Positions 1 to 64,000 of a stretch of 64,000 nucleotides of DNA are shown piece after piece. The notes under the pieces were generated by a model that saw nothing but the letters and a program-made list of their open reading frames with translations, did not search any database and was not told where the DNA came from. Made by a program: the position numbers and the translations under genes. Numbering within the stretch: position 1 is the first letter of the stretch; each line of letters begins with the position of its first letter. The stretch is from Rhodococcus sp. Leaf247. Lineage in GTDB: Bacteria > Actinomycetota > Actinomycetes > Mycobacteriales > Mycobacteriaceae. The stretch is taken from NCBI RefSeq assembly GCF_001426185.1, contig NZ_LMRP01000001.1, forward strand, positions 1,900,765-1,964,764. Direction: 5' to 3'.

Positions 1-57
1 AGCAAGCAGGGCAAGCACGATCAGTTCGCCGGCGGCACCCAGGTCGTCAAGAAGTAA
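1..57 (+). CDS. 3' end of an unidentified protein (truncated by the window edge)
   Basis: The first 57 bases read as one open frame ending in TAA and give a lysine-rich tail ending GGTQVVKK. The start lies outside the window. A GC-rich hairpin 19 bases after the stop fits the end of a transcription unit, which supports this being a real gene end. Eighteen residues are too few to name a family. Confidence 0.5.
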   Translation, partial: SKQGKHDQFAGGTQVVKK

Positions 58-75
58 CACCGTTCGCGGCGCCTC

Positions 76-105
76 GGGCGCGGATCCCTCGCGGGATTCG
101 CGCCC
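76..105 (+). terminator. GC-rich hairpin after the truncated first gene
   Basis: GGGCGCG (76-82) pairs with CGCGCCC (99-105), and part of the intervening sequence can extend the stem. It follows the stop codon of the first gene and precedes the transporter gene, so it is a plausible terminator. There is no clear T-tract, so its efficiency is uncertain. Confidence 0.4.
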
Positions 106-133
106 GTCGTCGTCTCGGTGCTTGGATCGACCG

Positions 134-877
134 GTGACTGCAACCAACTCCACTGCCACCGACGGCGACACTCCGTCTGGACAGGCCTCGTTCGCCCACA
201 TCAGCCGGGGCTTCTACCCCGCCATCGTCGCTCTTTTCGTGGCGGTTCTGCTGATCTCGAACGTGGCCGCCAGCAAGGGTGTCGCCTTCTTCGCCTCGTC
301 CGACGTCTCGCTCGGGCCTTTCCAGGTGCTGCCGATCAACACCGACGGCGCCTTCTTCCTCTTCCCCCTCGCCTACATCCTCGGTGACGTCCTCAGCGAG
401 GTGTACGGCCTCAAGGCGACGCGCCGCGCCATCTACCTGGGCTTCGGATCGCTCCTGCTCACCTCGGTGTGCTTCTGGATCGCGATCGAACTCCCCGCGG
501 CCTCGTTCTACGAGAACCAGGCAGCACTCGAGACCGTCGTCGGCGTCGTGCCCCGTCTGGTCCTCGCCGGACTCGCCGGCTACACCGTCGGACAGCTGCT
601 GAATTCCATCGTGCTGGTGAAGATCAAGGAACGCACGAAGGAGAAGCACCTGTGGGCCCGGCTCATCGGGTCGACCGTCGTCGGCGAATTCTTCGACACA
701 CTGATCTTCTGCAGCATCGCAGCCGGCGTCATCGGCATCACGACGGGCGCCGACTTCGTCAACTACGTCATCGTCGGCTTCCTGTGGAAGACCCTCGTCG
801 AGGTGCTGGTCCTCCCCATCACCTACGCCGTGATCGCGTACATCAAGAAGCGCGAGCCGACCTACTCCCCGGACTGA
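134..877 (+). CDS. yhhQ: Queuosine precursor transporter, YhhQ/VUT (DUF165) family
   Basis: Predicted integral membrane protein of 247 residues with about six hydrophobic segments. It carries two conserved stretches of the family: ILGDVLSEVYGL near residue 80, and STVVGEFFDTLIF in the second half. Family members import queuosine precursors such as preQ0, preQ1 or queuine. The partner enzyme gene tgt lies immediately downstream in convergent orientation, which supports the assignment. The GTG at 134 is preferred. A TTG at 122 is the other in-frame start, and neither has a strong ribosome binding site. No queuosine biosynthesis genes are in the window, so a salvage role is inferred. Confidence 0.85.
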   Translation: MTATNSTATDGDTPSGQASFAHISRGFYPAIVALFVAVLLISNVAASKGVAFFASSDVSLGPFQVLPINTDGAFFLFPLAYILGDVLSEVYGLKATRRAIYLGFGSLLLTSVCFWIAIELPAASFYENQAALETVVGVVPRLVLAGLAGYTVGQLLNSIVLVKIKERTKEKHLWARLIGSTVVGEFFDTLIFCSIAAGVIGITTGADFVNYVIVGFLWKTLVEVLVLPITYAVIAYIKKREPTYSPD

Positions 878-889
878 CCCCACCCCCGC

Positions 890-957
890 CCCCGCGAGTA
901 CGTCGATACTGTCGCTGTCGAGCACGACATCACGACACTATGGACGTACTCGCGGGG
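890..957. terminator. Long inverted repeat between convergent yhhQ and tgt
   Basis: CCCCGCGAGTACGTC (890-904) is a perfect inverse of GACGTACTCGCGGGG (943-957), separated by 38 bases. It starts 13 bases after the yhhQ stop and ends 9 bases before the tgt stop. A shared bidirectional terminator is the simplest reading. The arm is followed by AGTTTT on the plus strand, which helps in that direction. Confidence 0.55.
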
Positions 958-965
958 AGTTTTGG

Positions 966-4122
<3,157 letters not shown>

Positions 4123-4126
<4 letters not shown>

Positions 4127-5856
4127 GAGACACCTGCTGCGGTGCGCTGCGAGTCGACGATCTCCGCGTAGGTCGGACATGTCTCGAGCAACTCGTCGTG
4201 AGTGCCGAGTCCGACCATCCTTCCGTCGTCGAGGACGACGATGCGGTCGGCATCACGGATGGTGGACACGCGCTGTGCGACGACGATCACGCAGGCATCG
4301 CGGGTGATGGGGCGCAACGCCTCCCGGAGATTCGCATCGGTCGTCAGATCCAGCGCCGAGAACGCGTCGTCGAAGACGTAGATGCTCGGACGGCGGATGA
4401 TCGCGCGGGCGATGGCGAGCCTCTGACGCTGCCCGCCGGAGACGGTGGTGCCACCCTGGGCGACCGGGGTCTCGAGTCCCTCGGGCATGTCGCGGACGAA
4501 GTCGGCGGCCTGCGCGATCTCGAGCGCCTCCCACATCTCGGCCTCCGTGGCGTCCTCCTTGCCGTATCGGAGGTTCGAGGCGATGGTGCCGGAGAACAGG
4601 AACGGCCGCTGCGGGATCAGGCCGATCTCCGCTCGCAGGACTTCCGGATCCAGTTCTCGCACATCGGTTCCGCCCACACGTACCGTTCCGTCCGTCGTAT
4701 CGATGAGTCGGGGAACGAGATTGACCAGGGTCGTCTTACCCGAGCCGGTACTGCCGATCACGGCGGTGGTGGTTCCGGCGTCGGCGCGGAACGACACATC
4801 GCAGAGCACCGGGTAGTCGGCGGCGGGGTACGCGAAGCCGGCGCCGTCGAACTCGACGGTCGACGGTGCCGACGCGAAGCCGATCGGCTTCGCCGCGGGG
4901 ACGACGGAGGAGTCGGTGCCCAGCACCTCCATGATCCGCTCGGCGCAGACGCTGGCGCGCGGAATCATCATCGCGATGAACGACGCCATGATCACCGACA
5001 TCAGGATCTGCATGATGTAACTGAGAAGCGCTGTCAGAGAACCGATCTGCATGCGACCCTCGTCGACGGCGTGGCCACCGAACCAGATCACGGCCGCGCT
5101 GGTGACGTTGCTGATCAGCATGACGACGGGGAACATCAGAGCCATCAAACGACCGACCTGCAGCGCGGTCGCGGTGAGGGCGGTGTTCGCGTCGTCGAAA
5201 CGCTCGGCCTCGTAGGGCTCGCGGACGAAGGCGCGGACCACTCGGATACCGGTGATCTGCTCGCGCAGAACACGGTTCACGGTGTCGATGCGGGTCTGCA
5301 TCACCTTGAACGCCGGCACCATCCGGACGACGACGAAGCCCATGCTGACGGCAAGCAACGGGACGGCGATACCCAGCAGCCAGGACAGTCCGAAGTCCTC
5401 GCGCAGCGCCATGACGATGCCGCCGACGCACATGATGGGTGCCATCACCAGAATGGTGCAGCCCATCAGGACCACCATCTGGACCTGCTGCACGTCGTTG
5501 GTGTTGCGGGTGATCAATGACGGTGCGCCGAAGGTCCCGACCTCACGGGCGGAGAACGTACCCACCCGGTCGAGCAGCGCTCCGCGGATGTCGCGACCGG
5601 CCGCCATGGCCGCTCGCGCTCCGAAGTAGACGCCGCCGATCGAACAGGCGATCTGCACGGCCGACACCAGGAGCATGAGGGTGCCGGTCGACAGGATGTA
5701 GCCGGTGTCGCCCGTCGTCACGCCGTTGTCGATGATGTCGGCGTTCAGACTGGGCAGGTACAGCGAGGCCACGGTGGCCACGAACTGCAGCACCACCACG
5801 CCCGTCAGCGGTCCCCGGTACGGGGCCAGGTAACGACGGAGAAGTGAAATCAACAC
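4123..5856 (-). CDS. ABC exporter half-transporter, degenerate ATP site subunit
   Basis: This 577-residue protein has six predicted membrane helices followed by a nucleotide-binding domain with GSTGSGKT, VSGGQRQRLAIARA and a Walker B reading FDDAFSALD. Asp replaces the catalytic Glu (about residue 497), as in the degenerate site of heterodimeric exporters such as TM287/288. The partner encoded next keeps the Glu, so one competent and one degenerate site are expected. The start is GTG with a GAAGGAAGGAAG stretch upstream. It lies 54 bases downstream of the MMPL gene on the same strand. Confidence 0.9.
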
Positions 5857-5910
5857 GTCGTGCTTCCTTCCTTCAGGGCGGACGGGTCGTGGTGGGTGCA
5901 GGTCATCGGA

Positions 5911-8226
5911 TCACAGCGTATTCGCCGGTACCCGCTCGTCGGTCGGCCTCGTGAGCTTCTCGCCCTCGATGTCCACGTTCGGCAGGATCTTGTCCAGCCA
6001 CTTCGGCAGGTACCAGGCCTTGTCGCCGAGCAGCGCCATGACCGCGGGGATCAGGATCATGCGGACGATGAAGGCGTCGAAGAACACGGCGGCCGCGAGA
6101 GCGAAGCCGATGGACTTGATGAACGAGTCCGGCTCGAGCATGAACGCTGCGAACACCGAGATCATGATGACCGCCGCGGCCGCGACGACGCGGGCGCCGT
6201 ATTTGAAGCCCGTGACGATGGCGTCGCTCGCGTTCGCGCCGTGGACGTACGCCTCCCGCATCCGGGACACCAGGAAGACCTGGTAGTCCATCGCGAGTCC
6301 GAAGACCACACCGATCAGGAAGATCGGCATGAAGCTGACGATGGGCTGCGGGTTGGAGATCAGCCCCAGTCCGCCTTCCTGGAAGATGAAGACGGTGGCA
6401 CCGAAGGTGGCGAGCACGCTGAGCAGGAAGCCCAGTGTCGCCGTCAGCGGCACCAGGATCGACCGGAACACGACCATGAGCAGCAGGAATGCCAGTCCGA
6501 CGACGACTGCGAGGTAGGGGATCAGGGCCTTCTGGAGCCGATCCGAGACGTCGATCTCGAGCGCGGTCTGGCCTGTGACGCCGTAGGTGACGCCGTACTC
6601 GGATTCCAGACCACCCTGGGCGTCGCGCAGCGCGGTCACCAGGTTCTGCGTGTCCTCGCTGATCGGTGAGCTCTTGGGAGTCACCGACACCAGGGCGGTG
6701 TCGCCCGCCGGGTTGAGCCCGGCCTGCTGTGCGTTGGTCACGTCGGGTTCCGCCGCCGCCTTGTCGACGACAGCCTGGAAGGCCGCCGTCCGATCGGCCT
6801 CGGGGACGTTGCTCGCGTCCACGACCATCAGCAGCTGACCGTTGCGTCCCGGGCCGAAGCCCTGGTCGACCAGGTCGTACGCCTCACGAGCGGGGGTACC
6901 CGGCTCGGCGGTGGCCACCGACGGAAGCGCCAGTCGCAGCGACGTCATCGGACCGGCGATGACACCGAGGATCACGACGCCGACGATGAGGACCAGTGCG
7001 GGACGCTTGATCACCATGCGCACCCACCGCAGACCGTTGGTCGGCTTGTCGTCGTGCTCCGGGTCCGGGACGGTGCGGATCTTGCCGGCGAAGGCCTTCT
7101 TGCCGAACAGACCGAGCACCGCGGGAAGCATCGTCAAGGCGACGAGGACGGCGACGAACACGCCGAAGCCCGCGGCGAGACCCATCTGCGAGAGGAACGG
7201 GATGCCGACGACGCGGAGGGCGACCAGGGCGATGAGCACGGTGGTTCCGGCGAAGACGACGGCGCTTCCCGCGGTACCGACGGCGCGTGCGGCGGCCTCT
7301 TCTCGGTCGTCCGTCTCGCTGAGCTCGTTGCGGAAGCGGGCGACGATGAAGAGGGAGTAGTCGATGGCGACGGCGAGACCGATCATGATGGCCAGGATGG
7401 GCGTGAACTGCGTGAGTTCCGCGAAGCCCGATGCGGTCGTGATGGTCAGGCTCGTGACGCCGATTCCGACGATGGCGGTGATCAGCGGCAGTCCGGCGGC
7501 GACCAGCGATCCGAACATGACGACGAGGACGACTGCGGCGACGGCGAGGCCGATGAGTTCGGCACTACCCCCGGGAGGTTCGTTGGCCTGCATCGCGCTT
7601 CCGCCGATCTCGACGGTCAGCCCGGCGTCCCGCGCCGGCTGCGCTGCCTCGTCGAGCTGCGTGCGCACGTCTGCGGTGACGTCGGTGACGGTGCCGGACA
7701 GCGGAACCTGCAGGATTCCGATGGTCTTGTCGGGTGAGAGCGGAGACACGGCGGCGGCGTTCGCCGCGGAGACATCGGGGGCGAGACCGGCCTCCGCGTA
7801 CTGATCGACGATCGCTTGGTTGCCGGCGATCGGATCGAGGAGCGGCATGGCACCCTCGGGCACTGGGCCGGCGTCGGGATCGGCCTTCGCCGTGTCCTTC
7901 ACCGCGGCGATCCCGCGGATGTTCGCGATGACGCTGTCGATGGCCGCGGTGTTCTCGGGCGAGTCGAGCGTGGTTCCGGAGGGGGCCTGGAACACGTACT
8001 GAGCGCTGGCGGACGTCAGCGGATCCTCACCGCCGCCGAATCGCTCCTTCTGCAGATCCAGCGCTGCCTGAGCGGGGGTACCGGGAATGGAGAACGAGGT
8101 GCTCGTCGGACCGGACAGCGTGGCTGCACCGATTCCCGCCAGAACCAGGATCGCGAGCCAGATCGGCAGCACGATGCCTTTCCGACGGTACGAGAACCGT
8201 CCTATGCGATACAGGAAGGTGGCCAT
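5911..8226 (-). CDS. MMPL/RND-family membrane transporter
   Basis: This is a 771-residue transporter with about 12 membrane helices in two homologous halves. Each half has a periplasmic loop domain followed by a helix cluster. Actinobacterial MMPL proteins move lipids or drugs across the inner membrane using proton motive force. The ATG at 8226 is chosen because GAGGAGAAC sits just upstream and the protein then begins MATFLYRIGRFSYRRK directly before the first helix. A TetR gene lies 50 bases upstream on the same strand, a common arrangement for a self-regulated pump. The substrate cannot be read from the sequence. Confidence 0.9.
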   Translation of the reverse strand: MATFLYRIGRFSYRRKGIVLPIWLAILVLAGIGAATLSGPTSTSFSIPGTPAQAALDLQKERFGGGEDPLTSASAQYVFQAPSGTTLDSPENTAAIDSVIANIRGIAAVKDTAKADPDAGPVPEGAMPLLDPIAGNQAIVDQYAEAGLAPDVSAANAAAVSPLSPDKTIGILQVPLSGTVTDVTADVRTQLDEAAQPARDAGLTVEIGGSAMQANEPPGGSAELIGLAVAAVVLVVMFGSLVAAGLPLITAIVGIGVTSLTITTASGFAELTQFTPILAIMIGLAVAIDYSLFIVARFRNELSETDDREEAAARAVGTAGSAVVFAGTTVLIALVALRVVGIPFLSQMGLAAGFGVFVAVLVALTMLPAVLGLFGKKAFAGKIRTVPDPEHDDKPTNGLRWVRMVIKRPALVLIVGVVILGVIAGPMTSLRLALPSVATAEPGTPAREAYDLVDQGFGPGRNGQLLMVVDASNVPEADRTAAFQAVVDKAAAEPDVTNAQQAGLNPAGDTALVSVTPKSSPISEDTQNLVTALRDAQGGLESEYGVTYGVTGQTALEIDVSDRLQKALIPYLAVVVGLAFLLLMVVFRSILVPLTATLGFLLSVLATFGATVFIFQEGGLGLISNPQPIVSFMPIFLIGVVFGLAMDYQVFLVSRMREAYVHGANASDAIVTGFKYGARVVAAAAVIMISVFAAFMLEPDSFIKSIGFALAAAVFFDAFIVRMILIPAVMALLGDKAWYLPKWLDKILPNVDIEGEKLTRPTDERVPANTL

Positions 8227-8276
8227 GGAAGTTCTCCTCGTTCGGGTGTTCGTGCTGGTGACGGGCGGGTGCGTGA

Positions 8277-8924
8277 TCAGTCGGGCGGGAGCGGGGTGGA
8301 GCCGGTGAGCGGTTGCCGGAGTCCGCATTCGAGCTGTTGCATCGCGAGACGAACCACCTCACCGGCGGATTCCGCTGTGGTGGAACCCTTCTCGGATGCC
8401 TCCGCGAAGAAGGCGAGTGCGGCGCTGACGATGGCACCCACTGCGGCCTGCACCAGCGAGGGGTACAGGTCGCGGTCGGGATCGAGCCCGGTGCGCCGAG
8501 CGACGGCTTTCTTGAACGCTGCCGAGAGCGATCGGTCGAACTCGAGTTTCTTTGCCAACAGCGCCGGCGACTCCTCGACGAACCGTGCGATCGCGACGGT
8601 CTCGGTGAGCTCTCGTTCCGGATCGTCGACGATCTGGAAGACGATGGCGCGCACCGTATCCCAGAAGTCCTCGTCCTGCGGACGGTGCTCGATGAGGTCC
8701 ACCCACTCGAACGCTGCCTGCTCGAGGTAGTACAGCGCCGCTTCTTCCTTGCTGGAGAAATAGTTGTGGAACGTGCGCGTCGACACCCCCGCGTCGCGGG
8801 CGATCGCCTCCGCGGTCACGGTGTCGAAACCCTGTTGCCGACCGAGGCGGATGGCGGCAGCACTCAACGCTGCACGGGTCTCCGCCTTCTTGCGGTCACG
8901 TAGTCCGGAACTCACGGGATCCAC
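8277..8924 (-). CDS. TetR-family regulator of the MMPL transporter
   Basis: This 215-residue protein has an N-terminal helix-turn-helix (about residues 12-60, with VTAEAIARDAGVSTRTFHNY) and a divergent ligand-binding C-terminus of the kind seen in TetR proteins. It is the first gene of the run tetR-MMPL and probably represses it in response to a pump substrate. The start is GTG at 8924; another GTG at 8915 is equally possible. No clear palindrome was identified in the 84-base upstream gap. Confidence 0.88.
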   Translation of the reverse strand: MDPVSSGLRDRKKAETRAALSAAAIRLGRQQGFDTVTAEAIARDAGVSTRTFHNYFSSKEEAALYYLEQAAFEWVDLIEHRPQDEDFWDTVRAIVFQIVDDPERELTETVAIARFVEESPALLAKKLEFDRSLSAAFKKAVARRTGLDPDRDLYPSLVQAAVGAIVSAALAFFAEASEKGSTTAESAGEVVRLAMQQLECGLRQPLTGSTPLPPD

Positions 8925-9008
8925 AGTACGGAAGTTGCGCGAGTCGGCAAGTTTGCAGTGACGTGCACTTTTGTGACGCTCACCACGCAGAGTGCAGGTT
9001 TCAGTCGA

Positions 9009-9581
9009 TCAAGGAGTGAGCCATCGCTTCACGCGGGCCGTGATGAACGGAAGAAGCACGTACACCATGACAGGGGTGCTGACGAGGGTGATCAGGAGAG
9101 TTCTGACGACGAGACCGAGCGAAAGATACTCGGACACAAGAAAGTTCATGACAAGCGACAGGGGGAAGAACGCCGACCAGATGACGATCGCCTGCTTCCA
9201 GCGCGGCGGCGGAGCACCCACCACTCGCACGGCGTCGGTCAAGGTCGACTGTGGTTCGAACCACCCTTCGACACCGGTGAGGCGATGCGTCACATGGTCG
9301 TCGGCGACGCCCACGCCGCGAGCAACCCACGCCCGGCGGAACGGTGAGGACAGCCACTCCTGGAGGTGTGCGTCCGAATCGAAGCGGTAGAGCACGTAGT
9401 ACTCGTACGGGTCCGCGGACGAGCGCAGCCATCCGCCTCCGAGGAAGCCGTCGAACGTGCGGAGGACGCTGATACCTGCGTCGGTCCACGCAACGAAGTC
9501 CTGCTCACGACCCGGCGTGATCCGGCGTGCCACCGACGTGGTGACCGCGGAACCCCGCGGCGAGTCGTGTGTGTCGGTCAT
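9009..9581 (-). CDS. Antibiotic biosynthesis monooxygenase (ABM) domain protein with membrane tail
   Basis: This 190-residue protein has two parts. Residues about 10-100 resemble the small ferredoxin-like ABM fold (TSVARRITPGREQDFVAW, then YEYYVLYRFDSDAHLQEW). Residues about 125-185 contain two hydrophobic segments ending in a basic tail. The fusion places a heme-degrading or quinol-oxygenase-like domain on the inner face of the membrane. No enzymatic activity can be assigned. It starts with ATG 30 bases upstream of a small ORF on the same strand. Confidence 0.75.
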   Translation of the reverse strand: MTDTHDSPRGSAVTTSVARRITPGREQDFVAWTDAGISVLRTFDGFLGGGWLRSSADPYEYYVLYRFDSDAHLQEWLSSPFRRAWVARGVGVADDHVTHRLTGVEGWFEPQSTLTDAVRVVGAPPPRWKQAIVIWSAFFPLSLVMNFLVSEYLSLGLVVRTLLITLVSTPVMVYVLLPFITARVKRWLTP

Positions 9582-9611
9582 GTCGAGCCAGAGTCGGCAG
9601 TGCGCCCGCGG

Positions 9612-9749
9612 TCAGGACTTCTCGGAGAAGAGCTGCCCGTAGACGGGTGCAGTGGCATTGGCGGCGTCACGCGCGGCCGACGTCGCGGGAGCCTCGACGG
9701 GCTCGGAGTCGGCGGTGACGGGTGCGAGGAAAAGTGAGACGGGTTCCAT
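9612..9749 (-). CDS. Small hypothetical protein, 45 residues
   Basis: An ATG at 9749 is preceded by AAGGGG at ribosome-binding distance and opens a frame of 45 codons, starting MEPVSLFLAPVTADSEP and ending GQLFSEKS. It is Ala/Pro/Val-rich with mostly G or C at third positions, like its neighbours. No family is recognised. It precedes the ABM-domain gene on the same strand and could be co-transcribed with it. Small size keeps the call tentative. Confidence 0.45.
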   Translation of the reverse strand: MEPVSLFLAPVTADSEPVEAPATSAARDAANATAPVYGQLFSEKS

Positions 9750-10125
9750 GAAAAACCCCTTCTATGGAGAGCGGACGAGCAGATCGTCGAACAGAGTCCC
9801 CCGCGACAAGAAGTGCGGAGGGGGTGGTCACAGTGTCGGGTAATCCGACTACGGGAGTCGCAGGATCGACCGCGGACTCTTCGCTGTACCTATGTTGCAC
9901 CCTACTCCACGACGTCGACACCACCCGCCTCGCGACACGCACATGGGGAACGGACTGGTGAACTGTGCACTGCAGAGCCGGAAACTGGATCGTCGGACTG
10001 TCGACGCCGTGGCCTCCCTGTGCCACACTTGTGACGCAGGCGTGACCTCTTACTTCGTGTGCGCACCCGACTGCCAGTGACCGACAGCCGTGGAACGAAG
10101 AGTCCACAGGAAACCGAGGTAGCCA
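9750..10125. other. 376-base intergenic region between the small ORF and the desaturase gene
   Basis: No convincing gene is seen here; short frames on the plus strand lack ribosome binding sites and resemble no family. The region must contain the divergent promoters for the small ORF and the desaturase. GAGGTAGCCA precedes the desaturase GTG. No clear palindrome or riboswitch-like fold was recognised. Confidence 0.5.
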
Positions 10126-11187
10126 GTGTCCGTCACCTCCGAACGGCCCCGTGACAAGTTCATCAGCTCGTACACCGAGCTGTCCGTCGCGGTGCGCGCC
10201 TCCGGCCTGATGGAGCGACGCCGGGGTTTCTACATCTCGCGCATCTTCGCGACCGTCTTCGCCTTCTTCGCGGTCTGGGTCGGCGCCTTCCTTCTCGGCG
10301 ACTCCTGGTGGCAGCTCGGCCTCGCGGTCGTCCTGGCTCTCGTCAGCACTCAGTTCGGCTTCCTCGGCCACGACGGAGCACACCGTCAGATGTTCGACTC
10401 GTCCAAAGCCAACGAGTGGACGGCGCGGATCCTGTCGGGAACGTTCGCCGGGCTGTCCTTGCACTGGTGGCAGGGCAAGCACAGCAAGCACCACAATGCG
10501 CCGAACCAGATCGGCAAGGACCCCGACATCGGCAACGGGCCGATCGCCTTCGTGCCCGAGTACGCCGCCGGCAGGACCGGCATCTACGGGGCGCTGACTC
10601 GTCGTCAGGGCTGGCTCTTCTTCCCGCTCCTGACTCTCGAAGGCGCGGTGCTTCATATCGCGAGCGTGCGAACGTTGCTGGGGTCCAAGGAGATCAAGTA
10701 CCGCAAGCTAGAACTCGGCTTGATCGCACTGCGGCTCACCGTCGGATTCGTGTTGCCGTTCCTGGCCATGCCCGCAGGCCTGGCCATCGGATTCATCCTC
10801 GTCCACCTCGGCGTCTTCGGCGTCCTGCTGGGTGGATCGTTCGCGCCCAACCACAAGGGCATGCCGCTGGTACCCGCCGGCGTGAAGGTCGACTTCCTGC
10901 GGCGCCAGGTCCTGATGTCGCGCAACGTCGACGGCGGACCGGTCACCGACTTCATGATGGGCGGTCTGAACTACCAGATCGAGCATCACCTGTTCCCGAG
11001 CATGCCGCGGCCCAACCTGAAGAAGGTCCGGCCGATGGTTCGGGAGCATTGCGAGAAGCACGGCGTCACCTACACCGAGACCTCGCTGGTCCGGTCGTAC
11101 GGCATCGTCGTCCGCTACCTCAACGCGGTCGGGCTCTCGCACCGCGATCCGTTCGACTGCCCGCTGGTGCGCACCTACCGAGGCTGA
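10126..11187 (+). CDS. Membrane fatty acid desaturase (front-end / linoleoyl-CoA type)
   Basis: This 353-residue di-iron membrane desaturase has three histidine boxes: HDGAH (82-86), HSKHH (119-123) and QIEHH (284-288). The Gln in the third box is typical of delta-5/6-type and DesA3-like enzymes. It should insert a double bond into acyl chains using electrons from a reductase such as the one at 22.7 kb. The GTG start has GAGG about 8 bases upstream. The gene is followed 42 bases later by a sterol-desaturase-family gene, and the two may be co-transcribed. Confidence 0.9.
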   Translation: MSVTSERPRDKFISSYTELSVAVRASGLMERRRGFYISRIFATVFAFFAVWVGAFLLGDSWWQLGLAVVLALVSTQFGFLGHDGAHRQMFDSSKANEWTARILSGTFAGLSLHWWQGKHSKHHNAPNQIGKDPDIGNGPIAFVPEYAAGRTGIYGALTRRQGWLFFPLLTLEGAVLHIASVRTLLGSKEIKYRKLELGLIALRLTVGFVLPFLAMPAGLAIGFILVHLGVFGVLLGGSFAPNHKGMPLVPAGVKVDFLRRQVLMSRNVDGGPVTDFMMGGLNYQIEHHLFPSMPRPNLKKVRPMVREHCEKHGVTYTETSLVRSYGIVVRYLNAVGLSHRDPFDCPLVRTYRG

Positions 11188-11229
11188 ACTACACGCAATG
11201 GTGTGACCGCGATCACGTAGAGTGTTGCG

Positions 11230-12216
11230 GTGATCGCAGACGTGTGGAACTCCCTTCCGGGGCCTCTCCGGGACCCGGTGGCACTGGCGGTGCCCGCTTT
11301 CCTCGTCCTGCTGGCACTGGAGTGGACCGCGGCAGTGATCCTGGAACGTCGAGGCGCCTCGGAGCCGACCGACGCAGCCGACAGGCCAGGGCGCGGGACC
11401 TACCTCCGCGCCGACGCCCGCGCGTCCATCTCGATGGGCCTGGTCTCCATCGTCACCACGACGGTCTGGAAAACCGTTGCCCTACTGGGATATTCGGTCA
11501 TCTACGCGTATGTCGCGCCGTGGCACCTACCGTCCGACCAGTGGTACACGTGGGTCGTCCTGCTGCTCGGTGTCGACGTGCTCTTCTACTGGTACCACCG
11601 CATCGCGCACCGCACGCGCGTCATCTGGGCGACGCATCAGGCTCATCACTCCAGTGAGTACTTCAACTTCAGTACCGCCCTGCGGCAGAAGTGGAACAAC
11701 AGCGGCGAGATCGTCATGTGGCTGCCCCTGCCCCTCCTCGGCATCCCGCCGTGGATGGTGTTCACGGGCTTCGCCATCAACCTCGTCTACCAGTTCTGGG
11801 TGCACACCGAACGTATCGACCGCATGCCACGGTGGTTCGAATTCGTCTTCAACACCCCGTCCCACCACCGCGTGCACCACGGGAACGACAAGGAATACCT
11901 CGACAAGAACTACGCGGGAATCCTGATCGTCTGGGACCGGATGTTCGGAACCTATGCGCCCGAGACCTTCCGTCCGCACTACGGCTTGACGACGCCGGTG
12001 AACACCTTCGACATCCTGAAGCTCCAGACACACGAGTACGCCGCCATCGCACGGGATGTGCGAACGGCGGCGACCCTCCGTCAGAAACTCGGATACGTGT
12101 TCGGTCCTCCCGGCTGGGCACCGGAGCGTCAGGCCGCGGCGAGCGTGACCAGGAAGTCGACGGAGCCGGCCGGGTCGACCGTCACGAACCCGAGCGACGG
12201 CGGCTCGATGCCGTAG
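11230..12216 (+). CDS. Sterol desaturase / fatty acid hydroxylase family protein
   Basis: This 328-residue membrane protein has the family's histidine clusters HRIAH (123-127), HQAHH (about 136-140) and HHRVHH (212-217), which are di-iron ligands. About four membrane helices precede and separate them. Bacterial members hydroxylate lipids, carotenoids or hopanoid-like substrates; the substrate here is unknown. The start is GTG. The last 88 bases overlap the 3' end of the opposing YceI gene. The final roughly 30 residues are low-complexity, so the natural end lies in overlapping sequence. Confidence 0.85.
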   Translation: MIADVWNSLPGPLRDPVALAVPAFLVLLALEWTAAVILERRGASEPTDAADRPGRGTYLRADARASISMGLVSIVTTTVWKTVALLGYSVIYAYVAPWHLPSDQWYTWVVLLLGVDVLFYWYHRIAHRTRVIWATHQAHHSSEYFNFSTALRQKWNNSGEIVMWLPLPLLGIPPWMVFTGFAINLVYQFWVHTERIDRMPRWFEFVFNTPSHHRVHHGNDKEYLDKNYAGILIVWDRMFGTYAPETFRPHYGLTTPVNTFDILKLQTHEYAAIARDVRTAATLRQKLGYVFGPPGWAPERQAAASVTRKSTEPAGSTVTNPSDGGSMP

Positions 12217-12812
12217 TCGGCCCATGTCGCCGGAATGCTTCCCGACGCCACGATGGTCTCACCCGAGCGCAGGACCTGCGTGTCCACGCTGACGTCGCGG
12301 GTCTGCCCCTTCAGAGTGAGGGTGCCGTCCATCGTCACTGTCGCGGTGGTTCCGTCCGTGGGCACCGAGGACAGGTCGACGGGTGAGGTGACGGTGAACG
12401 TGGCTGTCGGATTGGCTGCCACGTCGAAGATGTTCCCGCGGAACTGGTTGTCCCGGCGGTCGCTGTCGGTGGTGATCGTGGCCGTCTGCACGACGATCTC
12501 GCCGGCCGTGAGCTGCTGATCGGCAATGGTCGCCGATCCACTGACGTCCGGCGTGGTGCCGACGACGGTCACGTCGGTGCCGTTCAGCACCTCCGCGACC
12601 GTGTATCCGGCGGACGTCCGGTTGGCGTCGTCACCCGGCGTGACGGTCCACCGACCGTCCAGATCACCGGTGGCGGCCACCGCCCCGCTGGTGGAGACCG
12701 ACGCCGCCGGGTCGCTGCTCTCCAACGAGGAGTAGATGCGAGGTCCGACGACCAGGGCGACGATCGCGAGCACCACGACGACTGCTGCGGCAATCCACCA
12801 CTTCTTCTTCAT
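12129..12812 (-). CDS. YceI-like lipid-binding protein, membrane-anchored
   Basis: This 227-residue protein begins MKKKWWIAAAVVVVLAIVAL, an uncleaved anchor or signal segment. It is followed by a beta-rich YceI domain (about residues 50-225) with the DGRWTVTPG start, the DNQFRGNIFDVAANP core and the GTLTLKGQTRDV strand. YceI domains form a lipocalin-like barrel that binds isoprenoid or other amphiphilic ligands outside the cytoplasm. The gene converges on and overlaps the sterol desaturase gene, which may be coincidental. Confidence 0.88.
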   Translation of the reverse strand: MKKKWWIAAAVVVVLAIVALVVGPRIYSSLESSDPAASVSTSGAVAATGDLDGRWTVTPGDDANRTSAGYTVAEVLNGTDVTVVGTTPDVSGSATIADQQLTAGEIVVQTATITTDSDRRDNQFRGNIFDVAANPTATFTVTSPVDLSSVPTDGTTATVTMDGTLTLKGQTRDVSVDTQVLRSGETIVASGSIPATWADYGIEPPSLGFVTVDPAGSVDFLVTLAAA

Positions 12813-12890
12813 GGGGAAAACTTTAGTTGTCGCTTCAACGCCCGGCCACCGCTACGGCTGGGAATCACCTGTGAATGAGCCCGACCGACA

Positions 12891-13898
12891 TCACCACTTC
12901 GAGTGGACGACGCTCCGCAGGTGCCGGTCGTAGATCGCACGCACACCCTCGTCGAACTTCTCCCCCAACGGGTCGACACGTCCGGCATCGGCGTTGGCGC
13001 GAGCCTGCTCGACGTTCCGAGCTCCCGGAATGACTGTCGAGATCTGCGGGTGCTGCCACAGCCAGGCGATTGCCGCGGCTGCGGGCGTCGTGCCGGCGGG
13101 AGCCTGCTCGGCGACCAGCGCAGAGAACTCGCGCGCCGCCGTCAGGCCGGTATCGAACGGCACACCCGAGAACGTCTCGCCGACATCGAAGGCTTCGCCG
13201 TTGCGGTTGAAGTTGCGGTGATCGTTCTCGGCGAACGTCGTCGACTCGTCGTACTTCCCCGACAGCAGACCCGACGCCAGCGGGACGCGCGCGATGATGC
13301 CGACGCCGGCCTCCGCGGCGACGGACAGCACCTCCTCGATCGGCTTCAGTCGGAACGCGTTGACGATGATCTGGACGGTGGCGACGTTCGGTCGACGAAT
13401 AGCCGCGAGGGCCTCGTCGACCGTCTCGACGCTCACGCCGTAGTTCCGGATCGATTTCTCCTCGACGAGCGTGTCGAGGGCGTCGAAGACCTCGTCGTTC
13501 GCGTAGACCGCACTGGGCGGGCAGTGCAGCTGCACCAACTCGAGCGAGTCGACGCCGAGATTGCTGCGGGATCGGTCCACCCAGCCGCGGAAGTTGTCGA
13601 GCGTGTAGTTCTCGGGAACCTGGTCGACGCGTCGACCCATCTTCGTCGCGACCGTGACGGCATCGCGGAGTCCGCGGTCGGCCAGGAACGCGCCGATCAC
13701 CCGCTCACTGCGCCCGTCGCCGTACACGTCGGCCGTGTCGAAGAAGGTGATGCCACTGTCGACGGCAGCATCGAGAACCGCTGTGGCGTCGGCTTCGGAC
13801 ACATCGCCCCAGTCCGCACCCAGCTGCCACGTTCCGAGACCGACGCGCGACACCTGACGGCCGGTGCGTCCGAGTGTGCGGTCCTGCATCGCGTTCAT
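12891..13898 (-). CDS. Aldo/keto reductase
   Basis: This 335-residue TIM-barrel NADPH oxidoreductase has the family signature FFDTADVYGDGRSE with the catalytic Asp and Tyr, then the Lys in VATKMG and the His in LVQLHCP. Near the C-terminus, the TVIPGARN segment fits NADPH binding. ATG at 13898 has GGGAG 9 bases upstream; a second ATG lies three codons in. The substrate is unknown. It is transcribed away from the upstream tRNA-Ser terminator. Confidence 0.9.
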   Translation of the reverse strand: MNAMQDRTLGRTGRQVSRVGLGTWQLGADWGDVSEADATAVLDAAVDSGITFFDTADVYGDGRSERVIGAFLADRGLRDAVTVATKMGRRVDQVPENYTLDNFRGWVDRSRSNLGVDSLELVQLHCPPSAVYANDEVFDALDTLVEEKSIRNYGVSVETVDEALAAIRRPNVATVQIIVNAFRLKPIEEVLSVAAEAGVGIIARVPLASGLLSGKYDESTTFAENDHRNFNRNGEAFDVGETFSGVPFDTGLTAAREFSALVAEQAPAGTTPAAAAIAWLWQHPQISTVIPGARNVEQARANADAGRVDPLGEKFDEGVRAIYDRHLRSVVHSKW

Positions 13899-13964
13899 GT
13901 TCAGTTACTCCCTCGTGAATCAGTGATGTACCTCACCGCCGACCTTACGAGACGGGAACGACAA

Positions 13965-13995
13965 AGCCCCCCAGCTGTCGGAACAGTGGGGGGCT
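13965..13995. terminator. Terminator of tRNA-Ser(CGA)
   Basis: AGCCCCCCA pairs with TGGGGGGCT around an 13-base loop. On the minus strand it starts 3 bases after the tRNA CCA end and finishes in CTTT, as expected for an intrinsic terminator of the tRNA gene. Confidence 0.7.
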
Positions 13996-13997
13996 CT

Positions 13998-14088
13998 TGG
14001 CGGTGGCGGAGAGATTTGAACTCTCGGACGGGGGTTACCCGTCACGCGCTTTCGAGGCGCGCTCCTTAGGCCGCTCGGACACGCCACC
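13998..14088 (-). tRNA. tRNA-Ser (anticodon CGA)
   Basis: The acceptor arm GGTGGCG/CGCCACC, the discriminator G and a genomically encoded CCA are visible. The seven-base anticodon loop CTCGAAA gives anticodon CGA. A long variable arm (GACGGG...CCCGTC) marks it as a class II serine tRNA, and TTCAAAT is present in the T loop. This is one of three serine tRNAs in the window. Confidence 0.96.
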
Positions 14089-14157
14089 GCCGGTTAGGTT
14101 ACCGGAAGGGTGGCGCAGATCCGAAATCGCGACGTCAGAAGGCGTCCTCGCCGTGGA

Positions 14158-14355
14158 TCAGTGTCCGGTGAGCTTGTCCTTGATGTTGGACGCTGCGTCC
14201 TTGACCTTCTCGGCGCCGTCCTTGAAGGCTGCGGACGTCTGATCGCCCTTGCCCTCGGCCTGCAGGTCCTGGTCGCCGGTGGCGTTGCCCGCGGCTTCCT
14301 TGCCCTTGCCCTTGAGGTCTTCTGCCTTGTTGCCGATCTTGTCGTCGAGTCCCAT
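14158..14355 (-). CDS. CsbD-like stress protein
   Basis: This is a 65-residue, highly charged, cysteine-free protein beginning MGLDDKIGNKAEDLKGKGKE and rich in Lys, Asp, Ala and Gly, typical of the CsbD family of general-stress proteins. The ATG at 14355 has AAGGAG 6 bases upstream, so the 15-codon upstream extension of the frame is not needed. Molecular function is unknown for the family. A second CsbD-type gene is at 27997-28167. Confidence 0.85.
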   Translation of the reverse strand: MGLDDKIGNKAEDLKGKGKEAAGNATGDQDLQAEGKGDQTSAAFKDGAEKVKDAASNIKDKLTGH

Positions 14356-14472
14356 GAAGTACTCCTTCGAAACGGAAGAACGTGTCATCCACCCCTCCAT
14401 TTCGGCGAGGCGGGCGACGCTACGGTGCGTCTGGTGTCCTACCGGCGAGTAATACCCCGGCGTAGGGTTGGA

Positions 14473-14940
14473 TCAAACGTCGCGAGTGGTTCGAAAGAAC
14501 TGCCGGATCAGACCGCCGCACTCGTCCTCGAGAACTCCCCCGACGACCTGGGGACGGTGCGTGAGTCGCTGATCGCGCACCACGTCCCACAGTGAGCCGA
14601 CGGCACCGGTCTTGGGTTCCCAGGCGCCGAACACCAGGCCCGACACTCGGGACAACACGGCTGCGCCTGCGCACATCGTGCAGGGTTCGAGGGTGACGAC
14701 CAGCGTGCAGCCACCCAGCCGCCATCCGTCCCCGTGCCGAGCCGCCGCAGCGCGAAGGGCCAGCACCTCGGCGTGCGCGGTGGGATCGCCGCGGTGTTCG
14801 CGCTCGTTGACCGCCGACGCCAGTTCCATCCCGTCCGGCGCCACCACGACGGCGCCGACGGGAACGTCTCCGGGCGGTGTGCCGGCGGCGACCTCGAGGG
14901 CCCTGCTCATCCAGAAGCGGTGCCGAGCGAGCGGCAACAT
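14473..14940 (-). CDS. tadA: tRNA-specific adenosine deaminase TadA
   Basis: This 155-residue zinc deaminase converts A34 to inosine in tRNA-Arg(ACG). The zinc and catalytic residues are H56-A-E58 and the PCTMC motif (C87, C90), with TLEPCTMCAGA as the family hallmark. The ATG lies one base after the stop of the tadA-associated gene, so the two are an operon. Its expected substrate, tRNA-Arg(ACG), is encoded at 50465-50540 in this same window. Confidence 0.93.
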   Translation of the reverse strand: MLPLARHRFWMSRALEVAAGTPPGDVPVGAVVVAPDGMELASAVNEREHRGDPTAHAEVLALRAAAARHGDGWRLGGCTLVVTLEPCTMCAGAAVLSRVSGLVFGAWEPKTGAVGSLWDVVRDQRLTHRPQVVGGVLEDECGGLIRQFFRTTRDV

Positions 14941-14941
14941 C

Positions 14942-15499
14942 TCAGCGCGGGAGTTTGTCGAGCACCGCGGCGAACTCGGCGGCGAATCCCAGACGGGCCG
15001 CGATCATGCCGAGCTGCTCGTCGGGGTAGAGATCGGACTCGGCGAGGATGACGCCCAGTACCGGCTCGGGCAGACCCAGATCACTGAGAAGATCCGAGTC
15101 ACCCTCCTCCCACGGCTCGACATCGTCGAGCTCGTCGGGGTCGAGGTCCGGGATGTCGACGTTCAGGCGGTCCAGGACATCGGCGGCGATGTCGTAGTCG
15201 ATGGCGGCGGTGGCGTCCGAGAGCAGGACACGCGTTCCCGACGGCGACGGCCGGATGACCACGAAGAACTCGTCGTCCACGTCGAGCAGGCCGAATACGG
15301 CACCGGCACTGCGTAGTTCACGCAGTTCCGTGTCCGCCACGCTCAAACTGCCGAGGGCCTCGGAGGACAGTGGCCGGCACGTCCACTTACCTTCTTCGCG
15401 CACGACCGCGATGGCGAAACCTTCGAGGTCGTCGTAGTCGTCGGAGGCGGTGTCACCTCTACCCTTGGACGAGTTGCCACCTCCGCGCTGAGCAGTCAT
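14942..15499 (-). CDS. tRNA adenosine deaminase-associated protein
   Basis: This 185-residue acidic protein of an actinobacterial family is consistently found upstream of tadA. It starts MTAQRGGGNSSKG, followed by a conserved core (FAIAVVREEGKW, then FFVVIRPSPSGTRVLLSDA) and the DPDELDDVEPWEEGD acidic stretch. Its molecular role is unestablished; a helper role for TadA is inferred only from linkage. The ATG at 15499 is chosen over an extension into the divergent tyrA promoter region. Confidence 0.85.
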   Translation of the reverse strand: MTAQRGGGNSSKGRGDTASDDYDDLEGFAIAVVREEGKWTCRPLSSEALGSLSVADTELRELRSAGAVFGLLDVDDEFFVVIRPSPSGTRVLLSDATAAIDYDIAADVLDRLNVDIPDLDPDELDDVEPWEEGDSDLLSDLGLPEPVLGVILAESDLYPDEQLGMIAARLGFAAEFAAVLDKLPR

Positions 15500-15570
15500 G
15501 CGCGCAACCGTAGTCCCACATGCGGTGCCGACGGCGCGGACCTCCCCCGACATGTGCAAACCTTCTCCCG

Positions 15571-16530
15571 ATGAACACTCTCGATCGTCCCGTGTGCGTC
15601 CTCGGCCTCGGCCTCATCGGCGGATCGTTGCTCCAGGCGGTCGTCGCCGCGGGCCGCCCGGCCTGGGGATGGAACCGGTCCGCCTCGGCCGTGGATCTCG
15701 CGCGCGCCGACGGATACGACGTGACGACGGACATCACGTCCGCCTTGCAGCGCGCTGCGGCCGACGACGCTCTCGTCGTCGTCGCGGTCCCGATGTTCGC
15801 CGTGGACACGGTTCTCGACGCGATCGCCGAGCACGCCCCGGCGTGCGCGCTGACGGATGTGGTCAGCGTCAAGGCCGAGGTCGCCGCCGCGGTGGCCCGA
15901 CACGGCCTCTCGGCGCGGTTCGTGGGCGGACACCCGATGGCGGGAACGTCGGAATCGGGATGGGTGGCCGCAGAGGCCGACCTGTTTCGTAACGCCGTGT
16001 GGGTCGTGACCGTCGACGAGGGCACGGACCCACACGTCTGGCTCACCGTCGCCGGCCTCGCGTTGGCCTGCGGGTCGGTCGTGGTCCCGTCCCGATCCGA
16101 GGAACACGATCGAGCCGTCGCACGCGTGTCGCACCTCCCGCACGTGCTCGCCGAGACACTCGCCGCGGTGGGCGCCGATGGCGGGGAGCTGGCTCTACGT
16201 CTGGCCGCCGGTTCGTTCCGGGACGGAACTCGGGTCGCCGGCACAGCCCCCGCCCTGGTCAGCGCCATGTGTGATGCCAACGCGCCGGCTCTGGTGGAGG
16301 CACTCGACGACGCGATCGATCGACTGCAACGAGCGCGGACAGCGCTGAGCGCCACGTCGTCGACCGAGGAAGTGGTGACAGCGGGCCATGCCGCCCGCCG
16401 TGACTACGACGCGCAGTTGCAGTGGTGGGAGATCACCGACGTCGTGGTCGGTGCCCCGGGATGGCTGACCGAGATGTGGGACTCGGCCCGCAGCGGTGGC
16501 GTCGTACAGAGGCTTCCCGACTCCGTCTGA
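15571..16530 (+). CDS. tyrA: Prephenate dehydrogenase (TyrA)
   Basis: This 319-residue enzyme of tyrosine synthesis oxidatively decarboxylates prephenate to 4-hydroxyphenylpyruvate with NAD(P). An N-terminal Rossmann motif, GLGLIGGSLL (about 10-19), is followed by FVGGHPMAGTSESGW, the prephenate-binding region with the conserved His. The rest is the helical dimerisation domain. The gene is divergent from the tadA pair and ends 7 bases before the stop of an opposing gene. Confidence 0.92.
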   Translation: MNTLDRPVCVLGLGLIGGSLLQAVVAAGRPAWGWNRSASAVDLARADGYDVTTDITSALQRAAADDALVVVAVPMFAVDTVLDAIAEHAPACALTDVVSVKAEVAAAVARHGLSARFVGGHPMAGTSESGWVAAEADLFRNAVWVVTVDEGTDPHVWLTVAGLALACGSVVVPSRSEEHDRAVARVSHLPHVLAETLAAVGADGGELALRLAAGSFRDGTRVAGTAPALVSAMCDANAPALVEALDDAIDRLQRARTALSATSSTEEVVTAGHAARRDYDAQLQWWEITDVVVGAPGWLTEMWDSARSGGVVQRLPDSV

Positions 16531-16537
16531 CGGAGGG

Positions 16538-17146
16538 TCAGATGCGCTCGGCCAGTCCCCGGTAGTCGGCGACGAAGCCCTCGGCGTCGACACTGACCTC
16601 CGACGTGCCCACGGGCGAGACGACGCGGAACTCGCTGGGCCCCTGGCTGTAGGACAACGTTTCGGCGCGCGCTGTCAGGACCGGAAGGCCGACGTAGACG
16701 ACGGGAACTTCCTGGTCGGACGGCGTGGTGTTGAGGCCGAGACGCCGGATGGCGAGGGTGTTGAAGAACGGGCTCCACACCAGTTCGACGTCGAGAGCGC
16801 CGTTGAAGGAATTGCGCAACGGGGATCCGTCGTCGACGAGCCAGTAGCCCTCCGAATCGCGGCTGATCGAGATCTGCTTCTCACCCGAGGCGACGGCGGA
16901 ACGCACGGACAACCGCTTGGTGACGCCGTTCTCGTCGGTGACCAGGTCGTACGACGCCGAGAACGCAGGGTGTTCGTCACATGCACCACCGATGATGCGG
17001 CCTGCTGCCTTGATGCGCTTTCCGTTGAGCTGGACGCGCACCGACTCCATCCGGGGCGCCTGGTGCGCGCGCCATGTGAGAACGGCCGGCCAGGACGAAC
17101 CCGTCACGTCGGCGGACGCCAGGGAATCGGTAGTGGGAGTGGTCAC
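16538..17146 (-). CDS. Putative glycolipid-binding domain protein
   Basis: This cytoplasmic protein of 202 residues matches the putative glycolipid-binding family found in mycolate bacteria and pseudomonads. It has an N-terminal WPAVLTWRAHQAPRMESV segment, a mid-section YDLVTDENGVTKRLSV, and a C-terminal VVYVGLPVLTA plus SQGPSEFRVVSP. The fold is a beta barrel resembling DUF1794-type lipid binders. The GTG at 17146 is chosen because residues upstream are low-complexity and resemble intergenic sequence. It converges on tyrA with a 7-base gap. Confidence 0.75.
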   Translation of the reverse strand: MTTPTTDSLASADVTGSSWPAVLTWRAHQAPRMESVRVQLNGKRIKAAGRIIGGACDEHPAFSASYDLVTDENGVTKRLSVRSAVASGEKQISISRDSEGYWLVDDGSPLRNSFNGALDVELVWSPFFNTLAIRRLGLNTTPSDQEVPVVYVGLPVLTARAETLSYSQGPSEFRVVSPVGTSEVSVDAEGFVADYRGLAERI

Positions 17147-17428
17147 GCGTTCACGGTAGATCACGAGCGCACGGCTGGTGTCGGAGCCGGACGAATTGCC
17201 TGTGAATCGCCGTCCCTCTCGGCCCGGTGGGTGCCCTGTGCCGGTCGGACCAAACCTCCGCGAACAGCCGATTCCTCCGGGCGCCGACGGCACGAGGCGT
17301 GAGGCGGCGCACCCGGAGCAGTCGTCCCGGGATCGCTCACATCACCACGGGCGCGGCTCGAAAGGCCGTGTCGGTGTTCTCGAGTAGCCTCACTCGAAGT
17401 CGGATCGAGTTTACGTCGTGAGGAGTTC

Positions 17429-18610
17429 GTGGTCGTGTCGGAACGTGGGATGGTCGGCTTGTTCGCCGGTATCGGCGGGCTCGAGCTGGGCTTGTCCCGA
17501 CACGGGTGGTCGACGTCGATGCTGTGCGAGATCGACGCGGGAGCCGGCGCGGTGCTGCGGTCACGCTTTCCCGACGTTCCTCTCCACACGGATGTCACCA
17601 CGCTCCGCGCCCTGCCTCCCGCCACCGAACTCGTCGCGGCGGGCTTCCCGTGCCAGGACCTCTCCCAGGCGGGCCGGACGGCCGGTATCACCGGAACACG
17701 GTCGGGTCTGGTGGACGAGGTCTTCCGATTGGTGGCTCGGAAACGCGGTCCGCGGTGGCTTCTGATCGAGAACGTGCCGTTCATGCTCCAGCTCGGCCGC
17801 GGAGCGGCGATGCGCCACATCACCCATGCGCTCGAGGACCTCGGCTACATGTGGGCGTACCGCGTGGTCGACGCACGGTCCTTCGGCCTGCCCCAACGCC
17901 GGCAGCGCGTCGTCATGCTCGCATCGCGGACCGACGATCCTCGCGAGGTGCTGTTCGGGCCGGATGCCGGAATGCCGGAGCCCGGTGATGCCGACGTGCT
18001 CCCGTGCGGCTTCTACTGGACCGAGGGAGTCCGCGGACTCGGCTGGGCCGTGAACGCGGTGCCCACACTCAAGGGCGGCTCGACTCTGGGTATCGCCAGC
18101 CCACCCGCGGTGCGATTGCCGTCGGGTGAGGTGGTGACGCCCGGCATCACCGACGTCGAGCGCCTCCAGGGCTTCGACGCCGGATGGACGACGCCCGCGA
18201 CGGACGTGCCGGGTGTCCGGGCGGGCCACCGGTGGAAGCTGGTGGGCAATGCGGTCAGCGTGCGGATGGCGTCGTGGGTCGGCGAGCAACTCGATGCTCC
18301 CCGCCCGTACGACGGGTCGGCAGATGTCGAGCTGGCACCGGGTCAGAGTTGGCCCTCGGCTGCATGGGGAAAGGACCGTCGTACCTTCCGCGTCGCCACC
18401 AGCACCTGGCCGGTCCAGCATCCGTACGAGGATCTGAGCGGCTTCCTCACCGAGTCGAAGCTGTTGTCCGCCAGGGCAACTGCCGGTTTTCTCAAGCGCG
18501 CCCGGTCCGGTCGCCTGCGCTTCGCTCCGGGCTTCCTCGATACCGTCGAGTCGCATCTGCACCGGATGACCGAACCGACTCCGGTACCCGAACCGGTTCG
18601 AGTCGCCTGA
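17429..18610 (+). CDS. DNA (cytosine-5) methyltransferase of a restriction-modification cassette
   Basis: This 393-residue C5 methyltransferase has motif I LFAGIGGLELG (11-21), motif IV GFPCQDLSQAG with catalytic C75, motif VI ENVP (114-117), motif VIII PQRRQR, a target recognition region around 180-280 and motif X GNAV. It has about 95 extra residues after motif X, longer than most compact type II enzymes. The start is GTG with GAGGAG upstream; a second GTG lies two codons in. The stop overlaps the next start by one base (TGATG). The recognition sequence is not predictable from sequence alone. Confidence 0.93.
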   Translation: MVVSERGMVGLFAGIGGLELGLSRHGWSTSMLCEIDAGAGAVLRSRFPDVPLHTDVTTLRALPPATELVAAGFPCQDLSQAGRTAGITGTRSGLVDEVFRLVARKRGPRWLLIENVPFMLQLGRGAAMRHITHALEDLGYMWAYRVVDARSFGLPQRRQRVVMLASRTDDPREVLFGPDAGMPEPGDADVLPCGFYWTEGVRGLGWAVNAVPTLKGGSTLGIASPPAVRLPSGEVVTPGITDVERLQGFDAGWTTPATDVPGVRAGHRWKLVGNAVSVRMASWVGEQLDAPRPYDGSADVELAPGQSWPSAAWGKDRRTFRVATSTWPVQHPYEDLSGFLTESKLLSARATAGFLKRARSGRLRFAPGFLDTVESHLHRMTEPTPVPEPVRVA

Positions 18611-19419
18611 TGTATCCGTTGACGTTCGCCCTCGACTTCGCCGGTGATCGACCGGCGCCGGATGCCGATCGCGGGGAGAAGAAGAACTACGCCCAACGGC
18701 TGTCCAACAATCTGGCGCAGGTGGTGGCGGATGCACTCCGTCCTCGGTACCCGTCGATCACACCCGATGTCCACGGAGTCGGCCAGGAGGCGCAGGTCGA
18801 CGTCGCGAAGGGGCGCAAGCGCCTGGACGTCAAAGCTCTGGACCCGACGCTCGGATTGATCCTATGTGTGTCCATCAAGACGTACAGCTTCCAGGACTAC
18901 AGCCCCACCTCCGGACGCTTGGGGAGGTGGACCAAGAACATCGTCCGCAACGACCACGAGCTCCGCGGCGAAGCGATGGTGCTGCACCAACGTCAGCCGT
19001 ACAGCGTGCTCGTGGGAGTGATGTTCGAACCGTGGGCGACGTGCGAGGACGGTGACCCCGAAAAGAGCAGCGACACCGGCAAGAGTTCGTTCGCACACCA
19101 CGTCACGACGCTGTCCAAACGATCCGGACGCGGCAAGCGCGCGGTGCTCGGCGGACCGAGCAAGGCGTGGGTCGACCTGGGGGCGGAGGACACGCGATAC
19201 GACTTGTTCGAGAAGGTGTTCATCGGCCTCTACGAACCCGACGGGCCGTACCGCGGTGAGGTGCGGTTCTTCGACGTCGACGACTCGCCCCCGCGCAACG
19301 GCAGGCCGTCGGACAGGAACACGCTGAGCTTCGACGACTTCGTCGAGGTGGTGCACGCAGAAGTGGAGCGGCGCAACAGGTTCGCGCCCAGCTGGTCGGA
19401 ACCGGACGACGACGACTGA
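18610..19419 (+). CDS. Putative type II restriction endonuclease
   Basis: This 269-residue protein lies between a cytosine-5 methyltransferase and Vsr, overlapping each by a single base. That order strongly suggests the cognate endonuclease. A candidate PD-(D/E)XK-like core is RLDVK (D73) followed by a strand ending VSIK (K90), embedded in beta-rich sequence with a preceding QEAQVDV. No closer family could be named by eye, so the function rests on position plus this weak motif. The acidic tail ends EPDDDD. Confidence 0.68.
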   Translation: MYPLTFALDFAGDRPAPDADRGEKKNYAQRLSNNLAQVVADALRPRYPSITPDVHGVGQEAQVDVAKGRKRLDVKALDPTLGLILCVSIKTYSFQDYSPTSGRLGRWTKNIVRNDHELRGEAMVLHQRQPYSVLVGVMFEPWATCEDGDPEKSSDTGKSSFAHHVTTLSKRSGRGKRAVLGGPSKAWVDLGAEDTRYDLFEKVFIGLYEPDGPYRGEVRFFDVDDSPPRNGRPSDRNTLSFDDFVEVVHAEVERRNRFAPSWSEPDDDD

Positions 19420-19826
19420 TGCCGAGAACGGATGCCGCGACCAGTGCACGGATGGCCAAGCAGCGCCGCCGCGACACCAAGCCGGAGGTGGCGCTGCGTC
19501 GGGAACTCCACCGTGTCGGCTTGCGCTACTTCGTCGACAAGGCGCCGCTACCGGGTATGAGACGACGAGCCGACGTGGTGTTCCCACGCCGGCTCGTCGC
19601 CGTCTACGTCGACGGATGCTTCTGGCACAGCTGCCCGCAACACGCGACGCATCCGAAGAACAACGCCCAGTGGTGGGCGGACAAACTGGCCGCCAACGTC
19701 GCGCGAGACCGTGACACCGATCGACGTCTCGCCGAGGCCGGCTGGACCGTCGTGCGCATCTGGGAACACGAGGACCCGGTCATCGCCTCCGAGCGAGTCG
19801 TAGAGGCGGTACGTCAGCGCTCGTGA
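19419..19826 (+). CDS. vsr: Very short patch repair endonuclease Vsr
   Basis: This 135-residue nickase recognises T:G mismatches arising by deamination of 5-methylcytosine. The family core is clear: GMRRRADVVFPRRLVAVYVDG with catalytic D52, then CFWHSCPQHATHPKNN (H70, H75 and a zinc-site Cys), and the C-terminal WTVVRIWEHE. The ATG overlaps the endonuclease stop by one base, so the three genes form a tightly coupled operon. Its last 13 bases overlap the opposing hypothetical gene. Confidence 0.94.
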   Translation: MPRTDAATSARMAKQRRRDTKPEVALRRELHRVGLRYFVDKAPLPGMRRRADVVFPRRLVAVYVDGCFWHSCPQHATHPKNNAQWWADKLAANVARDRDTDRRLAEAGWTVVRIWEHEDPVIASERVVEAVRQRS

Positions 19827-20290
19827 CGTCCCTGAGGATCCTGACGGACCTGATCCTGACGGACCTGATCCTGACGCACCTGATCCTGACGTCCGGCGTC
19901 GCGGCCGTCGGTTGCTGCGCGGTCGCCACCACGGGGAGTTCCGTCGTCGTGAACGGTCGGGTCGAGCTTGTTCGCCCGCTCCCATTCGCGATCGAGCTCG
20001 TCGCGCTGGCCTGCCGCGGCACCCTGGTGCTCGTGCGCGCGCTGCTGCGCCAGCTTCGCCTCGGCTGCCTTCGCATCGGCTTCGGCCTGCGCCCGACGCG
20101 CATCCGCCTCGGACTTCTGCGCCAGCGCCTCGGAATGCTCGACGTGGGCACTGCGCTCTGCGGCACGCTCGCGGATCTCACCGGCCTTCTCGACGCGCTT
20201 CTGCTTGCTCTTCTTCGACAGGGCGACAGCAATAGCGACGATCAGCAGCACCACCACGACGGCGATGACGATCCAGACAGCTGTATTCAT
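19814..20290 (-). CDS. Hypothetical membrane-anchored coiled-coil protein with pentapeptide tail repeats
   Basis: This 158-residue protein has an N-terminal transmembrane segment (VWIVIAVVVVLLIVAIAVAL), then a long Ala/Glu/Lys/Gln-rich helix (about 30-110) expected to form a coiled coil. The C-terminal tail contains RQDQV repeats encoded by tandem 15-base units. AGGAG precedes the ATG. No function is recognised. The repeats and the 3' end run into the vsr gene on the opposite strand. Confidence 0.7.
   Translation of the reverse strand: MNTAVWIVIAVVVVLLIVAIAVALSKKSKQKRVEKAGEIRERAAERSAHVEHSEALAQKSEADARRAQAEADAKAAEAKLAQQRAHEHQGAAAGQRDELDREWERANKLDPTVHDDGTPRGGDRAATDGRDAGRQDQVRQDQVRQDQVRQDPQGRHER
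19837..19893 (+). repeat. Tandem 15-base repeat, about 3.7 copies
   Basis: The unit GATCCTGACGGACCT recurs at 19837, 19852 and 19867 (one change), with a partial copy from 19882. It encodes the RQDQV pentapeptide repeats on the minus strand. Because the unit length is a multiple of three, copy-number changes would not break the frame. Confidence 0.85.
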
Positions 20291-20370
20291 TGTTTCTCCT
20301 CGAGTATGTGGAGCCGGGGGTACCCCTACGGCACCTTTCCCACACGGATCGCGGCCTAGGATCGGCGGTC

Positions 20371-21498
20371 ATGAGCAGCGATGTCGATGTTCTCGTGGTC
20401 GGAGGCGGTATCGCCGGGGTTTCCCTCGCCTACGAGCTGTCCTCGGATCGTTCCGTCTGCGTCGTCGAGGCGGAGTCGTCGTTGGCCGTGCATTCGACGG
20501 GCCGCTCGGCCGCCATGTTCCTCGAGACCTACGGCAACCACGTCATCCGGGGGTTGACGACTGCCAGTCGGGCGTTCCTGCTCGACCCCCCGGACATGGT
20601 CCGATCCACGATCATGACTCCGCGGCCGTTCGTGCAGTTCGCTGCACCGGGTCGCGCCGACGCACTGACCGCAGCGTTCGACTCGTTACGTGACCTGTCG
20701 CCGGACGCACGACTGCTCGACGCGGCGGAGACCGTCGAGTGCGCGCCGCTGTTGCGTCGGGATGCGGTCGACGCGGCCATCCTGGAGCCCGGTGCTCTCG
20801 ACATGGATGTCGACGCCCTCCATCAGGGTTTTCTCCGCGGAGCACGGGACCGCGGGACGTCGGTCCGGACCGGATCCCGGGTGACGAGCGTTCGGCGCGT
20901 TGCCGGCCGATGGTCGGTGGACATGTCCGACGGAGAGACGGTCACGGCGTCGACGCTGGTCGACGCGGCCGGGGCGTGGGCCGACACGCTCGCCGAGCTC
21001 GCCGGTGTACGACCGATCGGCCTGGAACCGCGACGCCGGACCATCTTCGTCATGAACGCACCGGAGGGCATCGCAGCAGGTCGACACCCGCTGATCAGCG
21101 ACATGGACGAGGCGTTCTACATCAAGCCGGAGGGCACCCGGTTGCTCTGTTCACCCGCCGACGAGACTCCATGTCCCCCGAGCGACGCTGCGGCGGACGA
21201 CCTCGAGATCGCGCGCGCCCTGGACGAGATCGCCGAGGCCACCGTCGTCACCGGCCGACGCGTCATGTCGTCGTGGGCGGGCCTGCGCTCGTTCGTGCCC
21301 GACCGCACCCCCGTCGTCGGCTTCGACGACCGTTCGGAGGGGTTCTTCTGGTGCGCCGGGCAGGGCGGATACGGCATCCAGACGTGCGCGGCGCTCGCCC
21401 GGGTCGGCGCCGCACTGATACGCCGCGAGCCGCTACCGGCCGACGTCACCGACCGCGGCGTCTCCGCGGACGACCTCGCACCGGGTCGGTTGCGCTGA
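20371..21498 (+). CDS. FAD-dependent oxidoreductase, D-amino-acid oxidase/DadA family
   Basis: This 375-residue flavoprotein starts with the dinucleotide-binding motif VLVVGGGIAGVSLAYEL and ends with GQGGYGIQTCAALARVGAAL, typical of DAO-fold amino acid oxidases or dehydrogenases. The LVDAAGAWADTLAEL segment is also conserved. The substrate cannot be deduced. The ATG at 20371 begins directly before the Rossmann motif. It is divergent from the coiled-coil protein gene and converges on corA. Confidence 0.88.
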   Translation: MSSDVDVLVVGGGIAGVSLAYELSSDRSVCVVEAESSLAVHSTGRSAAMFLETYGNHVIRGLTTASRAFLLDPPDMVRSTIMTPRPFVQFAAPGRADALTAAFDSLRDLSPDARLLDAAETVECAPLLRRDAVDAAILEPGALDMDVDALHQGFLRGARDRGTSVRTGSRVTSVRRVAGRWSVDMSDGETVTASTLVDAAGAWADTLAELAGVRPIGLEPRRRTIFVMNAPEGIAAGRHPLISDMDEAFYIKPEGTRLLCSPADETPCPPSDAAADDLEIARALDEIAEATVVTGRRVMSSWAGLRSFVPDRTPVVGFDDRSEGFFWCAGQGGYGIQTCAALARVGAALIRREPLPADVTDRGVSADDLAPGRLR

Positions 21499-21506
21499 GC
21501 CGTGCG

Positions 21507-22523
21507 CTACAGCCACTTCTGCTTGCGGAAGACCACGTACAGCGCACACGACGCGAGCAGCATCGCGCTGACGGCCGCGGGATAACCGAACGTCCATCCC
21601 AACTCCGGCATGTGCTCGAAGTTCATGCCGTAGATACCGGCGATCAGCGTGGGTGCGAAGAGGATGGCGCCCCAGGACGAGATGCGCTTGACCTGCTCGT
21701 TCTGTTCGAGACTCACCTGCGTCATCGCGCGCATCTCGTCGTTCTGACGCTGTCCGACCAGGGTCGTGTGCACCGACAGCGCGTTCTGCAGGTTCGCACG
21801 GAACGAGTCGACTCGCTCGGTGATCCGGATCGCGTGGTCCAGGACGTCGCGAAGGTTGCGCCGCAGCTCGATGTCGACGTTGTACTTCTCGGACCCTCGG
21901 CCGAGCGCTTCGATCATCGACACCAGGGGATGCGTGGCGCGCTGGAACTCGATGACCTCGCGCGAGAGTTCGTAGATGCGCCGGGATACGTCGGGATCAC
22001 CGGTGAACAACTGGTCGTCGATTTCGTCGATGTCGTTCTCGAGGCCCGCGACGACCGGTTCGTACTCGTCGACCACCTGGTCGAGAATGGCGTAGAGAAC
22101 GGCCTCGGTTCCCAGTTCGAGTAGTTTCGGCGTGTTCTCGAGTCGCTTGCGGACCACGCCGAGGTCCGGCGATTCTGCGTGACGGATGGTGACGACGAAG
22201 TCGCGACCGCAGAACACGTGCAGCTCGCCGAACTCGACCTTCTCGGTCTCGTCGATGTACCGCGCGGGGTGCAGCACCACGAACAGTTGGTCGCCGTAGC
22301 GTTCGAGCTTCGGTCGCTGATGCGCGGACACCGTGTCCTCCACCGCGAGCCGGTGCAGGTCGAATTCGGTGGCCACCGACTCGATCTCGGTCTTGTCGGG
22401 CCGGTACAAACCGATCCAGGCCATCCCGCCGCACGCGCGCAGGAGCTCGTAGGTCCGGTCGAGGCTCTCCGGTTCGTCGGCTCGGGCCCCATGTACGTAC
22501 ACGGCGTTGTCCACGATCGGCAC
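21507..22523 (-). CDS. corA: CorA-family magnesium/cobalt channel
   Basis: This 338-residue divalent cation channel has a large N-terminal cytoplasmic domain and two C-terminal helices. The signature YGMNFEHMP (Y298-N301 GMN motif) follows the pore helix ILFAPTLIAGI, and the tail ends in basic residues as in CorA pentamers. The start is GTG at 22523. It is divergent from the ferredoxin reductase gene, with about 170 bases between. Confidence 0.93.
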   Translation of the reverse strand: MPIVDNAVYVHGARADEPESLDRTYELLRACGGMAWIGLYRPDKTEIESVATEFDLHRLAVEDTVSAHQRPKLERYGDQLFVVLHPARYIDETEKVEFGELHVFCGRDFVVTIRHAESPDLGVVRKRLENTPKLLELGTEAVLYAILDQVVDEYEPVVAGLENDIDEIDDQLFTGDPDVSRRIYELSREVIEFQRATHPLVSMIEALGRGSEKYNVDIELRRNLRDVLDHAIRITERVDSFRANLQNALSVHTTLVGQRQNDEMRAMTQVSLEQNEQVKRISSWGAILFAPTLIAGIYGMNFEHMPELGWTFGYPAAVSAMLLASCALYVVFRKQKWL

Positions 22524-22695
22524 TGCGCAAGCCCCTCACACTCAGCTCGCACGCCGCCGGAACCGGGACGTGCTCGTTCAAACCACAACGGTCGTTCTTT
22601 GTTCGCGATGACCGACATCGTGTCCGGCACGCATTTCTGCCCACAATCGGTCGTTTGCGATCGTAGATCCGTGCTGTGGCGATAGCGTGTGCGGC

Positions 22696-23793
22696 GTGGC
22701 AGAACGTGGCGCACGACCCCAGGTATCGGTGCTTCGCCGAACCATGCTCAAGGTATTCAAACACCTGTCGAACCCGCTTCGTCCGGACGACTACTTCGAG
22801 ATGATCAATCCGTTGTGGACCACCCAGGAGCTTCGCGGGAAGGTCGACCGGGTCGAGAGAGAGGGCACCGACGCGGTCTCGGTGTTCATCAGACCGGGAT
22901 ACGACTGGGGTGGGCACGAGCCCGGCCAGTACCTCCGACTGGGTGTGGTCATCGACGGCCGCTATCACTGGCGCGCGTACTCGATCACCTCGGACCCGCA
23001 CGGCGATCACGGCCTGATCTCCGTCAGCCCCAAGCTGGTTCCCGAGGGCACCGTGTCCCCGTACCTGGTTCAGGGCATCAAGGCGGGCGACATCGTGCGA
23101 CTGAGCGAGATCGAGGGCGTCTTCACCCTGCCCGATCCCGTGCCGGCCAAGCTGCTCTACATCAGCGCGGGCAGTGGCATCACGCCGATCATGAGCATGC
23201 TGCGAGAACTCGACCACATGGGCGCCATGCACGACGTCGTCGTCATCCATTCCGTGCACAGCCGCGACCAGACGATGTTCTCCGAGACCCTCGAGCGTCT
23301 CGATCGCAAGCATTCGACGCTCCGGCTCGACCTCCGGGTGACCGAGGAGCGAGGCCGAATGAAGGCCACTGATCTGGACGAATTGTGCCCCGATTGGCGC
23401 GAGCGGGAGGCATTCTGCTCCGGCCCCGGCGATCTCCTGGACGATCTGCGGGACTACTGGAAATCCGAGGGTGACCCGGAGAAATTCCATTACGAAAGTT
23501 TCCAACCCGTCATCGGTGGTGGTGACGAAGAAGGAGAAGGCGGCACAGTCCGCTTCGTCAGAAGCAACACCGAAGTCGAATGTGACGGAGGTACACCGAT
23601 TCTCGCGGCCGGGGAGGAAGCGGGACTCGATCTCAAGTTCGGGTGCAGGATCGGTATCTGCCATACCTGCACAGGTACCTTGAAAAAGGGACGTTTGAGA
23701 GACCTACGTAACGGGGAAATCTCCGAACCTACGGGGCAGGCGGTTCGCATCTGCGTGAACACCGCCGAGGGAGATGTCGAAATCGATCTCTGA
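22696..23793 (+). CDS. Ferredoxin reductase for acyl-CoA desaturase (Rv3230c-like)
   Basis: This oxidoreductase of 365 residues has an FAD domain (HWRAYSITS), an NAD(P)H domain (LLYISAGSGITP) and a C-terminal plant-type [2Fe-2S] domain with CRIGICHTC and a distal Cys (VRICVNT). It passes electrons from NADPH to the membrane desaturase encoded 42 bases downstream, as for the mycobacterial Rv3230c/DesA3 pair. The start at the GTG of 22696 is the best in-frame option near the putative promoter. No strong ribosome binding site is seen, so translation may be leaderless. Confidence 0.92.
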   Translation: MAERGARPQVSVLRRTMLKVFKHLSNPLRPDDYFEMINPLWTTQELRGKVDRVEREGTDAVSVFIRPGYDWGGHEPGQYLRLGVVIDGRYHWRAYSITSDPHGDHGLISVSPKLVPEGTVSPYLVQGIKAGDIVRLSEIEGVFTLPDPVPAKLLYISAGSGITPIMSMLRELDHMGAMHDVVVIHSVHSRDQTMFSETLERLDRKHSTLRLDLRVTEERGRMKATDLDELCPDWREREAFCSGPGDLLDDLRDYWKSEGDPEKFHYESFQPVIGGGDEEGEGGTVRFVRSNTEVECDGGTPILAAGEEAGLDLKFGCRIGICHTCTGTLKKGRLRDLRNGEISEPTGQAVRICVNTAEGDVEIDL

Positions 23794-23835
23794 CGAGACC
23801 GATTCACAACACTGCAGTACCAGGGAGGGTTCGTC

Positions 23836-25245
23836 ATGAGTATCGATACCGGCAAACGGGAATTTTCCGTCGAGCATCCGCTCGCTCATCTGAGCGATGA
23901 GACCATCGAAGCGCTCGCCAAGGAATTCGACGCCATTCACGACGAGGTCTACGCAGACCTCGGTGAACGCGATCGCAACTACATCACCACGGTCATCGCG
24001 GCTCAGCGTCAACTCGCTGTCGCCGGCCGCGTCATCCTGTTCGGCTCGACGAGTCGTACGGCATGGCTCGCGGGCACTGCATGCCTCGGTGTAGCCAAGA
24101 TTCTCGAGAACATGGAGATCGGCCACAACGTCATGCACGGCCAGTGGGACTGGATGAACGACCCGGACATCCACTCCTCCGTGTGGGACTGGGACACGGC
24201 ATCCACCGCCGAGGCGTGGAAGCACTCCCACAACTTCGTGCACCACACGTACACGAACATCCGCGGCAAGGACAAGGATCTCGGCTACGAGATCATGCGC
24301 ATCGATCCCAACCAGCCCTGGTCGCCGGTCTACCTCGCGCAGCCTTTCTACAACCTGCTGCTCACGGCGTTCTTCGAGTGGGGCGTCGCTCTCCACGATC
24401 TCGACATCGAAGCGATCCGACGGGGCGAGAAGCCCGTGAAGGACCTGCTCCACGATCTTCGTGGCATCGGCACCAAGGCGCGGCGTCAGATCGTCAAGGA
24501 CTACATCGGCTGGCCCGCGGTCAGTGCTCTCGCCTACGGTGCTGTGCAGGTCGCGTCAGGTGGACGCGTGTCCGGCGCCGGCAAGTCGAAGCTGGGAGCG
24601 CGGTTGCGCTCACTGAGCTCGTCGAAGGCGACCAACTCCGTGGCCAAGGTTCTGGACAAGCACGGCGCCGGCATCGAACGCACCTTCGTCGCCACGCTGA
24701 CGGCAGACTTCGTCGCCAACATCATCCGCAACGTCTGGAGTAACGCAATCATCTTCTGCGGTCACTTCCCGGACCAGGCCTACACCTTCAGCAAGGAAGA
24801 GACGGAGAACGAGTCCCGCGGCGGCTGGTACGTCCGTCAGCTCGTGGGTGCGGCCAACATCGAGGGTTCTTCGCTGTTCCACCTGATGAGTGGCAACCTC
24901 AGCTATCAGGTCGAGCACCACCTGTACCCGGACATGCCCAGCACCCGGTACAAGGAAGTCGCGCCGAAGATCAAGGACATCTGCGAGCGCTACCAGCTTC
25001 CGTACAACACGGGGCCCTTCATCAAGCAGTGGGGATCGGTGCAGCGCACCATCATTCGGCTCGCCTTCCCCGGCGGAAAAATGGCCCCGAAGCCCGGACC
25101 GTACCGCGGCGAGCGCGTCGGCGGTTCCTCGTCGCAGCCCAGCGAGGCAGCACGATTCCGCAATCGCGTTCCCGCGGGGCACCCGGCATCGGGCCCCGAG
25201 CACAACGGTGGCGGCGTCGAGGCTCAGGTTCCTCCTCGCGACTGA
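23836..25245 (+). CDS. desA3: Stearoyl-CoA-type membrane desaturase (DesA3-like)
   Basis: This 469-residue di-iron desaturase has boxes GHNVMHG (96-102), HSHNFVHH (130-137) and QVEHH (358-362). With the upstream reductase it should introduce a cis double bond into long-chain acyl-CoA to give oleate-type products for membrane lipids and mycolates. GGGAGGG precedes the ATG. A Ser/Lys/Gly-rich segment around residues 240-275 and a low-complexity 45-residue C-terminal tail appear to be additions relative to DesA3. Confidence 0.93.
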   Translation: MSIDTGKREFSVEHPLAHLSDETIEALAKEFDAIHDEVYADLGERDRNYITTVIAAQRQLAVAGRVILFGSTSRTAWLAGTACLGVAKILENMEIGHNVMHGQWDWMNDPDIHSSVWDWDTASTAEAWKHSHNFVHHTYTNIRGKDKDLGYEIMRIDPNQPWSPVYLAQPFYNLLLTAFFEWGVALHDLDIEAIRRGEKPVKDLLHDLRGIGTKARRQIVKDYIGWPAVSALAYGAVQVASGGRVSGAGKSKLGARLRSLSSSKATNSVAKVLDKHGAGIERTFVATLTADFVANIIRNVWSNAIIFCGHFPDQAYTFSKEETENESRGGWYVRQLVGAANIEGSSLFHLMSGNLSYQVEHHLYPDMPSTRYKEVAPKIKDICERYQLPYNTGPFIKQWGSVQRTIIRLAFPGGKMAPKPGPYRGERVGGSSSQPSEAARFRNRVPAGHPASGPEHNGGGVEAQVPPRD

Positions 25246-25269
25246 CGATCACCTGATCGCCGACTGATT

Positions 25270-25317
25270 CGACCGGCGTTTTCTGGATACCCCGCGGGGA
25301 CCGGAGGGCGCCGGTCG
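25270..25317 (+). terminator. Hairpin after the desaturase operon
   Basis: CGACCGGCG (25270-25278) pairs with CGCCGGTCG (25309-25317), and an inner CCCCGCGGGG palindrome lies in the loop. It falls between the desA3-like stop and the GGDEF-EAL start, so it is a plausible terminator without a T-tract. Confidence 0.45.
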
Positions 25318-25338
25318 ACTCATGTCAGGAGGTGATCG

Positions 25339-27546
25339 GTGACTGTCGAAGGTCTGGGCGTGACCGGATTGCCGGCCGTGCTCGACGCTGCGCCCGATCT
25401 GGTCGCGGTGTCGGACCCCCGCGGCAGAGTGCTGTACATGAATCCGGCGGGCATCGCGATGGTGGGCGCAGCCGGTCTCGACGCGGTGCGGCGCCTGTCC
25501 ACGTGGAACTTCTTCTCCGACGTCGGCTTGCTCACCGCACCCGACGTCGAACGGTCCCTCCAGGAGACAGGACTGTGGCGGGGACTCGGCGAACTGCGCC
25601 GACTCGACACCGGTGACCCGATTCCGGTCTCGATCTCCACGTTCGTCGTTCCTCGGGACGACGCCTCCGAGCCGTTGGTCGCCGCCGTCATGCAACGCCG
25701 CGGCACCTCCGAGGACGACGATTGCGCGCCGACCCCCGACCTCGCGTCGGCGGCCAACCGCATCCGCGAGCAGAGCGCCATCAGCGAACTGGGTCGGCGG
25801 GCCGTGGACGGTGATCTGAACACGATTCTCGCGGTGACAACCGGTGCGGCCACGGCCCTGATGGGAACGGAGTGTTCGTCCGTCGCCCGCCTGAACGAGG
25901 CCGGGACCGCACTCGACGTCGTCGGATACAGCGGCGTCAGCGAGCCACCCACCCGCTTCGGTCTCGGCACCCGCTCCGCTCCCGGTCTCGCAGTGAGTAC
26001 CGATGAGCTGGTCGTGTGCCCCGATGCCGCTGAGGAACGACGATTCGACACGTCCACGATGGAGTCCCGCGGACTCGCCAGCGCCGTCTGCGTCCCTTTC
26101 CACTCGGCCTCACTCCCCGGCGTTCTGACGGTCCACAGCGCATCACCGCGTGACTTCTCGGTAAGAGACCTGCGATTTCTGCAGACGGCCGCCGACATCC
26201 TCGCCGCCGCCATCCGGCGCATCGAACTCGAACAGGAATTGCGCTACAGATCGTTGCACGATCCCTTGACCGGGTTGGGCAATCGAACCCTGGCGTACCG
26301 ACGGATCGAGGAAGCCACTGCGCACGTGAGGGATTCGGACACCACGGTGGCGGTGATACTCGCAGATCTGGACGACTTCAAGACCGTCAACGACAGCTTG
26401 GGCCACTCTCACGGTGATGCCGCGCTGATCTCGCTGTCGCGCAAGTTGGAACACGTGGTTCCGGGCGGTGACACCGTCGCGCGACTGGGCGGCGACGAGT
26501 TCCTGGTGGTCTGCGAACACGTCGTGGACGAGGACGATGCGCGCCGACGTGCACAACGCATCTCACGGGCACTGTCGACGGTGGATACCCGCGACGATCA
26601 GACGATGGCGTTCAGCGCCAGCATCGGCATCGCGCTTCTGCAGCATCCGGATACCTCCGCGGAGGAGATGGTGCGCCGGGCCGACCTCGCGATGTACCGC
26701 GCGAAAGCGACGGCACCGGGAACGATCGATGTCTTCGACATCCAGGACAAGTACGAGGCGGACAGGGTGTTCCGCCTCGCGGCGGATCTCCGACAATCGC
26801 TCGCGGACAACAGCTTGCGGGTCGAGTATCAACCGATCTTCGACCTGGAGAAGGACGCCGTCGTCTCCGTGGAGGCCCTGGCGCGCTGGGACCATCCGAC
26901 GCTGGGCGCCGTACCGCCCAGCGAATTCGTCGCGGTAGGCGAACGGACCGGGTTGGTGGGCACACTCGGCGACTGGGCGCTCGACACCGCGTGCCGTGAT
27001 GCGCTGGACTGGCCGGACCACATCACGGTGCGCGTGAACGTGAGCGCGCACCAGCTCAACGATCCCGACTTCGCCGAGTCGGTCACCCGAGTGCTGGAAC
27101 GGACGGGGTTGCCGGCGACGCGGCTGGGGTTGGAGATCACCGAAACGGTGTGGGTCCAGGAAAACACGCGAGTGGCACGCACTCTGAGCAAACTCCACGA
27201 CATGGGCGTGACACTGGCCCTCGACGATCTCGGGACCGGTCACAGCTCGATCGCCTATCTCGACCGGTACCCGATCTTCGACTGCCTGAAGATCGACGGG
27301 TCCTACATCAGCGCGCTACCGGGTCGACGACCGCACGCCATCGTGTCCGCGATCGTCATGCTGGGAGACGCTTTCGGAGTCGAACTCGTCGGTGAAGGGG
27401 TGGAGACAGCCGAGCAGGCCGAAGCATTCCGGACGAGCGGCGGGCGCCTGGCGCAGGGCTATCACCTGGCGCGGCCCATGCCGTCCGCAGCGGTCCGCGC
27501 GCTCCTCGAGGAGCGCGCGCGACCTCCGCATGTCGACGCCGGGTGA
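25339..27546 (+). CDS. PAS-GAF-GGDEF-EAL cyclic-di-GMP signalling protein
   Basis: This 735-residue sensor makes or breaks cyclic-di-GMP. Its order is a PAS domain (about 10-115), a GAF domain (about 135-290), GGDEF (LGGDEF at 384-388) and EAL (512-514). The EAL domain keeps DDLGTGHSS, the Lys in CLKIDGSYI and the Glu in GEGVETAEQ, so both domains look catalytically intact. The RxxD feedback site expected before GGDEF is missing (PGGD there). The GTG start has a strong AGGAGG 8 bases upstream. No membrane segment was seen, so it is cytoplasmic. Confidence 0.93.
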   Translation: MTVEGLGVTGLPAVLDAAPDLVAVSDPRGRVLYMNPAGIAMVGAAGLDAVRRLSTWNFFSDVGLLTAPDVERSLQETGLWRGLGELRRLDTGDPIPVSISTFVVPRDDASEPLVAAVMQRRGTSEDDDCAPTPDLASAANRIREQSAISELGRRAVDGDLNTILAVTTGAATALMGTECSSVARLNEAGTALDVVGYSGVSEPPTRFGLGTRSAPGLAVSTDELVVCPDAAEERRFDTSTMESRGLASAVCVPFHSASLPGVLTVHSASPRDFSVRDLRFLQTAADILAAAIRRIELEQELRYRSLHDPLTGLGNRTLAYRRIEEATAHVRDSDTTVAVILADLDDFKTVNDSLGHSHGDAALISLSRKLEHVVPGGDTVARLGGDEFLVVCEHVVDEDDARRRAQRISRALSTVDTRDDQTMAFSASIGIALLQHPDTSAEEMVRRADLAMYRAKATAPGTIDVFDIQDKYEADRVFRLAADLRQSLADNSLRVEYQPIFDLEKDAVVSVEALARWDHPTLGAVPPSEFVAVGERTGLVGTLGDWALDTACRDALDWPDHITVRVNVSAHQLNDPDFAESVTRVLERTGLPATRLGLEITETVWVQENTRVARTLSKLHDMGVTLALDDLGTGHSSIAYLDRYPIFDCLKIDGSYISALPGRRPHAIVSAIVMLGDAFGVELVGEGVETAEQAEAFRTSGGRLAQGYHLARPMPSAAVRALLEERARPPHVDAG

Positions 27547-27813
27547 CTACTTGACGGCGCGTCGGACCCGCAGTGCTCCGGAGATCGCGAACGCGATGAT
27601 CGCACCGACGACAGCCGCGCCGAGCAGCGCGACACCCTGTGCCAGGTCGAAGTTCCACCCCAAGAAGTTGATGGTGGTGTGAATGGTGTTCTGCAGGATG
27701 AAGATGACCAAGGCCACAGTGAGGATCAGCGCGACGAGCAGCGAGAGCTTGGAGAAGAATCCGCCTGCGCGTCGACGTCCGGTGTGGGGGTGCGTGGTGG
27801 TGGTGTCGGTCAT
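27547..27813 (-). CDS. LapA-domain (DUF1049) small membrane protein
   Basis: This 88-residue protein has two hydrophobic helices and the signature LQNTIHTTINFLGWNFDLAQG of the lipopolysaccharide-assembly protein A domain. Actinobacteria lack LPS, so the role there is unknown. A Thr/His-rich N-terminus precedes the first helix. The ATG at 27813 fits the domain start. It lies downstream of csbD-2, but a strong hairpin separates them. Confidence 0.82.
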   Translation of the reverse strand: MTDTTTTHPHTGRRRAGGFFSKLSLLVALILTVALVIFILQNTIHTTINFLGWNFDLAQGVALLGAAVVGAIIAFAISGALRVRRAVK

Positions 27814-27939
27814 GGTCGTGCCTTTCGAGGACGTCACCGGTCCCTGCCGGTGATCGAGTGAGGAATCGGCCGCTCGGGCCTCCGCGAAACATGTCCGCGT
27901 GGTCCGTTCGGGACGTCCGGACATGGTCCGGACACACCA

Positions 27940-27977
27940 CGGGCGGCGATGGACCCTTGTGGGTCCGGCGCCGCCCG
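27940..27977 (-). terminator. Strong hairpin after the second csbD gene
   Basis: GGGCGGCG (27941-27948) plus GGACCC (27951-27956) pair with GGGTCC (27961-27966) plus CGCCGCCC (27969-27976) around a TTGT loop. It begins 20 bases after the csbD-2 stop on the minus strand, so it is likely an intrinsic terminator or RNA-stabilising hairpin. Confidence 0.6.
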
Positions 27978-27996
27978 GGTGCGAGTGGAGTACTGC

Positions 27997-28167
27997 TTAC
28001 TTGAAGGTGTCCTTGACGTTCTCGCCGACCTTCTTCACGCCGGCCGAACCCTGGTCCTTCTTGCCCTCGGCCTCGAGGTCCTTGTTGTCGGTGGCGTCAC
28101 CGATAACTTCCTTGGCCTTGCCGATGGCGTCTTCTGCTGCGTTCTTTGCCTTGTCGACGATTCCCAT
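27997..28167 (-). CDS. CsbD-like stress protein, second copy
   Basis: This 56-residue charged protein begins MGIVDKAKNAAEDAIGKAKE, with the family pattern of Lys, Asp, Glu, Ala and Gly and the DATDNKDLEAEGKKDQG core. GAAAGGA precedes the ATG at 28167. It differs enough from the copy at 14158-14355 to be an old paralogue. The family is general-stress induced in other bacteria, with no known molecular activity. Confidence 0.85.
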   Translation of the reverse strand: MGIVDKAKNAAEDAIGKAKEVIGDATDNKDLEAEGKKDQGSAGVKKVGENVKDTFK

Positions 28168-28275
28168 GATGAATCCTTTCGTTCTGAGCGGTAGCGGGTG
28201 ACTGCCGCGTTCTGAAAGGTGAGACGAGAGTCGACACGGAAAGCGCACGCCATAATCAGGTGATGCCGGTCACAC

Positions 28276-28965
28276 TCATCCGCCGAGGGCGAAGGCGACG
28301 AGGAAGCCCAGTGCCGTCGACATGCCGACCCACCACCCGCCGTCCTTGTAGGCCTCCGGCATCAGTGAGTCCGCGAGCACTGCCAGCGTCGCGCCGCCGG
28401 CGAAGGCCTGCACCGTCGAGATCCCGACATCCGGAATAGCGTCGGACACGCCGTATCCGAGGACGGTCACAGCGACCAGGACCACCGCCGTCGCAGTCCA
28501 CAACGCCATCGCCCGGGCCGCCGAGAAATTGTGTCGGTCACGCATGAGGGAGGCGCCGCCGACCGCCTCGGGCACGTTGCCTACCGCGACGGCCACCAGC
28601 AGAACCAGTCCGCCTCCGCCCGTCAGCGACACACCCAGCGCGGTGTTCTCCGGTACGCCGTCGAGAATCGTTCCGAGCATCAGCGCCCACCCGATCGCGG
28701 CAGGACCCAGCTTGTTCTCGATCAGGTGGTTCGCCACCACGTAGACGCCGGCGCCGAGGAAGAGAGCAATTCCCGCGACGACGATCCCCGCCTGCCGGAA
28801 CGCCGGTTCGAACAGTTCGGACGACACCGCGGCGATCATGGTTCCGGCACCGAATGCCATGAGCGCAGCCAACACTCGTTTCGGGAGCGTCCAGCGAAGG
28901 CCGATGGCAGCGCCCACGACCAGCGGCAGAGCGGTGCCGATTCCGAAGAGCGCGGCCGTCAGCAT
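28276..28965 (-). CDS. ZIP-family metal transporter
   Basis: This 229-residue membrane protein has about seven hydrophobic helices. The metal-site motifs are LDGVPENTALG in helix 4 and GNVPEAVGG in helix 5, which match bacterial ZIP zinc/iron importers. The usual His-rich loop is short. The ATG follows a 45-base gap after a same-strand DUF202 gene, so it may end the OhrR-like operon. Confidence 0.88.
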   Translation of the reverse strand: MLTAALFGIGTALPLVVGAAIGLRWTLPKRVLAALMAFGAGTMIAAVSSELFEPAFRQAGIVVAGIALFLGAGVYVVANHLIENKLGPAAIGWALMLGTILDGVPENTALGVSLTGGGGLVLLVAVAVGNVPEAVGGASLMRDRHNFSAARAMALWTATAVVLVAVTVLGYGVSDAIPDVGISTVQAFAGGATLAVLADSLMPEAYKDGGWWVGMSTALGFLVAFALGG

Positions 28966-29010
28966 GGCGACAGTTCTTTCACCGGTCGCGTATACCCGCA
29001 GGGACGCGAC

Positions 29011-29271
29011 TCACCCACGCAGAACCGATGCAGCCACGACTGCGGCGAGCACGACAGTCACTGCGCAGGGCGCGACGAGAGGCACTCGGTGCGCGGCGCG
29101 CGGCCACACGACGACAGCGAGTGATGCTGCGGCACACGCCAAGGCGACGACGACGAGAACGGCATCGTCACGGACCGCGCGAGAGACGATCAACGCGGTC
29201 ATGGTGACCGACAGTGCCGTCCGGACGCGAGCCAGAGTGGTGCGCTCGGCGGCGAGACCGGGCGCCGTCAC
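29011..29271 (-). CDS. DUF202-family membrane protein (second of a pair)
   Basis: This 86-residue protein has a short N-terminal AAERTTLARVRTAL motif, a degenerate form of the DUF202 ANERTxLAWxRT signature, and three hydrophobic helices. It starts with an ATG that overlaps the stop of the preceding DUF202 gene by four bases. DUF202 proteins usually occur in pairs, as here. The function is unknown. Confidence 0.78.
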   Translation of the reverse strand: MTAPGLAAERTTLARVRTALSVTMTALIVSRAVRDDAVLVVVALACAAASLAVVVWPRAAHRVPLVAPCAVTVVLAAVVAASVLRG

Positions 29272-29621
29272 ATCCTCAGCCCGACGGCGAAGGCCACGGT
29301 GGCGACCACCAGTCCACCCGCCAACACGGCAGCCGCGGCCGGGAGGGGAAGTGACTCACCGCGACGCATCGCGGATTCGATACGGATCCAGCGTCCGAAT
29401 GCGCCGATCACCAGCAGCGCGGCCACGCCCAGAAGCCCGAGCACCAGAACTCTCCGCAGGGTCGGAGAAAGGAGATCCCCGCCGAAGGCTTCCAGCGCTG
29501 CAGCGGTGGCAACGAGGCCAAGCGACGTTCTGACCCACGCCAGGTACGTGCGCTCGTTGGCGAGGGTGAATCGCGGATCGGGGTCGGACCCCTCTCGGAG
29601 ACTTCGGGGCCACAGGCGCAC
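29268..29621 (-). CDS. DUF202-family membrane protein (first of a pair)
   Basis: This 117-residue protein has the canonical signature RFTLANERTYLAWVRTSLG near residue 25 and three hydrophobic helices. The GTG at 29621 gives VRLWPRSLREGSDPDPRF just before the signature, a common start context in this family. It lies 14 bases after a DUF5313 gene and overlaps the second DUF202 gene by four bases. Confidence 0.82.
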   Translation of the reverse strand: MRLWPRSLREGSDPDPRFTLANERTYLAWVRTSLGLVATAAALEAFGGDLLSPTLRRVLVLGLLGVAALLVIGAFGRWIRIESAMRRGESLPLPAAAAVLAGGLVVATVAFAVGLRM

Positions 29622-29635
29622 GAGATGCAGCCTAG

Positions 29636-30013
29636 CTAGCGGCCGGGGTGCCACCGTTCGTACGCCCGGCGTTCGGCTTCCTCGCGCGCCACCTTCTTCG
29701 GGTTCTGCAGATCGGGTGACAGCCCGTGCGCGGCCAGGCGGCGGCGCCTGTTGGGCTCCATGTACGCCGCGGCGTAGAAGAGCGCCAGCAGCACCGCGAG
29801 CAGGATCATCGCCCCGCGTAGCCACAGCTCACCCGGGAACAGCAGGAAGGCGACGAAGATGGGAAGGAAGGGGATCATGCTGCGCAGGAGATGCCGCGGC
29901 ACCGCCCTGTCGCCGATCAGATCGTTGCGCACCCAGGCCTGCATAGTCGGCGGCAGAGTGCGTCCGAACGAGTAGCCGATCCACTGCAACGGCCCGGGTC
30001 GAGTCCGACTCAT
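29636..30013 (-). CDS. DUF5313-type membrane protein
   Basis: This 125-residue protein begins MSRTRPGPLQWIGYSFGRTL, followed by two adjacent hydrophobic helices (about 47-86) and a basic C-terminus ending AERRAYERWHPGR. This layout fits the DUF5313 family common in mycobacteria and rhodococci, whose function is unknown. The ATG overlaps the stop of the upstream MarR gene by four bases, so the two are translated together. Confidence 0.75.
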   Translation of the reverse strand: MSRTRPGPLQWIGYSFGRTLPPTMQAWVRNDLIGDRAVPRHLLRSMIPFLPIFVAFLLFPGELWLRGAMILLAVLLALFYAAAYMEPNRRRRLAAHGLSPDLQNPKKVAREEAERRAYERWHPGR

Positions 30014-30480
30014 CGTGCGCCTCCCTTGGCTGTCGACAACGCGCCGGCTGCAATCGCGGCGGTGTTGATGCTGCTCAGCACCTCGTGCAACCGTTCCAGT
30101 TCGGACACGTCTGCCCCGAGTGCCTCTATGACCTTTCCCGGTATCGACTCCGCTGAACGTCGCAGAGCCGTTCCCTTGTCGGTCAGGGCGATCACCAACC
30201 GACGCTCGTCGGCGTCGCTCCGGCGGCGAGTGAGCAGACCGTCCGCATCGAGCCGCTTCAACAGCGGCGTCAGCGAGGCAGGCTCGAGTTGCAGAGCCGA
30301 CGCGATCTCCCCCGCCGACATCGGCGCCCGCTCCCACAACGCGAGCATGACGAGGTACTGAGGGTGCGTCAGCCCGAGCGGCTCGAGGAGCGGCCGGTAG
30401 ACGGACAGCACCGCTCGATTGGTGACAGCCAGGGCGAAACACACCTGGCGGTCGAGCGCGAGCGGGTCGGTGGTGGTCAC
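30010..30480 (-). CDS. MarR-family regulator, OhrR type
   Basis: This 156-residue winged-helix repressor contains LDRQVCFALAVTNRAVLSVY with a Cys at residue 14, followed by GLTHPQYLVMLALWE. This matches the OhrR subfamily, in which that Cys senses organic hydroperoxides. The wing region is RRRSDADERRLVIALT. The GTG start lies 6 bases from an inverted repeat that is a likely operator. The classical partner Ohr is not adjacent; instead it leads a DUF5313-DUF202-DUF202 operon. Confidence 0.9.
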   Translation of the reverse strand: MTTTDPLALDRQVCFALAVTNRAVLSVYRPLLEPLGLTHPQYLVMLALWERAPMSAGEIASALQLEPASLTPLLKRLDADGLLTRRRSDADERRLVIALTDKGTALRRSAESIPGKVIEALGADVSELERLHEVLSSINTAAIAAGALSTAKGGAR

Positions 30481-30486
30481 GAGGTC

Positions 30487-30510
30487 CACTCTACGCTGAT
30501 AGTTAGAGTG
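30487..30510. promoter_or_regulatory. Putative operator of the OhrR-like regulator
   Basis: CACTCTA (30487-30493) and TAGAGTG (30504-30510) form a perfect 7-base inverted repeat with a 10-base spacer, immediately upstream of the regulator's GTG. The position suggests autoregulation of the operon. Confidence 0.55.
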
Positions 30511-30550
30511 CTTACTGTTCGATGGCTCACTATTCGGGTGTGCGGGAGGG

Positions 30551-30630
30551 GGTGTGCACACCCCCACCACGAAGCGCACACCCTTTACGGCCGGCTGCAG
30601 AGGGTGTGACGCGCTGGAAGGGGTGTGCAC
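30551..30630 (+). repeat. Nested-hairpin repeat, unit A
   Basis: About 80 bases. The outer arms are GGTGTGCACACCCCC and GGGGTGTGCAC; the inner arms are GCGCACACCCT and AGAGGGTGTG around a CGGCCGGCTGC loop. It is followed by CCCGTGAGCAGCG, shared with units B and C. It belongs to a six-member family in this window. Confidence 0.85.
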
Positions 30631-30670
30631 GTACCGCCCGTGAGCAGCGCGATTGCGTGCGGGTGCTGGA

Positions 30671-30755
30671 GTGGGTGCACACACCCCCACCCCAAAGCGC
30701 ACACCCTCTACGGCCTGCTGCAGAGGGTGCGGAGCGCTGGAAGGGGTGTGCACAC
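30671..30755 (+). repeat. Nested-hairpin repeat, unit B
   Basis: It shares AAGCGCACACCCTCTACGGC, GAGCGCTGGAAGGGGTGTG and the trailing CCCGTGAGCAGCG with unit A. The spacing from unit A is 40 bases of unrelated sequence. Confidence 0.85.
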
Positions 30756-30810
30756 GCCACCCGTGAGCAGCGAGGAGGCCGGAGCTTGCCGACGTCCTCC
30801 CGTGCTGCAA

Positions 30811-30895
30811 TGGGTGTGCACACCCCCCACACTGAAGCGCACACCCCCTACGGTCAGCTGCAAAGGGTGTGGCGCGCTGGAAGGGGTGTGCACAC
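30811..30895 (+). repeat. Nested-hairpin repeat, unit C
   Basis: It starts TGGGTGTGCACACCCCCCAC and ends GGAAGGGGTGTGCACAC. The inner arms are GCGCACACCCC and AAAGGGTGTGGCGC. It is followed by CCCGTGAACAGCG, one change from units A and B. Confidence 0.85.
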
Positions 30896-30950
30896 TCAGC
30901 CCGTGAACAGCGCAGGTCCGCGCGCAGTCCATCCAAGGCCGAGCGCCTCA

Positions 30951-31033
30951 GGTGCACACACCCCCACCCTCGAGCGCACACCCCCTACGGCCAGCTGCAA
31001 AGGGTGTGACTCGCTCGAAACGGTGTGCACACC
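30951..31033 (+). repeat. Nested-hairpin repeat, unit D
   Basis: It starts GGTGCACACACCCCCACC and ends GAAACGGTGTGCACACCC. The inner arms are GCGCACACCCC and AAAGGGTGTGAC. It lies 18 bases downstream of the proline-rich gene stop on the opposite reading direction and is the most divergent copy at its 3' arm. Confidence 0.8.
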
Positions 31034-31050
31034 CACCGCAGTTCCGGCGA

Positions 31051-31677
31051 TCAGGGCGTCGGGGGTGCGCATTCCGCCGTTGCCGGAGCGCCCTCAGGTG
31101 CCTTGCCTGCCGGACCGGCGCCTTCGGGGCCGTGACCTGCAGGACCGTGACCCGCGGGACCGGGGCCTGCGGGACCATGGCCGGCCGGGCCACCCTCAGG
31201 ACCGCATCCGGGTGCAGGCGGAGTCGGCGCGCCCTCGGGCGGTGTCGGCGCATCAGCGGGCGGTGTCGGCGCATCAGCGGGCGGGGCCGGCGCATCAGCG
31301 GGCGGGGCCGGCGCATCAGCGGGCGGGGCCGGAGCATCAGCGGGCGGGGCCGGAGCATCCGCAGGCGGAGTCGGCGCATCAGCGGGCGGGGCCGGCGCAT
31401 CAGCGGGCGGGGCCGGAGCATCAGCAGGCGGAGTCGGCGCACCCTTGGGCGGCGCAGGCGCATCAGCAGGCGGAGTGGGAGCAGCCGCGGGATCGCAGGT
31501 GGCGTCCGGGGCAGCGTCGGGTGCAGGGGCGTCGGGTGTAGCACTTTCCGACACCGGCGGCGCTTCACCGGGACCGTCCGCGGAGGCGGTGCCCACGGCT
31601 CCGAGCAGGAGCCCTCCGGCCAGTACAGCTCCGGCAACCAGTCGGCCGGTCCTTACGCGCATCTTTCGTGTCGACAT
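31051..31677 (-). CDS. Secreted proline-rich repeat protein
   Basis: This 208-residue protein has a signal peptide (MSTRKMRVRTGRLVAGAVLA, hydrophobic core, cleavage near ASADG). About twelve heptad repeats of the type (A/T)PPADAP follow (about residues 70-150), then a Gly/Pro/His-rich tail GHGPAG. Three Cys flank the repeat region. The extended proline-rich form suggests a cell-wall or surface role, but no function is recognised. GAGGGGAC precedes the ATG at 31677. It is divergent from a two-component system, which may regulate it. Confidence 0.78.
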   Translation of the reverse strand: MSTRKMRVRTGRLVAGAVLAGGLLLGAVGTASADGPGEAPPVSESATPDAPAPDAAPDATCDPAAAPTPPADAPAPPKGAPTPPADAPAPPADAPAPPADAPTPPADAPAPPADAPAPPADAPAPPADAPAPPADAPTPPADAPTPPEGAPTPPAPGCGPEGGPAGHGPAGPGPAGHGPAGHGPEGAGPAGKAPEGAPATAECAPPTP

Positions 31678-31742
31678 CTTCGTCCCCTCTGTCGTCGGCA
31701 CCGGGGTGGCGCCGCTCGTGATGTCGACAGTCGGGCGTGGAC

Positions 31743-31797
31743 CTGAAGCCTTCCTGAAGTCGCGCGGTTCGCAGGCTCGTCTTCAGCAAGTCTTCAG
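31743..31797. promoter_or_regulatory. Two opposed hexamer direct-repeat pairs, candidate response-regulator boxes
   Basis: CTGAAG occurs at 31743 and 31754, and CTTCAG at 31781 and 31792. Each pair is spaced exactly 11 bases start to start, the spacing used by OmpR/PhoP-type dimers, and the two pairs are in opposite orientation. They lie between the proline-rich protein gene and the response regulator gene, one pair facing each. Confidence 0.6.
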
Positions 31798-31820
31798 GCG
31801 CGGACCCGCATAGTGGTGTC

Positions 31821-32525
31821 GTGAGCGAACGGCGACCGGCACTGACCCCCCGAATTCTCGTGGTCGAGGACAACGAGACGTTGCGGCTGTCCGTGTCCAC
31901 GGCCATCGCGGACATGGGCGCCGATGTCCGTTCCGCGCCGGACGGGTCGACACTCGAACGTGCGCTGACGGATCACCGTCCGCATCTCGTCGTTCTGGAC
32001 ATCATGCTTCCGGGTCGCGACGGGCTCGAGCTGCTGCGCGTCGTGCGGCGGTCCGGCGATGCTGCGGTGTTGATGTTGACCGCACGGGACTCGATCTCCG
32101 ATCGTGTCGCTGGTCTGACCGCCGGCGCGGACGACTATCTGGTGAAGCCGTTCGCGATGGCGGAACTCCTCGCCCGCGTCACCGCCGTGCTCCGTCGACA
32201 CGGCGCGGTCGCCACGTCGATCGAGTGCGGAGACGTGTCGGTGGACACCGAATCCGGCGACGCGACACGCTCGGGTCACCACCTGAATCTGACCGCGACG
32301 GAGTGGAAGTTGTTGTCCTACCTCGCTGCTCAACGAGGTAGGACGGTATCCAAGACCCAGATCCTGACACAGGTGTGGGGCTACGACGCGTACGACGAGA
32401 ACCTCGTCGAGGTCCACATCAGCGCGCTGCGGCGCAAGCTCGAGGAGTTCGGCCCGCGCATCCTGCACACCCGTCGCGGCATCGGCTACGTGTTGGCCGC
32501 CGACACCGTGAGCCCGGCGACATGA
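31821..32525 (+). CDS. OmpR/PhoP-family response regulator
   Basis: This 234-residue regulator has an N-terminal receiver domain (acidic pocket E16-D17, phosphoacceptor D60 in VVLDIMLPG, switch Lys in LVKPF). Its C-terminal winged helix contains LNLTATEWKLLSYLAAQRG and RGIGYVL. The start is GTG. Its stop overlaps the kinase ATG by four bases (ATGA), so the pair is co-translated. The likely targets are its own promoter and the divergent proline-rich gene, from the hexamer repeats between them. Confidence 0.93.
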   Translation: MSERRPALTPRILVVEDNETLRLSVSTAIADMGADVRSAPDGSTLERALTDHRPHLVVLDIMLPGRDGLELLRVVRRSGDAAVLMLTARDSISDRVAGLTAGADDYLVKPFAMAELLARVTAVLRRHGAVATSIECGDVSVDTESGDATRSGHHLNLTATEWKLLSYLAAQRGRTVSKTQILTQVWGYDAYDENLVEVHISALRRKLEEFGPRILHTRRGIGYVLAADTVSPAT

Positions 32526-33898
32526 CGACCTCACCCCGGCGCGGTCTGCGCACCGGATCGCTACGACTGCGATTGCTTCTGTCCGTGATGTCGGTGGTGC
32601 TCGTTCTACTGGTCGGCATCGTGGTCGCCACGACATTTCTGCTGCAACGGCAACTCGAGGCGTCCGCGGGGGACAGCCTCGCCGGCCGCACCGCCACCGC
32701 TCAACAGCTGCTGGACAACGGTGCCGATCCCACCGAGATCGTCTCCGCGACACAGGGAGAGAACGTGGCGGCGCAACTGGTGACGACGGACGGTCGCATC
32801 GTCGGCGACCTCGCGCTCCGAGCGACGACACCGCCGCCCGCACTGCGCCCGCCGGCGACCCCGGGGGGCGGCCCGCCGCCGGGTCCCCCACCTGGCCCGG
32901 AAGAGACGAGGCCGACGCGAGTCTCGACGACGACGCTGACAGACGGATCGGTGTTGACCGTTGCGGTCGACACGTCGTCGATCGACGCCGTGCAGCGTCA
33001 GTTGCTGATCGTGCTGATTCCCCTGGTTCTCGTCGCGACCGCGGTCGCGGCTCTGCTCATGGCGGTGGTTGTGGGTGCGTCGCTGCGGCCGCTGCGCAGC
33101 ATGACGTCGCTGGCCCGGTCCATCACCAGAGGTAACCGAGGCGATCGACTCGCTCCGACTCGTTCCGACACCGAACTCGGCGAGACCGCAACGGCTTTCG
33201 ATGAAATGCTCGACGAGCTCGAAGGCGCCGAGGCGCGGGAACGTGCTGCGGCGGATCGCACGCGGCAGTTCGTCGACGATGCGGCGCACGATCTGAGGAC
33301 ACCGGTGGCGGGCATCTCGGCCGCAGCCGAGACTCTCCTACGTGGCGGCGTCGACACGGATCGCGATGTGCGAGAAAGACTGTTGGCGTCGATGATTCGG
33401 GAGTCGCGACGCGCGTCCCGGCTGATCGACGACCTTCTGATGTCGGCACGCACCGACGACGACGTCGACCTGGACCGTCGGCCTCAGGATCTTCTCGCAT
33501 TGGTTCGGGCGGATGCGGACCGCGTGCGAGTGATCGCTCCCGACGCGACCGTGGTGGTCGACGGCGAGAGTGTCGTGGCGCGTGTCGACGGTGCACGGTT
33601 CGCTCGAATCCTGGCCAACCTCACCGACAATGCCCTCCGCTACGGACCACCCGAGGGGACGGTCACCCTCACCGTCACCAGGTCGGCCGACACCGCGATC
33701 GTGACGGTGCAGGATCAGGGACGGGGCATCGCCGAGCACGAGGCCGACCGCATCTTCGACAGGATGGTCCGACTCGACGACGCCCGTTCCACCGAAGGAT
33801 CGGGGCTCGGACTGACGATCGCGCGCACGTTCGCGCGGGCGCACGGCGGTGACGTCGTGTACGACGGCACCGCCTTCGTCGTCACTGTGCCGGTGTGA
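32522..33898 (+). CDS. Sensor histidine kinase
   Basis: This 458-residue kinase has two transmembrane helices bracketing an extracellular domain (about 45-165). That domain contains a conspicuous proline/glycine stretch (TPGGGPPPGPPPGP). HAMP, the phosphoacceptor H256 in DDAAHDLRTP, the N-box NLTDNALRYGP, the G1-box DQGRGI and GSGLGLTIA follow. It pairs with the upstream regulator. The stimulus is unknown. Its last 17 bases overlap the opposing MFS gene. Confidence 0.93.
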   Translation: MTTSPRRGLRTGSLRLRLLLSVMSVVLVLLVGIVVATTFLLQRQLEASAGDSLAGRTATAQQLLDNGADPTEIVSATQGENVAAQLVTTDGRIVGDLALRATTPPPALRPPATPGGGPPPGPPPGPEETRPTRVSTTTLTDGSVLTVAVDTSSIDAVQRQLLIVLIPLVLVATAVAALLMAVVVGASLRPLRSMTSLARSITRGNRGDRLAPTRSDTELGETATAFDEMLDELEGAEARERAAADRTRQFVDDAAHDLRTPVAGISAAAETLLRGGVDTDRDVRERLLASMIRESRRASRLIDDLLMSARTDDDVDLDRRPQDLLALVRADADRVRVIAPDATVVVDGESVVARVDGARFARILANLTDNALRYGPPEGTVTLTVTRSADTAIVTVQDQGRGIAEHEADRIFDRMVRLDDARSTEGSGLGLTIARTFARAHGGDVVYDGTAFVVTVPV

Positions 33899-35114
33899 CC
33901 GTACGAGTGCCGACCAGCACCGCGCCGAGCCCGACGACTGCACTGACCAGCATCGCGACGGCCATGGGCACCGCAGTGTCCTCGCCCCCGAGGCCCACCA
34001 GCGGCGAGATGACCGCGGCGAGCCCGAACTGCGCCGCCCCCATGACAGCGGAGCCGGTTCCGGCGGCCCGACGGGCTTCGCCGAGGGCGAGCGTGGTGGC
34101 GTTGGCGATGATGAAACCGAGGCTGGCCACCGCGAACCACAGCAGGACGAGCGTCGCCCACAGATAGGGCCCGACGACGGCGTCGACGACCAGGAGCGCG
34201 GAGAACGTCACCATGGCGACGAGGCCGACTCGCAGCAGCGTCTCCGGACGTACTCGATCGACGAGTTTCGCGTTGGCTCCGCTGGTCACCACGATGCCGA
34301 GAGCGTTCGCGGTGAAGGCGATGGAGTACCACGTCGTCGACAAGCCGTGGACTTCCTGGAGTACGAACGGCGACGCCGAGATGTACGCGAACATGACGCC
34401 GAATCCGAAGGCGAACGCACCGGCGAAGCCGAGGAAACGCCTGTTGGACAACACCTCTCGAGCATCCCGCATCATGGCGGACACGCCGCCGGTGCTGCGG
34501 AGTTCCGCCGGGTGACTCTCCGGCAGCAGGGCGAGCACACCGACGAACATGAGGACGGACACCGCGGCGAGAACCCAGAACACGCCGCGCCACCCGGTCA
34601 GGCCGATGACGGCACCGCCGAGCAGCGGAGCGATGACGGGAGCGACGCCGTTCACCAGGACGAGCAGGCTGAACAGCTTCGCTGCCGCCGCGCCGCGTGC
34701 ACGGTCACTGATGACGGCGCGGGAGAGAACGACGCCGGCGGCACCGGTGAAGCCCTGCACGAACCGGAACACGGTGAGCAGCTCCACCGTCGGGGACCAC
34801 GCGCACAGAATCGTGGCGATGATCGAGACGAAGGTGCCGATCATCAGCAGGGGCCGCCTGCCGAAGCGGTCGGACAACGGCCCGATCACCAGGTTGCCGA
34901 CGGCCAGTCCCACCAGGAAGGTGGTGAGAGTCAGCTGGATGGCCGAGGCGCTGACACCGAACTCCTCCGCCATGCGGGGGAACGCCGGGAGGTACATGTC
35001 GATGGACAGCGGAGCGACGGCTGCCAGAAGTGCCAGCATCGCGATCACGCCGGACGAGACGGGCCGTGCCGCGGTGGAGTCGACGGTGTCGTCGGACCGG
35101 GTGTCGACGCTCAT
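33882..35114 (-). CDS. MFS drug efflux pump, Bcr/CflA type
   Basis: This 410-residue protein has twelve predicted helices. The N-terminal segment APLSIDMYLPAFPRMAEEFG and the loop GPLSDRFGRRPLL are typical of the Bcr/CflA group exporting bicyclomycin- or chloramphenicol-type compounds. GGAGG sits 8 bases before the ATG. It is divergent from a marR gene with a short AT-rich palindromic gap, so it is probably repressed by that regulator. Confidence 0.9.
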   Translation of the reverse strand: MSVDTRSDDTVDSTAARPVSSGVIAMLALLAAVAPLSIDMYLPAFPRMAEEFGVSASAIQLTLTTFLVGLAVGNLVIGPLSDRFGRRPLLMIGTFVSIIATILCAWSPTVELLTVFRFVQGFTGAAGVVLSRAVISDRARGAAAAKLFSLLVLVNGVAPVIAPLLGGAVIGLTGWRGVFWVLAAVSVLMFVGVLALLPESHPAELRSTGGVSAMMRDAREVLSNRRFLGFAGAFAFGFGVMFAYISASPFVLQEVHGLSTTWYSIAFTANALGIVVTSGANAKLVDRVRPETLLRVGLVAMVTFSALLVVDAVVGPYLWATLVLLWFAVASLGFIIANATTLALGEARRAAGTGSAVMGAAQFGLAAVISPLVGLGGEDTAVPMAVAMLVSAVVGLGAVLVGTRTVTPAQ

Positions 35115-35134
35115 CGGATGGCCTCCGTATTGGA

Positions 35135-35146
35135 TATAACTTTATA
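35135..35146. promoter_or_regulatory. Putative MarR operator between the MFS pump and marR
   Basis: TATAA-CT-TTATA is a perfect AT-rich palindrome in otherwise GC-rich DNA, within the 41-base gap between the divergent genes. A TATACA element overlapping it could be the -10 of the marR promoter, placing the transcript start at or next to the ATG at 35156. Confidence 0.55.
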
Positions 35147-35155
35147 CATACTCAC

Positions 35156-35632
35156 ATGAGTAGAATGGCAGCCATGGAGCCCGGAAGTCCAGTGAGCGAG
35201 TCCGATGTGATCGACATCGCTCGCGAGGTTCGCGCCCTCGTCTGGTCGCTCCGACGTTTCGGTGAGCGTCAATCCGGCCTGCCCGCTCTCCCTCATTCCG
35301 AACTCGAAGTTCTGCGGGTGGTGGTGGGCCATGAGGGGACCACCGTCTCGGACGTCGCCCGCATGCTGGGCTTGCACAGCAGCAACGTCAGCACGACGGT
35401 GCGACGTCTGATCGACAAGGGACTGCTCGCGCGGGACACTGATCCCGGTGACAGACGGTCGAGTCGGCTGCATTCCACCGCTACAGCACGGCGGCACGGC
35501 GAGATGATCGACGACGTGTGGATCGACGCGATCGGACGCCGACTCGCCGCCATGTCTCCGGACGACGCAGCCCTGCTCTCCCGCGCCGCACCGCTCCTCG
35601 CGCACCTCACGTCGATGCCGGCCGAACCCTGA
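35156..35632 (+). CDS. MarR-family regulator of the MFS pump
   Basis: This 158-residue winged-helix protein has a recognition region TVSDVARMLGLHSSNVSTTV followed by the wing ARDTDPGDRRSSRLHST. ATGs at 35156, 35165 and 35174 are all possible. The first fits a leaderless transcript from the TATACA element, since no ribosome binding site is seen. The divergent pump and the palindrome argue for local repression. Confidence 0.85.
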   Translation: MSRMAAMEPGSPVSESDVIDIAREVRALVWSLRRFGERQSGLPALPHSELEVLRVVVGHEGTTVSDVARMLGLHSSNVSTTVRRLIDKGLLARDTDPGDRRSSRLHSTATARRHGEMIDDVWIDAIGRRLAAMSPDDAALLSRAAPLLAHLTSMPAEP

Positions 35633-35669
35633 CGACTGCGCGAGGCGACGGAACCGTCATAGTGACGCC

Positions 35670-36209
35670 ATGCTGATGTCGCTCCGCCTTCTTCGACAGA
35701 TGGCGCCGTGGCGCACCGGACACGGTCCCGTGCGCGTCGAACCCACCCGCACCTGGTTCCGAGTCGCGCCGTCCGACCTGGACGTGTTGATGCACATGAA
35801 CAACGGCCGCTACCTGTCGATACTCGATGCCGGCCGAGTGGACATGTTCGTCCGCGGCGGATTGTGGCGGACGCTGCGAGGCAAAGGGTGGCATCCAGTC
35901 GTTGCGTCGCAGACCATCACGTACGTGCGCTCCCTGACTCTGTGGACCAAGTTCTCCGTGTCGACGCGATTTCTCGGCGTGGATGCGAAGAACGCGTACC
36001 TGGAGCAGATCTTCGACGTCGACGGACGGGTGCACGCGACGGCCGTCGTCGCACTGCGTTTCCTCGACGACACGGGAACGTCCGTTCCCACCGAGAGCAT
36101 CGTCGCGTTGTTCGGCGCCGACGCCGCTCCCCGTCACCGTCCGGACGCCGAGATTCCGCTGGGCCGCCGAACACAGCACCTGATCGTCACCGCGTTCGAC
36201 GACGCCTGA
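35670..36209 (+). CDS. Acyl-CoA thioesterase, hotdog (4HBT) family
   Basis: This 179-residue hotdog-fold protein contains the conserved catalytic-region motif SDLDVLMHMNNGRYLSILDAG (Asp followed by MHMNN). It resembles THEM6-like/acyl-CoA thioesterases that hydrolyse acyl-CoA or acyl-ACP. The N-terminal 25 residues are basic. The substrate chain length is unknown. It stands alone between marR and modA. Confidence 0.85.
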   Translation: MLMSLRLLRQMAPWRTGHGPVRVEPTRTWFRVAPSDLDVLMHMNNGRYLSILDAGRVDMFVRGGLWRTLRGKGWHPVVASQTITYVRSLTLWTKFSVSTRFLGVDAKNAYLEQIFDVDGRVHATAVVALRFLDDTGTSVPTESIVALFGADAAPRHRPDAEIPLGRRTQHLIVTAFDDA

Positions 36210-36277
36210 CCGCCGCATCCGCAGTCGCTGCTATATCGTCGCTTCCGAACCGCACCTGCGGTCAGAAGGAGCGCATC

Positions 36278-37030
36278 ATGCCCAGAACATCCGTGCTCGT
36301 CTGCGGAGCGGCGGCGTTGGTCGTGGCGATGTCGGCATGCTCGTCTCCCGACGCCGGAGACACCGTCACGGTGTTCGCCGCCGCGTCGCTGAAGACCACG
36401 TTCACCGAGTTGGGGACGCAGTTCGAGCAGTCGCATCCGGGCACCACCGTCACGTTCACCTTCGCGGGCTCGTCGGACCTGCTGTCCCAACTCACGCAAG
36501 GTGCCCGCGGCGACGTGTTCGCCTCGGCCGACGCCGCCACCATGCAGCGGGCAGTCGACGCGGATCTGATCGACGGGAACCCGGTGACCTTCGCGACGAA
36601 CACCCTCACCATCGTCACTCCTCCCGGCAATCCGGCGGGCATCACATCGTTCGCCGATCTGGCGAGACCCGGTACAGACACCGTCGTGTGCGCACCGCAG
36701 GTGCCGTGCGGAGCCGCCACCGAGAAACTCGAGGGCGCCACCGGGGTGACTCTTACGCCGGTCAGCGAGGAGTCGTCGGTGACGGACGTGCTGGGCAAGG
36801 TCACGTCCGGGCAGGCCGACGCCGGACTCGTCTACGTCACGGACGCCTCCGGCGCCGGAGATGCCGTCGACACGGTGGTCTTCCCGGAATCGTCCGGCGC
36901 TGTCAACACCTACCCGATCTCCACGTTGACCGACTCTCGCACACCGGACCTCGCGAGCGATTTCGTGGACTTCGTGGTCGGCGCCGACGGACAGAAAGTG
37001 CTGGGCGAGGCGAGTTTCGGCGCACCCTGA
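36278..37030 (+). CDS. modA: Molybdate ABC transporter substrate-binding lipoprotein ModA
   Basis: This 250-residue periplasmic-binding protein has a lipoprotein signal (AALVVAMSAC, Cys about residue 22) and ModA motifs TVFAAASLKTTFTELG, FTFAGSSDLLSQL and GARGDVFASAD. AGAAGGAGCG precedes the ATG. The permease and ATPase genes modB and modC are not adjacent; the next gene is an unrelated oxidoreductase. This is therefore an orphan modA in the window. Confidence 0.9.
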   Translation: MPRTSVLVCGAAALVVAMSACSSPDAGDTVTVFAAASLKTTFTELGTQFEQSHPGTTVTFTFAGSSDLLSQLTQGARGDVFASADAATMQRAVDADLIDGNPVTFATNTLTIVTPPGNPAGITSFADLARPGTDTVVCAPQVPCGAATEKLEGATGVTLTPVSEESSVTDVLGKVTSGQADAGLVYVTDASGAGDAVDTVVFPESSGAVNTYPISTLTDSRTPDLASDFVDFVVGADGQKVLGEASFGAP

Positions 37031-37107
37031 CACATCGGGGGGAATGATCCGGGATTCGACGGGGTTGGCCGAGCGAGACGCTCGTCGTACGACCGAAGGA
37101 GAATGAC

Positions 37108-37767
37108 GTGAAGATCGGCATCATCGGAGCAGGAGACATCGGCGGCACCCTGACGCGGCGGCTGCGCGCTGTCGGCCACGAGGTCGCCGTGTCCAACTCG
37201 CGCGATCCCGAGACCCTCGCCGATCTGGCATCCGAGACGGGAGCTACCGCCGTCTGGGCCAAGGACGCCGCGACCGACGCCGACCTGGTCATCGTCAGCA
37301 TCCCGCAGAAGAACACTCCCGACCTGGCGTCGGGCATCCTGTCCGCGCGCAAGCCCGGAGCGCCGGTCATCGAGACCAACAACTACTACCCGCAGCAGCG
37401 TGACGGAAAGATCGACGCGATCGAATCGGGAACGCCGGAAAGTGTGTGGGTCTCGGAGGTGCTCGGCGAGCCGGTAGTCAAGGCGTTCAACGGCATCTGG
37501 TGGAAGCACCTCCTGAACAAGGGTGTTCCGGCCGGAACCGACGGACGTATCGCACTCCCTATCGCCGGGGACGACGCCGATGCCAAGAAGCTCGTGTCCG
37601 AGGTCATCGACGATATCGGCTTCGACGTCGTCGATACCGGCTCGCTTGCGGACTCCTGGCGTCAGCAGCCCGGAACACCGGTGTACGGCAAGGACTTCGG
37701 CACCGATGCGGCTGTCGAGGCACTGGCACAGGCCACCCCCGAGCGCACCGACGAGTGGAAGGCCTGA
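37108..37767 (+). CDS. NAD(P)-binding oxidoreductase, F420-reductase-like (COG2085)
   Basis: This 219-residue Rossmann protein starts KIGIIGAGDIGGTLTRRL and continues with VIVSIPQKNTPDL and PVIETNNYYPQQRDGKI. It resembles NADPH:F420 oxidoreductase-like proteins and YqeC-type dinucleotide-binding proteins. The catalytic role is uncertain. A GAAGGAGAATGACGTG context gives a strong ribosome binding site for the start. Confidence 0.85.
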   Translation: MKIGIIGAGDIGGTLTRRLRAVGHEVAVSNSRDPETLADLASETGATAVWAKDAATDADLVIVSIPQKNTPDLASGILSARKPGAPVIETNNYYPQQRDGKIDAIESGTPESVWVSEVLGEPVVKAFNGIWWKHLLNKGVPAGTDGRIALPIAGDDADAKKLVSEVIDDIGFDVVDTGSLADSWRQQPGTPVYGKDFGTDAAVEALAQATPERTDEWKA

Positions 37768-37771
37768 CCGT

Positions 37772-38347
37772 TCACGCGGCGAGTATCGCGTCGTACAGGG
37801 CGTAGAGACCGAAGGATCCCAGCGCGACCGCGACGGAACCGAGCCCTGCGCGGGCTCGGTCCGTCGTGGTCCGGCAGGCGAGCAGAACCACGGCGACGCC
37901 GATCGCGGCTTCCACGAGCCACTGAGGCCCTCCCACCACGCCGACTCCGTACACGGCTTCCCCGAGTACCAGCCCGGCCATGACGGTGGTCCCGATGACC
38001 CGACGGCTACCGCGCAGAGCACCGCCGGCAGCACCGCACACCGCCCCGGCAGCCAGCCCCACGACGAGGAACACCAGCACCTCGCGCCCACTGATGATGC
38101 TGGGTGCCAGCACTATCCACGACCCGACGAGTGCGAGCATCGACGCGACGCCGAGCAGCACGCCACGTCCGCCTTCGCTTCGCGACGCCACCGCGAATGG
38201 AACGAGCCCCCAGAGTGCGCTCGTGTTCGCGAGCGCATCCCACGGAGACGGCATCACCGCGAACAGTGTCGCCGCGAGAAGGCCCGCCAGGACGCCGACC
38301 GCAATCGCTGTCGGTACGCCGCGCGCGCGGGTCAGAGTCCCGTCCAC
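37772..38347 (-). CDS. Hypothetical membrane protein, possibly DUF6518 family
   Basis: This 191-residue protein has about six hydrophobic helices. The segment ALANTSALWGLVPFAVA resembles the conserved region of small actinobacterial membrane proteins annotated DUF6518, but the match is by eye only. The GTG at 38347 overlaps the end of the upstream enoyl-CoA hydratase by 16 bases and is the only start giving a compact protein. The function is unknown. Confidence 0.62.
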   Translation of the reverse strand: MDGTLTRARGVPTAIAVGVLAGLLAATLFAVMPSPWDALANTSALWGLVPFAVASRSEGGRGVLLGVASMLALVGSWIVLAPSIISGREVLVFLVVGLAAGAVCGAAGGALRGSRRVIGTTVMAGLVLGEAVYGVGVVGGPQWLVEAAIGVAVVLLACRTTTDRARAGLGSVAVALGSFGLYALYDAILAA

Positions 38348-39129
38348 CGGGGCGCGCGTTTCTCCATGAACGCCATGATCCCCTCGACCGTGTCGGACGA
38401 AGTGGAGAGCCGCGCCAGTGCCCGGTCCGTCTCCGCCCACGCTGCTGATTCGGACGCGATGCGGCCGTCCTCGATGCCGCGCGCGATCACCTTGCTGGCC
38501 TTGATGGCCAGAGGCGCTCCTGCACTGATCTTCTCGGCCAGCTCCAGCGCGGTGTCGAGGACGCGCTCCGGCTCCACGACGTGATTCACCAATCCCCATC
38601 GGGCCGCATCCTGCGCGGTCATGGGCTCACCGGTGAGGATCAGCTCCATCGCGATCGCCCGCGGAATGGCGTCGACGAGTCGGAACAGCCCGCCCGCGCC
38701 GGCTATCAACCCCCGATGCACCTCGGGTAAACCGAATCGCGCTGTGGTGGAGGCGATCACCAGATCTCCGGACAGAGCGATCTCGGTGCCGCCGCCGAGC
38801 GCGTTCCCCGTGACTGCGACGATGACCGGCGTCGAGATGGGGTGCCTCGTGATGCCGGCGAAGCCCCAGTGCGCCGTCTCGGGAGGCGTGACTCCGTCGG
38901 GCCCACGCGTACCGAGGGCCTTGAGGTCAGCCCCTCCGCAGAACGTCGAATTCCCTGTCGCCGTCAGTACGACGGCACGGATGGTGTCGTCCCCGTCCGC
39001 TCGTTCCCACGCTTCCCCGAGAAGGGTATGCACCTCTGCGTTCACGCTGTTCGCGGCTCTCGGGCGGTTGATCGTCACCAGCAGAACGTGATCGCGCACT
39101 TCGGTGAGGACGGCATCCTGATCGGTCAT
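38332..39129 (-). CDS. Enoyl-CoA hydratase (crotonase family)
   Basis: This 265-residue crotonase keeps both catalytic glutamates, E116 in GGGTEIALS and E136 in FGLPEVHRG, and the oxyanion-hole stretch CGGADLKAL. It should hydrate 2-enoyl-CoA in beta-oxidation-type catabolism. The ATG overlaps the stop of the upstream thiolase-like gene by four bases. Both lie under the palindromic operator at 40677. Confidence 0.9.
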   Translation of the reverse strand: MTDQDAVLTEVRDHVLLVTINRPRAANSVNAEVHTLLGEAWERADGDDTIRAVVLTATGNSTFCGGADLKALGTRGPDGVTPPETAHWGFAGITRHPISTPVIVAVTGNALGGGTEIALSGDLVIASTTARFGLPEVHRGLIAGAGGLFRLVDAIPRAIAMELILTGEPMTAQDAARWGLVNHVVEPERVLDTALELAEKISAGAPLAIKASKVIARGIEDGRIASESAAWAETDRALARLSTSSDTVEGIMAFMEKRAPRWTGL

Positions 39130-40670
39130 AGCGGTACGTCCTTGTCGGTTCGGTTCATCGTGACGGTCAAAGTTCCGTCGTGGTCGATCACGTCGATCTC
39201 GAGACCGACGACGGACGTGTCGGACTCGGTCGTCGCGGCGTGGAGAGCGGCTGCGACATCGGCGCCGGCATGACCCGCGACGCGTTCTCCCGCAGGTGTT
39301 CTGGCCACGATCAGCGCCTGGTCGGGCGCCCCGTCGCGGCCGAACATGACGGTGGCCGTCTCGATGACCGCCGATCCGTCGTAGCCGTGCACGACGGACA
39401 CCGGATCCGTCGACAGGGCGACCGCGTCGGGATTCCCGATGTACCCGTCCTCGTGTGCCGCCGTCGACAACAGGATCGTGTGCTGGTGCGTGAGATAACC
39501 CCCGTTGGCATGGACCATCGCGACTGCCGGAGAACCACTCCCGCGTGCCGTGCGCAGCAGCCTGGTCGACTCGGCGACGGCGTGCAGCGAATAGCTGCTG
39601 AGAGGACCGCCGAAGAACGAATGCCCGCCGAGCACCGTCGGTGTCGAGTCGGGCGACAGTCCCAGTTCGTCGATCAACAGCATCGGCACGACGGGGAAGC
39701 AACTGTAGGCGTCGACGACGGTCAGGTCCGCACCGGTCACGCCCGCCGCCGACAACGTGGTGCGCACCGCCTCACGGAGTGCGGGTGAGTGATCGAACGT
39801 GCTGCGCGCGAGTAGGTCCGGGGTGTCCGACGCACCGGCACCGCCCCACAGGTAGACGATGCGATCGTCCGGCACGCCCGCATCGCGCGCCGCTGCCAAC
39901 GAGCAGACCAGGACGGCGGCTGCCTGATCCACGAACGGCATGGCGTTCATGGCGAGTGGATAGCAGTCTGACACCGCGCGATTCGTCGAGTCGACGGTGG
40001 AGATGCTGTCCGGGGTGCGCTCGACCGGGCTCCAGGCAACCGGGTGCTGAGCAGCGACGGACGAGAAGCGGGAGTACAACTCTGCCGACGCGCGCAGGGA
40101 TTCGGTCGGGCGAACGCCGAGTCGGTGAGCTCGGGCAGTGTCGAAGAGGGGGTAGATCTGAACAGGCGCAAGAATCGCTGCGCGCTGCATCTCGGCGCTG
40201 CCGAGGTCGTCGGGACTGAAGGTCGGCGGGCCACCCGGCGCGGTGCGCCATCCGATGTCCGCTGGGTTCGTACCCGATTTGGTCAACGCGCGCACCGACG
40301 CCTGGGTTTCACTGCCGATCACCAGCGCGGCAGTGGTCAGCCCCTCGGCTATGTCGTGGCCCACCTGATCCATCAGGCGCGCAGGATGGTGCCCACCGAT
40401 CGAACTGGTCGACCGCCTCGACGCCTCGACACCCAGACGGTCGGCGACCAGCGCGGGCAGGTCCTCGTAGTTCCAACTCGTCGTCCGGACGGCGTGGATG
40501 GCATCGATATGCGCGGTCAGTGTCGATACGCCCGTGTCCGCGATCGCCGCCTCGACTGCACGGAGCACCAGGTCGAGTGGTTCGACCGGGTCGGCAGACG
40601 TGCCGGCGCTTCCGGATACGACGTCGCCGACGCCCACGACGACCGGAATGCGCTCTGTTGCGTGTGACAT
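39126..40670 (-). CDS. Thiolase-superfamily protein, nucleophilic Cys not evident
   Basis: This 514-residue protein has thiolase-like N- and C-terminal halves (PVVVGVGDVVSGSAG; DAYSCFPVVPMLLIDELGL; ANGGYLTHQHTILLS) plus a C-terminal extension resembling an OB-fold domain. At the expected active-site Cys the sequence reads SSIGGHHPARLMDQ, with no Cys. It resembles the SCP-x/acetyl-CoA acetyltransferase-like group that may act as a lyase or with a partner. The ATG is 7 bases from a 35-base palindrome shared with a divergent tetR. Confidence 0.82.
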   Translation of the reverse strand: MSHATERIPVVVGVGDVVSGSAGTSADPVEPLDLVLRAVEAAIADTGVSTLTAHIDAIHAVRTTSWNYEDLPALVADRLGVEASRRSTSSIGGHHPARLMDQVGHDIAEGLTTAALVIGSETQASVRALTKSGTNPADIGWRTAPGGPPTFSPDDLGSAEMQRAAILAPVQIYPLFDTARAHRLGVRPTESLRASAELYSRFSSVAAQHPVAWSPVERTPDSISTVDSTNRAVSDCYPLAMNAMPFVDQAAAVLVCSLAAARDAGVPDDRIVYLWGGAGASDTPDLLARSTFDHSPALREAVRTTLSAAGVTGADLTVVDAYSCFPVVPMLLIDELGLSPDSTPTVLGGHSFFGGPLSSYSLHAVAESTRLLRTARGSGSPAVAMVHANGGYLTHQHTILLSTAAHEDGYIGNPDAVALSTDPVSVVHGYDGSAVIETATVMFGRDGAPDQALIVARTPAGERVAGHAGADVAAALHAATTESDTSVVGLEIDVIDHDGTLTVTMNRTDKDVPL

Positions 40671-40676
40671 GGAGAC

Positions 40677-40711
40677 AGCTTATTACAGACACCATTTGTC
40701 TGTAATAAGCT
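40677..40711. promoter_or_regulatory. Palindromic TetR operator between thiolase-like and tetR genes
   Basis: AGCTTATTACAGAC (40677-40690) and GTCTGTAATAAGCT (40698-40711) are a perfect 14-base inverted repeat around a 7-base centre. It fills the gap between divergent start codons. The core TTACAGAC-N7-GTCTGTAA recurs at 42173-42195. Confidence 0.8.
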
Positions 40712-40717
40712 GGTGTC

Positions 40718-41317
40718 ATGGAGACGAGCGGAGAATCGGTCCGACGTGGGCGGCCCCGCGATCCGTCCATGGAATCGCGGGTCTACGGCGCCGTCGTCGA
40801 CGTGTACTGGCGGACGGGGTGGGCCGGGTTCACCATCGATGCCGTCGCCAAGACCGGCGGGGTCGGACGCGCCGCCATCTACCGACGCTGGCCCACGAAG
40901 GAAGATCTGCTCACCGGCGCCCTGGAAGCGGTACTGCCGCTGGTCGATCCCATCGACACCGGCGCACTGACGACCGACCTGGCCGAGTTGGCCCGGCAGC
41001 TCCTCACGGGCTACCGGGACTCCTCGGGTCTCATCGCGGTCCGTGTCGCCCTGGACGCGCGCGTCTATCCCGATCTGCTCGAAGCGCTGACCGCCACCAT
41101 CAGCACCAGCCGGTTCACGGCAGCACGGGAGATCGTGCGTCGAGCGGTTGCCCGCGGCGAACTGCCCGAGAGCACTCGCACCACACTGCTTCTCGAAATG
41201 CTCACGGGCGCAGTCCTCAGCCGTGTCCTGTTCGCCCACGACGCATCGATTCCGACCGATGACGATGCGTACGTCGACGACCTGGTCGCGGCTGTGCTGA
41301 CGAGCGTGCAGCGCTAG
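40718..41317 (+). CDS. TetR-family regulator of the acyl-CoA gene cluster
   Basis: This 199-residue TetR protein has an N-terminal helix-turn-helix (FTIDAVAKTGGVGRAAIYRRWPTKEDLL, shown in part). The C-terminal part is a helical ligand domain. It is divergent from the thiolase-like/enoyl-CoA hydratase operon with a perfect palindrome between them. The same palindrome core precedes the downstream convergent SDR gene, so a small local regulon is likely. Its stop overlaps the SDR stop by four bases. Confidence 0.9.
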   Translation: METSGESVRRGRPRDPSMESRVYGAVVDVYWRTGWAGFTIDAVAKTGGVGRAAIYRRWPTKEDLLTGALEAVLPLVDPIDTGALTTDLAELARQLLTGYRDSSGLIAVRVALDARVYPDLLEALTATISTSRFTAAREIVRRAVARGELPESTRTTLLLEMLTGAVLSRVLFAHDASIPTDDDAYVDDLVAAVLTSVQR

Positions 41318-42165
41318 GCGCGAGGATCCGGAACCGCGACCTGCCCACGCGCCCTGTCCTCGTACGCGCGACGACGTTCGGTATCGACGTCGGCCAGGAA
41401 GATCTGCTCCGATCCGAAACTGCGACTGACGAATTCGCCGAGTCGACGCGGCATGAACCGCTGACTGACGACGATGGCGCCGGCCATGGCAGGAATGCGA
41501 ACCTTCGGCCGCGGACGCTGGATCAATCGGACCACCGCCTGCGCGATGTCCTCGGGCTCGGCCTTCTTCATGAACGGCACACTGCGTGTCCCGGACGCGA
41601 GTTCGGTGTTCACGAACCACGGAAGCACGAGGGAGAACTCGACACCCGACGACCGGTACTCCAACCGAGCCGCTTCGGTGAACGCGATGACTGCCGACTT
41701 GCTCGCGCAGTAGGTCGCCAGACCGGGTGCCACCGTCTCCCCCGCCATCGACGCGATGTTGATGACGTGTCCGCGCCTGTTCGGTGCCATCCGGCGCAGC
41801 GCGGCTTTCGTCCCGGTGATGACGCCGTGCACGTTGACGTCCATGATCCGCCGGGCGACCACATCGGTTTCGTCCGTCAACGCACCGACGGGCATGATGC
41901 CCGCATTGTTGACGACCACGTCGACGGGTCCGAGTTCACGCTCGACCAGATCGAGGAAGGCGTCGAACGACGCTGGATCGGTCACGTCGAGCGTCGTGTG
42001 TGCGTGGACGTTCGCGGACGCTGCTGCGCTGTCCAGCGCCCGCGCGTCCACATCGCCGATGGCCACCTTCGCGCCGCCGTCGACGAGGGCTCGCGCCGTG
42101 GCGAGCCCGATTCCGCGCGCGCCACCGGTGATGGCCACGACTCGTCCCTGCAGTGATCCCGTCAT
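41314..42165 (-). CDS. Short-chain dehydrogenase/reductase
   Basis: This 283-residue NAD(P)-dependent SDR has a TGGARGIGLATA nucleotide motif, NNAGIMPVG, the catalytic Ser region and YCASK. The C-terminal 60 residues form an extended, basic tail often found in lipid-acting SDRs. The ATG at 42165 is preferred because the TTACAGAC palindrome begins 8 bases upstream, within the longer frame. It is likely controlled by the TetR at 40718. Confidence 0.9.
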   Translation of the reverse strand: MTGSLQGRVVAITGGARGIGLATARALVDGGAKVAIGDVDARALDSAAASANVHAHTTLDVTDPASFDAFLDLVERELGPVDVVVNNAGIMPVGALTDETDVVARRIMDVNVHGVITGTKAALRRMAPNRRGHVINIASMAGETVAPGLATYCASKSAVIAFTEAARLEYRSSGVEFSLVLPWFVNTELASGTRSVPFMKKAEPEDIAQAVVRLIQRPRPKVRIPAMAGAIVVSQRFMPRRLGEFVSRSFGSEQIFLADVDTERRRAYEDRARGQVAVPDPRA

Positions 42166-42172
42166 GCAGCTA

Positions 42173-42195
42173 TTACAGACATGGTTTGTCTGTAA
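42173..42195. promoter_or_regulatory. Second copy of the TetR palindrome, upstream of the SDR
   Basis: TTACAGAC (42173-42180) and GTCTGTAA (42188-42195) flank a 7-base centre, matching the core of the 40677-40711 palindrome in arms and spacing. It lies between the SDR start and the divergent amidohydrolase start, so both could be regulated. Confidence 0.78.
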
Positions 42196-42251
42196 GTCAA
42201 GGATCCGACATCTCCGCCGGAGCACCCGCACGGGGTGCGAGGATCGACTGC

Positions 42252-43148
42252 GTGCAGAACCGTGACGACGACATCCGCAACGTCCACCGTGTGCTCGACG
42301 ACCTCGAGCTCGCGTCGATCGTCGACGTCCACACCCACTTCATGCCCCACCAGGTTCTGGCGAAGGTCTGGAACTACTTCGACACCGTCGACGAGCGGTT
42401 GGGCAGGGCCTGGCCGATCGAGTACCGCGTGGACGAGGACGCGCGTACCGAACTCCTGCGCGAATACCGGGTCGGCACCTTCACGTCCTTGCTCTATCCC
42501 CACAAGCCGGGCATGGCGCAGTGGCTCAACACATGGGCGGGCGAGTTCGCGGACCGCACGCCCGACTGCGTGCGCACGGCGACCTTCTACGCCGAACCCG
42601 GCGCCGGCGCGTACATCCGCGCGGCACTCGAGGACGGTGTCGGCGTCGTCAAATGCCATGTCCAGGTGGGAGCCTTCGATGTGCTCGACCCGCACCTCGA
42701 CGAGGTCTGGGCCCTGCTCGACGATGCACGGGTGCCCGTCGTGATCCATTGCGGGTCGGGCCCGGAAGCAGGCCCCTACACCGGCCCGACGCCGATCGAG
42801 GCTCTGCTGCAACGATTCCCGACACTGACACTCCTGATCGCTCACATGGGCATGCCCGAGTACGACGAGTTCCTCACCCTCGCCGAGACCTACGACAACG
42901 TCGGTTTGGACACCACGATGGTGTTCACGGACTTCATGGAGGACGTCGCTCCGTACCCACGGGACGCGCTGCCTCGCCTGAAGGATCTTCAGCACAAGAT
43001 CGTGTTCGGCAGCGACTTCCCCAATATTCCGTATCCCTATGCCCACGCTCTCGAGAGTGTCGTCGGACTAGGGCTCGGTGACGAGTGGTGTCGCGCTGTG
43101 CTGCACGACAACTGGTCACGCTTCCACCGTCCGGAGCGTGTCTCGTGA
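42252..43148 (+). CDS. Amidohydrolase-family (PF04909-like) protein
   Basis: This 298-residue TIM-barrel hydrolase or decarboxylase has the metal motif VDVHTHFMP near residue 20, VIHCGSG in the middle and the late GSDFPN. This fits the amidohydrolase_2 group, which includes aromatic acid decarboxylases and lactone hydrolases. The GTG at 42252 avoids extending into the palindromic operator. Its stop overlaps the next gene start by four bases (GTGA). Confidence 0.87.
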   Translation: MQNRDDDIRNVHRVLDDLELASIVDVHTHFMPHQVLAKVWNYFDTVDERLGRAWPIEYRVDEDARTELLREYRVGTFTSLLYPHKPGMAQWLNTWAGEFADRTPDCVRTATFYAEPGAGAYIRAALEDGVGVVKCHVQVGAFDVLDPHLDEVWALLDDARVPVVIHCGSGPEAGPYTGPTPIEALLQRFPTLTLLIAHMGMPEYDEFLTLAETYDNVGLDTTMVFTDFMEDVAPYPRDALPRLKDLQHKIVFGSDFPNIPYPYAHALESVVGLGLGDEWCRAVLHDNWSRFHRPERVS

Positions 43149-44005
43149 CCACTCCGCGGCTCGGTATCGTCTTCACCCCTGCACACGACCCGGCTCGGCT
43201 GATCGACGTCGCCCGCGCCGCCGACGCGGCCGGATTGGACGAGTTCTGGCTGTGGGAGGACTGCTTCAGCCACGGCGGACTGACAACCGCAGCAACAGTT
43301 CTCGCCAGCACCGACCGGATACAGGTCGGACTGGGCCTCATGCCCGCACCGCTGCGCAACGTGGCGCTGTGCGCGATGGAGGTCGCCTCGCTGCATCGCC
43401 TGTTCCCCGGCCGATTTCTCGCCGGCGTCGGACACGGGGTGCAGCGCTGGATGGGGCAGACCGGCGCCCGCGTCGCGTCTCCCATGACCCTGCTCGACGA
43501 GTACTCGACAGCCTTGCGCGCTCTACTCCGCGGCGACGAGGTCACCGTCGACGGCCGGTACGTCACACTCGATGCCGTGCGGCTGCAGTGGCCCGCCCCG
43601 AACGAACCGTTCTTTCTCGGCGGTACCGGCCCGAAGACGTTGCGTTACGCGGCATCCCACTCGGACGGCACCCTATTCGCTGCCGCGATGTCGGACGACG
43701 AGCTGGCCGAGTCGTGCGCCGAGGTGATCGCAGCACGACGCTCGGAGGACCACCGGATCATCGCTCCTCGACTGGTGGCGGTGGGCGCCGGCGCGGACGA
43801 CCGGATTCGTGACGAGGTCGCGCGCTGGGGCAAGTCCGATGCGCACGGACTCGCGGTCACGGGTGGCGCGGCGGACGTGGCCCGCGAGGTGACCAGGTTG
43901 GGGCAGATGGGCATCACATCCGTCGTCGCACACCCGACCGACGACGAGCCGGATCTGGAGGGACTGGTCGAGGTGCTCGGTCAGACGGCTGCGGCGGTGC
44001 GCTGA
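43145..44005 (+). CDS. LLM-class flavin-dependent oxidoreductase
   Basis: This 286-residue luciferase-like TIM barrel starts TTPRLGIVFTPAHDPARL and contains FWLWEDCFSHGG, VGLGLMPAPLRNV, FLAGVGHG and the FLGGTGPKTLRYA region expected for the flavin phosphate site. It uses FMN or F420; the sequence alone does not decide. It is translationally coupled to the amidohydrolase and overlaps the convergent hydrolase gene by 25 bases. Confidence 0.9.
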   Translation: MTTPRLGIVFTPAHDPARLIDVARAADAAGLDEFWLWEDCFSHGGLTTAATVLASTDRIQVGLGLMPAPLRNVALCAMEVASLHRLFPGRFLAGVGHGVQRWMGQTGARVASPMTLLDEYSTALRALLRGDEVTVDGRYVTLDAVRLQWPAPNEPFFLGGTGPKTLRYAASHSDGTLFAAAMSDDELAESCAEVIAARRSEDHRIIAPRLVAVGAGADDRIRDEVARWGKSDAHGLAVTGGAADVAREVTRLGQMGITSVVAHPTDDEPDLEGLVEVLGQTAAAVR

Positions 44006-44859
44006 GCACCCGACGGAACACGGTGCGCAGCGAGGAAGTCGAGAAGCACGGGGGCGAAGGATGCGGCATTCTCGAAGAACGGGAAGTGGCTGCCCCCTTC
44101 GGCTCTGGTGAAGACGCGAAGTTCGGCACCGGGAATGCGGTCGGCAGTCCAGGCCTGCGACGCCGTCGACACGTGACTGACCTCGCCGCCGATCACGAGA
44201 GTGGGGACGTCGATGCCGGGCAACACGTCTCGCCAGTCCTGCATGATGTGATCGAACAGGAGCCGCGCACCCCACGCGGCCGGCATCCGAAGGTTCTCGC
44301 GGTAGAGCCATTCCACGTCGTCGGCGCCGATGTCCGGGGAGAGCATCGACACCAGGAACGCGTGGCGGATCGCGTCGCTCTCGGGAGAGGTCAGCGATGC
44401 TACAAAAGCGTCGGCACCCGCGACGTCCAGGATCGCACCTGCATCCTTGCCGTCCTCCGCCGTCATCCACGGCAGGACGGCGCAGGCGCTCGGCTGGTCC
44501 ACGACGACGAGGGAGTCGACGCGGGACGATCCATGGGTGTCCAGGTAGCTCCAGGCGACCGAGGCCCCCAACGAGTGCCCGACCAGGCACGCTCCCTCCA
44601 CCGCGAGGGCGTCGAGAACCTCGTGCAGATCGGCTGCCAGCCGTGCGACGCGCGCGCCAGTCGCCGGCTTGCCCGACTCTCCGTGTCCACGGAGGTCGAA
44701 AGACACCACCCGATGAGTGGGAGCGAGCAGCGGGATCACGCGGTCGAACATCGCCCGAGACTGCGACCATCCGTGCATCAGCACCAGGGTGTCACCGGTC
44801 GATCCGGGACCGCTGTCTCTGACGTCGAGCGGACACCCGTCGCTGGTGGTGACCATCAT
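43981..44859 (-). CDS. Alpha/beta hydrolase
   Basis: This 292-residue hydrolase has an oxyanion motif MHGWSQS, the nucleophile elbow GHSLGAS, an acid-site strand DVPTLVIGGEVSHV and a C-terminal His in GGSHFPFFEN. It belongs to the haloalkane dehalogenase/epoxide hydrolase-like group, but Ser is the nucleophile, so an esterase or C-C hydrolase is more likely. GAGGAG sits 9 bases before the first of two adjacent ATGs. Confidence 0.88.
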   Translation of the reverse strand: MMVTTSDGCPLDVRDSGPGSTGDTLVLMHGWSQSRAMFDRVIPLLAPTHRVVSFDLRGHGESGKPATGARVARLAADLHEVLDALAVEGACLVGHSLGASVAWSYLDTHGSSRVDSLVVVDQPSACAVLPWMTAEDGKDAGAILDVAGADAFVASLTSPESDAIRHAFLVSMLSPDIGADDVEWLYRENLRMPAAWGARLLFDHIMQDWRDVLPGIDVPTLVIGGEVSHVSTASQAWTADRIPGAELRVFTRAEGGSHFPFFENAASFAPVLLDFLAAHRVPSGAQRTAAAV

Positions 44860-44929
44860 GGTTGCGGCTCCTCGGGTCGGTGCCGGCGGAGACACCGACT
44901 GAGCGAGTGTCGCGCCGTGGTGACCTGTG

Positions 44930-46186
44930 TCACCACCTCGGTCCGTCGGGATGCGCGGTGCCTCGATCCTCGTTCTGTCGGAACTGCGAGGTCAGGTCAT
45001 GCAGGTGCAGCCCCAGATGAAGCTGCAGCCGGTCCCGTCCCGAGTCGAGATCGAGGGACGTGATCTCCCGGATCCGGTCCAACCGGTAGTACAGCGACGT
45101 CCGATGCATGTGGAGCTCGGCAGCCGTCCGCGCGACGGAGCCACCGTGGTCGAGGAACGACCGCAGCGTCGACGTCAGCCGTCCCGACGGGTCCTTCTCC
45201 ATGAGGCGGCGCAGCGGTAACGGGACGGATTCCGGGACCATCACCTCTGCGGGAAGCTCGAGCAGCACCGCGTCCACCCCGAGGTCGTCCCAGAAGACGA
45301 CATCATCGGACGGTGCTCGTGACGCGACGTCCGCGCGGTGGCGAGCACGCCACGCGCCTGCGCGTCCCTCGGTCGAGATGCCGACACCGACGGCGCAGCG
45401 ATAGGAGCCGGCCCCCAGCACCCGATCGAGGCCGTCCGCCACCCGGCGGACGTGCTCGAGGATCCCCGCACGAGTCGGAACCACATCGGACGTGAGCAGA
45501 AGGAGCGCGCGGTCCTCGTCCACCAGGTGCTGCGCAGTGGCGCCGCGTGTCCGTGCCGCCATGTCGACGGCCACCTGCAGCGCCGTCGCGACCGAGGCGT
45601 CCGGTGTGCCCAGCGCGGTGACGACGAACGACACCGCGGTCACGCACGCCGACCCCGCCGGCCCCCCGTTCCTCACGAACCACGCCTCGGCGGCGCGCCG
45701 AGCGGCCTCGTCGTTGCCGAGGAGATCGCGCAACGCTGCCGTCCGCTCGACGGAGGCCTCGCCGGATGCGATGGAGCCCGCATGCATCACGGATGCGACG
45801 TCCCGGCTCACCTTCTCGATGTGCCGGATCTCCTCCGGAGTGAGCGAACCGTCGGCGTCGATGACCATGAGGAAACCGAGTAACCACCCCGGCCCGTGCA
45901 GCGGCACACACAGCCGCGCGGTCAGCCCCAGGTCCGGGCTCGCCTCGAGGACGTGCGCTCCGTGCCACCGTCCGGCGCCTCGCGACAGAACGTACCGGCC
46001 GACGTCGGCACCGGCGTCGCGTTGCAACACCGCGCGGACGCGCACGGCGTCCTCGTCGCCGAAATGCCTGCTCGCACAGATCAACCGGATTGCCGGGTCG
46101 TCGACCACGACCGACCGGCCGAGATGTTCGGCGAGAGCGTCGATCAGCTCCAGGAGGCGAGCATCGACGCTCGGGGTGCCCGTCAT
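44930..46186 (-). CDS. PucR/CdaR-type transcriptional regulator
   Basis: This 418-residue regulator has an N-terminal GAF-like sensing region (about 20-170), a central CdaR GGDEF-like domain and a C-terminal helix-turn-helix of the PucR type: STLRSFLDHGGSVARTAAEL, then HRTSLYYRLDRI. ATG at 46186 fits the start of the domain; the longer frame is low-complexity. It is divergent from an SDR gene that it may regulate. Confidence 0.88.
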   Translation of the reverse strand: MTGTPSVDARLLELIDALAEHLGRSVVVDDPAIRLICASRHFGDEDAVRVRAVLQRDAGADVGRYVLSRGAGRWHGAHVLEASPDLGLTARLCVPLHGPGWLLGFLMVIDADGSLTPEEIRHIEKVSRDVASVMHAGSIASGEASVERTAALRDLLGNDEAARRAAEAWFVRNGGPAGSACVTAVSFVVTALGTPDASVATALQVAVDMAARTRGATAQHLVDEDRALLLLTSDVVPTRAGILEHVRRVADGLDRVLGAGSYRCAVGVGISTEGRAGAWRARHRADVASRAPSDDVVFWDDLGVDAVLLELPAEVMVPESVPLPLRRLMEKDPSGRLTSTLRSFLDHGGSVARTAAELHMHRTSLYYRLDRIREITSLDLDSGRDRLQLHLGLHLHDLTSQFRQNEDRGTAHPDGPRW

Positions 46187-46320
46187 GGATGTCAGCCTCG
46201 CAGTTCTTCCTACAGATGGTGGAAGTTTCACGCCGACGCTCGACGCGGCGCCCTGGTTCGGGGGCCTACCACTCGACGACCATCGAGAGGTCACGTTCGT
46301 TCTCGGAATCCGGAGCCGCC

Positions 46321-47112
46321 ATGCCACCGTCACTGTCGGGCCGTGTGGTGCTCGTGTTCGGCGCTGGGTCCAGTGGTACGGCCATGAGCAACGGTCGCGC
46401 CGCCGCACTCGCCTATGCCAGGGCCGGGGCGACGGTGGTAGCAATCGACCGGGATCCCGCCCAGGCTGAGCTGACGACGAAGGAGATCGTGAGAGCCGGC
46501 GGACGAGCGATGGCAATCGCCGCGGACATCACGGACGAGGACGGCGTACGCGACGCCGTCGACGCCGCCGCACACTCCGTCGGACCGCCCACGATCCTGC
46601 ACAACAACGTCGGGTCGGTGACCACCGGACAGGTCACCGACCTGAGCCTCGACCGGTGGAACGCCGCGCTGTCGCTCAATCTCACCGGGGTGTTCCTCAC
46701 CTGCAAGTACACGATTCCGTGGATGCTCTCGGTGGGGCGCGGGGCGATTGTGAACGTCTCCTCGCTGGCGAGCATCCGGTACACCGGGTACTCCTATCCC
46801 GCCTATGCCGCCGGAAAGGCCGGAGTGAATCAGCTGACCGTGGCGCTGGCGCTGGAATACGCCGCGTTCGGTATCCGGGTGAACGCGATCCTGCCGGGGC
46901 TGATCGACACACCCCTGGTCTCGCACACCCTGGTGGACGACGCGTCTCGCGAGACCGCACTCGCCGCCCGCCACGCCTCCAGTCCGACCGGACGGATGGG
47001 CACGCCACAGGACGTGGCCAATGCGGCTGTCTTTCTCGCCTCGGACGATGCGGCGTACATCAACGGGGTCTGCCTTCCCGTCGACGGTGGCCTGGCGGCG
47101 AGGAGCGTGTGA
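46321..47112 (+). CDS. Short-chain dehydrogenase/reductase
   Basis: This 263-residue SDR has a longer-than-usual nucleotide-binding loop (VLVFGAGSSGTAMSNG), NNVGSVTTGQ, INVSSLAS-like Ser region and YAAGK catalytic pair. It ends GVCLPVDGGLAARS, the usual C-terminal signature. GGAGCCGCC precedes the ATG. It is divergent from a PucR-type regulator gene. Confidence 0.9.
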   Translation: MPPSLSGRVVLVFGAGSSGTAMSNGRAAALAYARAGATVVAIDRDPAQAELTTKEIVRAGGRAMAIAADITDEDGVRDAVDAAAHSVGPPTILHNNVGSVTTGQVTDLSLDRWNAALSLNLTGVFLTCKYTIPWMLSVGRGAIVNVSSLASIRYTGYSYPAYAAGKAGVNQLTVALALEYAAFGIRVNAILPGLIDTPLVSHTLVDDASRETALAARHASSPTGRMGTPQDVANAAVFLASDDAAYINGVCLPVDGGLAARSV

Positions 47113-47191
47113 ACCTCGACAGCGTCCAGCGATGACTTCCTGACCGTGCGGTGGTCCATACCGTCACACACGTGACGCGAGGAGACACACC

Positions 47192-47824
47192 ATGGGAACG
47201 ATCACGATCGAGATGTTCGCGACGCTCGATCTCGTCGGACAGGCGCCGGGCGGGCCCGACGAGGACCCCGAAGGGTTCCCGTTCGGCGGCTGGCAGGCGC
47301 CCCTGATCGACGACGTCACCGGAGCACAGGTCGACGCGGCCTACCGAGGCACCGATGCGCTGCTGCTCGGGAGACGGACCTATGACATCTTCGCTGCGTA
47401 CTGGCCTCACCAACAGGGCGGGCCGGACGACGGTATAGCGAAACTCTTCAACAGGATTCCCAAGTACGTCGCCTCGCGCGACCGGCGCACGCTCGACTGG
47501 GCCGGATCCTCGATACTGGGCCCTGATCTGCCGACCGCCGTGCGCGAGATCCGAGAGCGGCATCAGGACATCAAGGTCGTGGGAAGTCTCGATCTGGTGC
47601 AGACGCTGTTGCGGGAGCGGTTGTTCGACCGTCTCGATCTCTGGGTTCATCCGATCCTGCTGGGTGTCGGCAAGAAGGTGTTCGACGCGGGCACCGTGCC
47701 GTCGAATCTGACACTGACGGCGCCTCCGCAGGCGAGCCCCGGCGGCACTGTCCTGCTGCAGTACGCACTCACGGACGGTGCTCCGACCACCGGCAATATG
47801 AGCGCACCGCAGCGGGGGCTGTAG
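47192..47824 (+). CDS. RibD C-terminal / dihydrofolate reductase-like protein
   Basis: This 210-residue protein has the DHFR-like fold of the RibD C-terminal family: an N-terminal ITIEMFATLDLVGQAPGG, LLLGRRTYDIFAAYWP, IKVVGSLDLVQTLL and WVHPILLGVGKKVFD. It is a reductase-like paralogue of unknown substrate, common in actinobacteria. GAGGAGACACACC precedes the ATG. Confidence 0.88.
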   Translation: MGTITIEMFATLDLVGQAPGGPDEDPEGFPFGGWQAPLIDDVTGAQVDAAYRGTDALLLGRRTYDIFAAYWPHQQGGPDDGIAKLFNRIPKYVASRDRRTLDWAGSSILGPDLPTAVREIRERHQDIKVVGSLDLVQTLLRERLFDRLDLWVHPILLGVGKKVFDAGTVPSNLTLTAPPQASPGGTVLLQYALTDGAPTTGNMSAPQRGL

Positions 47825-47837
47825 CTGAATCTCTACT

Positions 47838-47851
47838 AGAGCAAGCGCTCT
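47838..47851. promoter_or_regulatory. Putative TetR operator
   Basis: AGAGC (47838-47842) and GCTCT (47847-47851) flank AAGC, within a stretch resembling common TetR half-sites, 15 bases before the tetR start. Autoregulation of the tetR/crotonase pair is likely. Confidence 0.5.
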
Positions 47852-47865
47852 GTTATGGTGACGAC

Positions 47866-48519
47866 ATGCCTCGTCCTCGCCAGCATGACCTCGACGCGGT
47901 GATGGATGCGGCCGAAGTACTGGCCGTCGAGTCCGGCGCCGCGTCCGTCACCGTTCGCGCGGTCTCCGAGAGGACCGCGATCTCCAACGGCGCTTTCTAT
48001 CACGCCTTCGGCTCGCGGGCGGGGCTGCTCGGACGGGTGTGGGTGCGCGACGCTCGCAGGATGCTCGCCCTGCAACGTGCGGCTGTCGACGCGGCTCTGG
48101 ACCGCACTCCCGGATACGACGCCGCGGTCGACGCAGTGGTCGCGGCAGCGGATGCCCCCGCCGTCTTCCTGCTCGACGCGCCGATGGCGGGCCGCTTCCT
48201 GTTGGCCGTCTCCCGCCGCGAGCTCCTGGGTAGCGACGACATCCCGGCGGACACGGCCGATGATCTCCGCACACTCGACGCCACCCTCCTCGACCTCTTC
48301 CTGCGATTGTCCGATGCGCTGTGGGAACGGGCCGACCGCGAGGCGGTCGCCGTGATCAAGGATTGCGTCGTAGAGCTCCCCACCGCACTCCTGTTGCGCG
48401 GCAACAGAACTCCGGACACAGCCGTTCGCGCGCGGCTCGCTGCCGCCGTTCGCGGCGTCCTGACTCTTCCACCACCTGCGGCCGACACCGGTCTCTCACG
48501 AGGAAAGGCTTCACCATGA
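47866..48519 (+). CDS. TetR-family regulator
   Basis: This 217-residue protein has an N-terminal helix-turn-helix (VTVRAVSERTAISNGAFYHAF). The C-terminal domain is helical. A short palindrome lies just upstream, and the stop overlaps the start of a crotonase gene by four bases (ATGA), so it probably regulates its own operon. No ligand can be predicted. Confidence 0.88.
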   Translation: MPRPRQHDLDAVMDAAEVLAVESGAASVTVRAVSERTAISNGAFYHAFGSRAGLLGRVWVRDARRMLALQRAAVDAALDRTPGYDAAVDAVVAAADAPAVFLLDAPMAGRFLLAVSRRELLGSDDIPADTADDLRTLDATLLDLFLRLSDALWERADREAVAVIKDCVVELPTALLLRGNRTPDTAVRARLAAAVRGVLTLPPPAADTGLSRGKASP

Positions 48520-49172
48520 CCGCCACCCTGGACATTCGCGACGACATCGCCGTTCTCACTCTCGGCAACGACGAGAACCGCTTCTCGCCGGAGTGGCTCG
48601 ACACCGTCGGCACCCACCTCGACCGCGTGGAGGCCGATGCCCGCGGGCTCGTCACCGTGGGAACGGGAAAGTTCTACTCCAACGGGCTCGACCTGGACTG
48701 GCTGATGGCCAACGGGACGCGCGCCGACTGGTACGTCGGACGAGTGCAGGATCTGTTCGCACGGATCCTGACGTTCCCGCTGCCCACCGTCGCCGCCGTC
48801 AACGGTCACACCTTCGGCGCCGGCGCGATGTTCGCTCTGGCCCACGACTTCCGCGTCATGCGCGAGGACCGGGGCTTCTACTGCTTCCCGGAGGTGGATA
48901 TCAATATCCCCTTCACACCCGGCATGGCCGCGTTGATCCAGGCCAAGTTGTCTCCGCAGGATGCCATGGTGGCGATGACGACGGGCCGTCGCTACGGCGG
49001 CGCCGACGCCCTGTCCGCCCGACTCGTCGACGCCACCGCACCGGACGGCGAGGTGGTGTCGGACGCGATAGCTCGGATCGTTCCGATCGCCGGCAAGGAT
49101 CGCGGCACTCTCGGCGCGATCAAGACCACCATGTTCGCGTCGGTCACCGCGGCACTGCAGGAGCGCGCGTAG
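48516..49172 (+). CDS. Enoyl-CoA hydratase/isomerase family protein
   Basis: This crotonase-fold protein of 218 residues is shorter than typical enzymes. Of the two acid positions, the first is missing (GAGAMFALAHDF where GGGxE is usual) and the second is kept (CFPEVDINIPF). This pattern fits an enoyl-CoA isomerase rather than a hydratase, like eukaryotic ECI enzymes. It is coupled to the upstream tetR. Confidence 0.82.
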   Translation: MTATLDIRDDIAVLTLGNDENRFSPEWLDTVGTHLDRVEADARGLVTVGTGKFYSNGLDLDWLMANGTRADWYVGRVQDLFARILTFPLPTVAAVNGHTFGAGAMFALAHDFRVMREDRGFYCFPEVDINIPFTPGMAALIQAKLSPQDAMVAMTTGRRYGGADALSARLVDATAPDGEVVSDAIARIVPIAGKDRGTLGAIKTTMFASVTAALQERA

Positions 49173-49184
49173 TGCGCTGAGACG

Positions 49185-49523
49185 TCAGCCCGCGAGCCGG
49201 ACCGTCCGAGCGCGTACGGCGAGGAAGAACGGGATGGCGGAGCCGATGCCCACCCCGAAGGTCAGGACCACGGTGAGCAGCCACCATCGGACGATGCCGA
49301 GTCGCCGCGCCTCCGGCAGCGCCCAGACGTGGAAAGCGATGACCACCAGGATCAGGTCGACCATCGCGAACCGTCCGGGCACGGTGGACCAGATCTTCCC
49401 GACGAAGAAGTCGGCGGCCGATCGTGTCCCGTGCTTCCGGACGTAGGGCAGGGCGATCGCGTTCTGCGCGATACCGGCCACTGCCGCGAGGGCCATGAGT
49501 CTGCGTTCGTCCGACATCGTCAT
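49185..49523 (-). CDS. DUF2834-family small membrane protein
   Basis: This 112-residue protein has about three hydrophobic helices, including FVGKIWSTVPGRFAMVDLIL and FHVWALPEARRLGI, the pattern of DUF2834 proteins. CGGAG lies 6 bases before the ATG at 49523. Two other Met codons are nearby (49553 and 49517). The function is unknown. It lies just downstream of a crotonase gene on the same strand. Confidence 0.78.
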   Translation of the reverse strand: MTMSDERRLMALAAVAGIAQNAIALPYVRKHGTRSAADFFVGKIWSTVPGRFAMVDLILVVIAFHVWALPEARRLGIVRWWLLTVVLTFGVGIGSAIPFFLAVRARTVRLAG

Positions 49524-49554
49524 CGGGGCTCCGTTCGTAGTGTGTGCGTGCATG

Positions 49555-50343
49555 TCAGCTGCCGGTGAAGGTCGCCCGCCGACGCTCGACGAACGATGCC
49601 ATCCCTTCGGCCGCGTCGGACGTCGAGAACAGTGTGCGGATGCCCGGAAGCAGGTGCGCGGCCGCCGCGGCATCCCCTTCGATCAGGCTGCGGTGAGCGG
49701 ACTCGAGCGTCGCCCGCACACCGAGTGGCGCGGCAGTCTCCGCGATGCGGTGTGCGAGCTCGATCGCGCGATCGATCGCCGCCGCGGGATCCGCGCAGAC
49801 CTCCTGCACGAGCCCGATGCGACGGGCCTCCTCCGCGTCGAACTCGTCGCCGGTGAGCATCCACCGCATGGCATTTCCCCAGCCGGTCTCGCGAGGAAAT
49901 CGTAGCGTCGCACCGCCGAACGGATAGATGCCACGCTGAACTTCCATCTGTGAGAAGCGGGTCCCCGCTGCAGCCACTCGGATATCCGACGCCAGCAGCA
50001 GTTCGATGCCCAGGGTCATGCACCACCCGTGCACCGCCGTCACCACCGGAGTGGTCCACGTCCCGTCGAGACGCCACGGATCCCGCCCACCCTCGGCTAC
50101 CGGCAGACTGTTCCCCGTCAGATGCTGGGCGACGTCCACGAGATCGAGACCAGCGGTGAAATGGTCACCGTGGGCGAAGAGCACTCCGGCACGGAGGTCG
50201 TCGTCCCTCTCCAGAAGTCCGTAGGCCGTCGACAATTCTCGGATCATGTCGGTGGTGAAGGAGTTCCGCTTCGACGGCCTGTTCAGGCCGATGTGCAGGA
50301 CGTGCTCGCGCTGCTCGACGGTGATGGTCCGGAAATCGGTCAC
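49555..50343 (-). CDS. Enoyl-CoA hydratase/isomerase family protein
   Basis: This 262-residue crotonase retains both acid positions, in LGIELLLASD and FSQMEVQRGIYPFGGA, with the oxyanion segment HFTAGLDLVDV. It therefore looks like a true hydratase. The start is GTG at 50343. With the other two crotonases in the region, it suggests catabolism of an acyl-CoA substrate not identified here. Confidence 0.88.
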   Translation of the reverse strand: MTDFRTITVEQREHVLHIGLNRPSKRNSFTTDMIRELSTAYGLLERDDDLRAGVLFAHGDHFTAGLDLVDVAQHLTGNSLPVAEGGRDPWRLDGTWTTPVVTAVHGWCMTLGIELLLASDIRVAAAGTRFSQMEVQRGIYPFGGATLRFPRETGWGNAMRWMLTGDEFDAEEARRIGLVQEVCADPAAAIDRAIELAHRIAETAAPLGVRATLESAHRSLIEGDAAAAAHLLPGIRTLFSTSDAAEGMASFVERRRATFTGS

Positions 50344-50424
50344 GACGCACTCCCCACTGACGCGGGGCGGATCCCCGCTCTATGTTCTATCGCATAGTAC
50401 ATGGAACAGGTGGAGCCACACATG

Positions 50425-50464
50425 CAGAAAGCCGGCACCAGGTGATCCTGGTACCGGCTTTCTG
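50425..50464 (-). terminator. Terminator of tRNA-Arg(ACG)
   Basis: CAGAAAGCCGG (50425-50435) and CCGGCTTTCTG (50454-50464), with inner ACCAGG/CCTGGT, form a near-perfect stem around a TGAT loop. It lies directly after the tRNA 3' end on the minus strand and ends in CTTTCTG, so it is an intrinsic terminator. Confidence 0.75.
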
Positions 50465-50540
50465 TGGTGCGCCCGAAGGGATTCGAACCCCTAACCTCCT
50501 GATCCGTAGTCAGGTGCTCTATCCGTTGAGCTACGGGCGC
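50465..50540 (-). tRNA. tRNA-Arg (anticodon ACG)
   Basis: The acceptor GCGCCCG/CGGGCGC, the discriminator A, an encoded CCA and a seven-base loop CTACGGA give anticodon ACG. A34 of this tRNA is the expected target of TadA, encoded at 14.5 kb. It is the only arginine tRNA in the window. Confidence 0.96.
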
Positions 50541-50583
50541 ATGCTGTAGAACTGTTCAGTTGTCTTCCGACCGAAGTCGAAAG

Positions 50584-50673
50584 TGGCGGAGGCGAGAGGA
50601 TTTGAACCTCCGGACCCGGTGAAGGGTCAAGTCATTAGCAGTGACTCCCATTCGGCCGCTCTGGCACGCCTCC
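50584..50673 (-). tRNA. tRNA-Ser (anticodon GCT)
   Basis: The acceptor GGAGGCG/CGCCTCC, discriminator G, encoded CCA, a loop CTGCTAA (anticodon GCT) and a long variable arm identify a class II serine tRNA. It lies 43 bases upstream of tRNA-Arg on the same strand, so the two are likely co-transcribed. Confidence 0.96.
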
Positions 50674-50767
50674 TGGACCTCTTTCGAGGGCACCGGTCCT
50701 TGCGAACCGCCGAGAAGGAAGATTACACACGCCCCGGTGTAGACGCAAAACAGCTGGTGGGGCGGCC

Positions 50768-51490
50768 TTATCGGAGGTGACTGTCGAACCAGTCGAAGAT
50801 CCGTCGCTGAGCGTCGTCGATCGCGTCGTCACCCACTGAATTCCCTGAGCCGTCGTACGGCGCCGACTCCTCGTCTGCCCGGTGCTCGACGCCCGCATAG
50901 CTGACGACGAGTGTCGCCACCGAAGCCTTCCCTACAGCATCCTGGAGCCTCACGACATGGTCGACGGGTGTGCGGGCGTCGTCGCGGCCGTACAGAGCCA
51001 GCCACGGCGCCTTGAGAGAGGGAGCGGCGTCGATGAGGGCACGCGCATCCGCGGTCAACGGCTCCACGATTCCGGGGGCCGCGACGCTCACCGCGGCGCC
51101 CACCGTCCGGTCGGTGGCGACAAGAGCAGCTGCGGTGCCCGCATCGTCGAAACCGATGACCCCGATGCAGTCCGCGGGCACCTCACGCGCGAGCAGCCAC
51201 GTGACGGTCGCATCGAAGTCCTCGAACAGCGGCGTGCCGAACACGTCGTCGTCCCCCGCCGCACGATGGAACAGGTGTGGTGCCGCCACGAGCCAACCGT
51301 CGGCGGCCAGGGCCTTCATGAACTCGACGAGCGCCGGCGGGAAGGTGCGGGCCTCGTGCAGGACGACGATGCCGCCTCGGGCCCTGGTGTCCGGCTCGAA
51401 CGCGGTGAGCGGCACGCGATCGAGCGTCGTGGTGTCCGCCCCCTCGTCGCGCGAGCGGATGGGCGCAGTGTCCTCGATGAGACCCGACAT
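50768..51490 (-). CDS. Dienelactone hydrolase-family protein, Asp in place of Cys
   Basis: This 240-residue alpha/beta hydrolase has a DLH-like layout, IVVLHEARTF near the oxyanion hole and a late YGRDDARTP acid with GVEHRADEE His. At the nucleophile elbow, where DLH has G-x-C-x-G-G, the sequence is GFDDAG, so the Cys is replaced by Asp (D115). The activity may be altered or lost. The ATG at 51490 gives MSGLIED; the longer frame is not needed. It is divergent from the aminotransferase gene. Confidence 0.8.
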   Translation of the reverse strand: MSGLIEDTAPIRSRDEGADTTTLDRVPLTAFEPDTRARGGIVVLHEARTFPPALVEFMKALAADGWLVAAPHLFHRAAGDDDVFGTPLFEDFDATVTWLLAREVPADCIGVIGFDDAGTAAALVATDRTVGAAVSVAAPGIVEPLTADARALIDAAPSLKAPWLALYGRDDARTPVDHVVRLQDAVGKASVATLVVSYAGVEHRADEESAPYDGSGNSVGDDAIDDAQRRIFDWFDSHLR

Positions 51491-51582
51491 GCGTAGAGGG
51501 TAATGGCAGACAATGGCTAAAGCGAGGGCCTTGCCGATGCCGACACCACACTGTGTCCGACCCCGGCGCATAATCGACTGTT

Positions 51583-52650
51583 GTGACCGCACGCACCCGC
51601 CTTGACCTCGACGCCATCCCCGGTTACATCCCCGGGCGCTCCTTTCCCGGCGCGATCAAACTGGCCAGCAACGAGACCACCGCGGGTCCCCTCCCGAGCG
51701 TGGTCGCCGCCATCGCGGAGGCCGCTGCCGGTGTGAACCGCTATCCCGACAACCAGTCGACTCAGCTGGTCGAGGCGCTCGCGGACTTCCTCGGTGTCGC
51801 GTCGACCTCGGTGGCTGCCGGATGCGGATCCGTAGCCCTGTGCCAGGAGCTGGTCCAGATCACCTGCAACGCCGGCGACGAAGTCGTGTTCGGATGGCGC
51901 TCCTTCGAGGCCTACCCCATCGTCACGCTCGTCGCGGGTGCGACCGCCGTCCGCGTGCCGTTGACAGACGATGACGTCCACGACCTCGACGCGATGGCTG
52001 CCGCCGTCACCGACCGCACGCGGTTGATGTTCGTCTGCAATCCCAACAACCCGACCGGCACCGTCGTCGATGCGGCCGCACTGGACCGATTCCTCGATGC
52101 CGTTCCGGACCACATTCTGGTCGTGCTGGACGAGGCGTACTTCGAGTACACCGACCGCACGATCGACGGGGTCGAGATCGGTCGAACCCGACCCAACGTC
52201 GTAGTGCTGCGGACGTTCTCGAAGGCCTATGGCCTCGCCGGACTACGGGTGGGGTATGCCGTCGGAGCACCGTCGATCATCACGTCGATGAAGAAGGTGC
52301 ACACGGCCTTCAGTGTCAGCAGTGTCGCGCAAAGTGCTGCCATAGCCTCCCTGGCAGCATCGGACGAGTTGCTGGCGCGTACGGCAACGGTGACGTCCGA
52401 GCGTTCTCGACTGCGAGACACGCTGCGCGGGTTCGGGTTCCACGTTCCCGACTCGTCCGCGAACTTCGTATGGATACCGCTCGGCGCATCCTCCGGCGAC
52501 TTCTCGGCTGCCTCGACCGAAGCCGGCGTCATCGTGCGCGCCTACGGTGACGACGGCGTGCGCATCACCGTCGGCGACCCGCACGAGAACGACGCGTTCC
52601 TCGAGTTCGCCTCGGCGGCCGCTGAGCAGTTCGCTCCGGTCACGTCGTAG
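51583..52650 (+). CDS. HisC/aromatic aminotransferase-like PLP enzyme
   Basis: This 355-residue class I/II aminotransferase of the histidinol-phosphate branch contains LASNETTAGPLPSV, VNRYPDNQS, CNPNNPTGTV, DEAYFEY and the PLP lysine in TFSKAYGLAGLRVGY. It may act on histidinol phosphate or on aromatic 2-oxo acids, as the Pat paralogue does in actinobacteria; no his genes are adjacent. The start is GTG. The 3' flank is a repeat cluster. Confidence 0.88.
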   Translation: MTARTRLDLDAIPGYIPGRSFPGAIKLASNETTAGPLPSVVAAIAEAAAGVNRYPDNQSTQLVEALADFLGVASTSVAAGCGSVALCQELVQITCNAGDEVVFGWRSFEAYPIVTLVAGATAVRVPLTDDDVHDLDAMAAAVTDRTRLMFVCNPNNPTGTVVDAAALDRFLDAVPDHILVVLDEAYFEYTDRTIDGVEIGRTRPNVVVLRTFSKAYGLAGLRVGYAVGAPSIITSMKKVHTAFSVSSVAQSAAIASLAASDELLARTATVTSERSRLRDTLRGFGFHVPDSSANFVWIPLGASSGDFSAASTEAGVIVRAYGDDGVRITVGDPHENDAFLEFASAAAEQFAPVTS

Positions 52651-52673
52651 CGCTGGGGTTCGCGGCTGCTGCT

Positions 52674-52759
52674 GGGGGTGTACACACCTCTAGTGGTGGG
52701 TTCACACCCTCAACGGCCGGCGGGTAAGGGTGTGCGGTCACCGGAAGGGGTGCACACAC
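52674..52759 (+). repeat. Nested-hairpin repeat, unit E (second locus)
   Basis: It starts GGGGGTGTACACACCTC and ends GGAAGGGGTGCACACACC. It shares the family core (CACACCCTCAACGGCCGGC, then GGGTGTGCGG) with unit F and with units A-D 22 kb upstream. Confidence 0.8.
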
Positions 52760-52813
52760 CCCGTACCGCACGGTCGGGTGCACCCAAACGGCCTGCCGAC
52801 GTGGCACCTGCAA

Positions 52814-52897
52814 CCGGTGTGCACACCCCCAGCGTTGGGCGCACACCCTCTACGGCCGGCGGGGAGAAGTGTGCGGCCACCAGAAGGGGTGCACACC
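52814..52897 (+). repeat. Nested-hairpin repeat, unit F (second locus)
   Basis: It starts CCGGTGTGCACACCCCC, has GGGCGCACACCCTCTACGGC, and ends CAGAAGGGGTGCACACCC. It is followed at about 52920 by a partial element CGCACACACCCCCAGC. The cluster occupies most of the 296-base gap between the aminotransferase and the esterase genes. Confidence 0.8.
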
Positions 52898-52946
52898 CAG
52901 TGCCGCACGCTCGATGCGCCGCACACACCCCCAGCAGCGCGAGGAG

Positions 52947-53975
52947 CTAGAGCCCCAGGGCCCTGGAGACGACGGGCCAGGAGTTGTGCATCTCGTCCTG
53001 CCAGTATCTCCACGAGTGCGTGCCGTACGGCTTGAAAACGATGGTGGCGGGGACGCCTGCGGTGCGCAGCGTGTCCGCGAAGCCGGTGGTGCAGATGTTT
53101 GCTGCAGCTTCGAGCGGTCCGCCGACGGTGAGCGCTTCGATGACGCTCTCGCCGAACCCACCGGCCGCCTCGTAGGGGCCGGGGAACCCGTTACCCGTCG
53201 ACAGGTAGATCTGCTTGCCGCGCAAGGCTTCGACATGGTTGCTGGGGTCGTTGTCCGCCCACGCGGGGTCGGAGTTGGGGCCCCACATATTGGTGGCGTC
53301 ACCGCCGGTGGACCCCACGGTCGCTCGTACGGCGTTCTTGGTCTCGTTGGAGCGATTGTCGTAGCACCCGCTGAAGCCGGCTATTCCGGTGTACAGATCC
53401 GGATGCTTGGTCAGCAGGTTCATCGCACCCTGGGCGCCCATGGACAAGCCCATCAGCGAGTTGATGCCGTTGCCGTCGAAACGTGCATCGAGGAGAGGAG
53501 GGAGCTCGGACGTCAGGAACGTCTCCCACTTGTTGAGTCCCAGAATCGGATCGGACTGCTGCCAGTCCGCGTAGTAGCTGCCTCGGCCGCCGACGGGCAG
53601 GACCACGTTGACAGCCTTGTCGGCGAAGAAGGAGACGACGTCGGTCTTCTGCGTCCACGTGCTCTCGGTGTAGTTCGACTCCTCGCCGGCACTGACGCCG
53701 TCGAGCATGTACAGCGTCGGGCGGGGTGCGGACCGGTCCGCGGGCAGCAGCACCTGAACCTGGATCTCGCGACTCATCGCCGGGGAGAACACGGACAGGA
53801 CGGCGCGACGATCGGTCTCCATCGTGACCGAGACGATGCGCGGTGCGGACGACGCTGCCGGCTGGCTCGGGAAGGACGACCCCGGAACGCTCGGCTCGGC
53901 GGTCGCGGTGGGTGCGGCACCCAGGACAGCCATCGCCGTGAGACAACCGGCGGCGAGCAGAGCGGGACGTCGCAT
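52947..53975 (-). CDS. Secreted antigen-85-type esterase / mycolyltransferase-like
   Basis: This 342-residue protein has a signal peptide (MRRPALLAAGCLTAMAVLGA, cleavage near ATA-EPS). The esterase D/Ag85 fold shows LYMLDGVSAGEESNY, PVGGRGSYYADW, the nucleophile GLSMGAQGA and the C-terminal His in GTHSWRYW. Ag85 enzymes transfer mycolates to trehalose or arabinogalactan, but related esterases differ, so the specificity is open. AAAGG precedes the ATG at 53975. It converges on the repeat cluster. Confidence 0.87.
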   Translation of the reverse strand: MRRPALLAAGCLTAMAVLGAAPTATAEPSVPGSSFPSQPAASSAPRIVSVTMETDRRAVLSVFSPAMSREIQVQVLLPADRSAPRPTLYMLDGVSAGEESNYTESTWTQKTDVVSFFADKAVNVVLPVGGRGSYYADWQQSDPILGLNKWETFLTSELPPLLDARFDGNGINSLMGLSMGAQGAMNLLTKHPDLYTGIAGFSGCYDNRSNETKNAVRATVGSTGGDATNMWGPNSDPAWADNDPSNHVEALRGKQIYLSTGNGFPGPYEAAGGFGESVIEALTVGGPLEAAANICTTGFADTLRTAGVPATIVFKPYGTHSWRYWQDEMHNSWPVVSRALGL

Positions 53976-54516
53976 CGACCGAACCTTTCGGGAAAGAACG
54001 TGGCCGAGGGCCACACGTGCTGAATATCGGTGCGTCGGACCGACCGTCCATGGAACGCAGCCCGTACCAACCTACTGGCTGGTAGGCAGAGCCGACTCCA
54101 CGTCCAATCGACTGCTTGCGGTCTTGTCAGCGGTCACAACGCACGTGCAGCCGCTGCGTTCGGTCCGCAAGAACCCCTGAACCATACCGCGAGACTGTTT
54201 ACAGCGCCGAAACACACTTCATTGATCGAAACCGGTGTTGTGATATTTCATGAATCAGTCGGTACTCAATTGTGTGGAAGCAAGACAATTGCGGACGAAT
54301 CGGCAGGTGCGTTTGTCTCAACATCCATCATGCGCCGATGTCAGCGCAGGTCACGGTCGGTGCGCACGAGGTGGGCAACCTCACCGAACAATGTGCCGAC
54401 TCATACCGGCACTCTCGGTTCGGTATCTCGAAACAATCTCGAATCCCGTTAATGATTGTTACGGTACCCCGAGAACATGCACGACTGACATGAACTACAC
54501 AGTCATGGGGGGATCG
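53976..54516. other. 541-base intergenic region upstream of a PucR-type gene
   Basis: No gene is supported. It is less GC-rich than its surroundings. CCTAC-TGGCTG-GTAGG (54071-54086) is a partial palindrome about 95 bases upstream of the divergent esterase start and might be an operator. A GATTGTTACGGTACC stretch lies before the PucR gene. Short frames here lack ribosome binding sites and family matches. Confidence 0.45.
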
Positions 54517-55770
54517 ATGACCACACCGAAGACAGCTCCGAGTCCGCTTCCGGGCCACGTGGAGGCCGGCCTGATCGCCGGTACCAAGGGCAACACGCTC
54601 GCGCTGAACGATCTCCGGGGAGTGGCTCGTCACCTGGTCGATCACTTCGCGGCCAACACCCCCTGCGGGACATTGCCGGGCGAACTGCTCCACGGCGACG
54701 TCACCGAGGTGACGGTCAAGTGCCTCGGACTGGCGGTGCGCATGCTCGAGTCGGGCAAGACTCCGTCCGACAAGGACCTGGCGAACGTCCACGACGCTGC
54801 AGCGCGCTGGGCTCGCGAGGGAGTGCCGCTCCGGTCGATCCTCCGCGCGTACCACGACGGTTTCCGATTCGGACTCACTCTTGTCAGCCGCGACGCCAAG
54901 ACCCACAACTCGGAGAACCTGACCGAGAACTCCCTCGTGCTGGTGACCCTCCTGGAAGCCGTCACGACCGAGGTCTCGATCGCCTACGTCGAGGAGTACC
55001 GGTCGGTCGCCTCCGAACATCACACGGCGACACATACTTTGGTCACCACGCTGCTCAGCGGTGGTCAGAACGCCACGTCCACCGCGCAGCAGTGCGGGAT
55101 CGACCTCGCCGACGAGTACCTGGTCATCGCCTTGCACTTCCCCCAGCATCCCGACGAGTCGAATCCCGTCGTCGACCGCACGGTCTCTGCGCGCCGCAAG
55201 CTCCGACGCATCCAGGCGGAGCTGGCCACCACATGCGGCAAGTCCCCGCTGGCTCTGCTCAGCACCGAGGGCGGCACGGTACTTCTGCCCGCGCCCCGTG
55301 AGCGGGAGTGGATCGACACCCTGATCGAGCGGCTCTCTCGCGCCGGCGAAATCCCCATCACCGCCACCGTGACGACGGCGGAGCGCGAGGACATCCCCGG
55401 CGCGGCGGAGCACGTCTACGAACTGCTTTCTCTCACACGGCAGTTGGGTCGGCCGTCCGGTATGTACCGGACCGAGGACCTTGTGCTGGAGTACCAGCTG
55501 ACACGGCCCGGTCGTGGCAGGGAGCAACTGCTGCGCGCCCTCGGACCGTTGGACGACGCACCGGAACTGCTGGACACGCTCACCTCCTACATCGGCCACG
55601 AACTGAACAGGCAGCGCACCGCGCGTCACCTGTTCGTCCACGCCAACACCGTCGACTACCGCCTCAAGCGCATCGGGCAGCTCACCGGCATCGATCCGAG
55701 CGTCCCGTCGGGACTGCGGTATCTCCAGGCAGCCATCGTGGCGCGCGGACTCGCCGCGAAGCAGAAGTAG
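54517..55770 (+). CDS. PucR/CdaR-type transcriptional regulator
   Basis: This 417-residue regulator has an N-terminal helical sensing region (about 25-170), a middle CdaR-type domain and a C-terminal PucR helix-turn-helix (ELNRQRTARHLFVHANTVDY, then RLKRIGQLTG). GGGGGATCG precedes the ATG at 54517; in-frame ATGs at 54490 and 54505 are also possible. Its target is not evident; it precedes a tRNA and lies opposite a lactate-monooxygenase-like gene. Confidence 0.86.
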   Translation: MTTPKTAPSPLPGHVEAGLIAGTKGNTLALNDLRGVARHLVDHFAANTPCGTLPGELLHGDVTEVTVKCLGLAVRMLESGKTPSDKDLANVHDAAARWAREGVPLRSILRAYHDGFRFGLTLVSRDAKTHNSENLTENSLVLVTLLEAVTTEVSIAYVEEYRSVASEHHTATHTLVTTLLSGGQNATSTAQQCGIDLADEYLVIALHFPQHPDESNPVVDRTVSARRKLRRIQAELATTCGKSPLALLSTEGGTVLLPAPREREWIDTLIERLSRAGEIPITATVTTAEREDIPGAAEHVYELLSLTRQLGRPSGMYRTEDLVLEYQLTRPGRGREQLLRALGPLDDAPELLDTLTSYIGHELNRQRTARHLFVHANTVDYRLKRIGQLTGIDPSVPSGLRYLQAAIVARGLAAKQK

Positions 55771-55794
55771 CAGTACCGGCAACACGTACGACTC

Positions 55795-55822
55795 GAGCCC
55801 CCCACCTGCAGGTGGGGGGCTC
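55795..55822. terminator. Bidirectional terminator between PucR and tRNA-Ser(TGA)
   Basis: GAGCCCCCCACCTG and CAGGTGGGGGGCTC form a perfect 14-base inverted repeat with no loop. It separates the plus-strand regulator and the minus-strand tRNA, starting 7 bases after the tRNA CCA end, so both may use it. Confidence 0.75.
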
Positions 55823-55828
55823 GTTCGT

Positions 55829-55918
55829 TGGCGGAAGCGGAGGGATTTGAACCCACGGACGCTTTTACACGTCTCTCGCTTTCAAGGCGAGTGCATTAGG
55901 CCGCTCTGCCACGCTTCC
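55829..55918 (-). tRNA. tRNA-Ser (anticodon TGA)
   Basis: The acceptor GGAAGCG/CGCTTCC, discriminator G, encoded CCA, a loop CTTGAAA (anticodon TGA) and a long variable arm are seen. Together with CGA and GCT in this window, this covers most serine codons except those read by GGA. Confidence 0.96.
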
Positions 55919-55982
55919 GCATCACATACTAATGGGCCGCCCGCTGCGGTCGACGTCGGCCGTCACGATCACGGGCCCGGCG

Positions 55983-57158
55983 TCAGGCGCGATGCAGGAT
56001 GGACCGGTCGACGTCGGCGACGGACGCCAACCCGGCGAGACCCATCGTGATGTCCAGGTCGCCGAGGAGGCACCGCAGCGCGTGCACGACGCCGTCGCGG
56101 CCGGCCAGACCGAGGCCGTAGACCCAGGGCCTGCCGTAGAGAACGGCGTCGGCACCGAGCGCCAGGGCGACCAGAACATCGGCGCCCGATCGGATGCCCG
56201 AGTCCAGCAGCACCGTCGCCCTGTCCCCCACGGCGGCGGCGACGGGTTCGAGCGCGTCCAGTGCGGCGATCGAGTTGTCCACCTGTCGTCCACCGTGATT
56301 GGAGACGAGTACGCCGTCGGCACCGGAGTCGACGGCAGCGCGGGCGTCATCGGGGTGCAGCACTCCCTTGACGACGACGGGAAGATGCGTCCATTCCTTG
56401 ACTCGCGCGATGTCCGCGAAGCGCAGAGTGTGATTGCCGAACATGCCGACCCACGTGAGGACGGCGATCTGCAGAGCTTCCGCACTCTCCTCGGGTGGGG
56501 CCGCCAGACGAGAGCGGAACACCGGATCGGACAGATAGTTTGCGATGCCCTCGGCGCGCAGGAACGGGAGGTGGCCCAGCGTCAGATCCCTAGGACGCCA
56601 TCCGATTCCGGGGGTGTCCGCGGTGACGACGATGACCTTCGCTCCGGATGCCGTCGCCCGGCGGACCAGCGATTCGGCCACGCCCTCGTCGGACGGCCAG
56701 TACAGCTGGTACCACCAGTTGTCGCCGGACTCGGCCGCGACGTCCTCCATCGGTGTCGACGACGCTGTCGACAGGACCGACCCGATACCGAGTTCGGCTG
56801 CGGCAGAACCGACTGCAGGTTCCGCCGCTGGATGCACCATGCCGAGCACACCTACCGGTGCGGTGAGGATCGGCGCCGCCAGGGGGGTACCGAGCACCGT
56901 GACCGACAGGTCCCGGGCGTCGGGAGCGCTGGCTCCGCGCCACATCCGGGGAACGATCCTGTGCGCGGCGAACGCGTCGACATTGGCCCGAGCGGTGCGT
57001 TCGGTGGACGCACTTCCGGCGATGTAGGCGAAGGACGCCGCGGACAACGTCTCGCGGGCACGGTCCTCGAGACCGTCGGCCGTCATGGGGAGATCGGGCG
57101 AGAGGCCACCGAGCCCGGTCAGGTAGATCTCGTTCTGGAAGTTGCCGAAAGTGCTCAC
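55983..57158 (-). CDS. Lactate 2-monooxygenase-like FMN enzyme
   Basis: This 391-residue FMN-dependent alpha-hydroxy acid oxidase has YIAGSASTERTARANVDAF, GWRPRDLTLGHLPFL, the catalytic His and Arg in LVSNHGGRQVDNS and DSGIRSGADVLVALALG. It closely follows the layout of mycobacterial lactate monooxygenase, which converts lactate to acetate and CO2. The GTG at 57158 is chosen; a TTG two codons upstream is possible. Confidence 0.87.
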   Translation of the reverse strand: MSTFGNFQNEIYLTGLGGLSPDLPMTADGLEDRARETLSAASFAYIAGSASTERTARANVDAFAAHRIVPRMWRGASAPDARDLSVTVLGTPLAAPILTAPVGVLGMVHPAAEPAVGSAAAELGIGSVLSTASSTPMEDVAAESGDNWWYQLYWPSDEGVAESLVRRATASGAKVIVVTADTPGIGWRPRDLTLGHLPFLRAEGIANYLSDPVFRSRLAAPPEESAEALQIAVLTWVGMFGNHTLRFADIARVKEWTHLPVVVKGVLHPDDARAAVDSGADGVLVSNHGGRQVDNSIAALDALEPVAAAVGDRATVLLDSGIRSGADVLVALALGADAVLYGRPWVYGLGLAGRDGVVHALRCLLGDLDITMGLAGLASVADVDRSILHRA

Positions 57159-57237
57159 ACGCAAACGCTAGCGAACGTGCACGCCCGGCTGCACGGTTTC
57201 GCGTTGGTGACCGTCACGCATCCGGCAGGATGGGGCG

Positions 57238-58269
57238 ATGCCGGATCCCTATGTCGCCTCCGCTCATCGTTACGACACCATGCCGTACCGCCTCACCGGT
57301 GCGAGCGGGCTGAAGCTTCCCGCCATCTCACTCGGGCTCTGGCACAACTTCGGAGACGACGTGCCCCTGGCCACTCAGCGCGCCGTCCTGCGCCGCGCAT
57401 TCGACCTGGGCATCACCCACTTCGACCTGGCCAACAACTACGGCCCGCCGTACGGCAGCGCAGAGATCAACTTCGGCCGCATCCTGCGGGAAGACTTCGG
57501 TCCGTACCGAGACGAACTGGTGATCTCCACCAAGGCGGGCTGGGACATGTGGCCCGGCCCGTACGGCTTCGGCGGGTCGCGGAAGTACCTGCTGAGTTCA
57601 CTCGACCGTTCACTCGAACGGATGGGGCTCGACAGCGTCGACATCTTCTACAGTCACCGTCCCGACAAGGAGACTCCGGTCGAGGAGACCGCGGGCGCGC
57701 TGATCAGCGCCGTGCAGCAGGGCAAGGCCCGATACGTCGGCATCAGCTCGTATTCGGCCGCACGCACTCGTCAGATGGCCGCCCTGCTGTCCGACGCCGG
57801 GGTCCCGTTGCTCATCCATCAGCCCAGCTACTCCATGCTGAACCGCTGGATCGAGTCGGATCTGCTGCCCGCGGTCGACGAGTTGGGGGTCGGCATCATC
57901 GCGTTCTCGCCTCTCGCCCAGGGCATGTTGACGAGCAAGTACCTTGGAGGCATCCCCGACGAATCCCGAGCGGCGCAGGGCAAATCGCTCGACCCCGACT
58001 GGTTGACCGAGGACATGCGCGGACATCTGAACGCGCTGAACGACATCGCCTCGGCACGCGGACAGTCGCTGGCGCAGATGGCGCTGGCCTGGGCACTTCG
58101 AGACACACGCGTCACGACGGTGCTGATCGGCGCCTCGTCCGTCGAGCAGCTCGACGACAACGTCGGGGCGCTGGACACCCTGAGTTTCGACGACGATGAA
58201 TTGGCCCGGATCGACGAGCACGCCAAGGAGTCCGGCATCAACCTGTGGGAAGAGCCGTCACGGATCTGA
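57238..58269 (+). CDS. Aldo/keto reductase, YghZ/GPR type
   Basis: This 343-residue AKR resembles glyceraldehyde-3-phosphate reductase YghZ: THFDLANNYGPPYGSAE with catalytic Asp/Tyr, STKAGWDMWPGPYGFGG and SVDIFYSHRPDKE with Lys and His. It ends near IDEHAKESGINLWE. The substrate is an aldehyde or ketone, not identified. It is divergent from the lactate-monooxygenase-like gene. Confidence 0.9.
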   Translation: MPDPYVASAHRYDTMPYRLTGASGLKLPAISLGLWHNFGDDVPLATQRAVLRRAFDLGITHFDLANNYGPPYGSAEINFGRILREDFGPYRDELVISTKAGWDMWPGPYGFGGSRKYLLSSLDRSLERMGLDSVDIFYSHRPDKETPVEETAGALISAVQQGKARYVGISSYSAARTRQMAALLSDAGVPLLIHQPSYSMLNRWIESDLLPAVDELGVGIIAFSPLAQGMLTSKYLGGIPDESRAAQGKSLDPDWLTEDMRGHLNALNDIASARGQSLAQMALAWALRDTRVTTVLIGASSVEQLDDNVGALDTLSFDDDELARIDEHAKESGINLWEEPSRI

Positions 58270-58332
58270 TCCGACACCGGCACGACACCGGCACGACAGT
58301 GCCGTGACAGCGGGGCGGTGCACGCTGAGCGC

Positions 58333-59301
58333 ATGCAACCAGCCATCGAAGCAGACAACCTCGTCAAGAATTTCGGCCGACAGCGCGCGGTGGACGGCGT
58401 CAGCCTGACAGTTCCCCGCGGCGCGGTCTACGGAGTTCTCGGACCCAACGGAGCGGGAAAGACCACCACGGTCCGCATGCTCGCCACCCTGCTGCGCCCG
58501 GACGGCGGCAGCGCACGGGTGTTCGGCCACGACGTCGTCGCGGAGCCCACGGCCGTGCGTTCCCTGGTGGGCGTGACGGGCCAGTACGCGTCGGTCGACG
58601 AAGACCTCACCGCGACGGAGAACCTCGTCGTGTTCTCCCGACTGCTCGGCCTCGGCCGTGCCGAGAGCCGACGACGTGCAAACGACCTTCTCGAGGAGTT
58701 CGCCCTCACCGAGGCCGCATCGAAGCCGTTGAAGAATTTCTCCGGAGGAATGCGGCGGCGACTCGACCTGGCCGCGAGCCTCATCTCGACACCTCCGCTG
58801 CTGTTCCTGGACGAACCCACCACCGGCCTCGACCCCCGCACGCGCGTACAGATGTGGGACACCATCCGCCGACTCGTGTCGGAGGGCACGACGGTCCTGC
58901 TGACCACCCAGTACCTCGACGAGGCCGATCAGCTGTGCGACCGCATCGCCGTCATCGACCGGGGACGCGTCATCGCCGACGGCACCGCCGACAGTTTGAA
59001 GGCGTCGGTGGGAACGTCCACGATGACTCTGGTGATCGCCGACCCCGGACGGACCGAGGAGGCACGTGTCCTGGTCAGCACCCGCCTCGGTCTCGACGCG
59101 TCCGCGGCCACCGGATCGGGCCGCGTCACGGCGCCCATGAAAGATGCGTCGGCGACACCGGACATTCTGATCTCGTTGCGAGACATCGGGATCGACGTCG
59201 CCGAGATCACCGTCGCCAAACCCAGTCTCGACGAGGTCTTCATGTCCATCACCGGTCGGCCCGACTCCGCGGCCGCCACATCCGAGGAGAACGCCGCATG
59301 A
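58333..59301 (+). CDS. DrrA-type ABC transporter ATPase
   Basis: This 322-residue ATPase has Walker A GPNGAGKTT, a Q-loop, the signature FSGGMRRRLDLAASL and Walker B LLFLDEPTTGLD, with the long C-terminal domain typical of daunorubicin-resistance DrrA. It pairs with the next gene; its stop overlaps that start by four bases (ATGA). A GTG at 58318 is a possible alternative start. The exported compound is unknown. Confidence 0.92.
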   Translation: MQPAIEADNLVKNFGRQRAVDGVSLTVPRGAVYGVLGPNGAGKTTTVRMLATLLRPDGGSARVFGHDVVAEPTAVRSLVGVTGQYASVDEDLTATENLVVFSRLLGLGRAESRRRANDLLEEFALTEAASKPLKNFSGGMRRRLDLAASLISTPPLLFLDEPTTGLDPRTRVQMWDTIRRLVSEGTTVLLTTQYLDEADQLCDRIAVIDRGRVIADGTADSLKASVGTSTMTLVIADPGRTEEARVLVSTRLGLDASAATGSGRVTAPMKDASATPDILISLRDIGIDVAEITVAKPSLDEVFMSITGRPDSAAATSEENAA

Positions 59302-60125
59302 CCACCACCCTGACCAGCCCCACCTCGGCGCCCAGCTTCGTCGACGCCCCGGTCGAGCGGATCTCCGTCTCGATGTCCGCTCGCCACACCGTCACGATGG
59401 CGTATCGAGGTCTGCTCAAGCTGAAGCACAACCCGGAGCAGCTGTTCGACGTCGTCTTCGTTCCGGTCGTCTTCACCTTGATGTTCACCTACATCTTCGG
59501 CGGCGCCATCTCCGGCGACATCGCGAGCTACCTGCCGGTCATCATCCCCGGAATCCTGGTCCAGACGGTCATCACCACGTCGATCGTCACCGGCACGCAA
59601 CTTCGTGAGGACATGGACAAGGGCGTCTTCGACCGATTCAAAGCCCTTCCGATCGCACGTATCTCACCGCTGGCGGGCGCCTTGCTCGCCGACGTCGTCC
59701 GGTACGTCATCGCCACCGTCATCACGTTCTCCACAGGTTTCGCCATGGGCTACCGACCCGAGGGCGGTGCGGTAGGAGTTGCGCTCGCCGGCGGCCTGGT
59801 GATCGTGTGCGCATGGTCGATCAGCTGGATCTTCGCCTTGATGGGTGTCCTGATGAGCAAGGCGTCCGCCGTGCAGGGCGTGTCGATGTTGATCCTCTTC
59901 CCGTTGACCTTCCTGTCGAACGCCTTCGTCCCGGTGGACACCATGCCCGGATGGCTTCAGGCCTTCGTGAACGTGAACCCGGTTTCCCAGGTGGTCACCG
60001 CGGTGCGCGAACTCGCCGGAACCGGCCACGCCGGAATCCATGTGGTGTGGTCGCTGCTGGGCGCGGCGGTCATCGTTCTGGTCGTCGCTCCACTCACCGT
60101 GCGCACCTACATGCGTAAGGCCTGA
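59298..60125 (+). CDS. DrrB-type ABC-2 permease
   Basis: This 275-residue membrane protein has about six helices. The motif FRFKALPIARISPLAGALLADVVRYV-like segment (DRFKALPIARISPLAG) and FLSNAFVPVDTMPGWLQAF are hallmarks of DrrB-type ABC-2 permeases. It is translationally coupled to the upstream ATPase. Its 3' end overlaps the opposing SARP-type gene by 19 bases. Confidence 0.9.
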   Translation: MTTTLTSPTSAPSFVDAPVERISVSMSARHTVTMAYRGLLKLKHNPEQLFDVVFVPVVFTLMFTYIFGGAISGDIASYLPVIIPGILVQTVITTSIVTGTQLREDMDKGVFDRFKALPIARISPLAGALLADVVRYVIATVITFSTGFAMGYRPEGGAVGVALAGGLVIVCAWSISWIFALMGVLMSKASAVQGVSMLILFPLTFLSNAFVPVDTMPGWLQAFVNVNPVSQVVTAVRELAGTGHAGIHVVWSLLGAAVIVLVVAPLTVRTYMRKA

Positions 60126-63100
60126 TCCGTCAGCGCGGCCAGGATCGACTCCGCTGCGGCGGCCCGGGTGCGGGGCCGCCGCAGCAGGGCCGTCTCCACC
60201 GCGTCGATGCCGAGCACTCCGCGCGCCAGACCCAGATGCAGGTCGATCGTCATCGACGGAAAGTCCTGTCGCGCCGCGACGGACGTCGCAGCGGCCAGAA
60301 GGATCGGTCCTTCGGGCGATCGCCCGCGGGCGATCAGATACGACCCCACGGCGCAGGCCACAGCACCGAGCTGAGGAAGATCCCCTCGCGCCAGAGCACT
60401 GCGGGGAGCACAGACGCGGGTGCGGATCCACCGAACGAGATCCTCCACCCTGTCGTGATCGCCGTGCAGCACATGCGCATCCACGCAGGCGCAGGCCAAC
60501 ATCACGGCGTACGGATCTCCGATGTCGTCCCACCCCGACCGGCACTGCTCGGCGGCGTCCCGATACAGCGCCAGACCGGTGGACACATCTCCTCCACGCA
60601 GCATCGCCTCGGCCCGAGCTCCGAGAACCGTGGCTCGCGTCTGATGCCTCATCGCCTCGTCGGACGCGACCACAGCAAGCCCCGTGGTGATGCGATCGCC
60701 GTGCCCGAACTCCGACAGCAGAGCCAACCCGTCACCGACACGGTCCGCGGCGACGAGAGACGCAGCGGCGAAGGTCCGCGTCTGGACACTCTCCTCGTAC
60801 GCGTGGAGGCGCCAGAGCAACTGCGCCCCGTGGAGATAGAACTCGGCGGCCTGCTCGTGCCTCCCGGTCTGTCCGTGGATACTTCCCAGTGACTGAGCAG
60901 CCTGAGCCATGCCCCACAGATCGTCGGAATCGTGCGAGATGGACGCCGCGGCGCGAAGATCGCGTTCCGCGCCGTACAGGTCGCCGCGGTTCTCGCGCAG
61001 CGATCCGCGCAACATCAGCGCGGTACCTCGAATCTCCGGGTCGGCAGACCTCACCGCCTCCGCGAGCACCCTCGCCAGCCCCTTGCCGTCGGCCCGGTGC
61101 AGGAGCAAAACCGCCGGGAACCGCAGGGCCGGAGACGTTCCCGGCCTGGCCCGCAGAACGCGTCGCAACGCGGTGCGCGCGCGAGCCGCCTGTCGGGGCG
61201 AGCCTCCGTATCCCAGGTGCGACGCCATGAAGACGTAGGCGAACACGACGATGTCGTCGGGGACACCGCGGGGATCGACATCGGTCGCACCGAGAAGGCG
61301 CACCGACCAATTGACGACTTCCGAATGCGCACCCCGCACAGACCACAGGTAGGCGAGTGCGGGGAAGATCGTGAAGACGTCGGACCAGCGTTGTTCCACC
61401 GCCGCGACACGAAGCACTGCCAGCAGGTTGTCGTGCTCGGCGTCGATCGCCGGAACGACCGCGTTACGGTTGCCGTTCCGATGCAGTTCGAGCGCCTGTA
61501 ATGCGACGGACGACGCCCACGCGACCATCGAGTCGGTGACCGCGTCACGCTCTGCGGGGTCGCGTGCCAGGTGCTCCTCGCCGAATTCACGGACGGTCTC
61601 GAGCATGTGGAACCTCAGCCCGTCCGACTCGTCCACCGTGAGCAACGAGTGCTCCACCAAACCGTCCACCGCATCGTCGATGCGGTCGCCCGGCTCGAAT
61701 TCGGCCACCGCCCGCGCGGCATGCGAGGTGAAGCCGGCAGGAAAGCGGCACAACCGTCGGAGCGCACGACGCTGACCGTCGTCGAGCAGTTGCCAACTCC
61801 AGTCGATGACGGCATGCAGGGTCCGATGCCGCTCCGGTCGAGTCCGATCCTTGCTGCGCAACAACGAGAATCGATCGGCCAACGCGTTGTCGATCTCCTC
61901 GATGCTCATCGACCGAGCACGCGCCGCGGCCAATTCGATGGCCAACGGAAGACCGTCGAGACGGGTGCACAACCGTGCGATCCTGTCCGGGTCGATCACC
62001 ACGGTCGGTCGTACCGCCCGCGCACGGGCGATGAACAGATCGGTGGCCGGTGACCCGCCCGCATCGACATTCAGCGGCGGAAGAGGATAGATCGACTCGG
62101 CAGCGACACCCAGCGGCGTTCGAGATGTGGTCAGGATGCGCACCAGATCGCTCGCGGCGATCAATTCGTCCACCACGCCGGCAACATCGGTCGACACGTG
62201 TTCGCAGTTGTCCAGGATCATCAGAAGAGGACGCGATGTCAGCGTGTCGCGAAGCCGGTCACGCGCGGAATGGACAGGACCGATGGGCAAGGACCCCATC
62301 ACGACGTCCGCCTCGTTCAGTCCCAGGGTTCCACTGATGGCGGCGACCACGTCGTCTCCACTCCGCAGAGGTGCCAACTCGACGACGACAACCGGAACCC
62401 GTTGTGTCGCACGACGACCGATCTCGTGAGCCAGGCGCGTCTTGCCACTGCCGCCGGGACCGGTGACGGTCACCAGTCGCGCCCGGGACAGCAGGCTCTC
62501 CACCGCCGCGATGTCGTCCGTCCGGCCCACGAGCTCGGTGGAGGCGTGACGGACTCCCACCACCGGGTAGCCCGACAGCGCGACCGGCTCGACCGGAACT
62601 GTCGCGCCGAGCAGATCGGCATGCAGTGCCGCGACGACCGGCGACGGATCTATGCCCCACCGATCTGCCAGCAGCTCACGGAGTTCGGCGAACACGGCGA
62701 TCGCATCGGCCGTGCGACCCGCGGCGTGCAGCGCGCTCATCATCGACGACGCCGCGGTCTCGTCGGCACGGTCGCGGTGCCAGCGTCGGCGTGCGATCTC
62801 GATCGCGGACGCGTGGTCACCGACATCCGACGACGCAGCCACAGCGATCGAGTCCAGCGTGTCGCGGATGTCTGCCGCAGCCTTCGCGACGTCGGCCGCC
62901 ACGGTGCTGTCGCCCAGATCACCTCCGGGGTCGCCTCGCCACAGCGCGACCGCGTCGGCGACCGTGTCGAGTGCTTCCGCAGGTTCCAGGGACGATGCCG
63001 ACGCGGCGAGCAGCTGGGCTCGCCACAGGTCGACGTCGTTCGGATCGAGTGAGAGGCGGTACCCGGCCGGTCCTGTCTCGATCATCGGTGCCACCGACCG

Positions 63101-63304
63101 CAGACGCGAGACCTGGGTCTGCACGGCGGACTTCGGCGACTCCGGTCCGCCGTCGGGCCAGAGTTCGTCGATGATCGTCGACACCGAGACGAACTTGCCG
63201 GGAGTCATCGCGAGAAGCGCCAGCAGTGTCCGCGCTCGCAGACCCGGCACACCCGAGAACTGCGTACCGACGCGGATGCGGACGTCACCCAGCAGGCCCA
63301 CCAC
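60107..63304 (-). CDS. Large SARP/AfsR-type transcriptional regulator (BTAD, NTPase, TPR)
   Basis: This 1065-residue regulator starts VVGLLGDVRIRVG with a winged-helix domain (about 1-95), then a bacterial transcriptional activator domain (about 95-245). An NB-ARC-type NTPase follows with P-loop GPGGSGKTR (about 282-290) and LMILDNCEHV, then a TPR-like helical C-terminus. A longer start at 63400 is possible, but the extra 32 codons have lower GC at third positions and would leave only 12 bases to the divergent gene. It may regulate the neighbouring transporter or redox genes. Confidence 0.87.
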   Translation of the reverse strand: MVGLLGDVRIRVGTQFSGVPGLRARTLLALLAMTPGKFVSVSTIIDELWPDGGPESPKSAVQTQVSRLRSVAPMIETGPAGYRLSLDPNDVDLWRAQLLAASASSLEPAEALDTVADAVALWRGDPGGDLGDSTVAADVAKAAADIRDTLDSIAVAASSDVGDHASAIEIARRRWHRDRADETAASSMMSALHAAGRTADAIAVFAELRELLADRWGIDPSPVVAALHADLLGATVPVEPVALSGYPVVGVRHASTELVGRTDDIAAVESLLSRARLVTVTGPGGSGKTRLAHEIGRRATQRVPVVVVELAPLRSGDDVVAAISGTLGLNEADVVMGSLPIGPVHSARDRLRDTLTSRPLLMILDNCEHVSTDVAGVVDELIAASDLVRILTTSRTPLGVAAESIYPLPPLNVDAGGSPATDLFIARARAVRPTVVIDPDRIARLCTRLDGLPLAIELAAARARSMSIEEIDNALADRFSLLRSKDRTRPERHRTLHAVIDWSWQLLDDGQRRALRRLCRFPAGFTSHAARAVAEFEPGDRIDDAVDGLVEHSLLTVDESDGLRFHMLETVREFGEEHLARDPAERDAVTDSMVAWASSVALQALELHRNGNRNAVVPAIDAEHDNLLAVLRVAAVEQRWSDVFTIFPALAYLWSVRGAHSEVVNWSVRLLGATDVDPRGVPDDIVVFAYVFMASHLGYGGSPRQAARARTALRRVLRARPGTSPALRFPAVLLLHRADGKGLARVLAEAVRSADPEIRGTALMLRGSLRENRGDLYGAERDLRAAASISHDSDDLWGMAQAAQSLGSIHGQTGRHEQAAEFYLHGAQLLWRLHAYEESVQTRTFAAASLVAADRVGDGLALLSEFGHGDRITTGLAVVASDEAMRHQTRATVLGARAEAMLRGGDVSTGLALYRDAAEQCRSGWDDIGDPYAVMLACACVDAHVLHGDHDRVEDLVRWIRTRVCAPRSALARGDLPQLGAVACAVGSYLIARGRSPEGPILLAAATSVAARQDFPSMTIDLHLGLARGVLGIDAVETALLRRPRTRAAAAESILAALTDQALRM

Positions 63305-63412
63305 CGGTTGTCCGATGCCGGGCCGCACATCGTTCGCATCGTCTCGTCCGGTCACCGAGTCGAATGGTATGACCTCGTCGCAACTCACGCCCCGCGGCAT
63401 ACCATCGATCCT

Positions 63413-64000
63413 GTGCATGCGATCACACTGACCGAATACGGCGACCCCGATGTCATGGTCTGGAGCGAGGTACCCGATCCCGTACCGGGACCGGGAGAAG
63501 TCCTGATCTCCGTCGCGGCGTCCGCCGTCAACCGAGCGGACCTGCAGCAGCGGCAGGGCAACTATCCGCCGCCGCCCGGCGCCACCGACATCCTCGGGCT
63601 CGAATGCTCGGGTGTGATCGCGGAGGTCGGCGACGACGTCACCGCGTGGAAGGTCGGCGACCGGGTGTGTGCGCTGCTCGCGGGCGGTGGCTACGCCGAG
63701 CAGGTCGTGGTGCCGGCCGGACAGGTCATGCCGGTTCCGGAGGGTCTCGATCTGCACGTCGCCGCGTCGCTCCCCGAAGTCGCGTGCACGGTGTGGTCGA
63801 ACGTCGTCATGTACGCCGGGCTGTCCGCCGGCGACACGCTGCTGATCCACGGCGGCGGCAGCGGCATCGGCACCCACGCGATCCAGGTGGCCAAGGCGCT
63901 CGGCGCACGCGTTGCCGTGACGGCAGGCTCGGCCGAGAAGCTCGAGACGTGCCGGTCCTTCGGCGCGGACATCCTCATCGACTACAAGACGACGGACTTC
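63413..64000 (+). CDS. Zinc-free alcohol dehydrogenase / quinone oxidoreductase (truncated by the window)
   Basis: The first 196 codons of an MDR-superfamily enzyme are present, starting VHAITLTEYGDPDVMVWSEV and reaching the NADPH-binding motif HGGGSGIGTHAIQVAKALG. It resembles PIG3-type NAD(P)H:quinone oxidoreductases; the zinc-binding cysteines of classic ADH are absent. The 3' end lies outside the window. It is divergent from the large regulator gene. Confidence 0.88.
   Translation, partial: MHAITLTEYGDPDVMVWSEVPDPVPGPGEVLISVAASAVNRADLQQRQGNYPPPPGATDILGLECSGVIAEVGDDVTAWKVGDRVCALLAGGGYAEQVVVPAGQVMPVPEGLDLHVAASLPEVACTVWSNVVMYAGLSAGDTLLIHGGGSGIGTHAIQVAKALGARVAVTAGSAEKLETCRSFGADILIDYKTTDF

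Follow-up and report, generated by a model that had tools for sequence, protein, structure and literature searches.

REP-like palindromic repeats built of four short sites lie at gene 3' ends in the genome of Rhodococcus sp. Leaf247

Introduction

The 296 bp between the stop codons of two convergent genes of Rhodococcus sp. Leaf247 carry two copies of a near-palindrome, and similar copies recur 22 kb away in the same window (the whole 64,000-nt stretch of DNA that was analysed). What are these repeats, how did they come to lie behind these genes, and are they useful parts of the genome or parasites of it? An earlier note, made from the sequence of the window, had assigned both clusters to one family and had argued for a dispersed element rather than local duplication. 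Here we describe the build, genome-wide distribution, history and conservation of the family, and weigh what could have kept it in place.

Results

Two clusters of one family in the window

The focal cluster lies between a class I/II aminotransferase gene (51583-52650, plus strand; PF00155) and a putative esterase gene (52947-54014, minus strand; PF00756). A repeat finder and a covariance model both recovered what the earlier note had described between these convergent genes, namely two units of ~88 bp and a terminal fragment. The first unit (52675-52762) is 88 bp long, contains four CACACC/GGTGTG sites and scores 80.9 bits in cmsearch; the second (52814-52901) scores 81.2 bits, both units being on the minus strand, and the linker between them (52763-52813) contains a small palindrome (52771-52790). 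The fragment is a terminal half-motif (about 52922-52938), of which 52925-52938 is an inverted copy of the left cluster end (52668-52681), such that the cluster is bounded by a perfect 14-bp inverted repeat. The direct repeat measures 97 nt with 78% identity and a spacing of 139 (52661-52757 and 52800-52896). The closest named relatives of the adjoining esterase are found in Rhodococcus sp. UNC23MFCrub1.1 (84% identity) and in Rhodococcoides corynebacterioides and R. kroppenstedtii (71-74%), and we accordingly regard the genome as that of a Rhodococcus of the Rhodococcoides type.

The cluster 22 kb away proved to be of the same family, as had been supposed, the covariance model finding four more units there (30549-30635, 30672-30758, 30811-30898 and 30949-31035, all on the minus strand). 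Adjacent to it is a Pro/Ala-rich ORF of 216 aa (31051-31701, minus strand) with a signal-like N-terminus (by eye), many PADAP-type repeats and no Pfam match, whose stop codon (31051) is 15 bp from the cluster. The model scores of the six window units are partly by construction, all six being in the 44-unit seed; BLAST with the focal DNA alone, run prior to any model, returned 45 genome matches, among them the first cluster. Within the window, the half-site CACACC-N14-CACACC with at most one mismatch has five matches, all in the two clusters (0.6 expected; none of 100 shuffles reaches five), and the family model finds just one other match up to E = 1, a chance-like one of 15.1 bits.

A rigid four-site unit in 23 clusters

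Mapping all copies over the genome (4.53 Mb in five contigs), as the earlier note had proposed, gave 69 distinct units; they form 23 clusters, each holding one to seven of them. The family model was built on an alignment of 44 units over 88 positions (42 windows, minus two chance-like ones, plus the four first-cluster units added by hand), and its 140 strand-matches at E up to 0.1 correspond to these 69 distinct places after the two weakest (E of 0.007 and 0.06) were left out. Clusters are mostly head-to-tail, and successive units start 86-219 bp apart, often 123-127 or 136-140 bp.

The unit is an 88-bp near-palindrome with four CACACC-type sites, two forward and two inverted (->-> <-<-), at a rigid spacing of 20, 26 and 20 bp; in the 88-bp consensus the sites start at 8 and 28 and, inverted, at 54 and 74. 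Over all clusters, one exact CACACC follows another at a distance of 20 in 65 cases and in at most five cases at any other distance from 17 to 23. When one mismatch is allowed, further peaks appear at 18 and 22, which are expected because of the CA repeat in the motif. The distance from CACACC to GGTGTG is 26 in 37 cases and 46 in 55 cases. All 65 exact occurrences of the half-site CACACC-N14-CACACC in the genome are inside the 23 clusters (a reversed control matched once), and 50 of the 55 genome matches of GGTGTGCACAC are in clusters, counting as inside one match pair 40 bp past the last unit of a cluster. The letters between the sites are looser than the site letters themselves: in 128 half-units, taken from the 64 of 69 units that are 88 bp long, each column of the six-letter sites holds 1.0-1.9 bits, and of the 14 intervening letters 13 hold 0.3-1.2 bits and one holds 1.8.

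Of the earlier claim that the element is dispersed rather than locally duplicated, dispersal stood, with 69 units in 23 clusters and unit-free sites in relatives, but the either/or did not. Mean identity is 0.80 within a cluster, 0.64 between clusters of one genome and 0.67 between orthologous clusters, and 53 of the 69 units have their nearest neighbour in the same cluster. Since copies of the same cluster are closest to each other, local duplication occurred besides dispersal.

Dispersal before the sister split and later local expansion

At E <= 0.001 some match is present in 18 of 37 genomes of the genus, and three of the genomes are rich in units, namely the genome studied here (119 strand-matches), its sister G022 (46) and G043 (45), the rest having at most six. 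Two units each occupy the focal place in UNC23MFCrub1.1 and in G022, and in both genomes the stop codons are 250 bp apart. The comparison of flanks that had been suggested for finding empty sites was successful here, as the model finds no unit at this place in R. kroppenstedtii and in two R. corynebacterioides records: in R. kroppenstedtii and one R. corynebacterioides record the two stop codons share a CTAG, and in the second R. corynebacterioides record 16 bp lie between them. The target-site duplication that was to be looked for at the same time was not seen at the focal site by eye when compared with these unit-free sites.

An orthologous cluster is present in G022 for 15 of the 23 clusters, and in ten of these 15 the number of units differs (at L040/L084, seven versus two units). 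Except for L070, the comparison with G022 also covered the clusters for which no such orthologue is known there: the G022 stretches for L034, L043, L045, L046 and L071 contain no unit (for L034 and L046 only one flank matched), and that for L068 contains one weak match of 24 bits. A 16th cluster, L044, has an orthologue in G043 and no unit in G022. At this site (L095, L096), two units are seen in G043 and several hundred bp of other DNA in G022. Best-strand scores below 60 bits were found for 5 of the 69 own units and for 15 of the 31 units of G022. Judged by these shared positions, most clusters predate the split from the sister species. Orthologous clusters, differing unit numbers and the likeness within clusters together point to an older dispersal that was followed by local expansion and homogenisation.

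In the more distant genome G015, one unit (L090, 2499-2586) lies near a gene that is 67% DNA-identical to a neighbour of the first cluster, and the place of the first cluster may on this basis be older than the sister split.

Location behind genes

With gene calls from a home-made codon-usage caller, all 23 clusters are located 3' of a gene, eight between convergent and 15 between tandem genes, with none between divergent genes after one hand correction. The raw result of the caller was 8 convergent, 14 same-direction and 1 divergent; the divergent case is the first cluster of the window (L036), which is an error of the caller, since the minus-strand 216-aa ORF ends at 31051. All 15 tandem clusters are nearer to the upstream stop than to the downstream start (p = 3e-5). 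The absence of divergent places (0/23) compares with 35 of 107 gaps of at least 100 bp sampled in G022 (p = 1e-4) and with 50 of all 335 gene pairs sampled there (p = 0.02). The nearest stop codon is at most 68 bp away in 22 of the 23 clusters, the exception being L070, the sole own cluster that is far from called genes (227 and 570 bp). The L071 cluster follows a tRNA-Glu gene at a distance of 61 bp and is 3 bp away from the stop codon of a convergent gene. In the other genomes, for which a rough caller was used, 3 of 31 stretches were called divergent (L078, L084, L090) and two tandem ones were nearer to the gene start (L075, L082); the own orthologues of L078, L084, L075 and L082 are at gene 3' ends.

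As to the cell-surface or secreted proteins that the earlier note had remarked on beside both clusters of the window, an association that may be chance, the 29 neighbour proteins that were scanned (a count that excludes the one beside L125, which is from another genome) share no common function, and no transposase is among them. They include cytosolic-type proteins (an aminotransferase, an rRNA methylase, an AMP-ligase, TetR and IclR regulators and a mycothiol transferase) as well as permeases, transporters and exported-looking proteins.

A post-hoc observation concerns the position of the clusters along contig C1 of G022, where 19 cluster places (1.09-4.50 Mb) are nearer to 2.3 Mb than chance (p = 0.002). 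In 20 samples the GC skew is mostly negative on one side of 2.3 Mb and then becomes mostly positive, a turn that is likely the replication origin. The eight places of clusters absent from G022 showed no nearness to it (p = 0.62), giving a combined, likewise post-hoc, p of 0.013.

Conservation of site letters and not of pairing

To compare rates of change, the best pair of units was taken at each of 12 orthologous loci, a choice that makes multi-unit clusters look more alike; differences were counted at 25 of 288 site positions and at 140 of 768 other unit positions (p = 9e-5), that is, the motif letters changed half as fast as the other unit letters. This count covers 12 of the 15 shared loci and leaves out L067/L077 (no equal-length pair), L036/L078 and L031/L089, all three of which are poorly conserved. 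The three loci with one unit of equal length in both genomes show differences at 31 of 264 unit letters, versus 234 of 635 fourfold sites, the latter taken from one adjoining gene each (p = 3e-15). The fourth single-unit locus, L067/L077, with an identity of 0.65 and unequal length, does not fit constraint, and the shared clusters L031/L089 and L036/L078, with mean identities of 0.49 and 0.56, have hardly any common sequence. With an identity of 0.69, the focal locus itself ranks with the least conserved; in the genes on either side of it, 46% and 53% of fourfold sites differ. These comparisons suggest that the sites are likely retained by selection at many shared loci, although not at all of them.

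Retained letters in a palindromic motif can be read in two ways, as hairpins and dimer sites predict similar letters. Comparison between genera does not distinguish a protein site from a hairpin, because both arms carry matching other letters, as they do in single G022 units. Pairing within the family can be compared with its expectation: stem pairing is 80.3% as observed and 81.5% after shuffling of the partners (497 of 500 shuffles as high), and changes on both sides number 26 as observed and 38.5 when shuffled (495 of 500 as high). No compensatory change was found in the paired arms, all five measures lying below the shuffled mean, and the covariation test for an RNA hairpin as the selected feature was thus negative. 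The absence of compensatory change speaks more for protein sites on double-stranded DNA than for an RNA hairpin under selection. As far as the aligned letters tell, it is the site letters that are kept and not the pairing, and we favour the reading that the units would serve as sites for a protein on double-stranded DNA.

Terminators or selfish elements as alternatives

A different explanation for the location behind stop codons is a role in RNA: the units would be transcribed and would fold into transcription terminators or hairpins at mRNA 3' ends, selection would act on the RNA, and the clusters would be redundant terminators. The distance of at most 68 bp to a stop codon in 22 of 23 clusters would suit this role, and on both strands the two focal units form folds that hardly any dinucleotide shuffle equals (0, 0, 2 and 0 of 200; z from -2.9 to -4.6), as palindromes generally fold well. 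Furthermore, the model strand folds better in 50 of the 69 units, and by eye a short hairpin directly follows the stop in G022 at the position of the own cluster L034, and the single units L073 and L080 of G022 are strong stems between convergent genes. However, in addition to the lack of compensatory change, no T-run terminator was found between the focal stop codons (52651-52946; a scan of 50000-56000 gave two sites, both near 50370), the units at L071 and at the L044 site of G043 stand behind a separate hairpin (by eye), and the rigid 20-bp outer sites are not needed for termination. In 10 of the 15 tandem clusters the better fold is that of the strand of the upstream gene, a share that points clearly to neither reading. 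Bidirectional intrinsic terminators, in which a G+C-rich stem is followed by a T-run, are likewise hairpin-capable DNA behind the stop codons of convergent genes; the focal cluster differs from them in having no T-run, and the family in having up to seven units per cluster and in conserving site letters and not pairing. Taking both sides into account, we consider selection as terminators unlikely. A search of the window against Rfam gave only three tRNAs at gathering score and no known family for the units. A tRNA-Ser at 13998-14088 was called by ARAGORN and is below the Rfam gathering score.

Likewise unlikely, in our view, is a purely selfish REPIN- or MITE-like element that is moved in trans and is found at gene ends through purging of insertions elsewhere. 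Such an element would be expected to be patchy, as is the case with 3 of 37 congeners rich in units, and would account for unit-free sites in relatives, neighbours of unrelated function and the recurrence of this architecture, with different letters, in a few further genera. In contrast to this expectation, the shared units at most compared loci changed more slowly than fourfold sites, with the site letters slowest of all. The usual mover could also be rejected: the RAYT-type Y1 transposase (PF01797) has no match in the own genome, while 5 of 14 control genomes have matches. Half-sites flanking a lone gene were likewise looked for and rejected, all 65 being in clusters. One 901-bp cluster query gave no match in plasmid and phage records, and the four-site pattern gave none in viral contigs. 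DUF222/HNH genes were considered as a partner because one such gene adjoins a similar unit in G248, and were dismissed, as none of the three DUF222 genes of the own genome is beside a cluster, the nearest being ~4 kb away.

Local minisatellites or GC-rich low-complexity DNA of independent origin are hardly credible, as the GC-rich letters and the repeat period that many clusters show (123-127 or 136-140 bp) are outweighed by full-length family matches down to E = 7e-19, the rigid internal geometry and reversed-pattern controls near zero, and a chance or low-complexity origin is refuted by the genome map and the reversed-pattern and shuffle controls.

Relation to known repeats and wider occurrence

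Several known types of repeat share features with the Rhodococcus family. MIRUs, which occur in the same bacterial order, are dispersed intergenic tandem clusters with a lineage-variable number of units, and so are the clusters described here; MIRU units carry small ORFs with overlapping start and stop. The Rhodococcus unit differs in being a palindromic four-site element. MITEs are small non-coding inverted-repeat elements that have terminal inverted repeats and a target-site duplication. The Rhodococcus family resembles them in its small inverted-repeat units and in the unit-free sites of relatives. The focal cluster has 14-bp inverted ends, and inspection by eye showed no target-site duplication there; nor did a parent insertion sequence come to light.

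The units are also short, dispersed, intergenic and clustered palindromes like the REP, BIME and REPIN sequences portrayed in PMC3116915, PMC3733652 and PMC2817692, and like REPINs they are an inverted doublet of two palindromic halves. According to PMC3733652, most REPs lie downstream of coding regions, where the adjoining genes are convergent or point in the same direction, and the Rhodococcus clusters have the same downstream, non-divergent location (0/23 divergent after the one hand correction). The family differs from REPs as follows: First, a RAYT (Y1_Tnp) was not found in the own genome. Second, no GTAG or CGTC tag was present at the unit ends on inspection of the 44-row alignment; the ends are of GGTGTGC type, and GTAG-like letters are found in the unit only inside the central stem. 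Third, the 69 units are below the more than 100 copies per genome that are usual for REPs according to PMC2817692. At last, the unit is 88 bp long, with four CACACC-type sites at rigid spacing, and mostly forms head-to-tail clusters. Since the RAYT and the tag are both lacking, REP-like is a better name for the family than REP. PMC12306157 gives counts of REP-like palindromes for three Actinomycetota genomes. The general type of repeat is known; the four-site build is unusual. A search by title and abstract, weak in that it covered mostly non-subscription literature, found no published description of such a Rhodococcus repeat.

Across 397 genomes of the order, the family model matches four at E <= 1e-5, one of them being the own genome. 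When the letters are left free, the four-site pattern matches five, in five genera and three families and again with the own genome included, compared with two for the reversed control. Six stretches from G323 and G281, placed with the rough caller, comprise four convergent and two tandem cases, the latter nearer to the upstream stop. The copies in G248 are part of a dispersed repeat of ~630 bp and those in G115 are part of a tandem repeat, and both may be something else. In G248, the ~630-bp repeat with its four-site palindrome was seen at L113, L119, L125 and L129, the L125 copy being beside a DUF222 gene. It is conceivable, though we think it improbable, that actinobacteria have a class of elements defined by geometry, in which four ACACC-type sites (->-> <-<-) with outer pairs 20 bp apart and an inner gap of either 20 or 10 bases, lengths that differ by one helical turn, would carry genus-specific letters and be bound by a co-evolving protein that once spread them, the elements now acting as gene-end boundaries.

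Discussion

We interpret the repeats between the aminotransferase and esterase genes as members of a lineage-specific family of dispersed intergenic palindromic repeats, REP/BIME-like but with a new architecture, which would be kept as protein-binding elements at gene ends; we give this reading a probability of about 0.5. The units would have spread in an ancestor by means of an agent, and would have been retained because a sequence-specific protein binds their four sites on double-stranded DNA. Bound units could then mark or insulate gene 3' ends, whether through termination, supercoiling or a nucleoid boundary, and the clusters would grow and shrink by unequal exchange or slippage. It counts against this reading that the searches of the genome and of the cluster neighbours brought up no mover.

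REP-like repeats are best known together with a dedicated RAYT transposase, and the Rhodococcus repeats are an actinobacterial family of similar habit without a RAYT and with signs of purifying selection at several shared loci. The family would be a direct test case for whether such repeats are parasites or useful parts, and its rigid four-site unit provides a defined DNA bait with which the protein involved may be found.
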